A stretch of 64,000 nt of DNA from Actinomyces haliotis (GTDB taxonomy: Bacteria > Actinomycetota > Actinomycetes > Actinomycetales > Actinomycetaceae): positions 1 through 64,000 of the forward strand of contig NZ_JACWNA010000008.1 in assembly GCF_015355765.1 (NCBI RefSeq), written 5' to 3'. This document shows positions 1 to 64,000 of the stretch, in pieces; position 1 is the first letter of the stretch, and each line of letters starts with the position of its first letter. The notes under the pieces are model-generated. The model saw only the letters and a list, made by a program, of their open reading frames with translations, did no database searches and was not told where the DNA came from. The position numbers were made by a program, and so were the translations under genes.

Positions 1-1427
1 GGCTCTTCACGAACGAGGGTGTAGCGCGGGTCTGAACCCTCCGGCTTCGAGCAGCGACCTGGCGATGTAGTGGGTGAGGTTGCGGAAGCCGAGGGCGGAG
101 CCGCGGAGGTGTTCGAGGCGTCCGTTGATGGCCTCGGTCGGGCCGTTGCTGGTGCCGGGGCGGTCGAAGAACGCGAGGATGTCGGCGGCGCGTTGCTTCA
201 TGGTGCGGCCGAGCTTGCGGACCTCGACGAGCGCCGCGGGAACGCCGCTGCTGATCGCAGCGATCACCTCTTGCATCATCGCCTTCGCTTTCTTCTTGTC
301 GGGCTCCCGGTAGGCCGCGACGATGCGCTGGTAGATGCCCCAGGTCGCCTCGGCCTCGACGTGTTCCTCGCTCGCGAACACTGCGTCCAGGCGTGCCCGC
401 TGCCGGTCGGTGAGCAGGCTCGCCCCGGTGTGCAGGGTGCGGCGGGCTTTGTAGAGCGGGTCGCCCTTGAGCCCGCGGTGACCGGTGGTGTCTTGCTGGA
501 CCCGACGCCGGCAGACATCCAGCGCGTCGCCGGCGAGGCGGACCACGTGGAACGGGTCCATGACGGGGACGGCGTCGGGGAGTTCCTCGGCGGCAGCGGT
601 CTTGAACCCGGCGAAGCCGTCCATCGCGACCACCTCGATCCGCTTCGCGCCACTGCTTCGGGCGGCCCGCGAGCCACTGCTTGAACACCGCCTTGGAGCG
701 GCCCTCGACCATGTCCAGCAGCCTCGCCGGCCCGGTCTTGTTCCTCGCGGGCGTGAGGTCGATGATCACGGTGACGTACTTGTCGCCGAATCGGGTGTGT
801 CGCCAGACGTGCTCGTCGACACCGATCGTGGTGACCCCCTCGAACCGGGCGGGGTCGTCGATGAGGCGCCGCTTGCCTTCCGTGAGGACGGCGGCGTTCG
901 CGGCACTCCAGGACACCCCGAGACCTGCGGCGACGTGGGTGACGGTGAGGTGGTCGATGACGATGCCCCGCAGCGCCCACTCCAGGCCGCCGCGGGAGAT
1001 CTTCGCACGCGGCGCCGCTGCCCGCGTCATGTCCTGCCGCCACGTGCGCCGGCAGTGTCCGCACCGGTACCGGCGCACCCGCACCAGCAGGGTCGTCGGC
1101 CGGTGCCCGAACGGCTCGTGCGCCAGCGGGCGCGTCACCGTGTCCCGTGGCACGCCCTCGACACCGCACTTCCGACACCACGGGTCGTCCTCGACGACGC
1201 GGCATTCGATCGTGGCCCGATCCGGCTCGATCAGCTGGCCGACGGCGACGAGGCCGAGCTCGTCGAGGCGGCAGAACGTGGTCAGGTCAGGGGTCGCGAA
1301 AGTAGGGTGGAGCACGTCGAGGTCTTTCGGGATGGCGAGCGTGAAGAACTTCCATCATCCGGGAGACCTCGACCCCTACCCGGCCACCGACGCGCTCAAC
1401 CGACTACACCCTCGTTCGTGAAGAGCC
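1..1427 (-). mobile_element. ISL3-family insertion sequence, copy A
   Basis: A complete element whose ends are imperfect inverted repeats of about 24 bp beginning GGCTCTTCACGAACGAGGG; the left end is the first base of the window. It is 1427 bp, the same length as the copy at 4118-5544, and appears identical to it base for base where I compared them. Its transposase carries one frameshift. With the second copy in the same orientation it brackets a heavy-metal resistance module, so it looks like one arm of a composite transposon. The left target duplication lies outside the window. The right end also provides the last codons and stop of the P-type ATPase gene. Confidence 0.92.
7..1315 (-). pseudogene. 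ISL3 transposase, frameshifted (copy A)
   Basis: The transposase reads from a GTG at 1315 with the ISL3 zinc-finger cysteines, then the VDEHVWR catalytic segment. Near 639-642 the frame is broken and the rest (VVAMDGFAGF, then GPTEAINGRLEHLRGSALGF) continues in another frame from about 633 to the stop near 7. Compared with the intact relative at 11139-12446, which reads W-R-D-A-V-E-V-V-A-M-D across this point, there appears to be one extra base. Together the two frames make a protein of normal length, about 435 residues. I see no slippery heptamer, so I treat it as broken rather than programmed. Confidence 0.85.
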
Positions 1428-3398
1428 ACCTTGGCGGGTACCGAAATCGACCTGGGCGCGCCTAGTTTCGCCACGGCCCGGGCGGAGCATGCGCAGGCCG
1501 TTGAGGATGATCAGCGCCGCGCTGCCCTCGTTGAGGAGCAGGCCGGTGGTCAGGGACATCCAGCCGGCGAGGGCTGCGACGATCAGGATGGCGACGACGG
1601 TCAGGCTCAGGGCGATGTTGATCTTGATGTTGTTCCGAGCGCGGCGCGATAGTCGGATGGCGGCCGGGAGCCGGTCGAGCTCGTCGGCCATGAGGGCGAC
1701 ATCGGCGGTCTCTAGGGCGACGTCGGTGCTGGCGGCACCCATGGCGATGGCGAGGTCGGCGTTGGCCAGGGCGGGGGCGTCGTTGACGCCGTCGCCGACC
1801 ATCGCGATCACGCCGTGTTTCTCGCGCAGCTCACGGATTGCGGCGGATTTGTCCTCGGGGAGCAACTCGGCGCGGTAGTCGTCTAGCCCCAGGGCCTGCG
1901 CGGTGGACCTGGCGACGGTGGCGTTGTCGCCGGTGAGCATCAGGACCCGCTCGACTCCGAGGTCGCGCAGCTCGGCGAGGGTGCTTTCGGCGTCGGGGCG
2001 CAGCTGGTCGGCCACCGCCACGACGGCCAAGGGTCGGGTGTCGTCGCGAAGAACCACGGCCGTGCATCCTTCCGCCTCGGCGTGCGCCAGCGCCGGGCCT
2101 GCGGTGCCGTCAGTCCGGTCCTCGTCGGTGGGCCGGCCGATGTGCAGGGTGCGACCGTCGAGGGTGGCTTCCATGCCGGCTCCTGGCAGGGCGCGTGCAT
2201 CCTGGACGGCCGGGATGGTCAACCCGCGGTCACGGGCACCGGCCACGATCGCGGTCGCGATGGGGTGCTCGCTCTCGGACTCGACCGCCGCCGCAAGGGT
2301 CAGAGCCTCGTCCTCGCTGATCCCGTCGAGGGGCGTTACTTGAGCGAGATCGGGCCGGCCGCGGGTGAGGGTGCCGGTCTTGTCGAAGGCGACGGCCTTG
2401 ATGTCGGCCAGGCGCTCAAGGTAGATGCCGCCCTTGATGAGGATGCCGTCGCGGGCGCCCCGGGCGATAGCGGTGACCACGCTGACAGGCACCGAGATGA
2501 TCAGGGCGCAGGCGCAGGAGACAACCAGGACCACGAGGGCCCGGTAGATCGCCTCGCGCCACTCGAAGCCGAGCAGCGGCAGCACTAGTGCCACGGCTAC
2601 GGCAAGGGCGAACATCGCCGGGGTGTAGACAGCACCGAACTTGTCCGCGAACCGCTCGGCACCGCTGCGGTTGGCCTGGGCCTCCTCGACCTGCTCGATC
2701 ACCCGGGCCAGGACCGTGTCGTAGTACTCCTTGGTGACCTCGATCCGCAGCACGCCATTGCCGTTGAGGCTGCCGCCGAAGACCTCGGTGCCCGCCGTGA
2801 CCTCGACCGGCACCGACTCCCCGGTCACCGGGCTGGCGTCCACCCACGAGGCGCCATGGATCACAGCGCCGTCGGTGGGTAGGCGCTCACCGGGACGCAC
2901 CAGGACGACGTCACCGGGGTGGAGTTCCTCCACCGCCACGGTCTTGGTCGCCCCGTCATCGTTGAGTCGGTTGGCGGTGGGGGGTGCGAGCTCCATCAGG
3001 GCGCTAATAGACCCGCGGGCCTTGTCGGTGGCGTAGGCCTCCATCGCCTCACCGAGGCTGAAGATGACGACGAGCATCGCCGCCTCCTCGATCACCCCAA
3101 GCGCGATGGCTCCGATGGCGGCCACGACCAGCAGCACGGTGATGGTCAGCCGTTTGTGGCGCACCGCCCGGATCGCGCTGCGCAATGGGTAGACGCCGCC
3201 GATGAGGATCGCGCCCCAGAATAGGGCCAGGGCCACCGGCTCGGAGTGGATGGTCCACTCCACCACCAGCCCGGCCACCAGCAGCACCGCGGCGACGGCC
3301 AGCGTGACCATCTCGGGCTTCTGCCACCAGCGGCGGGCGCGAGGCCGAACCGCGACAGCGGACGTGACGTGTGGTGACGTGCTCGCATTAGCACTCAT
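1404..3398 (-). CDS. Heavy-metal translocating P1B-type ATPase (Cd/Zn/Co-like)
   Basis: A 664-residue metal-efflux pump. Visible motifs are the TGES actuator loop (about 192-195), the phosphorylation site DKTGT (339-343), SEHP in the nucleotide-binding domain and GDGVNDAP in the hinge. The membrane metal motif, normally Cys-Pro-Cys, reads Cys-Ala-Cys (295-297), and the last helix has NEGSAALIILNGLRML. There is no N-terminal HMA domain; one is encoded separately just upstream at 3428-3673, 29 bp away, probably in the same transcript. The final residues GSSRTRV and the stop come from the end of the ISL3 element at 1-1427, so the native C-terminus was clipped, though only after the last helix. 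Substrate is inferred from the family and the ArsR-type regulator next door. Confidence 0.9.
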   Translation of the reverse strand: MSANASTSPHVTSAVAVRPRARRWWQKPEMVTLAVAAVLLVAGLVVEWTIHSEPVALALFWGAILIGGVYPLRSAIRAVRHKRLTITVLLVVAAIGAIALGVIEEAAMLVVIFSLGEAMEAYATDKARGSISALMELAPPTANRLNDDGATKTVAVEELHPGDVVLVRPGERLPTDGAVIHGASWVDASPVTGESVPVEVTAGTEVFGGSLNGNGVLRIEVTKEYYDTVLARVIEQVEEAQANRSGAERFADKFGAVYTPAMFALAVAVALVLPLLGFEWREAIYRALVVLVVSCACALIISVPVSVVTAIARGARDGILIKGGIYLERLADIKAVAFDKTGTLTRGRPDLAQVTPLDGISEDEALTLAAAVESESEHPIATAIVAGARDRGLTIPAVQDARALPGAGMEATLDGRTLHIGRPTDEDRTDGTAGPALAHAEAEGCTAVVLRDDTRPLAVVAVADQLRPDAESTLAELRDLGVERVLMLTGDNATVARSTAQALGLDDYRAELLPEDKSAAIRELREKHGVIAMVGDGVNDAPALANADLAIAMGAASTDVALETADVALMADELDRLPAAIRLSRRARNNIKINIALSLTVVAILIVAALAGWMSLTTGLLLNEGSAALIILNGLRMLRPGRGETRRAQVDFGTRQGGSSRTRV

Positions 3399-3427
3399 CG
3401 ACTATTTCCCTTCCTCCACCGGTGACT

Positions 3428-3673
3428 TCATGCCCGGACCGGGCGCGCCGGGCCGGCGGCGACCAGGGGCAGCCCGGACTTCTTCGCGGCCGCGACGACG
3501 GCGTCATCGCTCACGGTGCCGTCGTGAGTGACCAGCACCAGACCGGAAGCAAGCGCGTCGACCTCCTTGACCCCGGGCAGGGACTCCACGACGGCGAGGT
3601 CACCCGCGCAGGTCACGCAGCCGCCTTCGATGGCGCGGTACTTGGAGCGGAGGAACTGGGTAGGGGTGGTCAC
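3428..3673 (-). CDS. Small heavy-metal-associated (HMA) domain protein
   Basis: 81 residues with a single HMA-like fold and the metal-binding motif G-G-C-V-T-C-A-G near residue 18, a Cys-x-x-Cys pair of the type that carries soft metal ions to P1B ATPases. It is the first gene of the metal operon; the ATPase follows 29 bp later and itself lacks an HMA domain, so this is probably its detached metal donor. A purine-rich stretch precedes the ATG at 3673, and the divergent regulator starts about 100 bp away. The specific metal cannot be read from the sequence. Confidence 0.82.
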   Translation of the reverse strand: MTTPTQFLRSKYRAIEGGCVTCAGDLAVVESLPGVKEVDALASGLVLVTHDGTVSDDAVVAAAKKSGLPLVAAGPARPVRA

Positions 3674-3755
3674 GGTTGATCTCCTTCTAGCTCGTGGAAC
3701 ATCGGACTTCGATGGACGTCAAAGTCTACGTTCCCGAGTTTGCCGTAGAGTTCGA

Positions 3756-3771
3756 TACATGTCAATATGTA
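3756..3771. promoter_or_regulatory. Candidate operator of the metal regulator
   Basis: A perfect inverted repeat, TACAT-GTCAAT-ATGTA, ends 3 bp before the regulator's ATG at 3775 and lies in the divergent control region of the metal operon. The stretch is AT-rich within GC-rich surroundings. Binding by the ArsR-type protein is inference from position. Confidence 0.5.
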
Positions 3772-3774
3772 CCC

Positions 3775-4152
3775 ATGTCGATGTCTGGTCTGTCCGCCCG
3801 TGACGCCGCGTTGGGATACTGCACGCCCCTCGCCCGCGAGCCGATCACCCCGGCGCAGGCCGAAGGTGTCTCCCGCACGCTTAAGGCTCTGGCCGATCCG
3901 GTGCGGCTGCGATTGATGTCGATGATCCTGTCCCACGAGGGCGCCGAGGCGTGCGCCATGTGTGACCTGACAGAGGGCTTCGACCTGTCGCAGTCGACCC
4001 TCAGCCACCACCTGAAGGTTCTGCACGACGCCGGCTTGGTCGACCGCGACAAGCGCGGCGTGTGGGTCTACTACAAGGCCCGCACGGAGGCGATGGACGC
4101 CCTGCGCACCCTATTCAGGCTCTTCACGAACGAGGGTGTAGCGCGGGTCTGA
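3775..4152 (+). CDS. ArsR/SmtB-family metal-sensing repressor, 3' end replaced by IS
   Basis: A winged-helix repressor of about 125 residues as now read. It has the ArsR core (TLKALADPVRLRLM), a cysteine pair in A-C-A-M-C-D-L at the start of the recognition region, and the DNA-reading helix SQSTLSHHLKVLHDAGLV. ArsR proteins release DNA when metal binds such cysteines. It is divergent from the HMA-ATPase operon, the usual layout for autoregulated metal efflux. I chose the ATG at 3775 because the family core starts soon after; an upstream in-frame ATG at 3694 would run through the promoter region. The ISL3 copy at 4118 cuts the gene near its natural end and adds LFTNEGVARV, so the sensor may still work. 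Confidence 0.8.
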   Translation: MSMSGLSARDAALGYCTPLAREPITPAQAEGVSRTLKALADPVRLRLMSMILSHEGAEACAMCDLTEGFDLSQSTLSHHLKVLHDAGLVDRDKRGVWVYYKARTEAMDALRTLFRLFTNEGVARV

Positions 4153-5544
4153 ACCCTCCGGCTTCGAGCAGCGACCTGGCGATGTAGTGGGTGAGGTTGC
4201 GGAAGCCGAGGGCGGAGCCGCGGAGGTGTTCGAGGCGTCCGTTGATGGCCTCGGTCGGGCCGTTGCTGGTGCCGGGGCGGTCGAAGAACGCGAGGATGTC
4301 GGCGGCGCGTTGCTTCATGGTGCGGCCGAGCTTGCGGACCTCGACGAGCGCCGCGGGAACGCCGCTGCTGATCGCAGCGATCACCTCTTGCATCATCGCC
4401 TTCGCTTTCTTCTTGTCGGGCTCCCGGTAGGCCGCGACGATGCGCTGGTAGATGCCCCAGGTCGCCTCGGCCTCGACGTGTTCCTCGCTCGCGAACACTG
4501 CGTCCAGGCGTGCCCGCTGCCGGTCGGTGAGCAGGCTCGCCCCGGTGTGCAGGGTGCGGCGGGCTTTGTAGAGCGGGTCGCCCTTGAGCCCGCGGTGACC
4601 GGTGGTGTCTTGCTGGACCCGACGCCGGCAGACATCCAGCGCGTCGCCGGCGAGGCGGACCACGTGGAACGGGTCCATGACGGGGACGGCGTCGGGGAGT
4701 TCCTCGGCGGCAGCGGTCTTGAACCCGGCGAAGCCGTCCATCGCGACCACCTCGATCCGCTTCGCGCCACTGCTTCGGGCGGCCCGCGAGCCACTGCTTG
4801 AACACCGCCTTGGAGCGGCCCTCGACCATGTCCAGCAGCCTCGCCGGCCCGGTCTTGTTCCTCGCGGGCGTGAGGTCGATGATCACGGTGACGTACTTGT
4901 CGCCGAATCGGGTGTGTCGCCAGACGTGCTCGTCGACACCGATCGTGGTGACCCCCTCGAACCGGGCGGGGTCGTCGATGAGGCGCCGCTTGCCTTCCGT
5001 GAGGACGGCGGCGTTCGCGGCACTCCAGGACACCCCGAGACCTGCGGCGACGTGGGTGACGGTGAGGTGGTCGATGACGATGCCCCGCAGCGCCCACTCC
5101 AGGCCGCCGCGGGAGATCTTCGCACGCGGCGCCGCTGCCCGCGTCATGTCCTGCCGCCACGTGCGCCGGCAGTGTCCGCACCGGTACCGGCGCACCCGCA
5201 CCAGCAGGGTCGTCGGCCGGTGCCCGAACGGCTCGTGCGCCAGCGGGCGCGTCACCGTGTCCCGTGGCACGCCCTCGACACCGCACTTCCGACACCACGG
5301 GTCGTCCTCGACGACGCGGCATTCGATCGTGGCCCGATCCGGCTCGATCAGCTGGCCGACGGCGACGAGGCCGAGCTCGTCGAGGCGGCAGAACGTGGTC
5401 AGGTCAGGGGTCGCGAAAGTAGGGTGGAGCACGTCGAGGTCTTTCGGGATGGCGAGCGTGAAGAACTTCCATCATCCGGGAGACCTCGACCCCTACCCGG
5501 CCACCGACGCGCTCAACCGACTACACCCTCGTTCGTGAAGAGCC
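4118..5544 (-). mobile_element. ISL3-family insertion sequence, copy B
   Basis: Second copy, 1427 bp, with the same terminal inverted repeats and the same transposase frameshift as the element at 1-1427, in the same orientation. The eight bases on the left (CCTATTCA) and right (GGCGAACC) do not match, so it lacks its own target duplication. That fits one arm of a composite transposon or a rearranged insertion. On its left it truncates the metal regulator; on its right it abuts the tail of another ISL3-type transposase gene. Confidence 0.92.
4124..5432 (-). pseudogene. ISL3 transposase, frameshifted (copy B)
   Basis: Same organisation as copy A: zinc-finger and first catalytic segment from a GTG at 5432, an apparently extra base near 4756-4759, then the rest in another frame to about 4124. 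The change is the same in both copies, so it was present before they duplicated. Movement would need an intact related transposase in trans; the element at 11018-12452 encodes a related but clearly diverged one. Confidence 0.85.
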
Positions 5545-5545
5545 G

Positions 5546-5685
5546 GCGAACCTGACCGCCAAGACGATCAAGAGGGTCGGGCGCGGGTACCGCAACCATC
5601 GGAACTACAGATGCCGCATCATTGGCTATGCGCCCCGACCGATCGCGGCGTGAACACCCAGCACTACGCTCAAAGATGAAAAGCC
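5546..5685 (+). mobile_element. 3' remnant of a different ISL3-type element
   Basis: An open frame from 5546 to a TGA at 5651-5653 encodes 35 residues, including KTIKRVGRGYRNHRNYRC, typical of the C-terminus of another ISL3-type transposase subgroup. About 30 bp after the stop, the sequence ending ATGAAAAGCC at 5685 read inward begins GGCTTTTCAT, a plausible right inverted repeat. Copy B interrupts this element, leaving only its tail. This implies at least two rounds of insertion here. Confidence 0.65.
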
Positions 5686-5699
5686 AAATTGAGTCCAGT

Positions 5700-5709
5700 A
5701 CAATATTGT
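5700..5709. promoter_or_regulatory. AT-rich palindrome before the peroxidase cassette
   Basis: ACAATATTGT is a perfect 10-bp palindrome in the short space between the IS remnant and the catalase-like gene, about 26 bp before its ATG. It could be an operator or overlap a -10 element. No regulator gene is adjacent to assign it to. Confidence 0.3.
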
Positions 5710-5735
5710 TATCACGATGTCGAGGAGGCGTACCG

Positions 5736-6815
5736 ATGAACCCCATCCGCTACCACGATGACGTCGAGGTCCCCGTCGAGAACGAGGCCGAGATCTCCCA
5801 GCGAATCGTCGAACGAATGGCCGCCACCCAGGCGGAGAACGCCGCCCGTCACCGCCACGCCCACCGCGACGCGCACGCCAAGAGCCACGCGATCATCACC
5901 GGGCAACTCACCGTCCACAACGACCTGCCGCACGAGCTCGCGCAGGGCATCTTCGCCACCCCCGGCACCCACGAGGTCGTCGCCCGCCTCTCGTCGGCAC
6001 CCGGCGACATCCACTCCGACGAGATCCCTGCCCCGCGGGGTTTCGCGCTCAAGATCATCGGCGTGGAGGGCGCGCGCCTGTCCCCCGAGCTCGGTGGCGC
6101 CAACCAGGACTTCCTCATGGTGAACTTCCCGACGCTCGCGTTCGGCACCGTGACCAAGTACGAGGACATGCTCGACATCCTCGAGAAGAACGCGAGCAAC
6201 CCGGCCGCCGCGCAGAAGGCGGTCTCCGCCGCCGCCCGGGGCATCGCCTCGATCACCGAGAAACTCGGTCGCACCCCCGGCGCGACCGTCCAGGGCCTCG
6301 CGAACGACTACTCCCACATACTCGGTGAGACCTTCTACACCCAGGCCGCGATCCGTTACGGCGACCACATCGCCAAGATGTCCCTCGCGCCGACCGGGGA
6401 GGTCGCCGAGCTCACCGGCGTCGACGTCGGCGACGACTTCGACGCGATGCGTACCGCGGTCGTCCGCCACTTCATGACCAAGGGCGCGACGTACGAGCTG
6501 CGGGCGCAGCTGTGCACCGACCTGAAGACCATGCCCGTCGAGGACGCCGCCGTGCTCTGGGACGAGGACGAGTCCCCGTTCCGCGTGGTCGCGACGGTCC
6601 GTTTCGACCCGCAGGACGTCGGCGGACCCGCCCGTCGGGTCGCCGGTGACGACCACCTCGCGTTCAACCCGTGGAACGGAGTCGAGGCGCACCGGCCGCT
6701 CGGCTCGATCATGCGCGTCCGCAAGCTCGCCTACGAGTCGTCCTCGCGGCAGCGGCACGACCTCAACGCCGTGGCCCGCCGGGAGCCGGACTCCCTCGCC
6801 GACCTCACCGCCTGA
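5736..6815 (+). CDS. Catalase-family haem protein (catalase-like/SrpA-like)
   Basis: 359 residues, shorter than a classical catalase (about 480 or more). The N-terminal HAKSHAIITGQL (about 47-58) resembles the catalase distal-His segment, and RLSSAPG followed by PRGFALKI matches the catalase substrate-channel region. R-K-L-A-Y near 329-333 could give the proximal haem tyrosine in an R-x-x-x-Y pattern. Such proteins are usually haem peroxidases or peroxide-dependent oxidases rather than strong catalases. The ATG at 5736 has GAGGAGG ahead of it; an earlier in-frame ATG would run back into the IS remnant. It is the first gene of a three-gene operon with an unknown protein and a DyP peroxidase. 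Confidence 0.8.
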   Translation: MNPIRYHDDVEVPVENEAEISQRIVERMAATQAENAARHRHAHRDAHAKSHAIITGQLTVHNDLPHELAQGIFATPGTHEVVARLSSAPGDIHSDEIPAPRGFALKIIGVEGARLSPELGGANQDFLMVNFPTLAFGTVTKYEDMLDILEKNASNPAAAQKAVSAAARGIASITEKLGRTPGATVQGLANDYSHILGETFYTQAAIRYGDHIAKMSLAPTGEVAELTGVDVGDDFDAMRTAVVRHFMTKGATYELRAQLCTDLKTMPVEDAAVLWDEDESPFRVVATVRFDPQDVGGPARRVAGDDHLAFNPWNGVEAHRPLGSIMRVRKLAYESSSRQRHDLNAVARREPDSLADLTA

Positions 6816-6839
6816 CCCCTCACCCCCTTGGAGGACCCC

Positions 6840-7556
6840 ATGAACGAGAAGCTGACGTCCGAACAGACCCGCATCGACCCGCGCCTCTCGGAGGAGAGCC
6901 GCATGGAGGAGTTCCGCCGCGTGGTCAAGGAGGTCGCGGCCGACGCGCCGACGATCTCCCAGATCGCGATCAACTCCCTGCTCACCGACAAGAACCCGCT
7001 CCACGAGGGCACGTACGAGTCGGCCGGCCGGGCCGGTGCCCGCTCCGGCAACGTGTCCGAGCTGACCGCCATCGCCGACCTCAGGCCCGGCGGCGCCGAC
7101 CGGCTGCGCCGCATCTTCGGCCTCACCGGCGGCGACTTCGACGGCGCCAAGCGCGTCTCGACGCTGCACAACATGCGGTTCGTGTTCCTCGACGACGACA
7201 CGCGTGTGCTGTTCGCCACGGCCTACGACGGCGACTGGGACACCTACATCGACGACTTCGCGACGAAGATCCCCGAGCTCATGGACCTGTTGTTCGCCAA
7301 CGTCGAGGGCTGGCCGGGGATCGACTCCCCGAAGGTCAAGGACTTCATCGCCGACCACCAGATCGACGCCGCCGCGTGGTTCGTCGCGAACCCGCAGGTG
7401 ACGGTCGTGGACGTGCGCCGGTACCAGCGCATGGAGCAGGCCCTGGACACGTTCTTCGACGCGATGGCGGCGAACACCGCGATGGACGCGACGACCCGGG
7501 AGGCCCTGTCGGCGCTGTCGGACGCGGTGGCGACGCCGCAGGGGGTGGACTACTGA
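6840..7556 (+). CDS. Conserved protein of unknown function in the peroxidase cassette
   Basis: 238 residues, apparently soluble, with no signal peptide or membrane helix. I cannot name the family with confidence. The middle reads HNMRFVFLDDDTRVLFATAY, then DGDWDTYIDDFATKIPELMD, then EGWPG and D-F-I-A-D-H-Q: acidic and aromatic motifs that look conserved rather than random. The ATG at 6840 is preceded by GGAGG; a TTG at 6828 is also in frame. It follows the catalase-like gene by 24 bp, and its stop overlaps the DyP start by one base, so it is very probably co-translated with the peroxidase. A role in haem or peroxide chemistry is inferred from context only. Confidence 0.75.
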   Translation: MNEKLTSEQTRIDPRLSEESRMEEFRRVVKEVAADAPTISQIAINSLLTDKNPLHEGTYESAGRAGARSGNVSELTAIADLRPGGADRLRRIFGLTGGDFDGAKRVSTLHNMRFVFLDDDTRVLFATAYDGDWDTYIDDFATKIPELMDLLFANVEGWPGIDSPKVKDFIADHQIDAAAWFVANPQVTVVDVRRYQRMEQALDTFFDAMAANTAMDATTREALSALSDAVATPQGVDY

Positions 7557-8941
7557 TGCCGTTCGAGCACCTCAGGGAGCTGCGCAAGCGTTTCCGTCGG
7601 GAGAGCGTCACGCTGCAGCTCGACGACATCCAGTCGCTCATCCTGCGGTCGCGGCCCGAGCCCTACGTCGGGATCCACGCGGGGTTGCGGGTCGACACCC
7701 CCGAGGGGGGTCGTGCCCTGCTGGGGCGGCTCGTCGAGTACGTCCCCTCGGCGCAGGACTGGACCGCGGACATGCACGCGTGGACGGGGGTGGCGATCAG
7801 CCACGCCGGCCTCAAGGCGATGGGCCTGCCGGAGGAGTCCCTCGCGAGTTTCCCGCTGCCGTTCCGGCAGGGCATGGCGGCCCGCGCGGGCCAGCTCATG
7901 GACACGGGCGAGAACGCCCCGGAGACGTGGGAGGAGTTCTACAAGGACGACTCCCTGCACGTCGCGGTGACGATCTACGCCGACTCGGAGGAGTCCCTGG
8001 CGGACGCCGTGGAGAAGGCTCTGGGGTACCTGGAGGAGATCGACGGGGTCACCCTGCTCGGCACGCACGCGTTCGGGGCGCCGGATGCGGCCAACCCGTT
8101 CGGCTACCACGACTCGCTCAGCCAGCCGCTCGTCGCGGGCGCCGGCGTCGACGCCCTCCCGGGGCAGGAGCGGGCCATCGCGGCGGGCGAGTTCATCCTC
8201 GGGGAGGACAGCGAGACGGGTTCGCCCGTCGCCATGCCCTCGCCGGACGTGCTGGGTCGTAACGGCTCGTTCGTCGTGCTCCGCAAGTACGACAGCCGTG
8301 TCGGCGCCTGGAACGACTTCCTCCGCGAGCACGCGGAGGAGGACACGCAGGAGTCCCGCGACGCCCTCGGCGCGAAGCTCGTCGGCCGGTGGCGGTCGGG
8401 GGCGCCGCTCGTCCTCTCCCCCGAGAAGGACGACGTCGACCTCGGCATGGATCAGTCCCGCAACGACGACTTCGACTACTCCGACGACCGCCGCGGCCTC
8501 ATGTGCCCCCACTCGGCGCACGTGCGCCGCATGAACCCGCGCGGCAGCGAGCTGACGATCCTCACGGACGAGAACATCCACCGGATCATCCGCCGCTCCT
8601 CGACGTTCGGCCCCGAATGGGACCCCGACCTCACCGCCGCCGACGACAAGGACGCCGAGCGCGGCCTGTTCTTCATCTTCATCAGCGCCCGCGCCTACGA
8701 CACGGTCGAGTTCCTCCAGCAGGAGTGGATCAACCGCGGCAACTTCGTCGACCTCGGCACCGAACGCGACCCCGTCGTCGGACTCCACGAGGAACCGGGC
8801 CGGTTCACCATCCCCGACCGGCCCGTCCGCAAGCGCGTCGACGGCGTGACCACGTTCAACCGCCTCCGCGGCGGCGAATACATGTTCATGCCCTCCCTCA
8901 CCGCCCTGCGCTGGATCGCCGACGCGGGCTGGGAGAGCTGA
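7556..8941 (+). CDS. DyP-type (dye-decolourising) haem peroxidase, long form
   Basis: 461 residues, the long type of DyP peroxidase. The proximal haem histidine lies in CPHSAHVRRMNPRG (His about 322). The usual GXXDG signature reads G-Y-H-D-S-L-S-Q-P (183-191): the catalytic Asp186 is kept but the following Gly is Ser. No Tat or Sec signal is visible, so the protein is probably cytoplasmic or packaged. The ATG at 7556 shares one base with the preceding TGA. A long hairpin terminator follows at 8996-9032, closing the operon. Substrate is unknown; partnership with the catalase-like protein is inferred from gene order. Confidence 0.9.
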   Translation: MPFEHLRELRKRFRRESVTLQLDDIQSLILRSRPEPYVGIHAGLRVDTPEGGRALLGRLVEYVPSAQDWTADMHAWTGVAISHAGLKAMGLPEESLASFPLPFRQGMAARAGQLMDTGENAPETWEEFYKDDSLHVAVTIYADSEESLADAVEKALGYLEEIDGVTLLGTHAFGAPDAANPFGYHDSLSQPLVAGAGVDALPGQERAIAAGEFILGEDSETGSPVAMPSPDVLGRNGSFVVLRKYDSRVGAWNDFLREHAEEDTQESRDALGAKLVGRWRSGAPLVLSPEKDDVDLGMDQSRNDDFDYSDDRRGLMCPHSAHVRRMNPRGSELTILTDENIHRIIRRSSTFGPEWDPDLTAADDKDAERGLFFIFISARAYDTVEFLQQEWINRGNFVDLGTERDPVVGLHEEPGRFTIPDRPVRKRVDGVTTFNRLRGGEYMFMPSLTALRWIADAGWES

Positions 8942-8995
8942 CCAGGCCGGCGGATCGAGACCGGTGCTCGCCCGGTCGTCCGCACCGGCGATGAA

Positions 8996-9032
8996 CGAGA
9001 GGCCCCCTCCCAACCCGGGAGGGGGCCTCTCG
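8996..9032 (+). terminator. Strong hairpin terminator of the peroxidase operon
   Basis: A perfect 16-bp stem (8996-9011 with 9017-9032) and a 5-base loop, very GC-rich, 55 bp after the DyP stop. The downstream T run is weak, as is common in high-GC genomes. Confidence 0.85.
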
Positions 9033-9184
9033 ACTTGGAACGCCGTGGCTCTGGGGCCGTCCGCGCCCTCGGACCTCACGAGGGCGAGCACGCGCTCGAC
9101 GCGCTCAGCCGTGTCGATGGCCCCCCCTGCCCCCTTCCTCACCCCGCTTGACGTCATCGATGACGTCATCCGGGGGGGGCGGGG

Positions 9185-10345
9185 TCAGGTGGTCGCGAGT
9201 TCCAGGACCTGGGCGGCGACCTCGCGGGCGGCGGGGACGGCGGACTCGACGAAGGAGGTGCGGGTGCGGCGTTCGACGAGGTCCTCCACCGTGAGGGCGC
9301 CCTCCGCCAGCACGCCGAAGAGCATCTCCGCACCGGTGTAGGCGACCCCCTCGGCGACGGGGCCCGCGAACCGGGGGTACCGACGGCCCAACTCCGCGAC
9401 ACGACCGGCCTCGGTGCCGTAACGGCGCACGAGACGGGTCGGTTTCTCGAGACGGGCCAGCACCTCCCGCGGCGCCGCGCCCACGAGCGGGAGCGTCCTC
9501 GTCCGGCACTCCCGGTCCGTCCCGAGACGACGGCAGGCGGCGTCCACGGCGTCCTCGGCCATCGTGCGATAGGTCGTGAGCTTGCCCCCGGCGATCGTCA
9601 GGGGCCGGCCAGGTTCGTCGATGAGCAGGTGCCGTCGGGACACGTCGGCGGTCGCGCCCGCCTCGACGAGTGCGCGCTCCGCGCCCTCCGACAGATCCCC
9701 CGACGCGCCGTGCTCGCGCCTCTCCCCGAACCCGTGCCTCCCGATCCGCCTCTTCGTCCCTCCCGTCGACCCGCCCGACGGAGTCGGCAGCACTAACGGC
9801 CGCAGCCCGGCGAACCGGCCCACCACGTCCTGCCTGGTCAGGGGGCGCTCCAGCGCGCGGTTGATCGTGGCGAGGAGGAAGTCCTCGTCGGATTCCGGCA
9901 CCGGCGGAGCGATGCCGTCGACCCCGGGAGCGGCGTCGTCGGTGAGGCCGACGAGCACGAGGCCGTCGCTCTGTGGCAGAGCGAACACGAACCGGCCGAA
10001 GTGACCCGGCACCGGCGCGGTGAACACGGCGCTGGGACACCCGAGCGCCTCGGCCCGCACGACCAGGTGGGATCCGCGGCTCGGCGAGATCCGCAACGAC
10101 GGGTCGTGTTCACCGGCCCACACGCCGGTCGCCGAGACGACCGTGCCCCGAGCCTCGACGCTCTCGCCCGTCGTCTCGTCCGTGAGGGTGAGTCGGTCCT
10201 CACGCAGGTCGGTCGCGGCGCACCGGGTGAGGACGTCCGCGCCGTGCGCCGCTGCGGTGCGGGCCAGCGCGATCACGAGGCGGGCGTCGTCCTCGAGCTG
10301 ACCGTCGGTGTAGTAGACGGCACCGCGCAAGGGCCCTACCCCCGG
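9185..10345 (-). pseudogene. glpD: Glycerol-3-phosphate dehydrogenase (GlpD), 5' end lost
   Basis: The frame encodes the C-terminal two thirds of an FAD-dependent glycerol-3-phosphate dehydrogenase: LRGAVYYTDGQLEDDARLV, the VVSATGVWAG segment, GLTDDAAPGVDG, IAGGKLTTYRTMAEDAVDAA and the C-terminal cap domain. Homology starts abruptly at about 10340; upstream the frame runs into IS3-family sequence, so roughly the first 130 residues, including the FAD-binding GxGxxG, are missing. The residual frame stays open, so the loss looks recent. Confidence 0.85.
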
Positions 10346-11017
10346 ATCTTGGACACGGGGTGTGATTACGCAGCCGTCGGCAGCGTAGCGGTGTTGCCGG
10401 TCTCGTAGAGGACCGGCGGGACGTAGCGGCACCACGAATGGCGTCGCTTGGTGTTGTAGCGGACGAGCCACCTGAAGACCTGCCGGCGGCAGACCAGTTC
10501 GTTGCTCCAGCAGGCGGCGTCTTGGAGAACCTCGCGCTTCATGGTGGCGTTGAACGACTCGGCCAACGCGTTGTCCGCGCTGGACCCGACGGCGCCCATG
10601 GACTGGGTGACGCCGAGCTTGCGACAGAGCTTGGCGTAGTCCTTCGAGCAGTAAACCGACCCGTGGTCGCTGTGAAATACGCTGCCCTTGAGGGTGCCCC
10701 GGGTTGCGGCGGCGGCCTTCAACGCGTCCTCGACGAGCTCGGTACGCATGTGGTCAGCGATGGCCCACCCGACAAGCCGACGGGAGTAGCAGTCGATCAC
10801 GGTCGCCAGGTAGAGGTTCGTGCCGTCGGCGATCGGCAGATAGGTGATGTCGCCGACGTAGCGCAGCCCTGGCGCCGGGGCGGTGAAGTCGCGCTTGAGC
10901 AGGTCGGGGTACTTCTGGCCAGACGGTTCGGGGATCGTGGTCCGCACCCGCCGCTTCTTCACATAGCCCCGGATTCCTTGCAGCCGCATCACCCTGGCGA
11001 CGCGCTTGTGGTTTACC
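10346..11017 (-). mobile_element. IS3-family element remnant (OrfB integrase)
   Basis: Encodes most of an IS3-family OrfB transposase: PGLRYVGDITYLPIADG (first Asp), HSDHGSVYCS (second Asp), NALAESFNATMKREVL (Glu), ending NTATLPTAA at 10366. The catalytic core is complete, but its 5' part, orfA and the right end are missing because the ISL3 element starts at 11018 in the middle of the frame (EPVNHKRVARVMRL). The element sits in glpD, so an IS3 insertion was later cut by the ISL3 element. The left boundary is approximate (10341-10366). Confidence 0.85.
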
Positions 11018-12452
11018 GGCTCTTCCCAGACGGGGGTGTAGGCGGGGTGTGCGCAGGGCCGGCGCGTCGGTGCCGGGGTAGGGGTCGAGGTCTTCCGAGG
11101 ATGGAGGTTCTCACACCGAACATCTGGAAGACCTCGACGTGCCCGACGCTACCTTCGCTGCCCCTGACCTGACCACCTTCTGCCGGCTCGACGAGTTGGG
11201 ACTGGTTGCTGTTGGTCAACGACTCGAACCTGGACGGGCGGTGATCGCCTGCCGGGTTGTCGATCCGGACGACTGGTGCCACCGGTGCGGCCAGCACGGT
11301 CTGTTGCGTGACACGGTCGTGCGGCGGCTCGCTCACGAACCGCTCGGCTGGCGGCCGACCGTGCTGGAAGTGCTCGTCCGCCGGTACCGGTGCGCCGACT
11401 GCGCTCATGTGTGGCGCCAGGACACCGCGAAGGCAGCCGAGCCCAAGGCGCGGCTGTCGCGCCGCGGGCTGCGGTGGGCGTTGGAAGGGATCGTGGTCCA
11501 GCACCTCACCGTGGCCCGGATCGCCGAAGGCTTGGACGTCAGTTGGAACACGGCGAACGACGCGGTCCTCGCCGAGGGCAGGCGGGTGCTGATCAACGAC
11601 CCAGCACGGTTCGACGGGGTCACCACGATCGGCGTGGATGAGCACGTGTGGCGCCACACCCGCCGCGGCGACAAGTACGTGACCGTGATCATCGACCTGA
11701 CGCCAGCAAGGACGAACAGCGGACCGGTCAGGTTGCTCGACATGGTCGAGGGCCGCTCCAAGAGCGTGTTCAAGACCTGGCTGTCCGAACGCGACCAAGC
11801 CTGGCGAGACGCCGTGGAAGTGGTCGCGATGGACGGCTTCACCGGCTTCAAGACCGCCACCACCGAAGAACTGCCTGACGCGGTCGCGGTGATGGATCCC
11901 TTCCACGTCGTCCGCCTCGCCGGCGACGCCCTCGACAAGTGCCGCCGCCGGATCCAGCAAGACCTCCACGGACACCGCGGCCGTGCCGGCGACCCGCTCT
12001 ATTCCGCGCGCCGCACCCTGCACACCGGCACCAGCCTGCTCACCGACAAACAGAAGACCCGACTCGAGCAACTGTTCGCCGACGACCACCACGCTGCCGT
12101 CGAGGTCACCTGGGCCGCCTACCAGCAGATGATCACCGCCTACCGCGAACCCGACCCTGCCCGTGGCCGCGACCTGATGAACAAGCTGATCGCCAGCCTC
12201 GCCAGCGGCGTGCCGGCCGCGCTCGTCGAGCTCCGATCGCTCGGCCGAACCCTAAAAAAGCGGGCTGCTGACGTGCTGGCCTACTTCGACCGGCCCGGCA
12301 CCAGCAACGGCCCCACCGAAGCGATCAACGGCCGCCTCGAACACCTCCGCGGCAGCGCCCTCGGCTTCCGGAACCTCACCAACTACATCGCCCGCAGCCT
12401 GCTCGAGACCGGTGGATTCAGACCCCACCTACACCCTCGATTGTGAAGAGCC
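11018..12452 (+). mobile_element. ISL3-family insertion sequence, intact copy C
   Basis: 1435 bp bounded by imperfect inverted repeats of about 24 bp that start GGCTCTTC and end GGGTGTAG. It is clearly diverged from copies A and B. The flanking octamers (GGTTTACC left, TCCATGAG right) do not match, and the two flanks are unrelated genes (IS3/glpD and an S9 peptidase). That suggests a deletion or inversion next to the element after it arrived. Confidence 0.92.
11139..12446 (+). CDS. ISL3-family transposase
   Basis: 435 residues from a GTG at 11139. The N-terminal zinc finger reads C-H-R-C-G and R-C-A-D-C; catalytic regions are IGVDEHVWR, VVAMDGFTGF and GPTEAINGRLEHLRGSALGF. There is no frameshift, in contrast to the two other ISL3 copies in this window. 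The stop lies inside the right inverted repeat, which runs from 12429 to 12452. This is the only ISL3 copy here that looks able to make a full-length transposase. Confidence 0.93.
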   Translation: MPDATFAAPDLTTFCRLDELGLVAVGQRLEPGRAVIACRVVDPDDWCHRCGQHGLLRDTVVRRLAHEPLGWRPTVLEVLVRRYRCADCAHVWRQDTAKAAEPKARLSRRGLRWALEGIVVQHLTVARIAEGLDVSWNTANDAVLAEGRRVLINDPARFDGVTTIGVDEHVWRHTRRGDKYVTVIIDLTPARTNSGPVRLLDMVEGRSKSVFKTWLSERDQAWRDAVEVVAMDGFTGFKTATTEELPDAVAVMDPFHVVRLAGDALDKCRRRIQQDLHGHRGRAGDPLYSARRTLHTGTSLLTDKQKTRLEQLFADDHHAAVEVTWAAYQQMITAYREPDPARGRDLMNKLIASLASGVPAALVELRSLGRTLKKRAADVLAYFDRPGTSNGPTEAINGRLEHLRGSALGFRNLTNYIARSLLETGGFRPHLHPRL

Positions 12453-12727
12453 TCCATGAGGGCCCAGTCGGCGGGGTTGTCCGGCTCCCCGAACTCCGTG
12501 CGCCAGAAGGCGCCGGCGAGCAGGTGCGTGTCACGCCCCATGTCCATGAGCGGGACCTCGGCCACCGCCGCCCCGATGAGCTCGGGGTGCAGCGTGAGCA
12601 TCTCGCCGGCGAGAAGGCCGCCCGCGCTCCCACCGTGGACGGTGATCCGCTCCGGCGTCGTCACGCCCCGTTCGACGAGCTGCCGCGCGATCGCCGCGAG
12701 GCCCTCGACGACGACGCCGCGTCGCGC
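12453..12727 (-). pseudogene. Prolyl oligopeptidase (S9) fragment
   Basis: About 90 residues of an S9 serine peptidase: ERGVTTPERITVHGGSAGGL holds the nucleophile motif G-G-S-A-G-G, followed by AAVAEVPLMDMGR. It is cut on its 3' side by the ISL3 element and on its 5' side, at about 12715-12728, by a sharp join to the anchored surface-protein gene on the other strand. Neither the propeller domain nor the catalytic His remains. Confidence 0.8.
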
Positions 12728-14294
12728 GGCCCTCCTGTGGCCCGGCTGGGACACCCAGGGCGTCGCCGCGGGCAGCAACTCCCGCACCGACCTCGACGTC
12801 CGCTACGCCGGACCCGACGGCGTCCGGATCTCCATGTTCCTCATGGCCGGCCTCGGCGGCGTCCAGTCGCGCCTCGCCGACGGCGGCTACGAGCTCAAGC
12901 CCTCCGGCTCCACGATCCTGCAGGACTACCCCGCGCACACCCACGTCAACTGGTTCTTCTCCAAGGCCGGCCGCTACACGCTCACGGTGACCGCCCGGTC
13001 CTCCAAGGCCGACGGCACCAGCGCCACAACGGTCCCGCACACCTACACGATCGACGTCGGCCACGTGGACCGCGCGGGCGCCCAGGCCCCCGCCAAGGGC
13101 ACCGCCGCCTCCGGCGCCCAGGCGGGCTCGAGCCCCGTCGCCGGTGCGGGTGCGGCCCTCGCCGCCGCCGGGTCCGCCCGAGCCGGAGCCGCCGGCTCGA
13201 GCGGGTCCGGAACGCAGGGCGCCGTGCCCGACGGCACCGCCGCAGCCTCCGCCGACAGGCCGGCTGCCGGCTCAGCCTCCGACGGGGCCGGCCAGTGCAC
13301 CCCCACGAAGGTCACCCGCGAGGCCACCAAGGAGGAGGCCGCCGCGCTCACCGCCAAGGACGGCACGGGGACGAAGGGCGGCAAGGGCGCCCAGGCCGGC
13401 AAGGACGCCCAGGCCGCCTCCGGCTCCTCCGCCCCGGCGTCCAGCGCCACGCGCGCCACGACGACCCTCACCCTCAACGTCGGCCCCGGCGCCACCGGGA
13501 ACGCCACCGAGGGCCACTTCGACCTCGGCCCCGCCATCATCGACGGCGCCCTCGTCGCCCGCGTCAAGGACGACCGCCACCAGCCCGCAGCCTGGGTGGA
13601 CCCCGCGTCCCTCACCTTCGCCCTCGGCGACGCCGCCGCCCTCAAGGCCCCCAAGGACGTCTCCTTCGTCGCCAAGGAGGGATCGACCGTCCGGATGATC
13701 CGCTCGACGCAGGTCCGGGGCGTGCCGTGGCTCGGCATGAACTCCCAGCGCGAGGAGATCGTCAACGGAACCACCGGTGAGGTCACCTTCCGCCTCGACT
13801 CCGTCGACGGGCCCGACAAGGTCGTGGTCTTCGCCGCGGGCGGCCTCGGCACCGGCGTCGGCCAGCACGTCTTCGACGGCGCCGGCTCGAGCTACACGCT
13901 CCCCGCCAACACCCACGCCCACCAGAACTGGCTCGTCACCCAGCCCGGCACCTACCACCTCACGATCACGATGAGCGTGACCCCCAAGGACGGCGCCCTC
14001 GCCGCAGGAACCGGGGACGGCAAGGCCGGTTCCGACTCCGTCCCCGAGGCCGGCACCGTCGCGGCCCGGGCCCCCGGCGGCCTCAGGGCCACCGGTGAGA
14101 AGGGCCCGAACGGGCTGTCCATGGTCGAGGAGACCGTCGGCCGCACCCCGGACGGCAGGCCCTGCGACCTCGGCGACCTCGCCCGCACCGGCACGGACCC
14201 GGTCGCCCCGCTCGCGGCCTCCGCGCTGCTCGGGCTCCTCGGAGCCGGTGTCCTCACCGGACGCCGTCGGGCGCTCTCCCACCGGGGGCAGTGA
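12728..14294 (+). pseudogene. Choice-of-anchor M surface protein, N-terminus lost
   Basis: Homology starts at LLWPGWDTQGVAAGSNSRTD and gives two beta-rich anchor-M repeats (PAHTHVNWFFSKAGRYTLTV; later THAHQNWLVTQPGTYHLTI), joined by a long Ala/Gly/Ser-rich linker. The C-terminus has an LARTG sortase-like motif, a hydrophobic helix and an RRR tail, typical of wall anchoring. The open frame continues upstream to 12456, but that part is only the antisense of the S9 fragment, so the signal peptide is gone. Such proteins accompany the anchored-repeat ABC transporter whose remnants follow, and probably act in metal capture at the cell wall. Confidence 0.8.
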
Positions 14295-14298
14295 GGCC

Positions 14299-15202
14299 GT
14301 GACCTCGCGCCTCACCACCCGCCCCGAGCGGGCCGGGCTCAGGATGGTGGCGGCCCTCGCCGTCACCGCCCTGAGCCTGGCGGGCTGCGCCGACCCCACC
14401 CGGCTCGGCGCCGGCGACCCCGCCCACGACGGCGAGCTCCGCGTCGTCACCACGACCGGCATCCTCGCCGACCTCACCCGGCACGTCGACGGCGACCGCG
14501 CGACAGTGACCGCGCGACGGTGACCCAGATGGTCCCCGACGGCGCCGACCCGCACTCCTGGGAGCCCTCCCTGCGCTCCGTGCGCGACGTCGCCTACGCC
14601 GACCTCGCCGTCTCCAACTACCTGCTCCTCGAGGAGCACTCCGTCATCCGCACCCTCGACGCCAACCTGCCGCCCTCCGCCGTAAGCGTCTCGGTGGCCG
14701 AGGCCGACGCCAAGCAGGACGCGACGATCCTGCCCCTCGTCGAGGACCGCTCCCTCGACACGATCTGGCTCGGCATGCGCGTCCTCGGCGACGGCGCCGC
14801 CCTCGGAGCCGACCGCTCCTCCACCATCGACCTCACCGCGACGAGGGTCGACGGCCCGGGCGACGCCAGCGCGTACCTCACCACCTCCTTCGGCGCCCCC
14901 GAGGTCGGCTTCTCCAACGACGACGGGCTCACCCCAGCCTCCGACGACGCGGCCGACCCCGGACCTGACACGACCGTCCTGCCCGCCGACGCCCACCAGC
15001 ACATGAGCTGGGCCTTCACCCGTCCGGGGATCTACCGCGTGACCTTCGCGGCCCGGCTCCACGCCGCCGACGGGACGACTCACGCGCTGCGCCCCGCCAC
15101 CGTCGTCCTCGCCGTCGGGGTCAGCGGGGACGCGGTCGCCGCCGCGGAGGGGCGCACTGTCCTCGACGCCGGGCACGCCGACGTCACCGTCGACCTCACG
15201 AC
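14299..15202 (+). pseudogene. Metal ABC transporter binding protein (anchored-repeat type), broken
   Basis: Starts at GTG 14299 with a lipoprotein signal (ALAVTALSLAGC), then the ZnuA-like LRVVTTTGILADLTRHVDGD. A 14-bp duplication shifts the frame at 14495-14522 and an early stop follows. Removing one repeat restores R-A-T-V-T-Q-M-V-P-D-G-A-D-P-H-S-W-E-P-S. The protein then has an anchor-M domain (LDTIWLGMRVLG through AHQHMSWAFTRPGIYRVTF). The C-terminal metal-binding lobe is absent: the frame passes straight into an ABC ATPase near 15203. This is a lipoprotein gene dead by frameshift and deletion. Confidence 0.82.
14495..14522 (+). repeat. 14-bp tandem duplication causing a frameshift
   Basis: ACCGCGCGACAGTG (14495-14508) is followed directly by ACCGCGCGACGGTG (14509-14522), one mismatch. 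Fourteen is not a multiple of three, so the binding-protein frame is lost here. Confidence 0.9.
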
Positions 15203-15459
15203 CGGCGGCACGGACCTCGCCGTCAACCTCGGCGGCCGTCCCGTCCTGCGCGACGTCGACCTGGCCGTCCGATCCGGCGAGCTCGTCGTCCTCATCGGCC
15301 CCAACGGCGCCGGGAAGACGACGCTCTTGCGCTCCGTCCTCGGGCTCGTCCCGAGGCGCGCCGGCACGGTGACGACCGCGGACCCGACCTCCCGCGTCGG
15401 CTACGTCCCCCAGCGCCACGAGCTCGCGTGGGACTTCCCGGTGAGCGTCCGCGACGCCG
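15203..15459 (+). pseudogene. ABC ATPase fragment of the anchored-repeat transporter
   Basis: DLAVNLGGRPVLRDVDLAV opens a canonical ABC ATPase, followed by Walker A GPNGAGKTT and the Q-loop region VGYVPQRHELAWDFPVSVRD. It stops there: no LSGGQ signature, Walker B or switch His. The 5' side is fused in frame to the binding protein and the 3' side joins permease-like sequence out of frame. Each join implies a deletion of several hundred bases. Confidence 0.82.
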
Positions 15460-15661
15460 TGTCCTCGTCCTCACCGCCGGCTTCGTCCTCGCCCGGGTCG
15501 CGGCGCCGCGGCACGGGGCGCTCGCCGGGCTGCGCGCGCGGCGCCGCCCGGGCAGCGAGATCCCGGCCGGACCGTCCGCGGAGGCGGAGGCGCGGCCGAA
15601 AGAGGTGCGGGCAGTCGGACGGCCGTCGACGGCCCGCGAGGCTCGGGAGAAGGCTCAGTAG
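15460..15661 (+). pseudogene. C-terminal scrap of the ABC permease
   Basis: In a frame different from the ATPase remnant, RVLVLTAGFVLARVAAPRHG reads as the last membrane helix of a metal-type ABC permease, followed by a charged tail ending REAREKAQ at 15661. Assignment rests on its place in the locus and on the hydrophobic helix. The stop overlaps the convergent ybjQ-like gene by 7 bp. Confidence 0.55.
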
Positions 15662-16005
15662 CCGACGTTGGGCTGCTGAGCCTGCTGGGAGAAGCGGACG
15701 GCCGTGCCGGAGGCGGTCACCATGAGCATGCCGTTGTCCGAGCCGAGGGCCTCGTAGTCGATGTCGACGCCGACGACGCCCTCCGCGCCGAGCTCCGTGG
15801 CGCGCTGCACCATCTCCGCCAGGGCGGTCTCACGGGCCTGGATGAGCTCACGCTCGTAGGACTCGGAGCGGCCACCGACCATGTTGCGGAAGCCTGCGGC
15901 GATGTCCTTGAACATGTTGACCCCGGCGATGGTCTCGCCGCAGACGACGCGGAGGTACTGGCTGACGGGGTATCCCTCGACGGTGGGGGTGGTCGTGACG
16001 ATCAT
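15655..16005 (-). CDS. YbjQ/UPF0145 family protein
   Basis: 116 residues matching the YbjQ family along its length: [27 protein letters not shown] near 28, and [18 protein letters not shown]. The family forms pentamers and is linked loosely to metals or small ligands; its biochemical role is not established. The ATG at 16005 has CAGGAG ahead of it. Gene stands alone; it is intact and marks the edge of the degraded ABC region. Confidence 0.85.
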
Positions 16006-16308
16006 GGCTGGTGCTCCTGACTCTCGGTGCTCGTCCCGGACGGGCCGGGCGCCGCGGCGGGGCCGCCGTCGGCACGGTCATCATCCGGGAGCGGGGGCCG
16101 GTCGCGTCCTCGTTCTCGCGGGGGAGAAGGACCCATGACGCTGCCTGCGGACCCGAGCCGGGAGCCGCGGGGCCGTGACCCGGCCACGGTCTCGATCGGG
16201 GAGCGGCTGTGCGCCGGACCGCCCACCCGCCGTCCGGGCGCGCTCGCGGGCGCCTAGCCTGGCCGTACCCCGCGGCCCGGCGGCCGCATCCCTCCAGAAG
16301 GCGAGACC
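16006..16308. other. Intergenic region between divergent genes
   Basis: 303 bp between the YbjQ-family gene and a small membrane-protein gene, presumably holding both promoters. I see no hairpin, repeat or small ORF with a convincing ribosome binding site. Confidence 0.5.
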
Positions 16309-16641
16309 ATGACCGTCCAGAACCCCCAGCCCCAGCAGGTCCAGCAGGCCCCGGCCGGCCAGTACCCCACCGCCTACGACCGCGGCGCCTACCCCGTCGC
16401 CGTCCAGAACCCCGGTGCCACCGGCGACGGCGTCGGCTCCTGGATGCTCGCCCAGCTCATCTCCGCGATCCCGGTCATCGGCTTCATCTACCTGCTCGTC
16501 GTCGCCTTCGGCGGCACTCCCTCGCTGTCCCGCCGCAACTGGGCGCGTGCCCTCTTCATGTGGCAGATCATCGGCGTCGTCGTGCTCGTCGTCCTCGTCA
16601 TGGGCGGCGTCCTCAGCGCCAGCGACCTCACCCGGCACTGA
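16309..16641 (+). CDS. Small membrane protein with Gln/Pro-rich head
   Basis: 110 residues: a Q/P-rich hydrophilic N-terminus (QNPQPQQVQQAPAGQYP), then two hydrophobic segments (MLAQLISAIPVIGFIYLLVV and about IIGVVVLVVLVMGGVL) separated by a short polar loop with RRNWARAL. ATG preceded by AGAAGGCGAGA. I do not recognise the family. The head resembles those of the TM2 and DUF805 proteins at 60867 and 61598. Confidence 0.75.
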   Translation: MTVQNPQPQQVQQAPAGQYPTAYDRGAYPVAVQNPGATGDGVGSWMLAQLISAIPVIGFIYLLVVAFGGTPSLSRRNWARALFMWQIIGVVVLVVLVMGGVLSASDLTRH

Positions 16642-16680
16642 CAACCAGCACCGAGGGCCAGGACGGGGAAGCCCGGCGCC

Positions 16681-17208
16681 TCAGCGGCCTCGGCCCGCCT
16701 CCCGGCGCGCCCGACGCAGCGTGCTCGCGTAGCGCGGGCCGATCTCCTCAGGGCTCACGGCGACGTCGTCGCGCGTCCAGGTGAGCAGGTGGTCGAGGCT
16801 GAAGCGCCTCGCGCACCGCGAGCAGGACAGCGGCGTGGTCGGACGGCGCACGCGGTTGACCGTGTGCCCGGCGGGGCAGGTGCCCGTCCACCGGCCCTCG
16901 ACCCGTGGCGCCTCCGCCGCGATGAGCCTGCGCCCGTTCGAGCCGATCCGTCGCGCCTCGGCCGCCCAGACGGCGTCGTGCCCGTGGGCGGCGCCGACGC
17001 GAGCGTGGGCGATCTCGTGGAGCACCGTCTCGCGCACTTCCGGCTCGTCGTAGAGCGCCATGAGGTGGCGGGACAGGGTGATCCGGCGGCGCGCGTGGTC
17101 CGTCTGGCCCGCGCGGCGGCGCGCCCGGTCGAGCCCGAGCTCCCAGTCGCCGACGCCGTGCTCGTCCATGAGCGCGCCCGCCAGGGCCAGGACGTCGGTG
17201 AGGTTCAT
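16681..17208 (-). CDS. SprT-like zinc metalloprotease
   Basis: 175 residues. H-E-I-A-H-A, the HExxH zinc site of SprT/SPRTN-like proteases, lies near residue 63, after LSRHLMALYDEPEVRETVLH. A zinc-ribbon-like tail follows (C-P-A-G-H then C-S-R-C). Start at 17208 is supported by the family N-terminus; the frame is open further upstream, but that part looks non-coding. SprT-like proteins are thought to act on proteins, in eukaryotes on DNA-protein crosslinks; the bacterial role is less clear. Confidence 0.88.
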   Translation of the reverse strand: MNLTDVLALAGALMDEHGVGDWELGLDRARRRAGQTDHARRRITLSRHLMALYDEPEVRETVLHEIAHARVGAAHGHDAVWAAEARRIGSNGRRLIAAEAPRVEGRWTGTCPAGHTVNRVRRPTTPLSCSRCARRFSLDHLLTWTRDDVAVSPEEIGPRYASTLRRARREAGRGR

Positions 17209-17347
17209 GCGGCGAGGGTAGCCGCGCAACGGGACCACGCGGCGCCCGGCTGACAGGGGCTGTGGAGAGACGGGTGGGGCCCTGACTGTTGTGACGCCGT
17301 CGTGCCAGGATGGTGCCCTCACCGCCAATCGTTGCAAGGGAGCACCC

Positions 17348-18262
17348 GTGGGACGCGTCATCGTCGTCGGATCCATCAACCAGGACGTCACCGTCGAGGT
17401 CGACCGCCTGCCCAGACCGGGCGAGACCCTCTCCGGGCGCTCGGTGACCTACCGCCTGGGCGGCAAGGGCGCGAACCAGGCCGCTGCCGCGGCGCACGGA
17501 GGTGCCGAGACCCTCTTCGTCGGCGCCGTCGGCTCCGACGCCTCCGGCGCCTCCCTGCGCGACGAGCTCGCCTCCCACGGTGTCGACGTCTCCCAGCTGC
17601 TGGACGCTGACACGACCACCGGCACGGCGTTCATCACCGTCTCGGCCGACGGCGAGAACACGATCGTGCTCGACGCCGGCGCCAACGGACGCGTCGGCGA
17701 GGACGCGCTCGACGCGGTCGACGACCTCGGCACGGGCGACGTGCTCGTCCTCCAGGGCGAGGTCCTGCCCGCCACCAACGCCGCCGCCGTCGCGGCCGCC
17801 CGAGCCGCCGGGGCACGGGTCGTGCTCAACCTGGCGCCCGTCTACGACGTCGATGACACGGTCCTCGAGGACGTCGACGTCCTCGTCGTCAACGAGACCG
17901 AGGCCGGGCTCACCGCCGGGGAGCCCGCGCCGACGAGCCCTCAGGAGGCCCTCGACCTCGCCGCGACGCTCATCGGTCGCGGGCCCTCCTCCGTCCTCAT
18001 CACGCTCGGCAGACAGGGCTCGGTGTGGGCGGACGCCGACGGCTCCGGGGCGGTGCCCGCGCTCGACCTCGGGCCGGTCGTGGACACGACCGGGGCTGGC
18101 GACGCCTCGGTGGGCGTCATGGCTGCGGCACTGGCCGCCGGGTACCCGCTCAGCGACGCCGTCGAGGCCGGGATGCGCGCCGGCTCGACGGCGGTCCTCG
18201 GCGCGGGGGCCGCCTCCTCCTACCGTGCCATCGAGGCCGTCGCGCCCCGCACCGCTCGCTGA
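17348..18262 (+). CDS. rbsK: Ribokinase (PfkB family)
   Basis: 304 residues. Phosphorylates D-ribose at O5 with ATP. Family marks: VVGSINQDVTVEVDRLPRPG at the N-terminus, GGKGANQA, NETEA, and DTTGAGDASVGVMAA with the catalytic Asp. The residue after GAGDA is Ser where ribokinases usually have Phe. A GTG at 17348 with AAGGGAG upstream fits the family start; an upstream ATG frame looks non-coding. It stands alone, with no ribose transporter or rbsR beside it, so it may serve nucleoside salvage or another sugar. Confidence 0.9.
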   Translation: MGRVIVVGSINQDVTVEVDRLPRPGETLSGRSVTYRLGGKGANQAAAAAHGGAETLFVGAVGSDASGASLRDELASHGVDVSQLLDADTTTGTAFITVSADGENTIVLDAGANGRVGEDALDAVDDLGTGDVLVLQGEVLPATNAAAVAAARAAGARVVLNLAPVYDVDDTVLEDVDVLVVNETEAGLTAGEPAPTSPQEALDLAATLIGRGPSSVLITLGRQGSVWADADGSGAVPALDLGPVVDTTGAGDASVGVMAAALAAGYPLSDAVEAGMRAGSTAVLGAGAASSYRAIEAVAPRTAR

Positions 18263-18313
18263 GCCGCGTCGCCGGAACGACGGCCCACAGCCGCCTGTGG
18301 CAGAGTAACGGCG

Positions 18314-19363
18314 ATGTCACAGCGCCCGACGTCCCGCACAGGCGGGCGGCACACCGTCGACCGAAGCACCCGGGCCGGTGGCGCACGCCGTCGCTGTGAC
18401 CGCCTCGCCGCCGCCGGGCGCTCCGCGGCGCGTCCCCTCAGCCGGCGCAGCGCTCAGCCCAGGGGCTCCCAGGGACCCCGTTCCCTCGCCGCGCGACGTG
18501 CGCGCGAGCGTCGTCGTCGTACCGCGCGCACGCTGGTCATCGCCTTCCTCGTGACCGTCCTCGCGGGCGTCGTCGCCGTGAGGCTCCTCCACGACGAGGA
18601 GCCCGGCGCCGTCGCGACCGCGAGCCCCACGCTCACCGCTCCCGTCCCCATCGAGCTCGACATGGCCGGCTGGGACGCGACCCGCATCATCGACGACGAC
18701 GTCTTCTTCGACGCGACCACGATGACGCAGGCCCAGGTCGCCGCCCTCATCGACAAGGTCAACACCGGCTGCCGCGCCGGCCGCGACGGAACCCCCTGCC
18801 TGGCCGACGCCACCTTCACGACGAAGGACGTCGCCGCGACCACCTACTGCCCCGGCGGCTACGCGGGGGCGTCGAAGGAGTCCGCCGCCGCCGTCGTCTC
18901 CAAGGTCGCGGCCTCCTGCGACGTGAACCCGCAGGTGCTGCTGACGCTCCTGCAGAAGGAGCAGGGCCTCCTCACCGCCTCCGGCTCACAGCTGACGGCC
19001 TCCGACTACGAGATCGCCACCGGTTACGGCTGCCCCGACGGCTCCGACTGCGACCCGCAGTACGAGGGGTTCTTCAACCAGGTCTACGGCGCCGCGAGCC
19101 AGTTCCAGCACTACCGGCTGTCCCCAGGCTCCTTCGAGGTGGTCGCCGGGCAGGCGGCCGACATCGCCTACTCGCCCGACTCAGCCTGCGGCAGCGCGCC
19201 GCTCACCGTGGAGAACGAGGCCACCGCCGGGCTGTACAACTACACGCCGTACCAGCCCGACGCCGCGGCGGCCGATGGCGGGGACGACTGCACGAGCTGG
19301 GGCAACTGGAACTTCTACGGGTTCTTCCGCGCCCTCTTCGGCGACCCGACGCCGTCGACCTGA
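18314..19363 (+). CDS. Secreted, membrane-anchored lysozyme-like protein
   Basis: 349 residues. A long Arg-rich cytoplasmic head (about 1-70) precedes one helix (LVIAFLVTVLAGVVAVRLL), then an extracellular domain. That domain has paired cysteines (C-R-A-G-R-D-G-T-P-C; C-P-G-G-Y; C-D; C-P-D-G-S-D-C) and the segment QVLLTLLQKEQGLLTASG, which recalls lytic transglycosylase-like folds with an active-site Glu. It ends NYTPYQPDAAAADGGDDCTS and YGFFRALFG, common in cell-wall-associated actinobacterial proteins. The enzyme function is inferred; I know no characterised member. Confidence 0.7.
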   Translation: MSQRPTSRTGGRHTVDRSTRAGGARRRCDRLAAAGRSAARPLSRRSAQPRGSQGPRSLAARRARERRRRTARTLVIAFLVTVLAGVVAVRLLHDEEPGAVATASPTLTAPVPIELDMAGWDATRIIDDDVFFDATTMTQAQVAALIDKVNTGCRAGRDGTPCLADATFTTKDVAATTYCPGGYAGASKESAAAVVSKVAASCDVNPQVLLTLLQKEQGLLTASGSQLTASDYEIATGYGCPDGSDCDPQYEGFFNQVYGAASQFQHYRLSPGSFEVVAGQAADIAYSPDSACGSAPLTVENEATAGLYNYTPYQPDAAAADGGDDCTSWGNWNFYGFFRALFGDPTPST

Positions 19364-19426
19364 GACGTCCCGGAGTGACCCCGGTCGCAGTTTTCAGGGT
19401 CTTTCCAGGGTTACTCACTGGGATCT

Positions 19427-19644
19427 CTCAGGCTCGGCGGGCATCGTTGCTCCTGCCGCCGAACAGCGGTGGTCCTGAGGTACTGGGGAGTGCTGATGAC
19501 GGCCCATCACTGAGCCTGGAGCCGCAGCCAAGGGAATGCGGACCGAGCGCCCGGCGAAGGAGTGTCAGCCCCCGGCATGGGAACCGGGGTGCTGCCTCGA
19601 CGCGAAGGGCCCGCCCGGATGATCCATTTCCGGTCGGGCCTTCG
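19427..19644 (+). ncRNA. Candidate structured RNA or riboswitch-like leader with terminator
   Basis: The 366-bp gap before cardiolipin synthase holds a dense run of pairings: CTCAGG (19427-19432) with CCTGAG (19474-19479) enclosing CGGCGG/CCGCCG (19435-19440, 19456-19461); TGATG/CATCA (19494-19498, 19505-19509); CCGCA/TGCGG (19522-19526, 19537-19541); CCCCGG/CCGGGG (19570-19575, 19584-19589). A long terminator-like hairpin follows (19603-19618 with 19630-19644). This is the layout of a riboswitch or small RNA. The stretch GGGAACCGGGGTG recalls part of the c-di-AMP (ydaO) motif, but other conserved parts are missing, so I do not assign a class. Confidence 0.45.
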
Positions 19645-19729
19645 CTGTGCCGTCGAGCCTGATCATCCTCGGAGCCGGCACCCGGCGGGCGCCTGCTGAG
19701 GAGCCGCTGAGCCGTGACATCATGACGAC

Positions 19730-21262
19730 ATGGAGCACTCGTGGGGCGAGATCATCACCCAAACGTGGGTGGTGCTCGAGTACCTCATCAAGGTCATCGC
19801 GCTCGGCACCGTGCCCGAGAACCGGCGGCCCTCGTCGTCGACGGCGTGGCTCCTGCTCATCTTCCTGCTCCCCGTGGTCGGTCTGCCGCTCTACCTCCTC
19901 CTCGGGTCGCCGTGGGTGCGCGGACGTCGCTACCAGGCTCAGGTCACCGTCAACGAGTCCGCCCTGCGCCTCACCTCGCGCATCCCGCTCACCCCTCGGG
20001 GCGCGCGACCGTCGGCGGTCCTCGACTCGATCATCTCCATGAACCGGCGGCTCACCGGTCTGCCCTGCGTCACGGGCGAGACCATCGGCCTGCACGGGGG
20101 CGCCGCGGAGACCTACGCCGCCATGGCCCGTGAGATCGACAGGGCCGAGCACCACGTCCACGTCGAGTTCTACATCCAGAGCTGGGACGAGGTCACCGAC
20201 GTCTTCTACTCCGCCCTCGAGCGGGCCGCCGCCCGCGGCGTCACCGTCCGGCTCCTCGTCGATCACCTCGGGTCGCGCAAGTACCCCGGCTGGCGCAGGC
20301 TCGGGAGGAGGTGGGACGACGCCGGCATCGAGTGGTACCTCATGATGCCGCTCCTTCCGCTGCAGGGCCGCTGGCGCCGTCCCGACCTGCGCAACCACCG
20401 CAAGATCCTCACCATCGACGGGCGCCGCGCCTTCATCGGCAGCCACAACGTCATCGACCCGACCTACCGGCTGCGTTCCAACCTCCGGGCCGGCCGCACC
20501 TGGCACGACCTCTCCGTCGAGGTCACCGGCGAGATCGTCATCGAAGCCGAGGCCGTCTTCGCCATGGACTGGTTCTTCGAGTCCGGCGAGCAGCTCGAGG
20601 ACTTCGACCTCTCCGACGGCGACCTCTCCGAGCGCCTCCCGGAGATCCTCGGCGAGGCCGACGTCGCCGTCGGGGACGCCGCTCCCCAGCCCGGGAGGCC
20701 CGACGCCGTCGTCAACGCCATGCAGCTCGTCCCCTCCGGTCCCGGCTACCCGACCGAGCCGAACCTGCGCATGATCCTCGGTCTCATCCAGAACGCGACA
20801 CGGCGCGTCTCGATCACGAGCCCGTACTTCATCCCTGACGAGTCGCTCCTGTCCGCGATGACGTCGGCCTCCTACCGGGGCGTCGACGTCGAGCTCTTCG
20901 TCGGCAAGGAGTCCGACCACGTCATCGTCAACCACGCCCAGCGCTCCTACTACGGTGCGCTTCTCGCCGCGGGCGTGCGTATCTACCGCTACCCGGCGCC
21001 CACCGTCCTGCACGCCAAGTACATGACGTTCGACGACGAGGTCGGCGTCATCGGCAGCGCCAACATGGACTTCCGGTCCTTCGGCCTCAACTACGAGGTC
21101 ATGCTCCTGGCCTTTGGCGGGGACCTCGACGACCTCCTGCGCCACAACGACGACGTCTACCGCGAGACCTGCGTCGAGCTGACCGCGGAGGAGTGGGCGA
21201 AGGAGCCCTGGTACCGGCGCTACGTCGACAACGTGTGCCGCCTGGTCTCCGCAGTGCTCTGA
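19730..21262 (+). CDS. cls: Cardiolipin synthase (phospholipase D family)
   Basis: 510 residues. Joins phosphatidyl groups to make cardiolipin in the membrane. Two N-terminal hydrophobic segments (about 15-35 and 40-60, AWLLLIFLLPVVGLPLYLLL) are followed by two PLD domains with HKD-type motifs: H-R-K-I-L-T-I-D-G (about 222) and H-A-K-Y-M-T-F-D-D (about 427). Length and layout match bacterial Cls. The ATG at 19730 lies about 85 bp after the hairpin of the structured leader, so its expression may depend on that element. Confidence 0.93.
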   Translation: MEHSWGEIITQTWVVLEYLIKVIALGTVPENRRPSSSTAWLLLIFLLPVVGLPLYLLLGSPWVRGRRYQAQVTVNESALRLTSRIPLTPRGARPSAVLDSIISMNRRLTGLPCVTGETIGLHGGAAETYAAMAREIDRAEHHVHVEFYIQSWDEVTDVFYSALERAAARGVTVRLLVDHLGSRKYPGWRRLGRRWDDAGIEWYLMMPLLPLQGRWRRPDLRNHRKILTIDGRRAFIGSHNVIDPTYRLRSNLRAGRTWHDLSVEVTGEIVIEAEAVFAMDWFFESGEQLEDFDLSDGDLSERLPEILGEADVAVGDAAPQPGRPDAVVNAMQLVPSGPGYPTEPNLRMILGLIQNATRRVSITSPYFIPDESLLSAMTSASYRGVDVELFVGKESDHVIVNHAQRSYYGALLAAGVRIYRYPAPTVLHAKYMTFDDEVGVIGSANMDFRSFGLNYEVMLLAFGGDLDDLLRHNDDVYRETCVELTAEEWAKEPWYRRYVDNVCRLVSAVL

Positions 21263-21493
21263 CGGGGCGCCGGCGTGAGCGGTCCGGCCCGTCACCGCCG
21301 GTCGGCTCGACCAGCGGGGCGCGGCCACAGGATCGGCACGGGTTGCTGAAACACGCTGCTCAGGCCACGTGTGTTTCCTTGGGCCAGTGACCGGGGCGGG
21401 CGTCCCGGCGGGCGGGGAGACCCCCGTGCGAGGACGCCTGCTCCGGTCTTCCCCTCGCTCGGGTCCCCATCGGTCGGGCGCCCGGACTCCGGC

Positions 21494-24400
21494 TCAGACC
21501 TTGGCGAGGAGCTTGTTGATCCGCTGGGGACTCACCTTGCGGCTCGTCCCGAGCGTCTGGGCGAAGAGACTCACTCGAAGCTCCTCGATGAGCCAGCGCG
21601 CCTCGATGAGGACCGCCTCGCGCTCCTCGTCCGCCGGCAGGGAGGCCGCACGGGCCCGTGCCCTCTCCAGCGCGGCCTCGGCCTCGCGTACCTGGTAGGC
21701 GAGGGCCGCGTCCTGGCTGGGCGAGGACTCGGCCTTCTCCACACGCATCGCGAGCGCGCGCAGGTACCGGGGCAGGTGGACGAGCTCCCCGGCAGGCGTC
21801 GCCGAGACGAAGCCGGGGCGGACCAGGACGGCGGCGTGCTCGCGCACCTCCTGCAGCGTCGAGAGCAGCGCGAGGCTCGTGTGCGTGCCGACGGTCCGCT
21901 CCACCTCGCGCTGCGCCGTGAGCGTCTTGGCCACGGTCTGCGCGACCACGTAGACCTCGTCCTCGAGCTCAGCGTGCATCGTGCTCACCAGCTCGCCGAA
22001 GACGCCGCGGTCGCGCACCTCCGCAAGAGACTGGCCGGAGGACACCGCCCAGCGCGCGGCGACGACGCGCGCCGCCGCTAGCTCGACGTCCTCGACGAGG
22101 GCGTCCGTGGTCCTGTAGGGGCTCGCGGCGAGCGCGAGGGACTCCGTCGCGTTCCAACGGCTCGTCACGCGGCCCGTCGCCAGGAAGGTTCGGGCCAGCG
22201 TCAGCGCCGTGACCCCGGCGCCGTGCGCCCGGTGCTGCGCGGTCGCGTCCGGGAGGATGGTGAGGTCCGCGGTGCGCGGGGAGGCGGCGACGAGCGTCGG
22301 GTAGCCGCGCACGACCAGCCCCGCGGTGCCGGGGGACTCCACGGTCGCGGGGATCGTCGAGCCCTCCGGAGGCAGCAGCCCGGGCACCCCGCTCGGCCAG
22401 TCGGCGAGGCCCTTGCGCTCAGCGAGGCCCTTGCGGATGCTCCCCGTGCGTCCTGAGGCGTCGACGCCGGCGCCCGGGACCGTGCCCGGGGTCGTCGGGC
22501 CCTGGCTGGTGGGGGCGGCCTCGCGTGCCTGCGCAGCGCCCTGGTCACGGCCCCCGCGTCCCTTCTTGCCCCGCTTCCTGGACCGGCTCTTCTCGCGGTC
22601 CTGGGCCTCCTGCATCGCCTGGGCGAGCGCGCCCTTGACCGCCGAGCGGACGGCCCGCTCGGTGCGGCCCGACAGCCGCTTCTGGAGGGCGACGAGGTCC
22701 TTGCCGCGACCGATCTCGCGGCCGCGGGCGTCGAGCGCCGCGAAGGAGACGCGCAGGTGGTCCGGCAGGCGCTCATTGAGCTCCGCCCAGTCGGCGTCGG
22801 TGACCTCGACGTCCTTGAGGCGGTGGACGGTCGCCGCGAAGGCGTCCTGGAAGGGGACGACGGGGGCGGAGGCTCCCGCCGGCGTCGGGTACTCCTCGCG
22901 CATCGCCGCCCAGACCTGGGCGCCGACGTCGGGGGCGGGCACGAGCTGGCGGCGCACCCGCTTGGGCAGGGAGCGGATCGCGCCGACGACGAGCTCCGGA
23001 CGCATCCCGGGCACGAGCCAGTCGAAGCCGTCCGGCTGGAGGCGGCCGAGCACCTCGACGGGCACCTGGACGCTCACGCCGTCGTCGTCACGGCCCGGCT
23101 CGAAGACGTACTCGAGGCCGAGGGTGAGGTCGCCCTGGACCCACGCGTCCGGGAAAGCCTGGTCGAGGTCAGCGTCGCCGCCGCCGGGGAGCAGCAGCTC
23201 GCGGGTGTAGTCGAGCAGGTCGGGGCGACGCCCCTTCTCCCGCTTCCACCAGGCGTCGAAGTCGTTGGCGCCCGTGACCTCCTCAGGGAGCCGCTCGTCG
23301 TAGAAGCGGAACAGCGCCTCGTCGCCGGCGAGCAGGCCGTGCTCGCGGCGTCGGGACTCGACGTCGGACAGCTCCTCGACGAGCTCCTGGTTGCGCTGGA
23401 CGAAGCCGTGGCGCGCGTGCCAGTCGCCCTCGACGAGGGCGGAGCGGATGAACATCTCCCGGGCGACCTCGCGCGCGGCGGGCGTCCCTACGGAGGCGAG
23501 CGTTGCCGCACGGTCCGCCGCGAGCGTCATCCCGTAGAGGAGGACCCTCTCGTGGACCATCGCGGCGCCGTGCTTGGTGGACCAGTAGGGCTCGCCGTAG
23601 ACGCGCTTGAGCAGGCCGGCCCGCTGGGCGGTCTCCTCGACCCAGCGCGGGTCAACCTTGGCCACGGTGCGCGCGAAGAGGCGGCTCGTCTCGACGAGCT
23701 CGGCCGTCATCACCCAGTCGTAGGTCTTCCTGCGCAGGCCCGAGCCGGGCCAGACGACGAACTTCGTGCCGCGCGCGCCGGAGTACTCGCGGCGCCGCTC
23801 GTCCCAGCTCCCGACGTTGGACAGCAGGCCCACGAGCAGGGAGCGGTGGATGGCGTCGGCGTCCGGGGTGTCGGCGCTGCGCCCGAGCGCGACGACGGCG
23901 GCCGCGACGTCGCCATGGGCGATCTGCGCCGCGTGCGATCCGGGCTCGAGGGCCTCGCCGGCGGCGCGGATGGAGCGCGCCGTCGGCAGCTCGACGGGGG
24001 AGGCGTCCAGGCCGAGCGGACGGGCCAGCTGGCGCAGCTGCTGGTGCACGTCCTGCCACTCGCGCACGCGCAGGTAGTGGAGGAACTCCGCCTTGCACAT
24101 GCGGCGGAAGGCCGAGCCGGAGAGCTCGCGCTGCTGGGTGCGCAGGTAGCGCCAGAGGTTCAAGTAGGTGAGGAAGTCGCTCGTCACGTCGGCGAAGCGG
24201 CGGTGCATGGCGTCGGCCTGCTCCTGCTTGTCGGCCGGGCGCTCGCGGACGTCCTGGATGGACAGGGCGGCGACGATGACCATGACCTCGCCCGCGCAGC
24301 CGAGCTCGCCCGCCTCGAGCAGCATGCGGCCCAGGCGCGGGTCGATGGGCAGACGGGCCAGACGGCGGCCGACCTGCGTGAGGCGCGGGCCCCTGCGGGA

Positions 24401-26368
24401 GTCGTGGCCGTCATCGTCGCGGGAGCGGCGGCGGCCCGAGTCCGGCTCGATGGCGCCGATCTCGGTGAGGAGCTGGACGCCATCGCGCACTGCGCGCGGG
24501 TCGGGGGAGTCGATGAAGGGGAAGTCCTCGACGGCGCCCAGGCCCAGGCTCGCCATCTGCAGGATGACGCTGGCGAGGGAGGTGCGCAGGATCTCGGGCT
24601 CGGTGTACTCGGGACGCGCGAGGTAGTCGGGCTCGGAGTAGAGGCGGATCGCGATGCCGTCGGCGACGCGGCCGCAGCGGCCGGCGCGCTGGTTGGCGCT
24701 CGCCTGGCTGACCGGCTCGATAGGGAGGCGCTGGACCTTCGTGCGGTTCGAGTAGCGTGAGATGCGGGCCAGGCCGGGGTCGACGACGTAGCGGATGCCG
24801 GGGACGGTGAGGGAGGTCTCGGCGACGTTCGTGGCGAGCACGATGCGGCGCACGCTGTGGGGCTCGAAGACGCGGTGCTGCTCGGCCGCGGAGAGGCGCG
24901 AGTACAGGGGGACGACCTCGACGGCGCCGACGGTGCGGGCCCGGCCATCCGCGGTGTAGCGGGGGCCGAGGTGGTCGATGAGGGCGGACTCGGTGTCGCG
25001 GATGTCCCGCTCGCCGGCGAGGAAGACGAGGATGTCGCCCGGTCCGGCCGCCATGAGCTCGTCGCAGGCGTCGATGATGCCGGTGACCTGGTCGTGCGGC
25101 TCGTCCTGCGGGCCGGCGGAGCCGGAGCGGCCGTGGCCCTTGCCGTGGGCGCCCTGGTTGCGCGGAGCGAGCGAGCCGGAGCCGCTCGTCGATGACGCGG
25201 ACAGGCTGTCAGCACGTGTGCGGACCTGCTCACGACGGGCGCGCGCGGCGGCTCGGACCGCCGGGTCCGGGGAGGTGAGGGCCTCGAGCTCGTCGTCGGT
25301 GAGGTCCCCGGCGGGGGCCGTGCCGTGGGTGCGCTCGCGAGGCTGGGATGCGCTGGTGCCAGTGGCGCCGTCGGCCGCGCGGTCGTCCCCGGAGGGCTCG
25401 CCACCGTCGTCGGGGTCGAGGGGTCGGTAGCGGATCTCGACGGGATAGGTGCGCCCGGAGACCTCGATGACGGGTGCCGGTGCCCAGCCAGTCAGCGCGC
25501 CGTCGTCACCGGGGGCGCCGTCGGCGGAGTCCTCGCCCGCGCCGCCGGCCGGCGCGCCCGACTCCGGGCCCCGCGAGACCGGGTGCCCGAAGTGCTCGGC
25601 GAAGCGCTCGGAGTCGATCGTCGCGGAGGTGATGATGACCTTGAGGTCTGGGCGCTGGGGGAGGAGCCGCGCCAGGTAGCCCAGGATGAAGTCGATGTTG
25701 AGGCTGCGCTCGTGGGCCTCGTCCACGATGATCGTGTCGTAGCGGCGCAGCATCGGGTCGGACTGGATCTCCGCCAGGAGGATGCCGTCCGTCATGAGCT
25801 TGACGAGGGTGTTCGGGCCCGTCTCCTCGGTGAAGCGCACCTGGTAGCCGACGACGCCGTCGCGGCCGATGGGCGTGCCGAGCTCGCTCGCGATGCGCTC
25901 GGCGACGGAGCGGGCGGCGATGCGCCGGGGCTGGGTGTGACCGACCATCCCGGTCACCCCGCGTCCCAGGCCGAGGCAGATCTTCGGCAGCTGAGTCGTC
26001 TTCCCCGAGCCCGTCTCGCCGGCGACGATGACGACCTGGTTGTCGCGGATCGCGTCGGCGATCTCCGCGCGGCGCGAGGAGACGGGGAGCTCCTCGGGGT
26101 AGACCAATGCGGGAACGCTTGCGGCGCGCTGCGCGAGCTGCTCCTCAGAGAAGCCCGGCCACTCGCGGCGCCCGGGCCGGCGCCCGTGACGCGAGCGCCC
26201 GGAACGGCCCTGACTGTCGGACCCGCGCCCGTGGTCGCGGCCGCGCCCCTGACCGCGCTCGTCGGAGCCTCGGCCGCGACGGGCGGACCGGTGCTTGGCG
26301 TGGCCCGCGTCGCGGGGCGGGTCCTCGTGCGTCGCTGGTGCGGTAGCAGGGGGGGTCTCGTTGCTCAT
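21494..26368 (-). CDS. hrpA: ATP-dependent RNA helicase HrpA (DEAH box)
   Basis: 1624 residues, larger than the roughly 1300 of typical HrpA. Order: a disordered Arg/Gly/His-rich head (1-70), Walker A GETGSGKTTQ (about 117-126), DEAH (about 216), TSATIDSERF, then a low-complexity insert of about 100 residues before the second RecA domain (VFLAGERDI; TNVAETSLTVPG; QRAGRCGR). A helicase-associated domain and the long HrpA C-terminal region (to VSPQRINKLLAKV) follow. HrpA unwinds RNA and rescues stalled ribosomes in E. coli. Monocistronic, with a 327-bp divergent region upstream. Confidence 0.93.
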   Translation of the reverse strand: MSNETPPATAPATHEDPPRDAGHAKHRSARRGRGSDERGQGRGRDHGRGSDSQGRSGRSRHGRRPGRREWPGFSEEQLAQRAASVPALVYPEELPVSSRRAEIADAIRDNQVVIVAGETGSGKTTQLPKICLGLGRGVTGMVGHTQPRRIAARSVAERIASELGTPIGRDGVVGYQVRFTEETGPNTLVKLMTDGILLAEIQSDPMLRRYDTIIVDEAHERSLNIDFILGYLARLLPQRPDLKVIITSATIDSERFAEHFGHPVSRGPESGAPAGGAGEDSADGAPGDDGALTGWAPAPVIEVSGRTYPVEIRYRPLDPDDGGEPSGDDRAADGATGTSASQPRERTHGTAPAGDLTDDELEALTSPDPAVRAAARARREQVRTRADSLSASSTSGSGSLAPRNQGAHGKGHGRSGSAGPQDEPHDQVTGIIDACDELMAAGPGDILVFLAGERDIRDTESALIDHLGPRYTADGRARTVGAVEVVPLYSRLSAAEQHRVFEPHSVRRIVLATNVAETSLTVPGIRYVVDPGLARISRYSNRTKVQRLPIEPVSQASANQRAGRCGRVADGIAIRLYSEPDYLARPEYTEPEILRTSLASVILQMASLGLGAVEDFPFIDSPDPRAVRDGVQLLTEIGAIEPDSGRRRSRDDDGHDSRRGPRLTQVGRRLARLPIDPRLGRMLLEAGELGCAGEVMVIVAALSIQDVRERPADKQEQADAMHRRFADVTSDFLTYLNLWRYLRTQQRELSGSAFRRMCKAEFLHYLRVREWQDVHQQLRQLARPLGLDASPVELPTARSIRAAGEALEPGSHAAQIAHGDVAAAVVALGRSADTPDADAIHRSLLVGLLSNVGSWDERRREYSGARGTKFVVWPGSGLRRKTYDWVMTAELVETSRLFARTVAKVDPRWVEETAQRAGLLKRVYGEPYWSTKHGAAMVHERVLLYGMTLAADRAATLASVGTPAAREVAREMFIRSALVEGDWHARHGFVQRNQELVEELSDVESRRREHGLLAGDEALFRFYDERLPEEVTGANDFDAWWKREKGRRPDLLDYTRELLLPGGGDADLDQAFPDAWVQGDLTLGLEYVFEPGRDDDGVSVQVPVEVLGRLQPDGFDWLVPGMRPELVVGAIRSLPKRVRRQLVPAPDVGAQVWAAMREEYPTPAGASAPVVPFQDAFAATVHRLKDVEVTDADWAELNERLPDHLRVSFAALDARGREIGRGKDLVALQKRLSGRTERAVRSAVKGALAQAMQEAQDREKSRSRKRGKKGRGGRDQGAAQAREAAPTSQGPTTPGTVPGAGVDASGRTGSIRKGLAERKGLADWPSGVPGLLPPEGSTIPATVESPGTAGLVVRGYPTLVAASPRTADLTILPDATAQHRAHGAGVTALTLARTFLATGRVTSRWNATESLALAASPYRTTDALVEDVELAAARVVAARWAVSSGQSLAEVRDRGVFGELVSTMHAELEDEVYVVAQTVAKTLTAQREVERTVGTHTSLALLSTLQEVREHAAVLVRPGFVSATPAGELVHLPRYLRALAMRVEKAESSPSQDAALAYQVREAEAALERARARAASLPADEEREAVLIEARWLIEELRVSLFAQTLGTSRKVSPQRINKLLAKV

Positions 26369-26695
26369 ACGGCCTCCTATTCTCCCTCACCGCGGCGGTA
26401 CCTTCCCTGTGCGCCCGCGCACGCAGGGGCACACGGGGAGGCAGCGGCCCTCGCACGCGCTCGAGAGTCCACCGGCGTGCCTCGGAGCCCGGGTACACCG
26501 CGAGCCCATCCCTTTCCCGCCGAGACTGCCGGCTACGGCGTCGTCCTCGACCGGAAAGCGTCAGACTCGGCGAAGGGTGGGCGAGCGGCGGGAGCGGCGG
26601 TTGGTGGGCAGCTCGGCCAGTGAGGGACGGTGCGCGCGCACCGCGACCGGGCGTGCGCTACGTCCGCGTGACCGCGTCCGGGGGACACTGGCCCC
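26369..26695. other. Intergenic region, divergent promoters
   Basis: 327 bp between hrpA and an exonuclease/endonuclease-family gene. It must carry both promoters. I see no long inverted repeat or convincing small ORF. Confidence 0.5.
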
Positions 26696-27886
26696 ATGAG
26701 CACCCACGACGACGGCACCGAGTCGCTCCTCGACCTCGAGGAGGTCGGACCGGCACCGCGCCTGACCGTGTGGCAGCGTCTGCGGCGCGGCGTCGGCTGG
26801 CTCCTCGCGCTCGTCCTGTGCGCCCTGGCCGCCATCAGCCTCTGGCCCGATCTCCTCGCGCCCCGGCTCGCGCTCTCCGAGGTCTACCCCTTCACCCAGG
26901 TCATCGCGCTGCGCAGCCTCCTGGCCCTCGGCCTGGCCGTCCTCGGCGTCATCGTCACGGTGGCGGCCGTTGTCCGCACCGTCCGCCGTGAGGGCGGGCA
27001 GCGCACGAGCGTCGTCGGGATCGTCCTCATCCTCGTCGCCGGGACGCACTTCTGGGCGCTCGACCAGCGCGGACTCGACCTCCACGCGGCCGACGTCGCA
27101 CGCCCCGTCACGACCGACTCCGCCGCCTGGGACGGCAGCGTCACCGTCTACTCCTTCAACACGTACAAGTCCCAGACGGGCCTCGTCGACCTGGGCGTCT
27201 CCGTGCGCGGTACCGGCGCCGACGTCGTCGTCCTGCCGGAGACCGACGCCTCCTACGGAGTCCGCCTCGCGCAGCTCCTCGCCCAGGACGGCTACCGCTT
27301 CCGCGTCTTCACCTCGCTCGGGAAGACGACGACGGGCATCGACCCGACGTCGGTCGCGAACCCCAGCACCCTCGGCTCGGACACCCTCGCCACGACGGTC
27401 CTCGTCTCCACCGGCCTCGGGGACTACGAGCGCGCTGCGCGCCCGGCGGGCCTCGGAGCCGGGAACCTCGTGCTCAAGCCGGTCGGTGACGCCACCCTCG
27501 ACGGACGCACCCGGCCCACGATCGTCGGGATCCACACGGTCGCCCCCGCCGGAGACGGCACCCGTGCCGACTGGCTGTCCTCCGTGAGCGCCGCCGCGGA
27601 CCAGTGCACCGCGCAGGGCAGCGCCACGATCGTCGCCGGCGACTTCAACGCCACCCTCGACCACGAGCCCATGCGCGACCTCCCCGCCTGCTCCGACGTC
27701 GCCTCGACGACGGGCACGGGCGGCCTGGCCACCTGGCCCACGAGCTCCCGCACGGCGCTCCTCGGCGCCACGATCGACCACGTCATCGTCAACCGGACGA
27801 CGTGGCTGCCGCAGGCCTCGAAGGTCCTCGACGTCGAGGGCTCGGACCACAGGGCCGTCGTCGCGGTCGTGAGCCCGCGAGACTGA
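26696..27886 (+). CDS. Membrane-anchored endonuclease/exonuclease/phosphatase-family protein
   Basis: 396 residues. Three N-terminal membrane helices (about 35-52, 75-95 and 103-122) precede an extracellular EEP domain: V-Y-S-F-N-T-Y-K near 151, VVVLPETDASYG with the metal-binding Glu, VAGDFNATLDHEP, and the C-terminal SDHRAVVAVV. These are the DNase I/phosphatase fold's metal and catalytic residues. The substrate (nucleic acid, phospholipid or another phosphoester) cannot be told from sequence. ATG at 26696; convergent with the next gene. Confidence 0.85.
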   Translation: MSTHDDGTESLLDLEEVGPAPRLTVWQRLRRGVGWLLALVLCALAAISLWPDLLAPRLALSEVYPFTQVIALRSLLALGLAVLGVIVTVAAVVRTVRREGGQRTSVVGIVLILVAGTHFWALDQRGLDLHAADVARPVTTDSAAWDGSVTVYSFNTYKSQTGLVDLGVSVRGTGADVVVLPETDASYGVRLAQLLAQDGYRFRVFTSLGKTTTGIDPTSVANPSTLGSDTLATTVLVSTGLGDYERAARPAGLGAGNLVLKPVGDATLDGRTRPTIVGIHTVAPAGDGTRADWLSSVSAAADQCTAQGSATIVAGDFNATLDHEPMRDLPACSDVASTTGTGGLATWPTSSRTALLGATIDHVIVNRTTWLPQASKVLDVEGSDHRAVVAVVSPRD

Positions 27887-27966
27887 CGACGCGACGGCAG
27901 GGGCAGGCACGCCAGCCCTGCTTCGCGGCGACACGGTGGTCCTGGGGGCTCGCCGCCGCCTCCGAC

Positions 27967-28791
27967 TCAGCGGAGGCGCTGCGTGACCCAGGCCGTTCCG
28001 AGCCGCGCGACCTCCGCCTGGGCGCCGTCGACGTCGTCGGCGTGCACCTGCACGAGCCGGGAGCCGTCGCGCAGCAGCGCGAAGCCCTCCGCGGCGGCCG
28101 AGGCCGTGTCCGGGAACTCGTCCGTGAGCGCCCCGTGGAGCATGAGCACCTGCCAGGGCAGGTCCTTCATCGTCGTCTCGACCTTCTGGAGGGAGACGTC
28201 CGCGAGCGTCTGCTTGGACAGGACATTCCACTCGCGCCCGTTCGGGTTGTCGTCGACGAGGCGCGTGAGGCCGTGCCGGTCGAGCTCGTCGAGCTGGTCC
28301 GGGGAGAAGACGTTCTCCCACAGGATCGACTGCGGGCCGACGACGGCGCCGACGAGCACCGCGGTGACCACCCGCTCGGGACGGGCGAGGAGGGCGGCGG
28401 TGGCGCCGAAGCCGTTGGCGTGGATCGCCTGGCGGCGCCAGCCGTGCTCCTCGAGCCAGCCCGAGACGGCCTGGAGGTCCTCGACCTCACCGCCGAGGGT
28501 GATGACGTCGTCATCCGAGTCGCCCAGCCCTGAGAAGTCGAACTGCAGCGTCGCGAGGCCCGCCGCGCGGTACGCGGCCGCGACGGTGTCGAGCCGGTCC
28601 GAGAGGCCGTGGCGGTCGGTGAGGAAGTCGTGACAGAGGATGACGACGCCCTCGCGGCGGCGAGGCGCCTGCGAGCCGGAGGAGAGCGCGGCGTCGACGG
28701 CGTCGAGGTCGAGGGGGTCGGCGCCGTCGGGCAGCAGCATCGTGGCCGCGAGCGAGACGCCGCGGGTGGTGTCGATGCGCATCTCGGTCAT
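27967..28791 (-). CDS. Alpha/beta-hydrolase fold protein with altered nucleophile
   Basis: 274 residues. The fold is clear: V-V-I-L-C-H-D-F (about 49-56), AAGLATLQFDFSGLGDSDDD, then a nucleophile-elbow position reading I-H-A-N-G-F-G-A-T. The usual G-x-S-x-G is A-N-G-F-G, so the catalytic Ser appears to be Gly. A C-terminal acid region (LMLHGALTDEFPD) is present but the usual His motif is not obvious. ATG at 28791 chosen because the family begins there. It may be a non-catalytic family member. Confidence 0.78.
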   Translation of the reverse strand: MTEMRIDTTRGVSLAATMLLPDGADPLDLDAVDAALSSGSQAPRRREGVVILCHDFLTDRHGLSDRLDTVAAAYRAAGLATLQFDFSGLGDSDDDVITLGGEVEDLQAVSGWLEEHGWRRQAIHANGFGATAALLARPERVVTAVLVGAVVGPQSILWENVFSPDQLDELDRHGLTRLVDDNPNGREWNVLSKQTLADVSLQKVETTMKDLPWQVLMLHGALTDEFPDTASAAAEGFALLRDGSRLVQVHADDVDGAQAEVARLGTAWVTQRLR

Positions 28792-28943
28792 GACACCAAC
28801 GTAGGACGGGCGGGGCGACAGGTCACGGGCGTGTCGGCCGCGTGAGACGATTGCGCTGCCAGCGTGAGGCTGCCTTCCGGTCGGTTTCTCACGGTTCGGG
28901 AGCCCTCTGGGGTCTGTCAAGGCAGTCGCGTAGGGTGACGGCC

Positions 28944-29028
28944 GATTCCATCCAGAGTGACCGAGAGACCTGGCTCGATGACGTCGCAGCAACCCGTCGA
29001 GGGTGCTTCCGCCAGGATCGATGGAGCA
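28944..29028 (+). promoter_or_regulatory. SAM-I (S-box) riboswitch
   Basis: The stretch has the S-box core in order: CCATCCAGAG, GAGAGACCTGGCTCGATGA, GCAGCAACC, GGGTGC, then TTCCGCCAGG. P1 is CCATC (28948-28952) with GATGG (29020-29024). It lies directly before metF. The GGAG in the 3' half of P1 (29023-29026) is the likely ribosome binding site for the GTG at 29034, and no separate terminator is seen. SAM binding would thus hide the start (translational control). Confidence 0.88.
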
Positions 29029-29033
29029 ACGCC

Positions 29034-30149
29034 GTGATCGATCCCTCCGTGCGCCACGTCGGTGCCGCAGCCCCCGTCCGTCCCAGCCTCTCGCTCGAGC
29101 TCTTCCCGCCTCGACCCGGCCCCTACGCGTCGCAGACCTGGGGCGCGCTCGATCGTCTCCTCGCGGCCGGGCCCGACTTCGCCTCGGTCACCTACCGCCC
29201 GACCTTCGTGACGACGACGGGCGGTGCCCCGCCCGTCGCATCCCCGGGCGGGTCGGCTGGTGGTGACGACGGGCGCCGGCTCACGGGAGCCCCCACGCGC
29301 GTTCACGTGGTGCGTGAGCACAACCCTTCCGAGGACGTCGTCGCCCACGTCCTCGCGCGCTCGGACGTCCCCCTCATGACCCACCTGACGTGCATCGGCT
29401 ACAAGAAGGCCAACGTCGTCGAGATCGTCCGCCTCTTCCTGTCGATGGGGGTGCGGCGCTTCCTCGCCCTGCGCGGCGACCCGCCCCGCGGCGTGGACGC
29501 CGAGGACGTCGTCGGCGAGATCCGCCACGCGGACGAGCTCGTCAGGATCATCCGCGAGGTCGAGTCCGAGTACTTCGACGACGGCGAGCGGCACGTCCAG
29601 ATCTCGGTGGCCACCTACCCGGCCTCCGTCGACCACGGGCGCGAGGTCGAGGTCCTCGCCGCCAAGCAGGCCGCCGGCGCCGACCTCGCCATCACGCAGG
29701 TCTTCTACGACTCCGAGGACTACCTCGCCCTCGGGCGGGCGGCCTGCTACAGCGGGGTCACGCTCCCGATCCTGCCCGGCATCATCCCGATGACGGACCT
29801 GCGCCGTCTCACTCGCCTCGAGGCGCTGTCCGGCGTGCCCGTGCCGGGCGACCTCCGCACGGCCCTCGAGAGCGCCCACGGTGCCGGGACGGTCTCGACC
29901 GGCATCGACGCCACGCTCCGCCTGGCCACCGAGGTCCTCGACGGCGGCGCGCCCGGCCTGCACCTCTACACCTTCAACCGAACACGCCCCGCGCTCGACG
30001 TCATCGCGCAGCTGCGGCTCGGGCGGATCCTCACCGGTGACGCTCCTGACCGCGTCGTCCAGCGCGAGGTCCGGCACAACTACCTCAACGCCGTGCCCGG
30101 CGGGAGCACGCGCATCACGGGACGAATGCCCGTGGCGGCGCGGCCATGA
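29034..30149 (+). CDS. metF: Methylenetetrahydrofolate reductase
   Basis: 371 residues. Reduces 5,10-methylene-THF to 5-methyl-THF with an FAD cofactor, supplying methyl groups to MetE. LSLELFPPRPGP opens the barrel; MTHLTCIGYKK, RRFLALRGDPPRG and GADLAITQVFYDSEDYLAL are typical MetF stretches. A Gly/Ala-rich insertion sits at about residues 66-83. The GTG at 29034 is chosen because it follows the riboswitch's P1 stem at the right distance. metE follows 141 bp downstream; the pair share the SAM-responsive leader. Confidence 0.92.
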   Translation: MIDPSVRHVGAAAPVRPSLSLELFPPRPGPYASQTWGALDRLLAAGPDFASVTYRPTFVTTTGGAPPVASPGGSAGGDDGRRLTGAPTRVHVVREHNPSEDVVAHVLARSDVPLMTHLTCIGYKKANVVEIVRLFLSMGVRRFLALRGDPPRGVDAEDVVGEIRHADELVRIIREVESEYFDDGERHVQISVATYPASVDHGREVEVLAAKQAAGADLAITQVFYDSEDYLALGRAACYSGVTLPILPGIIPMTDLRRLTRLEALSGVPVPGDLRTALESAHGAGTVSTGIDATLRLATEVLDGGAPGLHLYTFNRTRPALDVIAQLRLGRILTGDAPDRVVQREVRHNYLNAVPGGSTRITGRMPVAARP

Positions 30150-30153
30150 GGAG

Positions 30154-30234
30154 ATGGCGGACCTGCGTCCGCAGCCCCGCGCCGACGCCGTCCCGGCGCC
30201 CACGCCTCCGCGGCACCGGCGCCGCACCCCCTGA
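30154..30234 (+). CDS. Possible 26-residue ORF between metF and metE
   Basis: ATG at 30154 with GAGGAG just upstream, directly after the metF stop, giving MADLRPQPRADAVPAPTPP and ending RRRTP. Proline/arginine-rich, no recognised domain. Could be a spacer read by chance or a short coupling peptide. Confidence 0.2.
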   Translation: MADLRPQPRADAVPAPTPPRHRRRTP

Positions 30235-30290
30235 GCAATCCCAAGCCCACTGAGCCTCCTCTGCACACTCTGACGAAGGAACCGCACAGC

Positions 30291-32786
30291 ATGACCGCGT
30301 CCACCGACCGCACGCCCACCGACCCTGCGCTCGCCGCCCCCGCGAGCCCGGCCCCGTCAGACGCCTCCGCAGGGCTCCGCCCCGGCGGCCCCGCCGACGC
30401 CGTCCCCACCACCGCCCTGCCCGCCGCGACGGTCCTCGGCTACCCGCGCATCGGTCCCGACCGCGAGCTCAAGCGCGCCGTCGAGGCCTACTGGAAGGGA
30501 ACGATCGACGACGCCGAGCTGCGCCGCCGCGCCGCCGACCTGCGCGGCGCCACGCGCGCCCGGCTGCGCGAGCTCGGCCTCACCGGCGCCAGCGCGGTCC
30601 CCGCCGACTTCACCTACTACGACCAGGTCCTCCAGGTCACGACCGCCTTCGGCGCCCTCCCGCCGCGCTTCGCCCACCTGCGCCACGCTGCCGGCGCCCC
30701 GCAGGGCCGGAGCACCTACCCCGGTACCTCCCTCGACGGCTTCTTCACCGCCGCCCGGGGCGAGGGCGACCTCGCCGCCCTCGAGATGACGAAGTGGCTC
30801 GACTCCAACTACCACTACCTCGTCCCCGAGCTCGACGAGTCCACCCTCATCGACTACGCGCCGGGCTTCGGCGCCGTCGACCCCACTGACGGGCCGGTCG
30901 CCCAGGTCCTCGAGGCCCAGCGCGCCGGCGAGGACGTGCCCCGCCCCGTCGTCGTCGGGCCCGTGACCTACCTCCTCCTGTCCAAGGCCTCCGACGCCGC
31001 CGGTGAGGGCTTCGCCGTCACCGACCGCCTCCCCGACCTCCTCGCGGCCTACGGCCACCTGCTCGCCGACCTGTGGGCCGCGGGCGCCGAGTGGGTCCAG
31101 CTCGACGAGCCGGCCCTCGTCTCCGACGCCTGGGACCTGCCGCGCGACGAGGTGCTGCGCCTGGCGGTCGACGTCTACACGTGGGTGGCCGCCATCACCG
31201 AGCGTCCGCAGGTGCTCGTCGCCGGCACCTACGGCTCCCTCGGCGACGCCCTGCCGGCCCTGGCCGCGACCGGAATCGACGGCGTCGCCCTCGACCTCGT
31301 CGCCGGAGAGCTCCCGCAGGCCGCGGACCTCGCCGCACTCACCGGCCGCAGCGTCGTCGCCGGCGTCGTGTCCGGACGCAACATCTGGCGCACCGACCTC
31401 GACGCTGCGCTCACGACCCTCGAGGAGCTCCGCGAGCGCCTCCCCGAGGGCGCGGCGCTCACCGTGGGCACCTCCACCTCCCTCCAGCACGTCCCCCACG
31501 ACGCCGAGCGGGAGACGAGCATCGACCCGGCCATCCGCTCCTGGCTCGCCTTCGCCGACCAGAAGGTCGGCGAGGTCAAGGTCCTGGCCCGCGGCCTGGC
31601 GCAGGGCCGCGCCGCGATCGCTGCCGAGCTCGCCGAGGACGCCCGCCTGCGCGCCGAGCGCGCCTCCCACCCCGGCGTGAGCCGCCCCGAGGTCCGCGCC
31701 GCCGTCGAGGCCGTCACCGACGCCGAGCGCACCCGCGCTCCCTACGCCGAGCGCGCCGCCGCCCAGACCGAGCGCCTCCACCTCCCGCTGCTGCCCACGA
31801 CGACCATCGGCTCCTTCCCCCAGACCACCGAGATCCGCCAGGCGCGTGCCGCTCACCGCCGCGGCGAGCTCGACGCCGCCGGCTACGAGCAGGCGATGCA
31901 AGAGGAGATCGAGCGCGTCGTGCGGCTCCAGGAGGAGATCGGGCTGAACGTCCTCGTCCACGGCGAGGCCGAGCGCAACGACATGGTGCAGTACTTCGCC
32001 GAGCTCCTCGACGGCTTCGTCGCCACCGAGCACGGCTGGGTCCAGTCCTACGGGTCGCGCTGCACGCGGCCCTCGATCCTGTGGGGCGACGTCTCCCGCC
32101 CTGCCCCGATGACGGTCGCCTGGTCGTCCTACGCCCAGTCCCTCACGGACCGTCCCCTCAAGGGCATGCTCACCGGGCCGGTGACGATCATGGCGTGGTC
32201 CTTCGTGCGCGACGACGTCCCGCGGGCGCTCGTCGCCGACGAGATCGGCCTCGCCCTGCGCGAGGAGGTCGCCGACCTCGAGGCGGCAGGCATCCCGATC
32301 ATCCAGGTCGACGAGCCCGCGATCCGCGAGACCCTTCCGCTGCGGCTCGCAGACCGGCCCGGCTACCTCGACTGGTCGGTCGGCTCCTTCCGCCTTGCCA
32401 CCGGCGGCGCGGCCCCGGCGACCCAGGTCCACACCCACCTGTGCTACTCCGAGTTCGACGTCGTCATCGACGCCGTCGACCACCTCGACGCCGACGTCAC
32501 CTCGATCGAGGCCTCGCGCTCGCGCATGGACGTCCTGCCGGCGGTCGCCGAGCACGGCTTTGAGCGGCAGCTCGGCCCCGGCGTGTGGGACATCCACTCC
32601 CCGCGCGTCCCCTCGACCGAGGAGTGCGCCGAGCTCCTCGAGCGGGCCGTCGACGCCCTCGGTGTCGAGCGCCTGTGGGCGAACCCCGACTGCGGGCTCA
32701 AGACCCGCGGCTACGCCGAGACGCAGGAGAGCCTGCGCCACCTCGTCGAGGCCGCCCGGCGGGTCCGGATGGCGCACGGGGCCTGA
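30291..32786 (+). CDS. metE: Cobalamin-independent methionine synthase
   Basis: 831 residues. Transfers the methyl of 5-methyltetrahydropteroyl-triglutamate to homocysteine. An N-terminal extension of about 45 Ala/Pro-rich residues precedes LGYPRIGPDRELKRAVEAYW. The C-terminal half has TTTIGSFPQT, IGLNVLVHGEAERNDMVQYF, the zinc ligands in H-T-H-L-C-Y-S-E-F, and Cys in NPDCGLKTR. The start at 30291 has GAAGGAA upstream. Second gene of the SAM-riboswitch-controlled unit. Confidence 0.95.
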   Translation: MTASTDRTPTDPALAAPASPAPSDASAGLRPGGPADAVPTTALPAATVLGYPRIGPDRELKRAVEAYWKGTIDDAELRRRAADLRGATRARLRELGLTGASAVPADFTYYDQVLQVTTAFGALPPRFAHLRHAAGAPQGRSTYPGTSLDGFFTAARGEGDLAALEMTKWLDSNYHYLVPELDESTLIDYAPGFGAVDPTDGPVAQVLEAQRAGEDVPRPVVVGPVTYLLLSKASDAAGEGFAVTDRLPDLLAAYGHLLADLWAAGAEWVQLDEPALVSDAWDLPRDEVLRLAVDVYTWVAAITERPQVLVAGTYGSLGDALPALAATGIDGVALDLVAGELPQAADLAALTGRSVVAGVVSGRNIWRTDLDAALTTLEELRERLPEGAALTVGTSTSLQHVPHDAERETSIDPAIRSWLAFADQKVGEVKVLARGLAQGRAAIAAELAEDARLRAERASHPGVSRPEVRAAVEAVTDAERTRAPYAERAAAQTERLHLPLLPTTTIGSFPQTTEIRQARAAHRRGELDAAGYEQAMQEEIERVVRLQEEIGLNVLVHGEAERNDMVQYFAELLDGFVATEHGWVQSYGSRCTRPSILWGDVSRPAPMTVAWSSYAQSLTDRPLKGMLTGPVTIMAWSFVRDDVPRALVADEIGLALREEVADLEAAGIPIIQVDEPAIRETLPLRLADRPGYLDWSVGSFRLATGGAAPATQVHTHLCYSEFDVVIDAVDHLDADVTSIEASRSRMDVLPAVAEHGFERQLGPGVWDIHSPRVPSTEECAELLERAVDALGVERLWANPDCGLKTRGYAETQESLRHLVEAARRVRMAHGA

Positions 32787-32799
32787 GGGGCCCGCTCAC

Positions 32800-32870
32800 G
32801 ACGAGCAGGACGTCCCTGGACGAGAACGGCGCAGACGGCGTCGAGCCTGTCCAGGGACGTCCTGCTCGTC
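32800..32870. terminator. 22-bp perfect inverted repeat between metE and cutC
   Basis: Left arm 32800-32821 and right arm 32849-32870 are perfectly complementary over 22 bp, with a 27-base loop. It lies 14 bp after the metE stop and before the convergent cutC end, so it could terminate both. The arms start GACGAGCAGGACGTCC. Confidence 0.75.
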
Positions 32871-32921
32871 CGCTGCTGCCCGCAGAGGACGGCGGCCAGT
32901 CAGAGGCGGGGGCCCTTCCGC

Positions 32922-33851
32922 TCAGTCCTCCTGCGAGGGCAGCGGCAGCGAGCGGGCGAGCTCGACGACCTCATGGACCATCGCCTCGTCGGTGCGCTGG
33001 GGCTCGCCCGGGACGCAGTCCGCGCGCGAGCAGCGCAGGTGGATCTCGCGGACGCCGGAGCGGCGCACCACCTCCTCGGCGTTCTCCGGGCGCACCGTGC
33101 CCGAGGCGATGACGCGCGGCCCGTTCGTGGAGGTGAGGCCCCGCAGGACGTCGACCCCCTCGAGAGCCGTCGGTGCACCGCCGGAGGTGAGGACGTACTC
33201 GACGCCGAGGCCACCGAGGTCGCCGTAGGCCTCGACCAGGTCCCGGGTCTCGTCGATCGCCTTGTTGAAGGAGACTGGGGCGCCGTCCGCCTGGTCGACG
33301 AGGAGGCGGAGGAGTCCGCGGTCGACGACGTGCTCCTCGGTGAGGACGCCCACGACGAAGCCGATCTCGACGGCGGGCGGCAGGCTCCCGTGGGCGCCGG
33401 CCCGGCGCTGCGGCCGGGTGAACTCGCTCATCTCGCGGGCGAGGGCCGCGATACGGCGGACGTCGGCGACCATGGCGCGGCCCTCGTCGGTGTTGAAGAC
33501 GAAGGAGCCGCCGCGCGGGCGGATCATGACGCGCAGGCCGAAGGGCGCCGCGTCCGGGTGCTCGAACCACTGCGGGCCGGAGGCGGCCCGGTGCTCGGCG
33601 ACCTCCTCCGCGGCGGCGAAGATCGCGGCCTCAACGGCACCGATCGACGGCGTCGTGCCGTGGGCGCCGAGATTGTCGCAGAGCTCGGCGCGGTCGGCCC
33701 CGGCGCGGGCGGACAGGCGCACGCCCTCGACGTTCTCGACGCAGGTCTCGACGCCGACGTGCGGCAGGTCGTGCCAGGGAAGGGCGGAGTGGGTTGGGGT
33801 GGAGCGCCCCCGCAGCGAGGGGGCGGTGCCTGTGAGGCGCATCGCATTCAT
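32922..33851 (-). CDS. cutC: CutC family protein
   Basis: 309 residues, TIM-barrel CutC family. E-T-C-V-E-N-V-E-G, RAELCDNLGAHGTTPSIGAV, FGLRVMIRPRGGSFVFNTDE, GFVVGVLTEE and VLTSGGAPTALEG match the family. Named for copper tolerance in E. coli, but the biochemical role is disputed and copper handling may be indirect. Two ATGs nine bases apart (33851 and 33842) are possible starts. There is a divergent gene upstream and metE converges downstream. Confidence 0.88.
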   Translation of the reverse strand: MNAMRLTGTAPSLRGRSTPTHSALPWHDLPHVGVETCVENVEGVRLSARAGADRAELCDNLGAHGTTPSIGAVEAAIFAAAEEVAEHRAASGPQWFEHPDAAPFGLRVMIRPRGGSFVFNTDEGRAMVADVRRIAALAREMSEFTRPQRRAGAHGSLPPAVEIGFVVGVLTEEHVVDRGLLRLLVDQADGAPVSFNKAIDETRDLVEAYGDLGGLGVEYVLTSGGAPTALEGVDVLRGLTSTNGPRVIASGTVRPENAEEVVRRSGVREIHLRCSRADCVPGEPQRTDEAMVHEVVELARSLPLPSQED

Positions 33852-34017
33852 GGCCCGAGTCTCGCACGCCCCGATGCTGCGCGGCGCCGCTTCCCGGCCC
33901 TGACCTGCACGGGGACGGCTCGGTGACGGCCGGTGACACGGCGGGCGGGGCCGGAGCGCCTCACGGCGTCCCGGCCCCGGCGGAGGCTGCGAGGTGTCCG
34001 GCGCGGCCGGGCGGTTC

Positions 34018-34317
34018 TCAGTCCTCGCGGCTCGTCGTGACGTCGACGCGCTCCTCGGTCGTGGAGCCGGTGGTGCTCACGACGGCGACGGGCTGCTGGA
34101 CGAGTCCCTCGCCGTCGGCGGCGGCGACGAAGGAGCGACCGCCGAGGAGAGCGCCCATGAGGACGAGGACGGTCGTGGCGACGAGCGCGAGCACCGTCAG
34201 GACCGAGGCGGCCGCGCGGCGGGGCGCGGAGGAGGACTCGGACCCGAGGCCACCGCGCAGCGCGGCGGTGCGGGCGAGGGTGCGGCTGAGGACGGGGGTG
34301 GTGGTCGTGGCGCTCAT
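34018..34317 (-). CDS. Small single-pass membrane protein, unknown function
   Basis: 99 residues with one helix at about 35-57 (ASVLTVLALVATTVLVLMGA), a polar head rich in Thr/Arg and a C-terminus EERVDVTTSRED. ATG at 34317 preceded by CTGGAGG. I do not recognise the family. It is divergent from the ABC exporter pair. Confidence 0.65.
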   Translation of the reverse strand: MSATTTTPVLSRTLARTAALRGGLGSESSSAPRRAAASVLTVLALVATTVLVLMGALLGGRSFVAAADGEGLVQQPVAVVSTTGSTTEERVDVTTSRED

Positions 34318-34469
34318 GTCTGCCTCCAGGATGGTGGTGCCGGGTGTCGTCCCCGACGTGCCTCCTAGGTAACTCCCGGGCTCTGGGTGCCTGACAGGCT
34401 GGCTCTGTGGTGTTCCTGTGAGGGTCCCCGAGGGTGTGCTCAGGCGCTCCAGGGTGCAGGATGCGGGGC

Positions 34470-36572
34470 GTGACGACACCCCAGCACCCCGCCCCCGGCC
34501 GCCCCGTGCCGCCCGATCCTGGGGCCGGAACCGCCGGCGGGCCGCTCGCCTCCGTGCGCGCGGGTCGTGCCCTGACGGGGCCGACGGCGGGCCGGGCCAA
34601 CGCAGCCGTCCTCGTGCTCCTGGTCCTCGCCTCCCTCGCCCAGGCCTGGTGCCTCATCGAGGTGGGCCGGGCCCTCGGCCTCCTCGTCCTCGAGCCCGGC
34701 GCCGCGGCGCTCCCCGGAGCGGCGCTCGCGACCGACTGGCAGGGCGTCGGCCCGGGGCTCCTGCTGCGTGCGCTGCTCGCCGCGGCCGTCTCCGCGCTGG
34801 CCGCCGGCGTGGCCGACGGCGTCTCCCGGCGCTCGGCGGCACAAGAGGAGGGAGTCATCCGGGGCCGTGCCCTCACCGCTTTCATGCGCCTGGGACCGGG
34901 AGGCGCTGACGGCGGGCCGGGCGGACCCAGTGGTGCTGGCACGGCCAGCGGAGCGGGAGCCGCGTCCACCACGAGCCGTGCGGGCGCCGCCGTCGGGCTG
35001 CTCACCGATGGCGCCGAGCGCGTCGCCCGCTACCGCCAGACCTTCCTCGCCCCGACGGCGGCCGCCGCCCTCGCGCCGTTGGCGGTCCTCGTCCTCACGG
35101 CGGTCAGCGTCGACTGGCTGAGCGCTCTCGTCCTGACCGCGGCCGTCGTCGTCGTGCCCTGGACCGTGACGCAGGTGCACCGTCGCACCCGCTCCTCCTC
35201 CGGGGCCTCGCGCCGCCGCCGCGCCGTCCTGTCGGCCCGCTACCTCGAGGTCATCCAGGGCCTCGAGACCCTCGTCCTCGCTCGCGCCGGGGGCCGCGCC
35301 GTCGCCGAGCTCGAGGAGGCGGGCGAGGATAACCGCCGCGGTCTCATGCGCCTCCTCGCCGGCAACCAGCTCGTCATCCTCCTCACCGACGGCCTCGCGT
35401 CCCTCCTGCTCGTCGTCGGCGCGGCCGCTCTCGCCCTGGTGAGGGTCCGCTCGGGCGCGATCGGGGCCGGTGACGGGATCGCCCTCGTCCTGGTCAGCGT
35501 CGTGCTGCTCGAACCGCTGGACCGGGTCGGCTCCTTCTTCTACGTCGGCATGTCCGGCCGCGCGAACGAGCGCCTCATGCTGGGGCTGCACCGCCGCGCA
35601 GGCAACGGCCCCGTTCCCGGGACCGGACGCGCCGCGCGCGCCGAGGGCGTCGCCGGCTCCGACGGCGGGGCCGGGACGACGGCGGGCCCGCGCGGCGCCG
35701 CCGTGAGGCTGGCGGGCGTGACGGCCCGCTGGCCCGCGCCGCCGGCCCTCGTCGCCCGTCACCCCGGCGGGCACCCGGGCGGCCACGGGGCGCCGACCGC
35801 ACCAGGACGTCGAGGCGCACCCGCACAGGCCCCCGCCGGGCAGGCTCCCGCCGGCGAGGGACACCCGGGCGGTCACGCTCCGGCTGCTCACCCCACCGAG
35901 CACGGCGCGCCCCCCGCACGCCGCGACCGCTCCGCCCGCCAGGGCCGTCCCTCGGCACCCGACGTCCTCACCGGCGTCGACCTCGCCGTCGAGCCCGGCG
36001 AGCGCCTCGCCGTCGTCGGGCCCTCCGGCGCCGGAAAGTCCACCCTCCTCGCCCTCCTCGACGGCGACCTCCTCCCGCTGACCGGCACCGTCACCGTCGA
36101 CGGCGTCACCGCCACCCACGGCGACGAGGCGGCCCGTGACGCCCTGCGCGCCCGCAGCGCCGTCGTCGCCCAGACCACCTGGCTCTTCACCGGCACCATC
36201 GCCGACAACCTCCGCCTCGCCGATCTCGACGCCACCGACGACGAGCTCTGGGCGGCCCTCGCCGCCGCCGGCCTCGACGCCGAGGTCCGCACGATGCCCG
36301 ACGGCCTCGCCACCGCCGTCGGTGAGCGCGGCACCGCCCTGTCCGGCGGGCAGGCGCAGCGGGTCGCCCTCGCCCGCGCCTTCCTCGCCGACCGCCCGCT
36401 CCTCCTCCTTGACGAGCCCACGAGCCAGGTCGACCTCGCGAGTGAGGCCGTCATCGTCGAGGCGCTCGGCCGCCTCGGCCAGGGACGCACCGTCGTCACC
36501 GTCACGCACAGGCGGGCCGCCGCCGAGGACGCGGACCGGGTCCTCACCGTCGAGGAAGGGAGGCTCCGTTGA
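34470..36572 (+). CDS. ABC exporter, CydD-like half-transporter, with His-rich insert
   Basis: 700 residues from GTG 34470 (an ATG at 34461 is also possible). A six-helix membrane domain (about 30-360) precedes a nucleotide-binding domain with Walker A GPSGAGKST (about 517), signature LSGGQAQRVALARA and Walker B LLLLDEPTSQVD. Between the first strand (VRLAGVTARWPA) and DVLTGVDLAV is an insert of about 65 residues with seven His in HPGGH-type repeats (about 431-478). CydDC exports thiols needed for cytochrome bd assembly; no cydAB is nearby, so the substrate is open. The next gene overlaps its stop. Confidence 0.85.
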   Translation: MTTPQHPAPGRPVPPDPGAGTAGGPLASVRAGRALTGPTAGRANAAVLVLLVLASLAQAWCLIEVGRALGLLVLEPGAAALPGAALATDWQGVGPGLLLRALLAAAVSALAAGVADGVSRRSAAQEEGVIRGRALTAFMRLGPGGADGGPGGPSGAGTASGAGAASTTSRAGAAVGLLTDGAERVARYRQTFLAPTAAAALAPLAVLVLTAVSVDWLSALVLTAAVVVVPWTVTQVHRRTRSSSGASRRRRAVLSARYLEVIQGLETLVLARAGGRAVAELEEAGEDNRRGLMRLLAGNQLVILLTDGLASLLLVVGAAALALVRVRSGAIGAGDGIALVLVSVVLLEPLDRVGSFFYVGMSGRANERLMLGLHRRAGNGPVPGTGRAARAEGVAGSDGGAGTTAGPRGAAVRLAGVTARWPAPPALVARHPGGHPGGHGAPTAPGRRGAPAQAPAGQAPAGEGHPGGHAPAAHPTEHGAPPARRDRSARQGRPSAPDVLTGVDLAVEPGERLAVVGPSGAGKSTLLALLDGDLLPLTGTVTVDGVTATHGDEAARDALRARSAVVAQTTWLFTGTIADNLRLADLDATDDELWAALAAAGLDAEVRTMPDGLATAVGERGTALSGGQAQRVALARAFLADRPLLLLDEPTSQVDLASEAVIVEALGRLGQGRTVVTVTHRRAAAEDADRVLTVEEGRLR

Positions 36573-38380
36573 GCACGTCCACCAGCACCGGACGCGGCGA
36601 GTCCGCGGCCACCGCTCGCGCGACCGGCCGCCCGGGAGCCCGCGGCCTCGTTCCCTGGCTCCTGCGCACGACGGCGCCCGTCCTCCCGCCGCTCGCCGCC
36701 TCGGCCCTGCTACGGGTCCTTGCCCAGCTCCTCGGCGTCGGGCTCGTCGCCCTCGCCGCCGACGCCGTCGCTCGGACCGCGCTGGCCGCCGTCGGATCAC
36801 CCGGCGCCGGCGCCCCGGGACTCACCCGCCTCCTACCCGTGATGGTCCTCCTGGCCCTGCTCAAGGCGGCCGCGCGCTACGGCGAGCAGTTCCTCGGGCA
36901 CCTCGTCGCCTTCAAGGCCCTCGAGCTCCTCCGCGTCCGCCTCGTCTCCTCCCTCCTGCCGCGCGCCACCCGCCAGCGCCTCGGTTCCGGCGACCTCCTC
37001 GCACGGGCCACGAAGGACGTCGACCGAGTCGAGACCTTCTTCGCCCACACCATCGCCCCGGTCATCGGCGCCGTCCTCGTCCCGCTCACCACCGTCATCG
37101 TCATCGGCGCGGCAGCGTCCTGGCGCGTCGCCCTCGCCGGGGCGGCCGTCCTCGTCCTGGCGATCGCGGTCGTGCCCTTCCTCGGGTCTGGTGCGGCCGC
37201 CCGCTCCGCACGCGTCGCCGCCGCGGAGCGCGCCGCCCTCACCGCCCACCTCACCGACACGGTCCAGGGGATGCGGGAGGTCCTCGGCTACGGCCTCGGC
37301 CCGCAGCGCCTCGAGGGGACCCGTGCCCACGACGACGCCCTCCTCGCCGCGACCGCCCCGGCCGACCGCCTCGCCGCCGTCCGTCACGGCGCCGTCCAGC
37401 TCCTCGTGCTCACCGCCCCGCTCGCCGGCCTCGCCGCCGGGGCACCGGAGACGGCACGCGGGGACCTCTCGCTGCCTGCTCTCGCGGCGGCGGTCGCCGC
37501 CCTGTGGCGGCTCGGGGAGACCGTCCGCGGCGTCGAGGGCGTCGCCGGGACGATCTCCACCGCCCTGGCCTCCGCCGAGCGTGTCCGCGAGGTCATCGAG
37601 GCCCCTGTCGAGATCCACGACGGCGACGAGCCCGTCCCGCACGCCGCCTCCCACGAGCTTGCCTGGGACCGTGTCAGCTACACGCACCCCGGTGCCGTCC
37701 GCCCCGCGCTGCGCGACGTCACCGCCGTCGCCCGGGCGGGCGAGCGCACCTGCCTCGTAGGGGCCTCCGGCTCCGGGAAGACGACGCTCCTGCGACTCGC
37801 CCTGCGTGCCGACGACCCCTCCGGGGGCACCCTCACCGTCGACGGCGCCGACCTGCGCGGCCTGCGCGCCGACGACCTGCGCCGCGAGCTCGTCCTCGTC
37901 CCGCAGGAGGCCCGGCTCTTCCACGGCAGCCTCGCCGAGAACCTCCGCCTCGCGGCCCCGGAGGCGACCGACGCCGCGCTCGAGGAGGCCCTCGCGGTGG
38001 CCTGCGTCCTCGACGAGGTCCGGGCGATGCCCCAGGGGCTCGCCACCGTCGTCGGGGAGCGCGGTACGACCGTCTCCGGCGGACAGCGCCAGCGGATCGC
38101 GCTCGCCCGGGCGCTCCTCGCCCGCCCGGCGCTCCTGCTCCTCGACGAGGTGGGCGCCCACCTCGATCCCGCCCTCGACGCGCGCGTCCACGCCTCGTTG
38201 CGCGACTGGTCCGCGCGCACCGGTGCCGGCGTCCTCGAGGTCACCCACCGGCTCACCGGCATCGAGGAGGCGGACCACGTCATCGTCCTGGACGACGGCG
38301 CCGTCATCGCTGACGGGACGCCCGCCGAGCTGCTCGCGGACCCGGACGGGCCCCTCGCACGGCTGGCCGCCCGGGCCTGA
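36569..38380 (+). CDS. ABC exporter, CydC-like half-transporter
   Basis: 603 residues. TTG start at 36569 overlaps the previous TGA by three bases, with GGGAGG upstream, so translation is coupled. Membrane domain (about 35-310) with FFAHTIAPVIGAVLVPLTTV, then a nucleotide-binding domain with GASGSGKTT, VSGGQRQRIALARA and LLLLDEVGAHLDP. It lacks the His-rich insert of its partner. The two half-transporters almost certainly form a heterodimer; cargo unknown. Confidence 0.87.
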   Translation: MSTSTSTGRGESAATARATGRPGARGLVPWLLRTTAPVLPPLAASALLRVLAQLLGVGLVALAADAVARTALAAVGSPGAGAPGLTRLLPVMVLLALLKAAARYGEQFLGHLVAFKALELLRVRLVSSLLPRATRQRLGSGDLLARATKDVDRVETFFAHTIAPVIGAVLVPLTTVIVIGAAASWRVALAGAAVLVLAIAVVPFLGSGAAARSARVAAAERAALTAHLTDTVQGMREVLGYGLGPQRLEGTRAHDDALLAATAPADRLAAVRHGAVQLLVLTAPLAGLAAGAPETARGDLSLPALAAAVAALWRLGETVRGVEGVAGTISTALASAERVREVIEAPVEIHDGDEPVPHAASHELAWDRVSYTHPGAVRPALRDVTAVARAGERTCLVGASGSGKTTLLRLALRADDPSGGTLTVDGADLRGLRADDLRRELVLVPQEARLFHGSLAENLRLAAPEATDAALEEALAVACVLDEVRAMPQGLATVVGERGTTVSGGQRQRIALARALLARPALLLLDEVGAHLDPALDARVHASLRDWSARTGAGVLEVTHRLTGIEEADHVIVLDDGAVIADGTPAELLADPDGPLARLAARA

Positions 38381-38471
38381 CGGCGTGCCTTCAGGCCCGC
38401 TGAGTCCTGGGCGAGCGTGGGCGAGAGCCTGGTGCGCGTGGGCCACGGGTGATAGCCGGGGCGCCGTCGGC

Positions 38472-39389
38472 TCAGATGTCGTCGATGTCCTCGTAGGACC
38501 GCGGGTCCTCGATGGGCTCGAGGTGCGCGGACACGTGGAGCGCCGGGTCGACGGCGACGAGGGCGTCGATGACCTCCTCGGTGAGGTCGTGCCCCTTCTT
38601 GACGGACCAGTCGCCTGGGACGAGCACGTCGAGGTGGGCGAAGCGTCGGTTGCCGGCCTCGCGCACGCGGACCGCGTGGAAGTCGATCCGCCCGTCCTTC
38701 CGGTAGGAGTCGAGGACGCCCGTGATGTGCGCGAGGGACTCCTCGCTGGGTGCCACGTCCATGAGCCCGTCGATCGAGTCCCGGATGAGGCGGAAGCCGG
38801 TCCACATGATGTTGACGCCCGCGAGGAGCGCGATGATCGCGTCGAGCACGGGGGAGTGGAAGACCGCCACGAGGCCGACGCCGATGAGGACCGCCGCGGA
38901 GGTGACGACGTCCGTCGCCAGGTGCTTCGCGTCGGCGACGAGGGTCTTGGAGCTCTCCTCCATGCCCTTGCGGTAGAGGACCCAGGCGACCGCGCCGTTG
39001 ATGATCGAGGCTCCGACGGAGATGAGGAGGCCGACGCTCAGCTGCTCCGGCATGACGGGGCTGATGATGCGGCCGATCGCCGAGTACACGATGAAGGCGG
39101 CGGCGACGAAGATCATGACGCCCTCGAAGACCGCGGAGAAGTACTCGGCCTTGGAGTGCCCGAACTGGTGGTCGTCGTCCGCGGGGCGGATCGAGATCTT
39201 GAGGACGATGAGCGCGACGATCGCCGCCACGAGGTTGACGAGGGACTCCGCCGCGTCGGACAGGAGCCCGACTGACCCCGTGAGCCAGGCCGCGTAGGAC
39301 TTGAGCGCGATGGTGGCGAGGGCGGCGCCGATCGAGAGCCACGCGTAGCGGCTCAGGTCCTTGGGCGGGGCGTAACGGGGTGAGGACAT
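38472..39389 (-). CDS. Cation diffusion facilitator (CDF) transporter
   Basis: 305 residues. Proton-coupled export of divalent metal (Zn, Fe, Mn or Co). Six helices; TM2 reads SVGLLSDAAESLVN, where the usual H/DxxxD site has E and N; TM5 keeps H-L-A-T-D. A cytoplasmic domain follows (RIDFHAVRVREAGNRRFAHL with several His), ending YEDIDDI. The substitution puts it in a subgroup with altered metal choice, but I cannot name the metal. It faces the TRIC-like gene across a 151-bp divergent region. Confidence 0.88.
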   Translation of the reverse strand: MSSPRYAPPKDLSRYAWLSIGAALATIALKSYAAWLTGSVGLLSDAAESLVNLVAAIVALIVLKISIRPADDDHQFGHSKAEYFSAVFEGVMIFVAAAFIVYSAIGRIISPVMPEQLSVGLLISVGASIINGAVAWVLYRKGMEESSKTLVADAKHLATDVVTSAAVLIGVGLVAVFHSPVLDAIIALLAGVNIMWTGFRLIRDSIDGLMDVAPSEESLAHITGVLDSYRKDGRIDFHAVRVREAGNRRFAHLDVLVPGDWSVKKGHDLTEEVIDALVAVDPALHVSAHLEPIEDPRSYEDIDDI

Positions 39390-39540
39390 GGGCGGCAGTC
39401 TCGCGGTGCCCGGTGAACGGGGGCGAACCGAGGTTTCGGCGGGCCGTAAGCCCTCGCGTGAGCGGCGGCACCCCGGGCGGGCCCGCAGGTCCGGCGCTCA
39501 CCCGGTCGGGGCCCGCCCTCGCCCCGCTAGGGTGGTCGGC

Positions 39541-40371
39541 GTGCTGACCGGCCTTCCGCTCGAGCTCGCCGTCCCCGACGCGCTGCCCGACACCTTCCGC
39601 GCCCTCGACCTGTCCGGGGTGCTGCTCAACGGGATCCTCGGCGGCCTCATCGCGCGGCGGAAGAACTTCGACCTCGTCGGCTTCGTCGTCCTCGCGATCC
39701 TCACCGCGACGGCCGGGGGCATCCTGCGCGACGTCATGATCCAGGCGGGCCCGCCCTTCGCGCTCACCGACCCCTACTACCTCTACACGGCCTGCGTCGG
39801 CGCGGTCATCGCCTGGTTCGCGCCCTTCCGGACCGCCGTCGCCCGGCGCTTCCTCGTCGTCGCCGACGCGGTCGTCCTCGGCACCTGGGCCGCGACCGGT
39901 GCGTCGAAGGCCCTCACCAACGGGCTCGGCGTCATGCCGGCGCTCCTGCTCGGCTGCCTCACGGCGGTGGGCGGCTCCATGATCCGCGACGTCTCCGTGG
40001 GGGAGACCCCAGCCGTCTACGGCGGCAACAAGCTCTACGCGGTGCCTGCCCTGTGCTCGGCCCTCACGGAGGTGCTGCTCGTGCGCGGGGGCCTGCCCGA
40101 CGCCTACGCGATGCTCGTCGCGACCGTGGTCGGCGCTGGCACCTGCCTCCTGGCGTACTGGCGCGAGTGGCGCCTGCCGGTCGCGGAGGACTGGGAGCGC
40201 CGCCGTGCCGAGTGGGTCGCCGCGGGGCGGGTCCTCGGGTCTCGCCGTGGTCGGCCCACGACCGAGGTCGAGCGCGTCGGCTGGCGCCGGGCCCTCATGG
40301 CGCGGCCGCGCCGGGCGTCGCGGCGTCCCGTCCGTCGACGCCGCAAGCCGCTGGACCCGGCCGACCTCTGA
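39541..40371 (+). CDS. Trimeric intracellular cation channel (TRIC/UPF0126) family protein
   Basis: 276 residues, about seven helices. Family stretches: LSGVLLNGILGGLIARRKNFDLVGF, TATAGGILRDVMI, GVMPALLLGCLTAVGGSMIRDV with the paired GG motifs, and NKLYAVPAL. Prokaryotic TRIC proteins conduct K+ and Na+. A basic tail of about 60 residues is rich in Arg. GTG at 39541 fits the family start; the upstream open frame looks non-coding. Confidence 0.88.
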   Translation: MLTGLPLELAVPDALPDTFRALDLSGVLLNGILGGLIARRKNFDLVGFVVLAILTATAGGILRDVMIQAGPPFALTDPYYLYTACVGAVIAWFAPFRTAVARRFLVVADAVVLGTWAATGASKALTNGLGVMPALLLGCLTAVGGSMIRDVSVGETPAVYGGNKLYAVPALCSALTEVLLVRGGLPDAYAMLVATVVGAGTCLLAYWREWRLPVAEDWERRRAEWVAAGRVLGSRRGRPTTEVERVGWRRALMARPRRASRRPVRRRRKPLDPADL

Positions 40372-40536
40372 ACCGGGTCGCCAGGCGGCGCCCTGTCGCT
40401 CGTCCTGGCTCCGCGCGGCGGCGCGAGCGGTGTGACCGTCCTGGCCTCCGCCGCCGCGGCACGACGACGGGGCGCGGTCCCGTCGGCCGCATCGGCCCGG
40501 ACCGCGCCCCGTGCGCGTGCAGCTGCTCCGCCGACC

Positions 40537-40878
40537 TCAGTCCTGGACGGGGTGGACCTCGGCGTCGTCGACGCTCACGGGCTCGTAGCTCGTGGTCTTG
40601 ACCGTGCGGGTCGGGCCGTCGGCCGTGCGACGCGAGGAGGAGCCGGAGAAGACGCGCTCCTTGACGGCGTCGACGACGCGGTCGGTGAGGACCTCGCCCT
40701 GCTGCTTCGCGAAGGCGGTGGCGCGCGCGGAGGCGTTGTCGACGGTCTCTCGGACCTTGGGCTGCTCCGCGATCTTGGTGGCGGTGGCCTTGATGCGCTC
40801 GTACTGGGCGCGGCCGGCGCGCGTGCCGAGGACGTATCCGGCGCCGACGCCGAGGACGAAGGGGATCTTGCTGGCCAT
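40537..40878 (-). CDS. YtxH-like small membrane-associated protein
   Basis: 113 residues. One short N-terminal hydrophobic segment (PFVLGVGAGYVLGTRAG, with a glycine-zipper look), then a charged helix (QYERIKATATKIAEQPKVRE and on) predicted to be coiled, and a polar tail. YtxH-like proteins are stress-associated and poorly defined. ATG at 40878 with AGGAGG upstream. Stands alone. Confidence 0.78.
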   Translation of the reverse strand: MASKIPFVLGVGAGYVLGTRAGRAQYERIKATATKIAEQPKVRETVDNASARATAFAKQQGEVLTDRVVDAVKERVFSGSSSRRTADGPTRTVKTTSYEPVSVDDAEVHPVQD

Positions 40879-41108
40879 GAGGGCCTCCTGAGGGTCGAGT
40901 GGTCGGTCACGGTGCCGCGGCTCTCGGCGGTCGGTAGCCGCCTGTGAGGAGGGTGGGTGGCGAGGCGAGTGCCCCCGGCACCGTGCTCTGCGCCTCAGCA
41001 TAGGGGCCTGACCTGTGGCGTCGCTGCCCCTCAGAGCGCTTTTGCGCCGCGGGCGGAGGGGCGGGTCTCGGTGAGGACGCGGTGCCGGCAAGGCCAGGCG
41101 ACCCTTCC

Positions 41109-41127
41109 TTAGGTAAGACTTCCTTTG
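41109..41127. promoter_or_regulatory. IdeR/DtxR-like iron box
   Basis: TTAGGTAAGACTTCCTTTG matches the DtxR/IdeR consensus well in its left half (TTAGGTAAG) and moderately in its right half. It lies 36 bp before the VIT/CCC1 gene and next to a TATACA that could be its -10. Control by an iron regulator is therefore plausible. Confidence 0.5.
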
Positions 41128-41163
41128 CTATACAGCGACATTGATTGGATCTACTGTGGCGCT

Positions 41164-42045
41164 ATGAACGCCACCGAGACGCCCCGCACGGGTCGTGACC
41201 CGCGCCGCCTCAGCACACCCGAGCACGCGAGCGCCGAGCTGCCCCAGCAGCTGACCTCCCGGGTCGTCCCGCCGTGCCCGACGGCCGTGTCGCTCGCCCC
41301 GCTGTCCGGCCCCGAGCCCAGCGTCGAGAGTGCCGACGGCGCCGCGCCCGACGCTCGTGACGCGGCCTCGTCGCTCGCCTCCCGCCTCAACTGGCTCCGC
41401 GCCGGCGTCCTCGGCGCGAACGACGGCATCGTCTCCGTCGCCGGAGTCGTCATCGGCGTCGCCGCCGCCAGCCCGAGCGGCAACGGCGCCGTCCTCACCG
41501 CCGGCGTCGCCGCGATCGTCGCGGGCGCTCTGTCCATGGCCGCCGGCGAGTACGTCTCGGTCTCCACCCAGTCGGACACCGAGAAGGCCATGGTCGCCCG
41601 CCAGCGCGCCGAGCTCGCCGCGGACCCCGACGGCGGCGTCGAGGAGCTCGCCGCCCACTACCGCGCCAAGGGCCTCACGCCCGGCACCGCGCTCACGGTC
41701 GCCCGCGAGCTCACCGCGCACGACGCCGTCGCCGCCCACCTCGACGCCGAGCTCGGGCTGCGCGAGGACGACTACACCAACCCGTGGCAAGCGGCCGGCT
41801 CCAGCGCGGTCGCCTTCACCCTCGGCGCCCTCCTGCCGATGCTCGCCATCATGCTGCTGCCCCTCGGCGTGCGGATCCCGCTCACCTTCGTGGCCGTGCT
41901 CCTCGGCCTGGCCGTCACGGGCGGCGTCTCCGCCAGGCTGGGCGACGCCCCCGTCGGACGGGCCGTCCTGCGCAACGTCCTCGGCGGCGCGCTCGCCATG
42001 GCCGTCACCTGGGGCATCGGCCACCTCGTCGGCGCCGCCGTCTGA
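41164..42045 (+). CDS. VIT1/CCC1 family iron/manganese transporter
   Basis: 293 residues. N-terminal polar extension (1-75), then LNWLRAGVLGANDGIVSVAG (first helix signature), SMAAGEYVSVSTQSDTEKAM (second, with the metal residues), a cytoplasmic helical part (KGLTPGTALTVARELTAHDA) and three more helices. Family members move Fe2+ or Mn2+ out of the cytoplasm. ATG at 41164 is preceded by an iron-box-like sequence. A long terminator follows at 42073-42123. Confidence 0.9.
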   Translation: MNATETPRTGRDPRRLSTPEHASAELPQQLTSRVVPPCPTAVSLAPLSGPEPSVESADGAAPDARDAASSLASRLNWLRAGVLGANDGIVSVAGVVIGVAAASPSGNGAVLTAGVAAIVAGALSMAAGEYVSVSTQSDTEKAMVARQRAELAADPDGGVEELAAHYRAKGLTPGTALTVARELTAHDAVAAHLDAELGLREDDYTNPWQAAGSSAVAFTLGALLPMLAIMLLPLGVRIPLTFVAVLLGLAVTGGVSARLGDAPVGRAVLRNVLGGALAMAVTWGIGHLVGAAV

Positions 42046-42072
42046 CCCGGACGCCCGCACCGCACCGCCTGA

Positions 42073-42123
42073 ACGAACGTGCCGCCCGTCGCCCCTTCCG
42101 GGGCCGACGGGCGGCACGTTCGT
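42073..42123. terminator. 19-bp perfect hairpin between convergent genes
   Basis: Arms 42073-42091 and 42105-42123 pair perfectly over 19 bp around a 13-base loop with an inner CCCC/GGGG pairing. It sits between the ends of the iron transporter gene and the App1 phosphatase gene and probably serves both. Confidence 0.85.
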
Positions 42124-42161
42124 GTCGTTGGCGCTGCGGGGGTCGAGCGAGAGGGCCGTCC

Positions 42162-43316
42162 TCAGGCTCGGGCCGTGGCCTCGTCCGGGACCGGCGATCC
42201 GTCGCCCTGCGTGATCCAGGTGGGGAGGAGCCTCGCCAGCTCGTAGCCGTCGCGCCCCACGACGACGGGCACGTCCGCCTCCGCCAGGGTGCGCGCCTCC
42301 GGGCCCAGGCCCATGGGGTGCGCGAGCTGGGAGCCGGCGAGCACCTGCTCGCGCTCGCTGAGCTGACGGATCGCCACGGCAGCCACCCGGTCCGAGTGCT
42401 CGCGGACCACCTCGGAGTAGATGAGCGGGTCGTGCTGGCCGTCGTCGCCGATGAGCAGGAGCTCGAGGTCCGGCAGGTCGATCATGAGGCGGCGCAGCTC
42501 GGTGCGCTTGTGCTCGATGCCCGAGCGGAACCAGCCCGTGTTGGTCGGACCCCAGTCCGTCATGAGCTTCGGCGCCTCGGGAAAGCCGTTCTTGCGGAAG
42601 AAGGCGCGCAGCGTCGGGACGGCGTTCCAGGCGCCGGTCGACAGGAAGATGACCGGGGTGTCCGGGTGGGCCGAGCGGACCTTCTCGAGGAGGTCCGCCA
42701 TGCCCGGGACCGGCTCACGGTTCGAGGCGTTCTTGATGAGCAGGTTCCAGGCCGCCAGGAAGATGCGGGGGACGTCGGTGACCATCGCGGTGTCGTCGAT
42801 GTCCGAGACGATGCCGAGGTGGCGGCCCGGGGCGATGACGTTGACGCGGGTCGTGACCTCGCCCGCGCCGGCGGCGTCGATGATGACGTCCTGCCAGCCC
42901 GGCTCGAGCCCGTGGTCCCGTACGACGACGTCGACGTAGCCCCGCCTGTCGGCGCGGGTGCGGACCTGGACGCTGCCGACCGTGATCGTCACCGGCAGGT
43001 AGGGCACCGGGACGTCGATGAACTGGCGCCAGCCGCGCTGGGCGTCGAGAAGGGTGTCGAGGGCGACCTCGCGGACGGCCTGGGCGGAGGTCGGCAGCTC
43101 CTCCGGGATGGAGCGGAAGAGGGGACCCTCGGCGGGGGCGTCCGGCGGACGCATCACCATGCGGGCCAGGACCCGCGCCATCGAGCCCTCGCCTCCTGCG
43201 GAGCCGTAGCCGTCGTAGGCGACGACGCGCGGGCGCCAGCCCCGGGCCTTGAGGGCCGGGATCGTGTCCCGGTACAGGCGGAGCTCGGCGGCACGGGCGA
43301 TGTCGGAGAAGGGCAC
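42162..43316 (-). CDS. App1-family phosphatidate phosphatase (DUF2183)
   Basis: 384 residues. The DxDxT site reads I-V-S-D-I-D-D-T-A-M near 170, followed by PVPGMADLLEKV, VIFLSTGAWN, and LLLIGDDGQHDP, the HAD-like motifs of the App1 conserved domain. Yeast App1 removes phosphate from phosphatidic acid; bacterial members are not well studied. An N-terminal beta-domain (60-150) precedes it. A GT87 glycosyltransferase gene lies 49 bp upstream on the same strand. Confidence 0.9.
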   Translation of the reverse strand: MPFSDIARAAELRLYRDTIPALKARGWRPRVVAYDGYGSAGGEGSMARVLARMVMRPPDAPAEGPLFRSIPEELPTSAQAVREVALDTLLDAQRGWRQFIDVPVPYLPVTITVGSVQVRTRADRRGYVDVVVRDHGLEPGWQDVIIDAAGAGEVTTRVNVIAPGRHLGIVSDIDDTAMVTDVPRIFLAAWNLLIKNASNREPVPGMADLLEKVRSAHPDTPVIFLSTGAWNAVPTLRAFFRKNGFPEAPKLMTDWGPTNTGWFRSGIEHKRTELRRLMIDLPDLELLLIGDDGQHDPLIYSEVVREHSDRVAAVAIRQLSEREQVLAGSQLAHPMGLGPEARTLAEADVPVVVGRDGYELARLLPTWITQGDGSPVPDEATARA

Positions 43317-43365
43317 GGAAGGATCCTAAGGGCACCGGAGGCCGCGCTGCGCGGCGACCGTGGGA

Positions 43366-44670
43366 TCAGGAGCCGGCGGGCGTGCGGGCTCCGCGCCGCC
43401 TGCCCGGCCGGCCGGTCGCGTGCCAGAGGACGGCGCCCGTCCCCAGCGCCCAGAGCGTGTAGGAGGAGCCGACGACGGTCGCCCAGAAGGGCCAGTCCTG
43501 CTCGACGTGGTTCTGCTCGGGGAACCACCACTGCATGGCCAGCCCGAAGACGGCGAGGCCCGCGACCGCCGTCGTCAGCAGGCCGGGGGAGCGCCAGCGC
43601 AGGGCCGCGGCCGTGAGGGCCATGAGGGCGGGGAGACACCACACCCAGTGGTGGGACCAGGAGATCGGGGAGACGAGCAGCCCCGTCACCATCGCGACGG
43701 CCACCTGGACGGCGAGGACGGTGCCGTCACCGGTTGCCGCGTCGGCTGCGGAGCCGTCCGGCCCGTCCTCGGCGGAGCCGGCACGGACGGCGGGGCGAAG
43801 CGCGTCAAGGCGACGGAGCAGCAGCCACGCGCCCACGAGCACCGCGAGGACGAGAACCGCCCAGACCGCCGTCCACAGGCCCTCGGGGAGCCACCGCGCG
43901 ACGAGGCCCTTGAGGTTCTGGTTCCCGGAGTAGTCGGAGAAGCCGGCACGACTCGGGTCCCACATCGCCGAGAGGAAGAACTGCGCGGACTCGCTCGGGG
44001 AGACCACCCAGCACAGCGCCGTCACGCCCACGGCCGTGCCGACCATCGTCGCCGCGGCCCGGCGCTCGCACCGTGCCAGGAGGACGAGGACCGCGATCGC
44101 CGGCGTCAGCTTGAAGGCCGCGGCGAGCCCGGACAGGACGCCGCGCCAGCGTGAGCCCGCGGGCACCGCCAGCAGGTCGAGGGCGACGAGGAGCATGAGG
44201 ACCGCGTTGACCTGTCCGTACTCCATCGTCTTGTAGACCGGCTCGAGGACGACGACGCCGAGCAGCCCCAGCCACGGCGCGGCGCCCCACGCGAGGCGCG
44301 AGGAGGCGCCGAGCGCCCGAGCCGTGGCCCACCCGGTGACGGCGACGCACACGGGTGTGAGGAGGACGAGGAGCACCTGGGCGGCACGGTCCGACCCGAG
44401 CGTCAGGGGCGTGAGCGCCCAGGCCGCGAAGGGCGGGTAGGTGAAGGGCCACAGGTGCTGAGCCGGGTTCGCGTACCAGCCGTAGAGGCTTCCGCCGCCG
44501 TGCCACTGCTCGACGGCGTGGTAGTAGATCCAGGCGTCCAGCTTGAAGGACGCCGTGCCGTCCTTGCCCCACAGGGACGGGTAGGCGCTCACGAGGAGCC
44601 CGACCCAGCCCAGCAGCATCGCGACGGGCGCGGTGAGGGCGTCGGTGACGGTGCGCTTGAGCTGGTCCAC
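43366..44670 (-). CDS. GT87-family mannosyltransferase-like membrane protein
   Basis: 434 residues, about ten helices. K-L-D-A-W-I-Y-Y (about 43-50) and the loop YPPFAAWALTPL match the DUF2029/GT87 polyprenyl-phosphate-mannose-dependent alpha-(1,2)-mannosyltransferases of actinobacteria; the Asp in LDAWIYY is the likely catalytic residue. Acts on the outer face, adding mannose to lipoglycans or glycoproteins. A run of Ala/Gly (PDGSAADAATGDG) loops out between helices. Between the App1 and MFS genes, same direction. Confidence 0.82.
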   Translation of the reverse strand: MDQLKRTVTDALTAPVAMLLGWVGLLVSAYPSLWGKDGTASFKLDAWIYYHAVEQWHGGGSLYGWYANPAQHLWPFTYPPFAAWALTPLTLGSDRAAQVLLVLLTPVCVAVTGWATARALGASSRLAWGAAPWLGLLGVVVLEPVYKTMEYGQVNAVLMLLVALDLLAVPAGSRWRGVLSGLAAAFKLTPAIAVLVLLARCERRAAATMVGTAVGVTALCWVVSPSESAQFFLSAMWDPSRAGFSDYSGNQNLKGLVARWLPEGLWTAVWAVLVLAVLVGAWLLLRRLDALRPAVRAGSAEDGPDGSAADAATGDGTVLAVQVAVAMVTGLLVSPISWSHHWVWCLPALMALTAAALRWRSPGLLTTAVAGLAVFGLAMQWWFPEQNHVEQDWPFWATVVGSSYTLWALGTGAVLWHATGRPGRRRGARTPAGS

Positions 44671-44718
44671 GAGCCGGGAGTCTAGGGCCGTGCCCCGAGC
44701 GAGATCCGGACGCTCGTC

Positions 44719-46002
44719 TCAGCCCACGGCGTCGATGCTGCGGTGCGGCTTGGCCCGCTGGATGACCCGCAGGCCTCCGAGGAGGCCCACGACGCTGAGC
44801 CATCCGCAGGCGGCGACGAGCAGGTAGCCGCCGTGGGAGCCGCCGGCGTCGACCGCGTGACCGGCGAGGACCGAGCCGAGGGAGACACCGACGTTCATCG
44901 AGGTGGACAGCCAGGCCAGTCCCTCGGTGAGCTGGCCCGGCGCGACGACCGCCTGGACGATGTTGTTGCCCGTGGTGACCGTCGGCGCGATCGACATGCC
45001 CGTGAGGACCATGAGGACGAACAGGACGACGAGGTTCGGGGCGAGCATGAAGGTCGAGGCCCCGACCGCGAGGACGACCGTGCCCATGGCGATCTGCTTC
45101 CACAGCGGCCACGACCACGTGCGCGATCCGTAGACGAGGGCCGCGGTGAGCGAGCCGACGCCCCAGGCGGCCAGGACCACGCCGGCGGCCGACTTGCGAC
45201 CCGCCTCGGTGGCGAAGGCGACCGCGGCGACGTCGTTCGCGCCGAACATCGCACCGGAGGCCGTGAAGATCGCGATGACGGCGATGACGGCGCCGTTGCG
45301 CAGGACCGGCGTCAGCGGCGCGGGTGCGAGCGCGGTCAGCTCCCCCTCGCGGCCCGGCGCCCCCTCGGCGAGGCGGGTACGGCGTCGGCTCGCTCGGGGA
45401 TGGGGCGCGGGCTCGGTCGCGCGCTGCGCGAGGAACCACAGGGAGCCGACCGTCTGAAGCGTGATCGAGACGATCCAGCCGCTGGTCACCGGCAGCGCCG
45501 ACGTCGTGCACAGCGCGGTGGCGAGGACCGGCCCGATGATGAAGGCGACCTCGTCGAAGGCCGCCTCGAGGGAGAAGGCCGTGTGGATCTCCGCGGGCCG
45601 GTCGAGGACCACGGTCCAGCGGGAGCGGACGAGGGAGCCCATCGAGCCGGCGAGGCCGCCGCCGAGGGCCGTGAGGACGATGAGGAGCCCGAGGGGCGCG
45701 TGCCGCGTCGTCGCGATGACGAGGGCGACCTCGGAGGCGGTGGAGCCGAGGACCGCGGGGAGCATGACGCGGGACTGCCCGTGGGCGTCGACGAGCCGAG
45801 CGAGGATCGGTGCTCCGACAGCGGCCGCGACGATGTTCGCCGCGGAGACGATGCCGGCCGCCGAGTAGTTCCCGTAGAGGCCCTGGATGGCGAGGATCGT
45901 CGAGATGCCGAACATGGACATCGGGAAGCGCGCGATCAGCCCGGCGATCGAGAAGCTCGCTGCGCCGGGCTTGGACAATATGCGTCCGTAGGTCGAGGCC
46001 AT
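44719..46002 (-). CDS. MFS transporter
   Basis: 427 residues with 12 predicted helices and a cytoplasmic loop in the middle rich in Arg/Glu (HPRASRRRTRLAEGAPGREG). ARLVDAHGQSRVMLP is the loop-2/3 MFS signature (G-x-x-x-D/R-K-R type). Substrate unknown; the family mixes drug efflux and sugar export. Start is an ATG at 46002. The gene upstream on the same strand (46127-47203) ends in its own terminator at 46047-46081. Confidence 0.8.
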   Translation of the reverse strand: MASTYGRILSKPGAASFSIAGLIARFPMSMFGISTILAIQGLYGNYSAAGIVSAANIVAAAVGAPILARLVDAHGQSRVMLPAVLGSTASEVALVIATTRHAPLGLLIVLTALGGGLAGSMGSLVRSRWTVVLDRPAEIHTAFSLEAAFDEVAFIIGPVLATALCTTSALPVTSGWIVSITLQTVGSLWFLAQRATEPAPHPRASRRRTRLAEGAPGREGELTALAPAPLTPVLRNGAVIAVIAIFTASGAMFGANDVAAVAFATEAGRKSAAGVVLAAWGVGSLTAALVYGSRTWSWPLWKQIAMGTVVLAVGASTFMLAPNLVVLFVLMVLTGMSIAPTVTTGNNIVQAVVAPGQLTEGLAWLSTSMNVGVSLGSVLAGHAVDAGGSHGGYLLVAACGWLSVVGLLGGLRVIQRAKPHRSIDAVG

Positions 46003-46046
46003 CGTGTGGTCCGAGTCCTTACTGGGTACTGGGCTGGGAGCGGTCT

Positions 46047-46081
46047 CCGGCGCCGCGACCAGGGGTGGGTCGCGGCGCCGG
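46047..46081 (-). terminator. Hairpin terminator of the LRV-domain gene
   Basis: 14-bp perfect stem (46047-46060 with 46068-46081), 7-base loop, after the stop at 46127 on the minus strand. Confidence 0.7.
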
Positions 46082-46126
46082 GCCGTGAGGTGCTGGGAGC
46101 CCGCCCGGGAGCGGGGCTGGGCCGCG

Positions 46127-47203
46127 TCAGCGGCTGGTGGGCTTGGCCTCGGTGCGCGAGACGGTGAAGCCCTTGCCGGTGATCTGGTTCCAGCACTCGA
46201 TGCCGGACTCCGAGGAGGTGCAGGCGAAGGTGCCGTTCTTGGCGCTGGACCCGTAGTTGAGGGTCGCGCCGGAGGTCGAGTAGCCGCTCTCGCAGTTGCC
46301 CGAGGCCCCCGAGTCCTTCCCGACCGACACGGTGAAGGGCTTGTCCGCGCTGTTGTCGCAGGAGCCGTCGGTCGGGACGAAGGAGTGCTCGTTGATGGAG
46401 CAGGAGACGGAGTCCTCGCCGAGGCGGCAGGTGATGTTGCCGCTCGGCGCCGTGAAGGCGCTCATCTCGTCAGCGTCGTTGGGGGCCGGGTACTTGATGG
46501 TCTCGTCCGGGGTCGCTGAGGCCGTCGGGCTCGCCGACTCGCTGGCCTCCGCCGTCGGGACGGAGGTGACGGGGCCCGCCTGGGTGGAGACGGTGCCCTG
46601 CGTGGCAGTGGTGCCCGAGGGGTCGGAGCCGCCGTGGCTCGAGGAGAGGAACCAGACGACGAGGGCGACGACGGCGACGACGGCGATCGCGCCGAGCACC
46701 CACAGCCACGTGCTGGAGCGGCGCTCCGCCTCGCGCTCGGGGGTGCCGACGCCGAAGAGCGTCTCCTCCGCGGCCGACTGGGTCGGCTGCTGCGCGGTCT
46801 GGAACTGGGGCTGTGCCGGCTGCTGGTACTGGGGCTGCTGGTACTGCGTCTGCTGGTACTGGGGCTGAGCCGCCTCCGCGGCGGGCATGGCGGCGGTGGC
46901 CGCGGGGTCGACCGGCGGTAGCCCGCCCGGGAAGGCCTGGGTCGCCTGCGGGTCACGGCCGCGAAGACGCCGTGCCGTCTCGAGGGCGGCGTCGGTCCCG
47001 GCCTGGGTGCGCGAGGCGAGGACGGCGCTGACGTCGGCGTCGCCGAGCGAGCCGAGCCAGTCGAGCAGCGCCGGGTAGGTGCGCGGGTTCGCCGCGATGT
47101 ACGGGCGCAGGCCCGGGTAGTTCTGAGCCAGCTCGTGCAGGGTCGACAGCTCGGCGTTCGGGTCCGTCGCGCGCGCGACGAGCTCATCCTGGGCCTGAGA
47201 CAT
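46127..47203 (-). CDS. Membrane protein with variant-leucine-rich-repeat head
   Basis: 358 residues. The head (1-60, ARATDPNAELSTLHELAQNY then PGLRPYIAANPRTYPALLDW) matches the actinobacterial variant leucine-rich repeat. A Q/Y-rich linker follows (QPQYQQTQYQQPQYQQ), one helix (about 169-189, WLWVLGAIAVVAVVALVVWF), a Ser/Thr-rich stalk and an extracellular domain with about six Cys (C-R-L-G; C-S-I; C-D-N-S; C-E-S-G; C-T-S-S; C-W-N). It looks like a cell-surface anchored protein; role unknown. ATG at 47203. Confidence 0.75.
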   Translation of the reverse strand: MSQAQDELVARATDPNAELSTLHELAQNYPGLRPYIAANPRTYPALLDWLGSLGDADVSAVLASRTQAGTDAALETARRLRGRDPQATQAFPGGLPPVDPAATAAMPAAEAAQPQYQQTQYQQPQYQQPAQPQFQTAQQPTQSAAEETLFGVGTPEREAERRSSTWLWVLGAIAVVAVVALVVWFLSSSHGGSDPSGTTATQGTVSTQAGPVTSVPTAEASESASPTASATPDETIKYPAPNDADEMSAFTAPSGNITCRLGEDSVSCSINEHSFVPTDGSCDNSADKPFTVSVGKDSGASGNCESGYSTSGATLNYGSSAKNGTFACTSSESGIECWNQITGKGFTVSRTEAKPTSR

Positions 47204-47446
47204 GGACGTCCTTCGGGGTCTGCGAGGTGCGCACGGCGGCAGGGGCGCGGCCCTCCGAGGCTCGGGCCGCGGTACGGGTGGCGCCCCGCCGAGCGCTGTC
47301 CTCGACGGGTACCGGTCCCCATGAGGGTACCCGAGGGGTGCCACCGGCGACCCTGACCGGTATCTTGGGGATCGCTGAGCGACGGCGGGGCCGCGTCGTC
47401 GCCGCACGCTCCCAGCACCCGCACCGGCCCGAGAGGAGGAGGCGCC

Positions 47447-48319
47447 ATGACGGAGGCGTTGACCGGCACGAGCGACGCCGCGGGCTCGCACGCGCCGGGG
47501 CACCTCGAGGCGTCAGGACTCGATCCCGTCGCCGGGGCCGCGACCGACGTCGGTCGTACCCGCCCCGTCAACGAGGACGGCTACCTCGCCCTCGCCCCCG
47601 CCTTCCTCGTGGTCGACGGCATGGGCGGGCACGTCTCCGGCCGTGCCGCCACCCGCGCCGCCCTCGGTGAGCTCCGGGCCCTCGCGGGCACCGACGTCAC
47701 GGACGAGGCCCAGGTGGTCGACGCCGTGACCGCCGCCGCCCGCGCCGTCGTCGCCATCCCCTCCGAGGCGCTCAACCCGCCCGGCTGCACCGTCGCCGGC
47801 GTCGTCCTGGCCGAGCTCGACGGCGACCCCGCCTGGATCGTGCTCAACATCGGCGACTCCCGCGTCTACCTCCTGCGAGACGACGTGCTCCGCCAGGTGA
47901 CCGTCGACCACTCGCAGGTCCAGGAGCTCATCGACGCGGGTCGTCTCACGGAGGCCGAGGGGCGCGTGAGCCCCCGCCGCCACGTCATCACCCGGGCACT
48001 CGGCGGCGGCACCGAGGACTCCGGCGTGCCGGCCCTCCACCGCCTGGACGCCCGCCCGGGCGACCGCTTCCTCATCTGCTCCGACGGCGTCTCCGACGAG
48101 CTCGACGACGACGCCCTCGCGACCGTCCTCGGCGCCGGCATGGGCGCGCAGCGCACCGCCGAGCTCATCGTGGCCGCGGCCCTCGAGGCCGGCGGTCACG
48201 ACAACACGACCGCCCTCGTCGTCGACGGCGCCCCCTCCCGCCGCGTCGCCGCGCCGGCCGACCCCGGCGAGGCGGCCGAGGCGCCTGAGGAGCCTGCCCC
48301 CGAGGAGCACCGGGCGTGA
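47447..48319 (+). CDS. PP2C-type serine/threonine phosphatase
   Basis: 290 residues. Dephosphorylates Ser/Thr, probably balancing PknB-type kinases. Metal and catalytic motifs are all present: R-P-V-N-E-D-G (about 44), VVDGMGGHVSGRAA, NIGDSRVYLLRDD, CSDGVSDELDDD and GGHDNTTALVV. Family usually has about 250 residues; the N-terminus here adds about 25. The ATG at 47447 has GAGAGGAGG ahead of it. Its stop overlaps the next small ORF (GTGA), and the LRV-domain gene is divergent. Confidence 0.92.
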   Translation: MTEALTGTSDAAGSHAPGHLEASGLDPVAGAATDVGRTRPVNEDGYLALAPAFLVVDGMGGHVSGRAATRAALGELRALAGTDVTDEAQVVDAVTAAARAVVAIPSEALNPPGCTVAGVVLAELDGDPAWIVLNIGDSRVYLLRDDVLRQVTVDHSQVQELIDAGRLTEAEGRVSPRRHVITRALGGGTEDSGVPALHRLDARPGDRFLICSDGVSDELDDDALATVLGAGMGAQRTAELIVAAALEAGGHDNTTALVVDGAPSRRVAAPADPGEAAEAPEEPAPEEHRA

Positions 48320-48426
48320 GCGAGCGCGAGGCCGTCGGACGGCTCGGCAGGGCGCTCCTCACCGAGGAGTCCACCGCTCCCGTCGACGGCGCCACCACCG
48401 GCGAGATGCCGGCCGTCGAGGCGTGA
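48316..48426 (+). CDS. 36-residue ORF coupled to the PP2C phosphatase
   Basis: GTG at 48316 overlaps the phosphatase TGA (GTGA), and its own TGA overlaps the GTG of the next gene at 48423. It reads VSEREAVGRLGRALLTEEST and ends TTGEMPAVEA. The perfect GTGA overlap at both ends, the pattern seen in the coupled genes of this window, favours translation. No known domain. Confidence 0.5.
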   Translation: MSEREAVGRLGRALLTEESTAPVDGATTGEMPAVEA

Positions 48427-49241
48427 GCGGCACCGACCGCGCCGCGCGCCGGGGACGCGCTGGGCGCACGGGGCGACGAGCGGGCCACCGGACGCTGACG
48501 GTCCTCCTCGTCCTCGCGGTCCTCGCCGCGGCCTGCGTCGGCGGTGAGCTCTACGCCCGCGCGCGCGTCGCCCAGACCGTCCGCGACGCTCTGCCCGGCC
48601 TCAGTGATGACTCCTCGGTGACGACGGAGGGACTCGTTCTGCCCCAGCTCGTCCGCGGCGAGCTCACCTCCCTCGACGTCGACGCCTCCTCCCTCGAGCT
48701 CGACCCCAGCGCCGCAGGCGGGTCCGGGTCGGACGACGGCACCGGGCTCGTCACCACCGTCGAGCTCGCCGACGTCGACGCCTCCCTCGCCGACGTCGGA
48801 ATCAGCGCGCCCCACCGGGCCGGAGCCCTCACCGCGACGGGCACCGTCTCCTGGGACTCGCTCGCCGCGCTCGTCGCCGCGCAAGACCCCGACCTGCCCG
48901 CCCTCACGCTCTCGCGGGCGGGCACCGGTGACGCCCTCACCGCCACGGCGACGGTGCTCGGGGTGGACGTGGGCCTGACGCTCGCGCCCTCCGTGTCCGA
49001 TGGCGGCGGGATCGACCTCGCCGTCACCGGCGCGAGCCTCGCCGGGCAGGAGGTGGACCTCGACCGGCAGGTCGGCGGGAAGAGCCTCGCGTCGTGGCTC
49101 GGGCTGTCCTCGACGACCATCTCCGTGCCCGCCGACGCCCTGCCGGCCGGCCTGAGCGTCTCGACCGCCGCCGTCGCCGACGACGGGCTGCGCCTCACGC
49201 TCGCCGGCAAGGACCTCGAGCTCGACTCGCTCGGCGGCTGA
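48423..49241 (+). CDS. DUF2993 (LmeA-like) secreted/membrane protein
   Basis: 272 residues. Signal anchor at about 24-42 (TLTVLLVLAVLAAACVGGEL), then a repetitive beta-rich domain with LVLPQLVRGELTSLDVDASS and SAPHRAGALTATGTVSWDSL, matching DUF2993. LmeA of mycobacteria is involved in lipoglycan mannan elongation. GTG start overlaps the preceding ORF. A 17-bp hairpin follows at 49297-49348. Confidence 0.8.
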   Translation: MSGTDRAARRGRAGRTGRRAGHRTLTVLLVLAVLAAACVGGELYARARVAQTVRDALPGLSDDSSVTTEGLVLPQLVRGELTSLDVDASSLELDPSAAGGSGSDDGTGLVTTVELADVDASLADVGISAPHRAGALTATGTVSWDSLAALVAAQDPDLPALTLSRAGTGDALTATATVLGVDVGLTLAPSVSDGGGIDLAVTGASLAGQEVDLDRQVGGKSLASWLGLSSTTISVPADALPAGLSVSTAAVADDGLRLTLAGKDLELDSLGG

Positions 49242-49274
49242 CCGGACGACTGAGCCGCGACCATCCCCTGCTCG

Positions 49275-49292
49275 GCTTCGCACCCTCTGCGC
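49275..49292 (+). repeat. 18-bp dispersed repeat, copy 1
   Basis: GCTTCGCACCCTCTGCGC; its exact reverse complement occurs at 57795-57812, 8.5 kb away, also beside a hairpin in a gene-free gap. Confidence 0.7.
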
Positions 49293-49296
49293 CGGC

Positions 49297-49348
49297 TCGC
49301 ACCCTGTGCGCGCGGTTGATGCGGAGAGTTGGCGCGCACAGGGTGCGA
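49297..49348. terminator. 17-bp inverted repeat after the DUF2993 gene
   Basis: Arms 49297-49313 and 49332-49348 pair perfectly over 17 bp (TCGCACCCTGTGCGCGC), loop 18 bases. Probably ends the phosphatase transcript; an 18-bp dispersed repeat lies 4 bp upstream. Confidence 0.65.
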
Positions 49349-49485
49349 TGGTGAGCGAAGGGTGCGCCCCCGGGGCTAGGACGGGGAGTCGTCCCCAGGC
49401 GCCCTCGAGGTACTGGGACACGGCAAGCGCCTCGTATAGCCTGCGCGTGCGCCGGGCACCCGTCCCGGTGCGCGCGAGGAGAACC

Positions 49486-50808
49486 ATGAGCACCCAGCCC
49501 GAGCAGCCCTACGGCGTTCCCGCACGCCCCGCCGCGCCCGCCGACGGCGCGCAGGTCCCGCCCTCGATCCCGCCGGCGGGAACCGACCGCCGCGCGAGCC
49601 GCGCCGCCTTCGAGCTCGCCCCCGGCTCGGGCTCCGGCCAGTCGCAGGCGTCCTCGCCGTCGAGCCCCGTCCGGGCCACCGAGGGGGGCATCGCCACTGG
49701 CAAGAACGCCATGGGACTGGCCGGCACGCCCTCGGGCGAGTCCTACCCGGCGCCCGCCGGCTCCCTGCCCTCGCGCAGCGAGCTCGAGTGGGAGGGCAAG
49801 CGCAGCGCCGCTGCGGACAGCCCCGAGTCCTCGACTGAGGCGGACCTCGAGCGCGCCGGAGAGCTCCTCGCCCGCGTCACCAAGACCTTCTCCCAGCGCG
49901 TCGTCGGCCAGCAGCAGCTGCGCGTCGCCCTCGTCTCCACGCTCATCGCCGGCGGGCACATCCTCCTCGAGTCCGTCCCCGGCCTGGCCAAGACGACCGC
50001 TGCGCAGACCCTCGCCTCGGCCGTCTCCGGCTCCTTCCACCGGATCCAGTGCACCCCGGACCTCATGCCGAACGACATCATCGGCACCCAGGTCCTCAAC
50101 TACTCCACCGGTGAGCTCACCACCCAGCTCGGCCCGGTGCACGCCAACATCGTCCTCCTCGACGAGATCAACCGCTCCAGCGCCAAGACCCAGTCGGCGA
50201 TGCTCGAGGCCATGCAGGAGCGACAGACCTCCATCGGCGGCGTCGTGTACCCGCTGCCCAAGCCCTTCATGGTCCTGGCCACCCAGAACCCGATCGAGGA
50301 GGAGGGCACCTACGTCCTCCCCGAGGCCCAGATGGACCGCTTCCTCATGAAGGAGGTTCTCACCTACCCCAAGCCCGCCGAGGAGGCTGACGTCCTCGAC
50401 CGCATCTCGAAGGGCACCTTCGGCAAGCCGATCACGACGCCCCCGATCTCCACCGACGACGTCCTGTGGCTCCAGGGCGCCGTCGAGCGCGTCTACGTCG
50501 ACCCGGTCATCAAGCAGTACATCGTGGCGCTGGTCAACACCTCCCGCGGCGGCGGCCCCCGGCCCGTCCAGGGCCTCGAGCGACACGTCCGCGTGGGCGC
50601 CTCGCCCCGTGGCGGCATCGCCCTCATGAAGGTCGCCCAGGCGATCGCCCTGCAGGCCGGCCGCACCTACGTCACCCCCGACGACGTCGGCCTCCTGCGC
50701 CACGCCGTCCTGCGTCACCGCCTCGTCCTCACCTACGACGCCCTCGCCGACGACGTCGCGCCCGAGTCCATCATCGACGCGATCTTCGCGGCCGTCCCCA
50801 CCCCGTGA
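49486..50808 (+). CDS. MoxR-family AAA+ ATPase
   Basis: 440 residues. A long disordered head (1-110; Ala/Pro/Ser/Gly-rich) precedes the AAA+ core: ILLESVPGLAKTTAA (Walker A), IVLLDEINRSSAKTQ (Walker B), FMVLATQNPIEEEGT (sensor 1), MDRFLMK (Arg finger region) and GASPRGGIALMKVAQ (sensor 2). MoxR ATPases work with VWA-domain proteins as chaperones or metal-insertion machines. ATG at 49486 with GAGGAG upstream. First gene of a six-gene operon whose joins are overlapping start/stop codons or a 1-bp gap. Confidence 0.93.
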   Translation: MSTQPEQPYGVPARPAAPADGAQVPPSIPPAGTDRRASRAAFELAPGSGSGQSQASSPSSPVRATEGGIATGKNAMGLAGTPSGESYPAPAGSLPSRSELEWEGKRSAAADSPESSTEADLERAGELLARVTKTFSQRVVGQQQLRVALVSTLIAGGHILLESVPGLAKTTAAQTLASAVSGSFHRIQCTPDLMPNDIIGTQVLNYSTGELTTQLGPVHANIVLLDEINRSSAKTQSAMLEAMQERQTSIGGVVYPLPKPFMVLATQNPIEEEGTYVLPEAQMDRFLMKEVLTYPKPAEEADVLDRISKGTFGKPITTPPISTDDVLWLQGAVERVYVDPVIKQYIVALVNTSRGGGPRPVQGLERHVRVGASPRGGIALMKVAQAIALQAGRTYVTPDDVGLLRHAVLRHRLVLTYDALADDVAPESIIDAIFAAVPTP

Positions 50809-51860
50809 GCGGGGCGCAGGCAGCGATCGCCATGAGTCCCAGGCACGCCCCCGAGCGGGTGCAGGAGACCGAGCGGACGGGGCCCGGCGGCGAGCGCCGT
50901 CGCGGCTCCCGCGTCGCGCGCGTGCGCGGACGCCTGTCCCTGCCCACCATGCGCCGCGCCACCGGCCTGCTCGACGGCCGCCACAAGTCGGTCCTCCTCG
51001 GCCACGGCCAGGACTTCGACGACCTCTCCGCCTACCGCCCCGGCGACGACGTCACGGACATCGACTGGAAGGCCTCCGCGAGGATCGGACAGCCTGTCAT
51101 CAAGCGCTACCAGCGCGAGTCCAACCTCCCGCTCGTCCTCGCCGTCGACACCGGCCGCACCATGGCCGCCCAGGCGCCGTCGGGCGAGGACAAGCGCGAG
51201 CTCGTCCTCGGCGTCGCCGAGGTTTTCGCCTACCTGGCCCGCCTGCGCGGCGACACCGTCGCCCTCGTCGCCGGGGACGCCGAGCGCACCGTCCACCGGC
51301 CGCCCCGTGCCGGCTCCGAGCACTCCGAGACCCTCCTGGCTCTCCTCGCCCGTCAGCTCGACGAGCTCACCGTCACCCGGGAGCACCACGGCCGCGAGAC
51401 CGTCGAGGTCGCGCCCGGCGCCCCCGCCTCCGACCTCGGCGAGCTCCTCCACAACGTCTCCACCTGGCACCGGCGACGCAGCCTCGTCGTCCTCATCACC
51501 GACACCTCGCACCCCGACGCGAGCACCGACCCCGCCGTCGCCGACTGGATCCGCCGCCTGTCCGCGCAGCACGAGCTCGCCGTCGTCCAGATCGCCGACG
51601 ACGTCCCGCTCGCCCCCGGACGGGGCCGCGCCCGCGACATCGACCTGGGCGGTGAGGTCCCCGCCTTCCTCCGCGAGGACCTCGAGCTCGCCGCGCGGGC
51701 CGGCGCCGCCGAGCAGGCGCACCGCGACGCCGTCGACGCCCTCCTCGACGCCCGCCACATCGAGCACGTCGCCATCGAGTCCGACGACGCCCTCGTCGAC
51801 TCCCTCGCCTCCCTGCTCGCCCGCCAGAGGCTCGCCTCCCGACGACGGGGGAGGCGCTGA
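50805..51860 (+). CDS. DUF58 protein of the MoxR operon
   Basis: 351 residues from GTG 50805 (overlaps the moxR stop; an ATG at 50832 is also possible). The DUF58 signature is GHGQDFDDLSAYRPGDDVTDIDWKA, split by several Arg residues, followed by a VWA-like fold (VLAVDTGRTM; RRSLVVLITDTSH). DUF58 proteins accompany MoxR in nearly all such operons; function not settled. Confidence 0.9.
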   Translation: MSGAQAAIAMSPRHAPERVQETERTGPGGERRRGSRVARVRGRLSLPTMRRATGLLDGRHKSVLLGHGQDFDDLSAYRPGDDVTDIDWKASARIGQPVIKRYQRESNLPLVLAVDTGRTMAAQAPSGEDKRELVLGVAEVFAYLARLRGDTVALVAGDAERTVHRPPRAGSEHSETLLALLARQLDELTVTREHHGRETVEVAPGAPASDLGELLHNVSTWHRRRSLVVLITDTSHPDASTDPAVADWIRRLSAQHELAVVQIADDVPLAPGRGRARDIDLGGEVPAFLREDLELAARAGAAEQAHRDAVDALLDARHIEHVAIESDDALVDSLASLLARQRLASRRRGRR

Positions 51861-51861
51861 G

Positions 51862-52383
51862 ATGCAGCTCAACCCGCCCGTCCTCATGCCCGTGTGGATG
51901 ACCGTCATCGCCATCATCGGCGTGATCCTCGCCGTCGTCTTCATCCTCCGCGCCGTCCTCGTCACCCTGCGCGACCGGTCCCGCGCCGTCGGTGACGTCC
52001 CCATGGCGCCCGACGAGCGACGCGAGTGGTCCCGGAAGGTCGAGGCCGCCGCGCGGCGCTACCGCGACGGCGAGACCGACCTGCGCGGCCTCCACCTCGA
52101 GCTCGCCGAGGTCCTGCGCGGCTTCGCCTCCGCCCGCTCCGGCGAGGACATCGACACCGCCACCGCCCGGGAGATCCTCGACATGGCCGACACCGCCGGC
52201 CCGCGCTCCATCGAGGAGCGCCTGCGCATCGTCCGCCGCGGCGGACGCCCCCTCGACACGAACCCCCTCGGGCACGTCGGCGAGCTCCTCGCCGTGTGGG
52301 AGCAGCCCTCCTTCGACCGCGACCCGCGGGCCGCCGCCGACGAGGCCGTCAAGGAGGCCGAGGAGGTGGTGCGCCGATGGTGA
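51862..52383 (+). CDS. Single-pass membrane protein of the MoxR operon
   Basis: 173 residues. One helix (about 7-29, VWMTVIAIIGVILAVVFILR), then a cytoplasmic helical part (REWSRKVEAAARRYRDGETD; LHLELAEVLRGFASARSGED; AREILDMADT). It occupies the position of DUF4381-type proteins in such operons. ATG at 51862 directly after the DUF58 stop. Confidence 0.78.
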   Translation: MQLNPPVLMPVWMTVIAIIGVILAVVFILRAVLVTLRDRSRAVGDVPMAPDERREWSRKVEAAARRYRDGETDLRGLHLELAEVLRGFASARSGEDIDTATAREILDMADTAGPRSIEERLRIVRRGGRPLDTNPLGHVGELLAVWEQPSFDRDPRAAADEAVKEAEEVVRRW

Positions 52384-53441
52384 CGCCCTGGCTCTTCGCC
52401 CTCCTCCTCGTCCTTATCGCGGTCGCCGTCGGCCTCGCCCTCGCCGGCCGGATCGGGGACGCCCCGCTGCGCCGCCGCAGCCGGACCGACGACGACGGCC
52501 CGCGCCGCGTCGCCAACTCGGCCGCGCTCCTGTCCAGCCCGCTCGTGCGCGCCCGGATCCGCCGGCGCCGCTGGCTCCACGCCGTGCTCGGCGCCCTCCT
52601 CGTCGTCGCCGTCGTCGCCGCCTCGGCCCTCGCCGGCCGCCCCGTGGACCGCCACGTGCGCAACGAGGCCCTCGCCAGCCGCGACATCGTCCTGTGCCTC
52701 GACGTCTCCACCTCGATGCTCACCACCGACGCGAAGATCCTCGACACCTTCTCCCAGATGCTCGACACCTTCGACGGCGAGCGCGTCGCCCTCGTCGCCT
52801 GGAACACGACGGCCCAGACGATGGTGCCGCTCACCGACGACTACGACCTCCTCCGCAGCCAGCTCACGAAGATCGCCGACGTCCTCGACTTCGAGCCCTA
52901 CTACGGGAACCCGAAGCTCAACGCCTACTACAAGACCTTCTCCGGCGTCTTCGACACGGACCTCGAGGCCTCCTCCCTCGACGGCGACGGGCTCGCCTCG
53001 TGCACCGCCGCCTTCGGCGACCCCGTCAAGGACCGCTCCCGCTCCGTCATCCTCGCCACGGACAACCAGGTCCTGGACCCTGACAGCCAGGAGATCTACA
53101 GCCTCTCCGAGGCCGCGGACCTCGCCGCCAAGCGCGGTGTGCGGATCTTCTCGCTCTACGGCGCGGACCCCGACCTCCAGGACCCGGGCACCACCCAGGC
53201 GGACCTCGACCGCGCCCGCCAGGAGCTCAAGGAGGTCACCACCTCCCACGACGGGCGCTTCTACGAGGTCGATGACGCTGACGCCGCCGGCGGCATCGTC
53301 AAGGAGCTCGAGAGCGACCAGGTCGAGGAGCTCACGGACAACACGCAGGTGCGGGTCTCCGACACGCCGCAGCTGGCCGGCGGGGTCCTCGCGATCGCGC
53401 TGCTCCTCCTGCTCGGGCTCGGCGCGTGGAGGCGGGCATGA
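52377..53441 (+). CDS. VWA-domain membrane protein 1
   Basis: 354 residues (ATG 52377; a GTG at 52380 gives the GTGA overlap common here). Helix 1 at about 5-24, a second at about 72-92, then a VWA domain with the MIDAS motif L-D-V-S-T-S-M and D-x-x (TDNQVLDPD), and a C-terminal helix (GVLAIALLLLLGLGAW). A BatA-like layout. Thought to bind metal and partner with MoxR. Confidence 0.88.
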   Translation: MVTPWLFALLLVLIAVAVGLALAGRIGDAPLRRRSRTDDDGPRRVANSAALLSSPLVRARIRRRRWLHAVLGALLVVAVVAASALAGRPVDRHVRNEALASRDIVLCLDVSTSMLTTDAKILDTFSQMLDTFDGERVALVAWNTTAQTMVPLTDDYDLLRSQLTKIADVLDFEPYYGNPKLNAYYKTFSGVFDTDLEASSLDGDGLASCTAAFGDPVKDRSRSVILATDNQVLDPDSQEIYSLSEAADLAAKRGVRIFSLYGADPDLQDPGTTQADLDRARQELKEVTTSHDGRFYEVDDADAAGGIVKELESDQVEELTDNTQVRVSDTPQLAGGVLAIALLLLLGLGAWRRA

Positions 53442-54517
53442 CCTTCCAACCCCTCTTCGGCTGGGGCCTCACGGTCCTCTTCGCCCTCGCCGCCGCAGGC
53501 CTCCTGTGGTGGGCGCGGCGCGCCGCCCTCGCCCCGACCGCCGACGCCGGTGCGCGCACCTCGTGGGGCCGCCGCGTCGCCCTCGCGGTGGTCGTCCTCC
53601 TCGTCCTCGCCGGGCCGAGCGTGCCCGTCACCGAGTCCGTCGCCGTCTCCAGCCTCGAGATCTACCTCGTCGTCGACCGCACGGGCTCCATGGGGGCCGA
53701 GGACTGGGCCGGCGGACCGAGCGCCGGCGGCGGGACCCGCCTCGACGGCGTCCGCGCCGACCTCACCGCCATCAAGGACGCCCACCCCGACGCCCGCTAC
53801 TCGATCATTGCCCTCGACTCCGCGGCCAAGACCGAGCTGCCGCTCACGAGCGACGTCGACGCCGTCACCGCCTGGATCAACGCCCTGCGCCAGGAGACGA
53901 CGGACCGCTCCGGGGGCTCCAGCCTCGAGCGCGCCCTGCCGCTCCTCTCGCAGACGCTCTCCGCCTCCCAGGACTCGTCCCCCGAGGACGCCCGCGTCGT
54001 CTACGTCCTCTCCGACGGCGAGGCCACCGACGGCGGCGCCGCCGCCAACGAGGCCAAGAAGGACGGCGTCACGTGGAAGCAGGTCGGCACCATGGTCGAC
54101 GGTGGCTCCGTCCTCGGCTACGGGACGAGCGAGGGAGGACGGATGCGCGAGTACGACGGCTCCGGCGCCACCGACGCGTCCTACATCCAGGACCCGACCA
54201 CCGGGAAGGACGCCGTCTCCGTGCCGGACACGAAGGAGCTCAAGACGGTCGCGGACGACCTCGGCGTCTCCTACTACCAGGGCACCGGCGGCTCCGACGA
54301 CGTCCCGACCAAGGACTTCACGGCCCTCCACGTCGACGAGGCCCTCACCGACGGGCGTGAGCGCAAGAGCTACCGCCGGTACCTCACGTGGCCGCTCGGT
54401 CTCGTGGCCGCCGGCATCCTCGGCTGGGAGGCCGTCGCTCTGGCGCGCACGGACCGCCGGCTGCGCCGCCTCACGGAGCCGGCCCCCGGCCGCACCGGCG
54501 CGGGAGGCCCCCGATGA
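53438..54517 (+). CDS. VWA-domain membrane protein 2
   Basis: 359 residues. ATG at 53438 overlaps the previous stop (ATGA). Two N-terminal helices; VWA domain opens V-V-D-R-T-G-S-M-G, a DxTxS variant of the MIDAS motif, then VVYVLSDGEATDGG (second metal motif) and a C-terminal helix (LTWPLGLVAAGILGWEAVAL). Paralogue of its neighbour, which has the canonical DxSxS. Confidence 0.88.
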   Translation: MTFQPLFGWGLTVLFALAAAGLLWWARRAALAPTADAGARTSWGRRVALAVVVLLVLAGPSVPVTESVAVSSLEIYLVVDRTGSMGAEDWAGGPSAGGGTRLDGVRADLTAIKDAHPDARYSIIALDSAAKTELPLTSDVDAVTAWINALRQETTDRSGGSSLERALPLLSQTLSASQDSSPEDARVVYVLSDGEATDGGAAANEAKKDGVTWKQVGTMVDGGSVLGYGTSEGGRMREYDGSGATDASYIQDPTTGKDAVSVPDTKELKTVADDLGVSYYQGTGGSDDVPTKDFTALHVDEALTDGRERKSYRRYLTWPLGLVAAGILGWEAVALARTDRRLRRLTEPAPGRTGAGGPR

Positions 54518-55512
54518 GCACCTGGAACCCCACCGGGCCGGGCGACCCGGCCGGCGACACCCGCTTCCGCCCCGGGGGCACGAGCGAGGACGAGGCGCGC
54601 GCCTACGGCGAGTCCGTCGGCGTCGCACCGGACCCAGCCGCCCCCGACGGCGACGCCCCCGAGGACTCCGCGGCCCGCGCGGCACGACTGCGCCGACGCC
54701 GTCGGCTCCTCACCTGGGGCGGCGTGCCCGCCGCGATCGTCCTCCTGCTCTCCGTCTGGCTCGGGACCGTCAGCCTCCTCACCCTGCTCGGCAACCGCGC
54801 CGCCGTCCACGAGAGCTACAAGACCGCCGTGTCCCGCTACTCGGGGGTCGAGACCCTCAACCCCGTGCTCGAGCAGTGGCGCGTCCACTACAACCTCGGC
54901 ACCGCCCAGCTGATGGCGGGCGACGTCGACGGCGCCGTGAGCGAGCTCGAGGAGGCGCTCACGAGAGCGCCCAAGGCGGACACGATCACCGCCAAGGGCT
55001 CCGACGGCACCACCGTCACCGCCCTGGACCCGACGGCCCCCGAGTGCCTCGTGCGCGTCAACCTCTACGCCGCCCACACCTCCGCCGCCGCCAGCGCCCA
55101 GAAGGACGGGGACACCGAGAAGGCCTCCGACGAGCAGGCCGCCGCGAAGAAGGCCGCGGGCGACTGCAGCGTCCCGCCGCAGGACCCGTCGAGCGACCCG
55201 AGCTCCACGCCGTCGGGCGACCCGACGTCCCAGCCGAGCCAGAACCCGGGCCCGACCCCGTCCGATCAGCCGAGCGGCTCCGCGAGCCCGACGGCGGACC
55301 CCTCCTCGAGCGCCTCGGCCACGCCGAGCCAGGACCCGAGCGCGATGGCCAGCCAGTCCGCCTCGGTGGACCCGACGTCGAGCCCGTCGGTGAGCGAGGG
55401 GCCGACGAGCACGCCGAGCCCCGTCGACGAGAAGCAGAAGAAGCTCGACGAGCGCAATGGCGACGCCAACCAGGACGGCGGCTCGTCGGTGGGCGGCACG
55501 AAGAGCTGGTGA
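54514..55512 (+). CDS. Membrane protein with TPR-like segment and Ser/Pro tail
   Basis: 332 residues. ATG at 54514 overlaps the previous stop. A charged head, one helix (about 68-91, GGVPAAIVLLLSVWLGTVSL), a TPR-like pair of helices (YNLGTAQLMAGDVDGAVSEL and on), then a long Ser/Pro/Thr/Asp-rich tail of irregular PSSDPS-type repeats. BatC/BatE-like position at the end of the operon. The tail could be glycosylated or a wall spacer. Confidence 0.82.
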   Translation: MSTWNPTGPGDPAGDTRFRPGGTSEDEARAYGESVGVAPDPAAPDGDAPEDSAARAARLRRRRRLLTWGGVPAAIVLLLSVWLGTVSLLTLLGNRAAVHESYKTAVSRYSGVETLNPVLEQWRVHYNLGTAQLMAGDVDGAVSELEEALTRAPKADTITAKGSDGTTVTALDPTAPECLVRVNLYAAHTSAAASAQKDGDTEKASDEQAAAKKAAGDCSVPPQDPSSDPSSTPSGDPTSQPSQNPGPTPSDQPSGSASPTADPSSSASATPSQDPSAMASQSASVDPTSSPSVSEGPTSTPSPVDEKQKKLDERNGDANQDGGSSVGGTKSW

Positions 55513-55612
55513 GGCCGGCGGGCCCCTGGTCGTCCAGGCTCTGACCGGCCGGACCAGTCCCGGTGGGCGTGCCCCGGGGCAGCGGTGCGCGCCCGGTCGC
55601 GGGGCGAGGGGA

Positions 55613-56266
55613 TCAGGCCTGGGTGGACTCCGTGGCGCTGGGCTGCGGCACCGCGGGGACCGGGTGGTCCGGCATCGCGGCGCCGACGGCGCGCAGGACG
55701 AAGAGGTCGAGGGCCGTGAGGTACTCCTCGCGCGCGACCGGGTCCGTCGGGGTGGGGCGACCGCCCATGACGCAGGCGTGGACGAGGGGGATGACCTGGC
55801 GCAGGTCCTGCTGCGGGATCTCTCCGGCCTCCATGGCCTCGCTCAGGACCTGGGCGAGCATCTGCGCCATGAGCCCGCCGTGGGCGCGCAGCCGCCCGGC
55901 AGTGCCGCGGGAGACCGAGGAGGACAGCGGGCCCGTCGTCGGGAAGTGGAACTGGCGCTTGATGAGGGCCTGCTGGCGGACGTAGACCCGGAGGCGGTCG
56001 ACGGGGTCCTCGGTGCCCTCGAGGGCGCGTGTGAGCTCAGCCGCGTAGCGCGAGGCCTCGTCCTCCATGAAGGCGAGGAGGAGGTCCTCCTTGTCCGCGA
56101 AGTGGTTGTAGACCGCGGTGCGCCCGACGCCCGCGTGCGCGGCGACGTCGGAGAGGGTGATCTTGTCGAAGGAGCGCTGGTTCATGAGCTCGGCCAGGGC
56201 TCCGAAGAGGGCGCTGCGGGTGCGCTCGCGGTGCTCGGCGAGCGAGTTCCCCATGATCTTCGGCAT
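55613..56266 (-). CDS. TetR-family transcriptional regulator
   Basis: 217 residues. N-terminal HTH: LSDVAAHAGVGRTAVYNHFADK (about 40-60). The ligand-binding part is variable and unassignable. ATG at 56266; another Met lies five codons on. A TGACG-type inverted repeat lies 22 bp upstream. Downstream of the MoxR operon, facing it. Confidence 0.88.
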   Translation of the reverse strand: MPKIMGNSLAEHRERTRSALFGALAELMNQRSFDKITLSDVAAHAGVGRTAVYNHFADKEDLLLAFMEDEASRYAAELTRALEGTEDPVDRLRVYVRQQALIKRQFHFPTTGPLSSSVSRGTAGRLRAHGGLMAQMLAQVLSEAMEAGEIPQQDLRQVIPLVHACVMGGRPTPTDPVAREEYLTALDLFVLRAVGAAMPDHPVPAVPQPSATESTQA

Positions 56267-56288
56267 GGGATGACCCTAGCCCAGAAGG

Positions 56289-56311
56289 TGACGGAACGTG
56301 ATGTGACGTCA
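56289..56311. promoter_or_regulatory. Candidate operator of the TetR regulator
   Basis: TGACG at 56289 and CGTCA ending at 56311 are inverted with the perfect palindrome TGACGTCA (56304-56311) as the right half. Placed where an autoregulatory site would be. Weak evidence only. Confidence 0.3.
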
Positions 56312-56339
56312 GGAAAGGTGGGGACGTGGCGCGCCTCTG

Positions 56340-56915
56340 TCAGGCGGACGGAGCGAGGGCGACGGCCTCACGGATGGCGGTGAGGATCGGCAGGTCCGCC
56401 GGCAGCCACGGCAGCTCCGCCACCTCGTCGAGCGGCACCCACGACATCGACTCGTGCGCCGTGCCCCGTCGCGGCCCGTGCTCCGGGTCGGCCGGTTCGG
56501 CGAGCCAGACGCGCATGCGGTAGCCGTGCATCGCGGGCCAGGAGGCGGCGTCGTCGCCGGGGTGCGTCGACGGGTCGGCGACGTCGGCGCCCGCGGGCGT
56601 CCCGACGGCGAGCGTGGGGGAGGGACGGACCTCCTCGCCGAGCCCCACCTCGAGGTCGATCTCCTCGCGGAGCTCGCGGGCGAGAGCCTCCGTGGGCGTC
56701 TCGCCGGTCTCGACCTTCCCGCCGGGGAGCTCGTACTGGCCGGCGTGCTCGGCGGGGTAGGAGCGGGCGGTGCACAGCATCGTCGTCGGGTGCTCGAGGG
56801 AGTCGAGGACGGCCGCGGCGACGACGAGGCGCGAGGCGGGCGAGGGGATCTCGGAGCGCTTCGGGCCGGCGAGGGGAGTGGGGCCGGTGGAAGCGTCGTC
56901 GGCGGAGAAGGTCAT
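56340..56915 (-). CDS. Nudix hydrolase ((d)NTP pyrophosphohydrolase-like)
   Basis: 191 residues. Nudix box G-x5-E-x7-REUxEE is intact: GGKVETGETPTEALARELRE with E-I following (about 80-102). The mutT-like context is LCTARSYPAEHAGQYELPGG. Sanitises 8-oxo-(d)GTP or similar nucleotides. ATG at 56915 chosen; the longer upstream frame is not family-like. Next gene is divergent, 70 bp away. Confidence 0.87.
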   Translation of the reverse strand: MTFSADDASTGPTPLAGPKRSEIPSPASRLVVAAAVLDSLEHPTTMLCTARSYPAEHAGQYELPGGKVETGETPTEALARELREEIDLEVGLGEEVRPSPTLAVGTPAGADVADPSTHPGDDAASWPAMHGYRMRVWLAEPADPEHGPRRGTAHESMSWVPLDEVAELPWLPADLPILTAIREAVALAPSA

Positions 56916-56985
56916 GGCTGCGACCCTAGCGGAGCGACTGGGGCGGACGGAGGCGCGCACAGCAACGCCTGGCACACTGCGGGCC

Positions 56986-57702
56986 GTGAACACGGACTGG
57001 GAGGCGCTCTGGCAGGACGCGGTCGCGCGCACCCGCCCCGACGGGCTCGCGGACGCCCGTGCCCTGTGGCCCGCGCTCGCCCTGCTCGTCGTCGTGCTCG
57101 CCTGGCGCCCGGCCCGGCGCTGGGGCCGCACCCTCGTCACCATCGTCCACGAGGCCGGTCACGCCGGGGTCGGCGTCCTGGTGGGGCGGCGATTCCAGGG
57201 ATTCGTCGTCGAGCGCGACCTGTCCGGGCACGCCGTCACCGCCGGACGCAGCCGCGGCCCGGGACGGATCGCGACCACCTGGGCGGGGTACCCGACGCCA
57301 GCCGTCCTCGGTGCGCTCGTCGTCGTTGCCGCCGTCCACGGCTGGGGCGGCGTCGTCCTCGTCTGCGCGCTCGCGGCAGGGCTCGTCCTTCTCGTCATGT
57401 CCCGCTCCTGGCGCACGGCCGGCCTCGTCCTCCTCGTCGGGGCGCTGACGGCAGCCCTGTGGTGGTGGGGCGGGCCGTGGCGCGACGGCGTCGTCGGCGG
57501 GATCGGCCTCGCCCTCCTCCTGGGCGCCTGGGACTCCCTGCGCGACGTCGCCGCCAGCCGCGACCGCCACCAGGACCACGGCACCCTCGCTTCTCTCACG
57601 CCCTTGCCCGCCGGGTTCTGGCTCCTCACCTGGTTCCTCGCCGACGCCGCCGCGACCGCGCTCGCGGCGTGGACGGTCCTCCCTGTGCTGAGGATGGTCT
57701 GA
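56986..57702 (+). CDS. M50-like membrane metalloprotease
   Basis: 238 residues, about six helices. H-E-A-G-H near 52 (TIVHEAGHAGVGVLV) gives an HExxH zinc site at the membrane, as in S2P-family proteases; a second conserved motif (NPxxD) is not obvious, so it is the small M50B-like type seen in actinobacteria. Substrate unknown. GTG at 56986. A hairpin and an 18-bp dispersed repeat follow. Confidence 0.83.
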   Translation: MNTDWEALWQDAVARTRPDGLADARALWPALALLVVVLAWRPARRWGRTLVTIVHEAGHAGVGVLVGRRFQGFVVERDLSGHAVTAGRSRGPGRIATTWAGYPTPAVLGALVVVAAVHGWGGVVLVCALAAGLVLLVMSRSWRTAGLVLLVGALTAALWWWGGPWRDGVVGGIGLALLLGAWDSLRDVAASRDRHQDHGTLASLTPLPAGFWLLTWFLADAAATALAAWTVLPVLRMV

Positions 57703-57740
57703 GCGTCTCTCGCGCGCCCGCGCACCGACGGCTGCTCCTC

Positions 57741-57788
57741 GCACCGTCTGCTCGCCCTCGGTCCGTCATGAGCGGGCGCAGACGGTGC
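57741..57788. terminator. Inverted repeat after the M50-like gene
   Basis: 11-bp stem (GCACCGTCTGC at 57741-57751 with 57778-57788) and 26-base loop. It resembles the hairpin at 49297-49348 in sequence style. Confidence 0.5.
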
Positions 57789-57794
57789 AAGGGC

Positions 57795-57812
57795 GCGCAG
57801 AGGGTGCGAAGC
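57795..57812 (-). repeat. 18-bp dispersed repeat, copy 2
   Basis: Exact reverse complement of 49275-49292, next to an inverted repeat in an intergenic gap. Confidence 0.7.
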
Positions 57813-57863
57813 GGCGAGTGGGTTGTGGATTGAAGCGACATCGGGTCGTGGTTGGATCAGGCC

Positions 57864-59183
57864 GTGCCCCATCTGTCCGGCGTCTCCGCTGAGGCCCTGA
57901 GCCTCCTGTGCCTCGTGGTGGTCCTCGCCCTGGCGATCACCCGGCCGCGCGGGCTGCCCGAGGCAGCGTCGGCCGTCCCCGCCGCCGCGCTGCTCCTCGT
58001 GACCGGGGCCGTCACCACCGACCGCGTCGTCGCGGTCCTCCACGAGCTCGGAGGAACCGTCGCCTTCCTGGCCGTCATCCTCGTGCTCGCGCACCTGTGC
58101 GAGGCGGAGGGCCTGTTCGACTACGCGGGGCGGTGGACCTCGCGTCGGGCGCACGGGTCGCCGGGCAGGCTCCTCCTCCTCGTCTTCCTCATCGCCTCGC
58201 TCACGACCGCCGTCCTCAGCCTGGACGCCACCGTCGTGCTCCTGACCCCGGTCGTCCTCGCGACGGCCGCCCGCGTCGGCGCGGACGCCGAGCCGCACGT
58301 CTACGCCACCGCGCACCTCGCCAACGCCGCCTCGCTGCTCCTGCCCGTCTCCAACCTCACCAACCTGCTCGCCTTCCAGACGTCGGGCCTGTCCTTCGGG
58401 CGCTTCGCGGTCCTCATGGCCGTTCCGTGGCTCCTCGCGATCGGCCTCGACTACGTCGTCCTGCGGCTGCGCTTCGCCTCGAGGCTGCGGACGGGGCGGC
58501 CGGCAGCGGGCGAGGAACGAGATGCTCCTGTCCCTACCGTGGCACTCGTGGTCCTGGCGCTCGTGCTCGTCGGCTTCGCGGCGTGCTCGGCGCTGGGGAT
58601 CGCGATCGTCTGGCCCGCCGTGGCCGGGGCCGTCATCCTCCTGGTCAAGCGGCTGCTGCGTCCCGCTGATGCAGGTGACGACGACGGCGCCGCCCCGGAG
58701 AGCCGTCCCGGCCGCGTGCGGCACGAGCTCGGCGCCGTCGTGCGCGCCGCGAACCCGCTCTTCCTCCTCTTCGTCCTCGCGCTGGGCGTCGTCGTGGACG
58801 GCGCCGTCGACCACGGGCTGGGCGACCTCGTCGGCCGAGTCCTGCCCTCCTCGACGGGGCTGCTCTCCCTCCTCGGTCTCGCCGTCGCGGCCGCGGTGGC
58901 CGCCAACCTCGTCAACAACCTCCCGGCGACGCTCATGCTCGTGCCACTGACCGCCCCCCTCGGGCCCGTCGCTGTCCTCGCCGTCCTCATCGGCGTCAAC
59001 GTGGGCCCCAACCTCACCTACGTCGGATCGCTCGCGACGCTCCTGTGGCGGCGGGTCCTCCTCGGTCACGGCGCCCGGTCCGAGCTGGTCGAGTTCACGC
59101 GGCTCGGCCTCATGGTCGTGCCGGTCTCCCTCGTCGCGTGCACGACGGCGCTGTGGGCGGCGGCCCGGGTCCTCGGGGTCTAG
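57864..59183 (+). CDS. ArsB/NhaD-type anion or ion permease
   Basis: 439 residues, about eleven helices (SLC13/ArsB superfamily). Family traits: VAFLAVILVLAHLCEAEGLF, TAVLSLDATVVLLTPVV in the first repeat and VAANLVNNLPATLMLVPLTA plus GVNVGPNLTYVGSLATLLWR in the second. ArsB pumps arsenite; NhaD exchanges Na+/H+; the call between them is not possible here, and no ars genes are adjacent. GTG at 57864 (a TTG at 57852 is an alternative). Confidence 0.85.
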   Translation: MPHLSGVSAEALSLLCLVVVLALAITRPRGLPEAASAVPAAALLLVTGAVTTDRVVAVLHELGGTVAFLAVILVLAHLCEAEGLFDYAGRWTSRRAHGSPGRLLLLVFLIASLTTAVLSLDATVVLLTPVVLATAARVGADAEPHVYATAHLANAASLLLPVSNLTNLLAFQTSGLSFGRFAVLMAVPWLLAIGLDYVVLRLRFASRLRTGRPAAGEERDAPVPTVALVVLALVLVGFAACSALGIAIVWPAVAGAVILLVKRLLRPADAGDDDGAAPESRPGRVRHELGAVVRAANPLFLLFVLALGVVVDGAVDHGLGDLVGRVLPSSTGLLSLLGLAVAAAVAANLVNNLPATLMLVPLTAPLGPVAVLAVLIGVNVGPNLTYVGSLATLLWRRVLLGHGARSELVEFTRLGLMVVPVSLVACTTALWAAARVLGV

Positions 59184-59439
59184 ACGGGGTCCCGGGGGAC
59201 GCGGCGATCGCGGGAGCAGGGGGACTCGACGGATCGACGCTGCTACCATCTCGGGCACGGCGCGCCAACGCCGAGCGGACGACGGCCCGGTCCCGTCGAG
59301 ACCTCCGCGAAGGGGAGCGAATCCTCCGGCGCCACCGACGTAGTCACCACCAGAGTCGTCGTCCCACGACCGTGCGACGCACCCGATGGACCAGCCGAGG
59401 CGGCGACGACCGGGGTCGAATCCGCCGGAAGGACCCGTC

Positions 59440-59910
59440 GTGACGACTGACCGCGACTTCAAGAACCTCGTACGCGCACGCATGATCGAGACGGGCGAGC
59501 CGTACACGGCCGCCCGTGCCGCGCTCCTCGAGCATCGCGACGAGGCGCAGCGCTTCCACGACCGCACCGTGCGCTCCTTCCTGCGCGACGGCCGGCTCGT
59601 CTCCGTCCCGGCGCGGCGACGGGCTCGCGTCGTCATCCTGCTGGAGCTTCTCGGGCTCTTCGAGGCGGGCCGTGCCTACCCCGAGCGGGAGGTCAACGAC
59701 ATCCTCCGGCCCGTTCACGAGGACGTCGCCTACCTTCGTCGTGAGCTCGTCGACTACGGCTTCCTCACTCGCGCCAACGGCGTCTACCGGGTCGCCGAGG
59801 CCCTGCCCGAGGCACACGGAAACGTCGCCGGCGAGCTGCCGGAGGACGTCGACTCGCGCTTCGCACGAGCCGTCCGCGGAGGGGGCCGCAGCGCGTCCGC
59901 GCTGGGCTGA
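59440..59910 (+). CDS. DUF2087-domain protein
   Basis: 156 residues. N-terminal motif DFKNLVRARMIETGEPYTAA, then the DUF2087 core FLRDGRLVSVPARRRARVVI through LLELLGLFEAGRAY, REVNDILRPVHEDVAYLRRE and a C-terminus NGVYRV. The core resembles a winged helix; members are tied to transcription or stress. GTG at 59440 with GGAAGGA upstream. The 256-bp leader before it holds no clear structure. Confidence 0.82.
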   Translation: MTTDRDFKNLVRARMIETGEPYTAARAALLEHRDEAQRFHDRTVRSFLRDGRLVSVPARRRARVVILLELLGLFEAGRAYPEREVNDILRPVHEDVAYLRRELVDYGFLTRANGVYRVAEALPEAHGNVAGELPEDVDSRFARAVRGGGRSASALG

Positions 59911-60016
59911 TCCGGACGGCGAGGACCGGCACCCCCTGGGCGAGGCTCCCCGGCGGCCGCTAGTCTCCCCGCAGGAGCAGGCGCCGCCTGGGCGCCCCGC
60001 AACGAGAGGACTCACC

Positions 60017-60400
60017 ATGATCAACCCCGTCAAGATGGCCGGACGCGCCATGCTCGCCACCGTGTTCATCGGCGGTGGCCTCAACCAGCTCAAGAGCGCC
60101 GCCCAGCTCGGCCCGGTCGTCGACTCCGCCAAGGAGGAGTACGCGATCGACGTCGACGTCCCCGGCGAGACCCTCGTCAAGCTCAACGGCGCCGGCATGA
60201 TGGCCGCCGGCTCCGCCATGGCCCTGGGCATCCTGCCCCACGTCTCCGCCCTCAGCCTCGTCGGCCTCCTCGTCCCCACGACGATCGTCGGCCACCCCTT
60301 CTGGAAGGAGACCGAGGATGCCGCGAAGCAGACGCAGATGACCTCCTTCGCCTCCAACACGGCGGTCGCCGGCGGCCTCCTCATGGTCGCCGCCAGCTGA
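60017..60400 (+). CDS. DoxX-like membrane protein
   Basis: 127 residues, about four helices (VKMAGRAMLATVFIGGGLNQ; GAGMMAAGSAMALGILP; LSLVGLLVPTTIVGHPFW; ASNTAVAGGLLMVAAS). H-P-F-W and the basic loop match the DoxX family, whose members shield against oxidative stress in mycobacteria. ATG at 60017 with GAGAGGA upstream. A terminator-like hairpin follows at 60452. Confidence 0.88.
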   Translation: MINPVKMAGRAMLATVFIGGGLNQLKSAAQLGPVVDSAKEEYAIDVDVPGETLVKLNGAGMMAAGSAMALGILPHVSALSLVGLLVPTTIVGHPFWKETEDAAKQTQMTSFASNTAVAGGLLMVAAS

Positions 60401-60451
60401 GCGTCAGCCTCGGCGTCTCGCGGCACGACGACGTTGACGCCCGGGCCCGCG

Positions 60452-60494
60452 CACGAGTGAGCCGGTCTCCCACCTGGGGGCCGGCTCACTCGTG
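60452..60494. terminator. Hairpin after the DoxX-like gene
   Basis: 14-bp perfect stem (60452-60465 with 60481-60494) and a 15-base loop, 52 bp after the DoxX stop. Confidence 0.65.
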
Positions 60495-60536
60495 TCCTGC
60501 CGCTCCTGGGCTCGCGCCCGCACGCAGGGCACGACA

Positions 60537-60566
60537 AAGGCCCGGAACCGTGCGGTTCCGGGCCTT
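60537..60566 (-). terminator. Terminator of the tRNA-Gly gene
   Basis: 13-bp stem (60537-60549 with 60554-60566) with a 4-base loop, just downstream of the tRNA on the minus strand; followed by TTTGTCG on that strand. Confidence 0.8.
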
Positions 60567-60573
60567 GCGGCGG

Positions 60574-60644
60574 AGCGGGTGACGGGAATCGAACCCGCGC
60601 TGTCAGCTTGGGAAGCTGAAGTTCTACCATTGAACTACACCCGC
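60574..60644 (-). tRNA. tRNA-Gly (CCC)
   Basis: 71 bases with all four stems. Anticodon loop TTCCCAA inside stem TCAGC/GCTGA gives CCC. T-arm GCGGG-TTCGATT-CCCGT; the acceptor stem GCGGGTG pairs with CACCCGC, and a discriminator U follows. No CCA is encoded at the 3' end. Confidence 0.95.
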
Positions 60645-60866
60645 GCGCTCACCAGTGGTGAGGTGCTGGAGCAGCATACCCCACGCGCACGCCAGCACCG
60701 AAAACGGCACGATTCGGCCACGGACCAGCCGTGAAGCACGCAGATGCGCCGGGTGACCGGGATCCGCGGCTACTGTGACCGCAGCGGGCACCGAGCCCGC
60801 TACCCCCGCACCTGGCCGCGTGGCCCGTCGCGGTAACGACACTCCCTCCCCAGAGAGCCCCCCCGC

Positions 60867-61445
60867 ATGAGCGACCCCTACAACCCGTCCGACTACCCCC
60901 AGGGGCAGGCCAACCCGTACCAGGCGCCGTCCGACGGTGCGCAGGGCGGTGCCGTCCAGCCGTACAACCAGCCCTACGACCAGGGCGGTCAGGCCTACCC
61001 GGGAGCCGGCTACCAGCAGTACCAGGGCGGCTACGCCTCCGCGCCCTCCGCGAACGGAGCCGGGTACCAGCAGCCCTACGGGACCGACTACCAGGCCGCC
61101 GGGTATCAGCAGCCCTACCAGCAGCAGGACTATCAGCAGCCCTACCAGCAGCCCTACGTCGGCGGGTACCCGGTCGCCCCGAAGTCCAAGATCGCCGCGG
61201 GCCTCCTCGGCATCTTCCTCGGCGCCCTCGGCGTCCACAACTTCTACCTGGGGCGCAACGCCCGCGGCGGGCTCCAGCTCGGCCTCACGATCGTCGGCCT
61301 CATCCTCAGCTTCATCTTCATCGGGTTCTTCCTCGTCCTCGGCATCGAGGTCTGGGCCCTCGTCGAGGGCATCCTCATCCTCGCGGCGACGCCCGGCGCC
61401 GTGCCGTGGGGAGTCGACGCCCGTGGCGTCCCGCTGAGCAACTGA
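60867..61445 (+). CDS. TM2-domain membrane protein with Q/Y-rich head
   Basis: 192 residues. A long head (1-105) of Q/Y/P/G repeats (YQQPYQQQDYQQPYQQ style) precedes the TM2 domain: LLGIFLGALGVHNFYLGRNA and VWALVEGILILA with two helices. The role of bacterial TM2 proteins is unknown. ATG at 60867. A DUF805 gene with a similar head follows in the same direction. Confidence 0.88.
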   Translation: MSDPYNPSDYPQGQANPYQAPSDGAQGGAVQPYNQPYDQGGQAYPGAGYQQYQGGYASAPSANGAGYQQPYGTDYQAAGYQQPYQQQDYQQPYQQPYVGGYPVAPKSKIAAGLLGIFLGALGVHNFYLGRNARGGLQLGLTIVGLILSFIFIGFFLVLGIEVWALVEGILILAATPGAVPWGVDARGVPLSN

Positions 61446-61597
61446 CCCACGGCACCGGCCTCCCGCCCCGCGCGTGGGGACCGGTCCCCACTGACAGGCC
61501 GTCACGGTCGCCGCTAGCCTCATCGGGACACGGCCGACCACCGCCCTCCCGCGCACCCCACCCAGAGCTGTCCCCGACTACACGCCAGGAGCACACC

Positions 61598-62302
61598 GTG
61601 AGCACCGGATACGACCCCTACAACCAGCCCCAGGGCGCCCAGCAGCCCAGCCCGTCAGAGGGCTACGGCTACGGCCAGTCCACCTCGCCCGCCTACGGCC
61701 AGAGCGCCGACGTCGCCTACGGCCAGCCCGGCTACGGTCAGCCTGCCTACCAGCAGCAGGGCTACGGCCAGACCGGCTACGCCGACGCCGCCCAGGGCTA
61801 CCCGGGCTACTCGACCCTCGGCGCCGCCTCCGTGCCCGGCCTGCCCCCCTTCGTCACGGCGGAGACGGCGCCGAGCAACGTCGGCTTCGGCGACGCCATC
61901 AAGCTGTTCTTCAAGAAGTACGCCCAGTTCCGCGGCGCCGCGTCCCGCTCCGAGTACTGGTGGGCCTACCTGGGCGTCTTCCTCATCGAGCTCATCCCGG
62001 CCATCCTCATCACGGTGGGGATCGGTACCATGGCCGCGGGGACGACCTATGACGAGTACGGCCACGTCGAGTCCACGGGCTCGCCCGCGCTCATGGTCGT
62101 CGGCTACATCCTTCTCCTCGTCATCGGCCTCGCGGTGCTCGTGCCGAGCCTCGCGATCACCTGGCGCCGTCTCCACGACTCCGGCAGGTCCGGAGCGTGG
62201 TACTTCATCTGCCTCGTGCCCGTCATCGGCCCGATCTGGCTGCTCGTCCTCCTCATCACCGAGCGTCACGTCGAGCTGTGGCGGCCCGAGTGGTTCGTGT
62301 GA
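61598..62302 (+). CDS. DUF805 membrane protein with G/Y/Q-rich head
   Basis: 234 residues. Repeat-rich head ([17 protein letters not shown]), then DUF805: [20 protein letters not shown], helices, [23 protein letters not shown]805 proteins are of unknown function. GTG at 61598 with CAGGAG ahead. Composition mirrors the TM2 neighbour, suggesting the two heads mediate a common interaction. Confidence 0.88.
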
Positions 62303-62483
62303 GCCGCTCCTGACCACGGGCCCGCGAGGGCCGGTCGGCCCCGTACCACCGAGCGTGGTGCGGGGCCGACCTCGTCCCGGCGGACGCCGCAGCCCGCGGC
62401 TGGACCCCGACGACGTCCCCCACGCCCCGTCACCCCCGCCGCTCACAGCCCGCTCACGGCACCGCCCTGGCACAATCGGGCAC

Positions 62484-63137
62484 GTGCTGCTCTCCGACCA
62501 TGACATCCGCGCCGAGCTCGACGCGGGCCGCGTCGTCCTCGACCCCTACGACCCGGCGATGATCCAGCCCGCCTCCATCGACGTGCGACTGGACCGCTGG
62601 TTCCGGCTCTTCGACAACCACCGCTACCCGGTCATCGACCCTGCCGTCGAGCAGTCCGAGCTCACGCACCTCATCGACGTCGGCCCCGACGAGCCCTTCA
62701 TCCTCCACCCCGGCGAGTTCGTCCTCGGCGCCACCTACGAGCGCGTCACCCTCCCCGACGACGTCGCCGCCCGCCTCGAGGGCAAGTCCTCCCTGGGCCG
62801 CCTGGGCCTCCTCACCCACTCCACCGCCGGCTTCATCGACCCGGGCTTCACCGGCCACGTCACCCTCGAGCTCTCCAACACGGCGACGATGCCCATCAGG
62901 CTCTGGCCCGGGATAAAGGTCGGGCAGCTGTGCTTCTTCCGCCTGTCCAGCCCCTCCGACCACCCCTACGGCTCGGGGACCACCGGGTCGCACTACCAGG
63001 GGCAGCGCGGCCCGACCGCCTCGCGCTCCCACGTGCGCTTCGACCGCGTTCGCATCACCGACCCCGGCCCCCTGGCCGAGGGCGTGACCACCTTCGACGA
63101 CGTCGCACCGTCGTCCTCAGCAGCCGACGAGCGCTGA
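62484..63137 (+). CDS. dcd: dCTP deaminase (bifunctional, dUMP-forming type)
   Basis: 217 residues. Converts dCTP toward dUMP for dTTP synthesis. Family motifs: [32 protein letters not shown] with the catalytic Glu in HVTLELSN, and [19 protein letters not shown]. Resembles the combined deaminase/dUTPase of mycobacteria. GTG at 62484. The next gene starts 7 bp after its stop. Confidence 0.93.
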
Positions 63138-63144
63138 GCGAGCC

Positions 63145-64000
63145 ATGACCGACTCCACCGGAACCGCCCCGGACCAGCCGGGCTCCGAGCGGCCGACGGA
63201 CACCGCCGCGGCCCTCCCGCTCGACACTGGCGTCCTCATCGTCCCGAGGGCCCTGCCCACCGACGAGCTCGACTCCCGCCACCTCCTCGTCCTGCCTGAC
63301 GACGTCGAGACCGAGGAGGTCGAGGCCCTCGCCGTCTCCCAGGACGCCCGCGCCGGCTGGCTCTCCGTCTCCTCGATCGGCCTCATGCCCGACGTCGAGC
63401 TCCACGGCCCCTGGCACCTCGACGACGCGCTGCGCCGGCGCCTCGACCTGCCCGAGTGGGCCGACCAGGTGATGGCCCTGGCTTGCGAGCCCCAGCGCGG
63501 CGGCCCGCTGCCCGTCGAGCTCGCCGGCCTGGACCCGCTCGCCGACGCCTTCGCCCTCCACCAGCCCGAGGGCACGGAGCTCCTCGCGCTCCAGAGACTG
63601 CGCGCCATCGCGCGGCGCCTGCGCGGCGGCCTGCGCCTCGTCGGCGACGGCATCGTCCCCGAGCTCTACGTCCCCGACCCCGACGAGCACGTCGGCCTCA
63701 CGCTCGTCGCCCCCGTCTGGATCGCCCCGGACGGCCTCGAGACGCTGCTCGCTGACGTCGTCCCCGGGGCGCGCGCCCAGCTCGACATGCCCGCACCGAG
63801 CGCGGGGGCAACCGGCCTCGCGTCGCTCGGTGACGAGGAGCGCCGTCGCCTCGAGGGCCTCATCGGCGCCGAGGCCCTCGCGCGGGCCGAGGAGGCTGCG
63901 CGCAACCGGGCAGTCGAGACTCCGGAGGAGACGGTCCTCGACGGCTACGCCGTGCACGTGCCCGTGGCCGGAGCCTCCGACGACTCCGTCGTCGAGCTGC
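63145..64000 (+). CDS. Unknown protein, runs off the window
   Basis: At least 285 residues (partial). ATG at 63145, 7 bp after the dcd stop. No helix or signal peptide. The visible part has a hydrophilic, acidic N-terminus (MTDSTGTAPDQPGSERPTDT), then alternating acid/hydrophobic stretches such as LPDDVETEEVEALAVSQDAR and ELYVPDPDEHVGLTLVAPVW. I do not recognise a family. The antisense frame is also open, as usual in high-GC DNA; the sense frame is preferred for its placement and codon use. Confidence 0.6.
   Translation, partial: MTDSTGTAPDQPGSERPTDTAAALPLDTGVLIVPRALPTDELDSRHLLVLPDDVETEEVEALAVSQDARAGWLSVSSIGLMPDVELHGPWHLDDALRRRLDLPEWADQVMALACEPQRGGPLPVELAGLDPLADAFALHQPEGTELLALQRLRAIARRLRGGLRLVGDGIVPELYVPDPDEHVGLTLVAPVWIAPDGLETLLADVVPGARAQLDMPAPSAGATGLASLGDEERRRLEGLIGAEALARAEEAARNRAVETPEETVLDGYAVHVPVAGASDDSVVEL

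Follow-up and report, generated by a model that had tools for sequence, protein, structure and literature searches.

What do two putative heme enzymes of different kinds do together with a protein of no named family when all three are encoded in one compact unit? This question is raised by a locus in a window of 64,000 nt, that is, the whole stretch of Actinomyces haliotis DNA analyzed in this study (NCBI RefSeq assembly GCF_015355765.1, contig NZ_JACWNA010000008.1, positions 1 to 64,000, forward strand). The cassette encodes a catalase-like heme protein (CAT), a middle or partner protein (MID), and a dye-decolorizing-type heme peroxidase (DyP). An initial annotation had regarded it as a candidate undescribed oxidative system.

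Organization and mobility of the cassette

The three compact genes of the initial annotation were all present as open ORFs (Table 1), with a gap of 24 bp between CAT and MID and a 1-bp overlap (TGATG) between the MID stop codon TGA (7554-7556) and the DyP start codon ATG (7556). Shine-Dalgarno-like sequences preceded CAT (GAGGAGG, 5722-5728) and MID (GGAGG, 6830-6834), and a scan for sigma-70-like promoters found one match, as compared with 0.2 expected. No transmembrane segments were found in CAT, MID, or DyP of the window. The single strong terminator proposed for the unit was retained in part. A strong hairpin follows the DyP gene and likely marks the transcription end, and from its sequence the label of terminator is plausible, but the hairpin has no U-run and was for this reason not listed by the terminator scan.

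Table 1. Features of the cassette and its flanks in the A. haliotis window.
Feature	Position	Strand	Remarks
Sigma-70-like promoter match, ATGAAA-17-TACAAT	5676..5704	+	Upstream of cassette; 9/12 matches; weak
CAT, 359 aa	5736..6815	+	Open ORF
MID, 238 aa	6840..7556	+	Open ORF; no family
DyP-type peroxidase, putative class V, Deinococcus DrDyP type, 461 aa	7556..8941	+	Open ORF
Strong hairpin, 3' of DyP gene	8996..9032	+	-39.8 kcal/mol, z -6.8; no U-run
5.48-kb shared block with cassette	5540..11022		Nucleotide identity to copies in other genera

The IS boundary was confirmed, as the end of an IS copy lies at about 5544, upstream of the cassette, and positions 1-1427 and 4118-5544 were 100% identical. 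The shared block showed 97.6-99.3% nucleotide identity to copies in Janibacter, Arsenicicoccus, and Rothia and to partial copies in Micrococcus and Nesterenkonia, and MID was absent from six sampled congeners of the window genome. Judged from these sequences, the cassette block has spread laterally and recently among actinobacteria. Many of the alphaproteobacterial cassette copies were located on plasmids.

Linkage of MID and DyP across genomes

A sequence search for the cassette yielded 80 loci, all with DyP beside MID and 78 with a CAT gene. Because such a search favors close relatives, genomes were then sampled by taxon with profiles. MID was identified in 7 of 396 genomes of Actinomycetota, in 7 of 240 genomes (8 loci) of the class of Sphingomonas, and in 3 of 121 genomes (5 loci) of the phylum of a Ktedonobacteraceae MAG, and DyP adjoined it at 7/7 loci, at 7/7 testable loci (one lay at a contig end), and at 4/4 testable loci, respectively. 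DyP was also present with one further, more distant MID copy in the window's own family. Pooled, the taxon samples contained DyP beside or fused to MID at 19/19 testable loci, or 15/15 after removal of the genomes chosen as centers. In a wider set of 103 loci, DyP lay on the same strand at every locus and a CAT gene was present at 89, with the gene orders CAT-MID-DyP (61), MID-DyP-CAT (24), MID-DyP (11), and others (7). The initial annotation had called for this check of MID homologues and their neighbors, and had named homologues mostly lacking these neighbors as the outcome that would speak against it; the reverse was observed. The recurrence of the same gene set across phyla also placed the tight unit beyond chance. 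Start codons in the CAT-MID-DyP arrangement were within about -1 to +4 bp, and a tight stop/start overlap as a universal feature was rejected, since gaps were found in Streptomyces and in distant copies.

Among the DyP matches of the actinobacterial sample, six had MID close by, contig ends interrupted two more, and a Tat-type DyP (L121) and a more distant one (L123) were without MID. These two loci indicate that MID belongs to one DyP subclass and not to all DyPs. Fusions were found as well: MID-DyP as one ORF of 1202 aa (L158), P450-MID-DyP in Sulfitobacter (L084), and a DyP-P450 ORF with MID upstream (L156), with tandem MID domains elsewhere. Pairwise divergences were correlated between MID and DyP (r = 0.94), MID and CAT (0.87), and DyP and CAT (0.92), as compared with a permutation maximum of 0.14. 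An evolutionary link between MID and DyP is nearly certain, with the two genes adjacent and running in the same direction, and fused in some lineages. By all testable loci, MID is an obligate neighbor of this DyP subclass, and the two constitute the core of the cassette, with the CAT gene as a frequent, not universal, third member.

Sequence and predicted fold of MID

MID had no match in Pfam, NCBIfam, PHROGs, or PADLOC and no convincing match among PDB sequences, which agrees with the initial annotation in leaving it without a named family in the libraries searched. Weak matches to Pectate_lyase22 and oligogalacturonate lyase covered about 30 residues and were set aside as chance, and an anti-phage defense role was dropped for want of a PADLOC match. 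The motifs DGDWDTYIDDF and EGWPG, which had been described as conserved-looking, were present with the majority of their residues invariant among relatives. A polar set (His110, Arg113, Asp130, Asp134, Tyr136, and Asp139) was kept in 68/68 dereplicated relatives, and His110 was replaced by Gln or Arg in 3/23 rows of a distant set. N-terminal extensions in three homologues (L117, L119, and L126) were not accepted as extra domains, because the listed ORFs begin at the first possible codon and the extension is mostly low-complexity reading.

The MID model was modest (pLDDT 67, pTM 0.48) and reads beta-alpha-beta-beta-alpha. Its best structural match (Z 7.9, residues 72-184) is under the level that the tool calls informative; nearly all top matches, weak as they are, were dimeric alpha+beta barrels, including monooxygenases and polyketide cyclases. 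The model was compared with the dimeric alpha+beta barrel superfamily (ABM, NIPSNAP, and DyP halves), with its ferredoxin-like beta-alpha-beta-beta-alpha-beta order. The model suggests that MID is probably a single ferredoxin-like alpha+beta barrel, which is a lead on the fold and not proof. Two domains of this kind also make up the DyPs themselves (PMC10820274).

The DyP and CAT proteins

The window DyP matched 8re2, the Deinococcus radiodurans DrDyP (DR_A0145; 8RE2, 8RE3), with an E value of 1e-154 over residues 18-456, as compared with about 1e-35 for fungal DyPs, and was 52% identical to the DrDyP row in the alignment. The distal Asp186, proximal His322, and distal Arg346 were each kept in 68/68 dereplicated relatives. 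The window protein has GXXDS in place of GXXDG, and the fifth position of this motif was Ser in 43, Gly in 23, Met in 1, and Ala in 1 of the 68. Gly at this position does not define the fold, since the solved DrDyP has Met there with the DyP fold intact (PMC10820274). By similarity and heme residues, the window protein is assigned to DyP-type peroxidase class V (C/D).

CAT matched the Pfam Catalase family (PF00199) with an E value of 5e-5 and 22.9 bits, under the gathering score of 25. Its proximal RxxxY residues Arg329 and Tyr333 were kept in 68/68 relatives and its distal His47 in 65/68; the distal Asn position was Thr in 20/68, so the chemistry of CAT may vary. In the CAT model (pLDDT 84), the best structural match was coral allene oxide synthase (cAOS, 1u5u; Z 24.5). 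Together, 1u5u/3dy5 and the 33-kDa catalase-related mycobacterial MAP-2744c (3e4w, 23.5) scored Z 24.5-23.1, as compared with 22.7 for the best catalase, and with Z differences near 1 and a margin close to the tie threshold this ranking is a lean only. These proteins and CAT have in common a short catalase fold, the distal His, and RxxxY, whereas their identity to CAT is about 16-19% and no lipoxygenase gene was annotated in the cassette neighborhoods.

The related cassette of Deinococcus radiodurans

At the D. radiodurans locus (L082), whose DyP is the 8re2/8re3 protein, MID lies directly before DyP and a catalase family gene follows. This cassette has the same DyP subclass and the same three genes as that of the window, and differs in its order (MID-DyP-CAT) and in having Met where the window DyP has Ser in GXXDG. 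The catalase-like gene is taken to be DR_A0146 by position and annotation, and Jeong et al. 2016 is reportedly the source cited for the lack of catalase activity in DRA0146.

This lack of activity is reported in PMC7247583. The heme of DrDyP is described as six-coordinate and low-spin at pH 7.5, where the enzyme was inactive; almost no activity was reported above pH 4, and the authors raise the possibility of control by other proteins in vivo (PMC10820274). The DR_A0145 and DR_A0146 proteins were raised after UVC/vacuum (PMC5731708). In the literature on DrDyP and DRA0146, as far as its text was available (e.g., PMC10820274), MID or a gene partner of DrDyP was not mentioned.

Genes in the neighborhood

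The neighbors over 104 loci included genes for a TetR regulator (45), a 4HBT/acyl-ACP-type thioesterase (40), 3-hydroxyacyl-CoA dehydrogenase (24), and oleate hydratase (22). In Sphingomonas, CAT, MID, peroxidase, thioesterase, and patatin phospholipase genes follow one another on one strand. The 3-hydroxyacyl-CoA dehydrogenase gene is directly upstream in Deinococcus and downstream on an Acinetobacter plasmid, oleate hydratase is added in Agrobacterium and Shinella, and ABC/HlyD exporters recur near cassettes. A P450 gene was beside or fused in six distant MID-DyP loci (L084, L119, L154, L155, L156, and L159), and at another locus (L164) an animal heme peroxidase gene (PF03098, E 6e-114) accompanied MID-MID, DyP, and CAT. 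No fatty-acid genes were found near the window's own copy or several others (e.g., L130 of Ketogulonicigenium). Many of the positive loci are alphaproteobacterial near-copies, so that arrangements were taken as evidence and not raw numbers; independent arrangements with fatty-acid genes are few, roughly four or five. Genes for thioesterase and 3-hydroxyacyl-CoA dehydrogenase are common. Oleate hydratase defends Staphylococcus aureus against antimicrobial unsaturated fatty acids (PMC7948970). No literature linking DyP-type peroxidases with oleate hydratase, or catalase-related enzymes with DyP, was found.

Proposed function and alternatives

We propose that the cassette is a lipid-oxidation module; for this explanation as a whole, in which substrate, complex, and mechanism are drawn from linkage, neighbors, and models, the chances appear about even. 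MID would bind DyP, a two-barrel heme protein, and would gate or activate its heme pocket or present the substrate, and the tight coupling of the MID and DyP genes would give about 1:1 synthesis. Dependence of DyP on MID would account for the low-spin, inactive state of the related DrDyP when it was studied by itself at neutral pH. The substrates of the pair would be unsaturated fatty acids or the hydroperoxides derived from them, and not dyes or bulk H2O2. CAT would not be a catalase, and would instead be a hydroperoxide-converting heme enzyme of a catalase-related type (allene-oxide-synthase/minicatalase-like), with a cytochrome P450 possibly standing in its place in some MID-DyP lineages. 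For the host, the benefit may lie in detoxifying toxic free fatty acids and lipid peroxides or in using them, and such a benefit would fit the spread on mobile DNA and the presence nearby of genes for oleate hydratase, patatin, thioesterase, 3-hydroxyacyl-CoA dehydrogenase, and ABC/HlyD exporters. The undescribed oxidative system of the initial annotation is borne out in that a conserved unit with an unnamed MID exists, but it is probably better read as fatty-acid or lipid-hydroperoxide metabolism.

A more specific and tentative proposal, which we consider more doubtful than the lipid-oxidation module itself, is that MID and DyP form a two-protein heme oxidase oxygenating or peroxidizing unsaturated fatty acids, with CAT (or P450) converting the hydroperoxide. 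The cassette would then be a horizontally spread bacterial oxylipin-type pathway, and MID would found a new family of heme-peroxidase partners. Cyanobacterial fusions of catalase with LOX and with heme dioxygenase make oxylipins (PMC11719350). In these catalase-heme dioxygenase fusions and in fungal dioxygenase-P450 fusions, an oxygenating heme enzyme is joined to a catalase-related domain or a P450, and the P450-MID-DyP and DyP-P450 fusions and the animal heme peroxidase neighbor would be their counterparts in the cassette. The oxidizing enzyme differs, as it would be a DyP with MID in the cassette, in place of the cyclooxygenase-like dioxygenase of the oxylipin fusions. The DyP cargo of encapsulins likewise has a dedicated protein partner, but MID is no shell protein, and among the neighbors of 18 plasmid copies none was annotated as an encapsulin.

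A general H2O2 or oxidative-stress cassette, with a true catalase, a peroxidase, and MID as an assembly or heme-loading factor, would agree with the catalase fold and conserved heme ligands of CAT and with the rise of both Deinococcus proteins after UVC/vacuum. We consider it unlikely: CAT has only 359 aa and scores under the Pfam catalase cut-off, and the neighbors are fatty-acid genes and not oxidative-stress genes. The lipid reading is preferred to H2O2 scavenging because, according to the reports cited above, DRA0146 has no catalase activity and DrDyP shows none of its own at physiological pH. An equally improbable alternative is that MID itself catalyzes a reaction on the DyP product, as a cofactor-poor oxygenase or isomerase of the ABM-like type, with no need of a physical complex. 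The invariant polar set and the monooxygenases and polyketide cyclases among its top fold matches would suit this role, although the fold match is weak and His110 is lost in some distant rows. DyP lies beside MID at every testable locus, distant lineages included, and this constancy suits a partner role better than a free enzyme.

The poorest prospect among these alternatives, and a distinctly improbable one, is biosynthetic tailoring of an aromatic or polyketide secondary metabolite, with the fatty-acid genes as incidental neighbors. The occurrence of P450, NIPSNAP, SRPBCC, and ester cyclase genes in the vicinity of some copies and the resemblance of the weak MID model to polyketide cyclase folds are consistent with such a role, but no PKS/NRPS genes were found in the annotated neighborhoods, and the cassette is compact, mobile across phyla, and recurrently accompanied by lipid genes.

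Significance of the MID-DyP pair

Both DyPs and catalase-related proteins belong to known kinds. For the conserved partner MID and for the module, no name was found in the libraries or open-access literature searched, and an earlier description may exist elsewhere. The natural substrates of DyPs are an open question, and for DrDyP, inactive at physiological pH, governance by other proteins has been suggested, as noted above. MID, conserved at every testable locus and sometimes fused, is a candidate for the missing partner of this DyP subclass, and the neighbors of the cassette point to lipids as its substrate class. The third Deinococcus 'catalase', reportedly inactive (PMC7247583), would also gain a place in the cassette.

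Genomic surroundings of the cassette

Downstream of the cassette, the window contained an ORF resembling glycerol-3-phosphate oxidase/dehydrogenase (DAO, DAO_C), which seems truncated at its N-terminus and continues into an IS3-type integrase ORF. This entire stretch moves along with the cassette in other genera. Upstream, a single IS was present twice, its two copies being 100% identical; the transposase appears frameshifted in both and resembles the intact transposase located further along the window.

In Janibacter and Arsenicicoccus, one copy of a 146-bp direct repeat was found on each side of the block carrying the cassette, and this repeat is possibly a trace of the way in which the block moved.

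Features of the window and of compared loci
Feature	Locus	Position	Remark
IS, two copies	window	1-1427; 4118-5544	
Metal-type P-ATPase gene	window	1404-3398	between IS copies
Small winged-helix-type regulator	window	3694-4152	between IS copies
DAO/DAO_C ORF stretch	window	9185-11022	
IS3-type integrase ORF	window	10366-10992	
Intact transposase	window	11139-12446	
146-bp direct repeat	L001	4701-4846; 11672-11817	matches window 5540-5685
P450-MID-DyP fusion	L084	5691-10553	Sulfitobacter plasmid
DyP-P450 fusion	L156	710-3733	alphaproteobacterium
1202-aa ORF	L158	6926-10534	
Animal-haem-peroxidase-type gene	L164	5196-7244	
DUF4331 gene beside MID-DyP	L056, L060, L062, L069, L071, L133, L134, L161		

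Fusions, neighbours and copy number of MID

MID, the middle protein of the cassette, was fused with DyP and cytochrome P450 on the Sulfitobacter plasmid, where a hydrophobic segment precedes MID, and DyP was fused to P450 in an alphaproteobacterium (L156). The single ORF of L158 comprised MID, DyP, and approximately 450 additional residues, for which no Pfam family match was obtained.

Copies from Streptomyces, Bradyrhizobium, Sinorhizobium, and Chloroflexota repeatedly had a DUF4331 gene next to MID-DyP. In L164, the animal-haem-peroxidase-type gene shared its strand with MID-MID, DyP, and a gene for a catalase-like protein. The locus in the record named Arthrobacter sp. TPD3018 (L010) was the same as in Sphingomonas records; the Arthrobacter record is possibly a mislabelled or mixed one.

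Two or three MID genes were located near one DyP gene in L079, L069, L133, L134, and L161, which suggests that MID may work as a heteromer or dimer.
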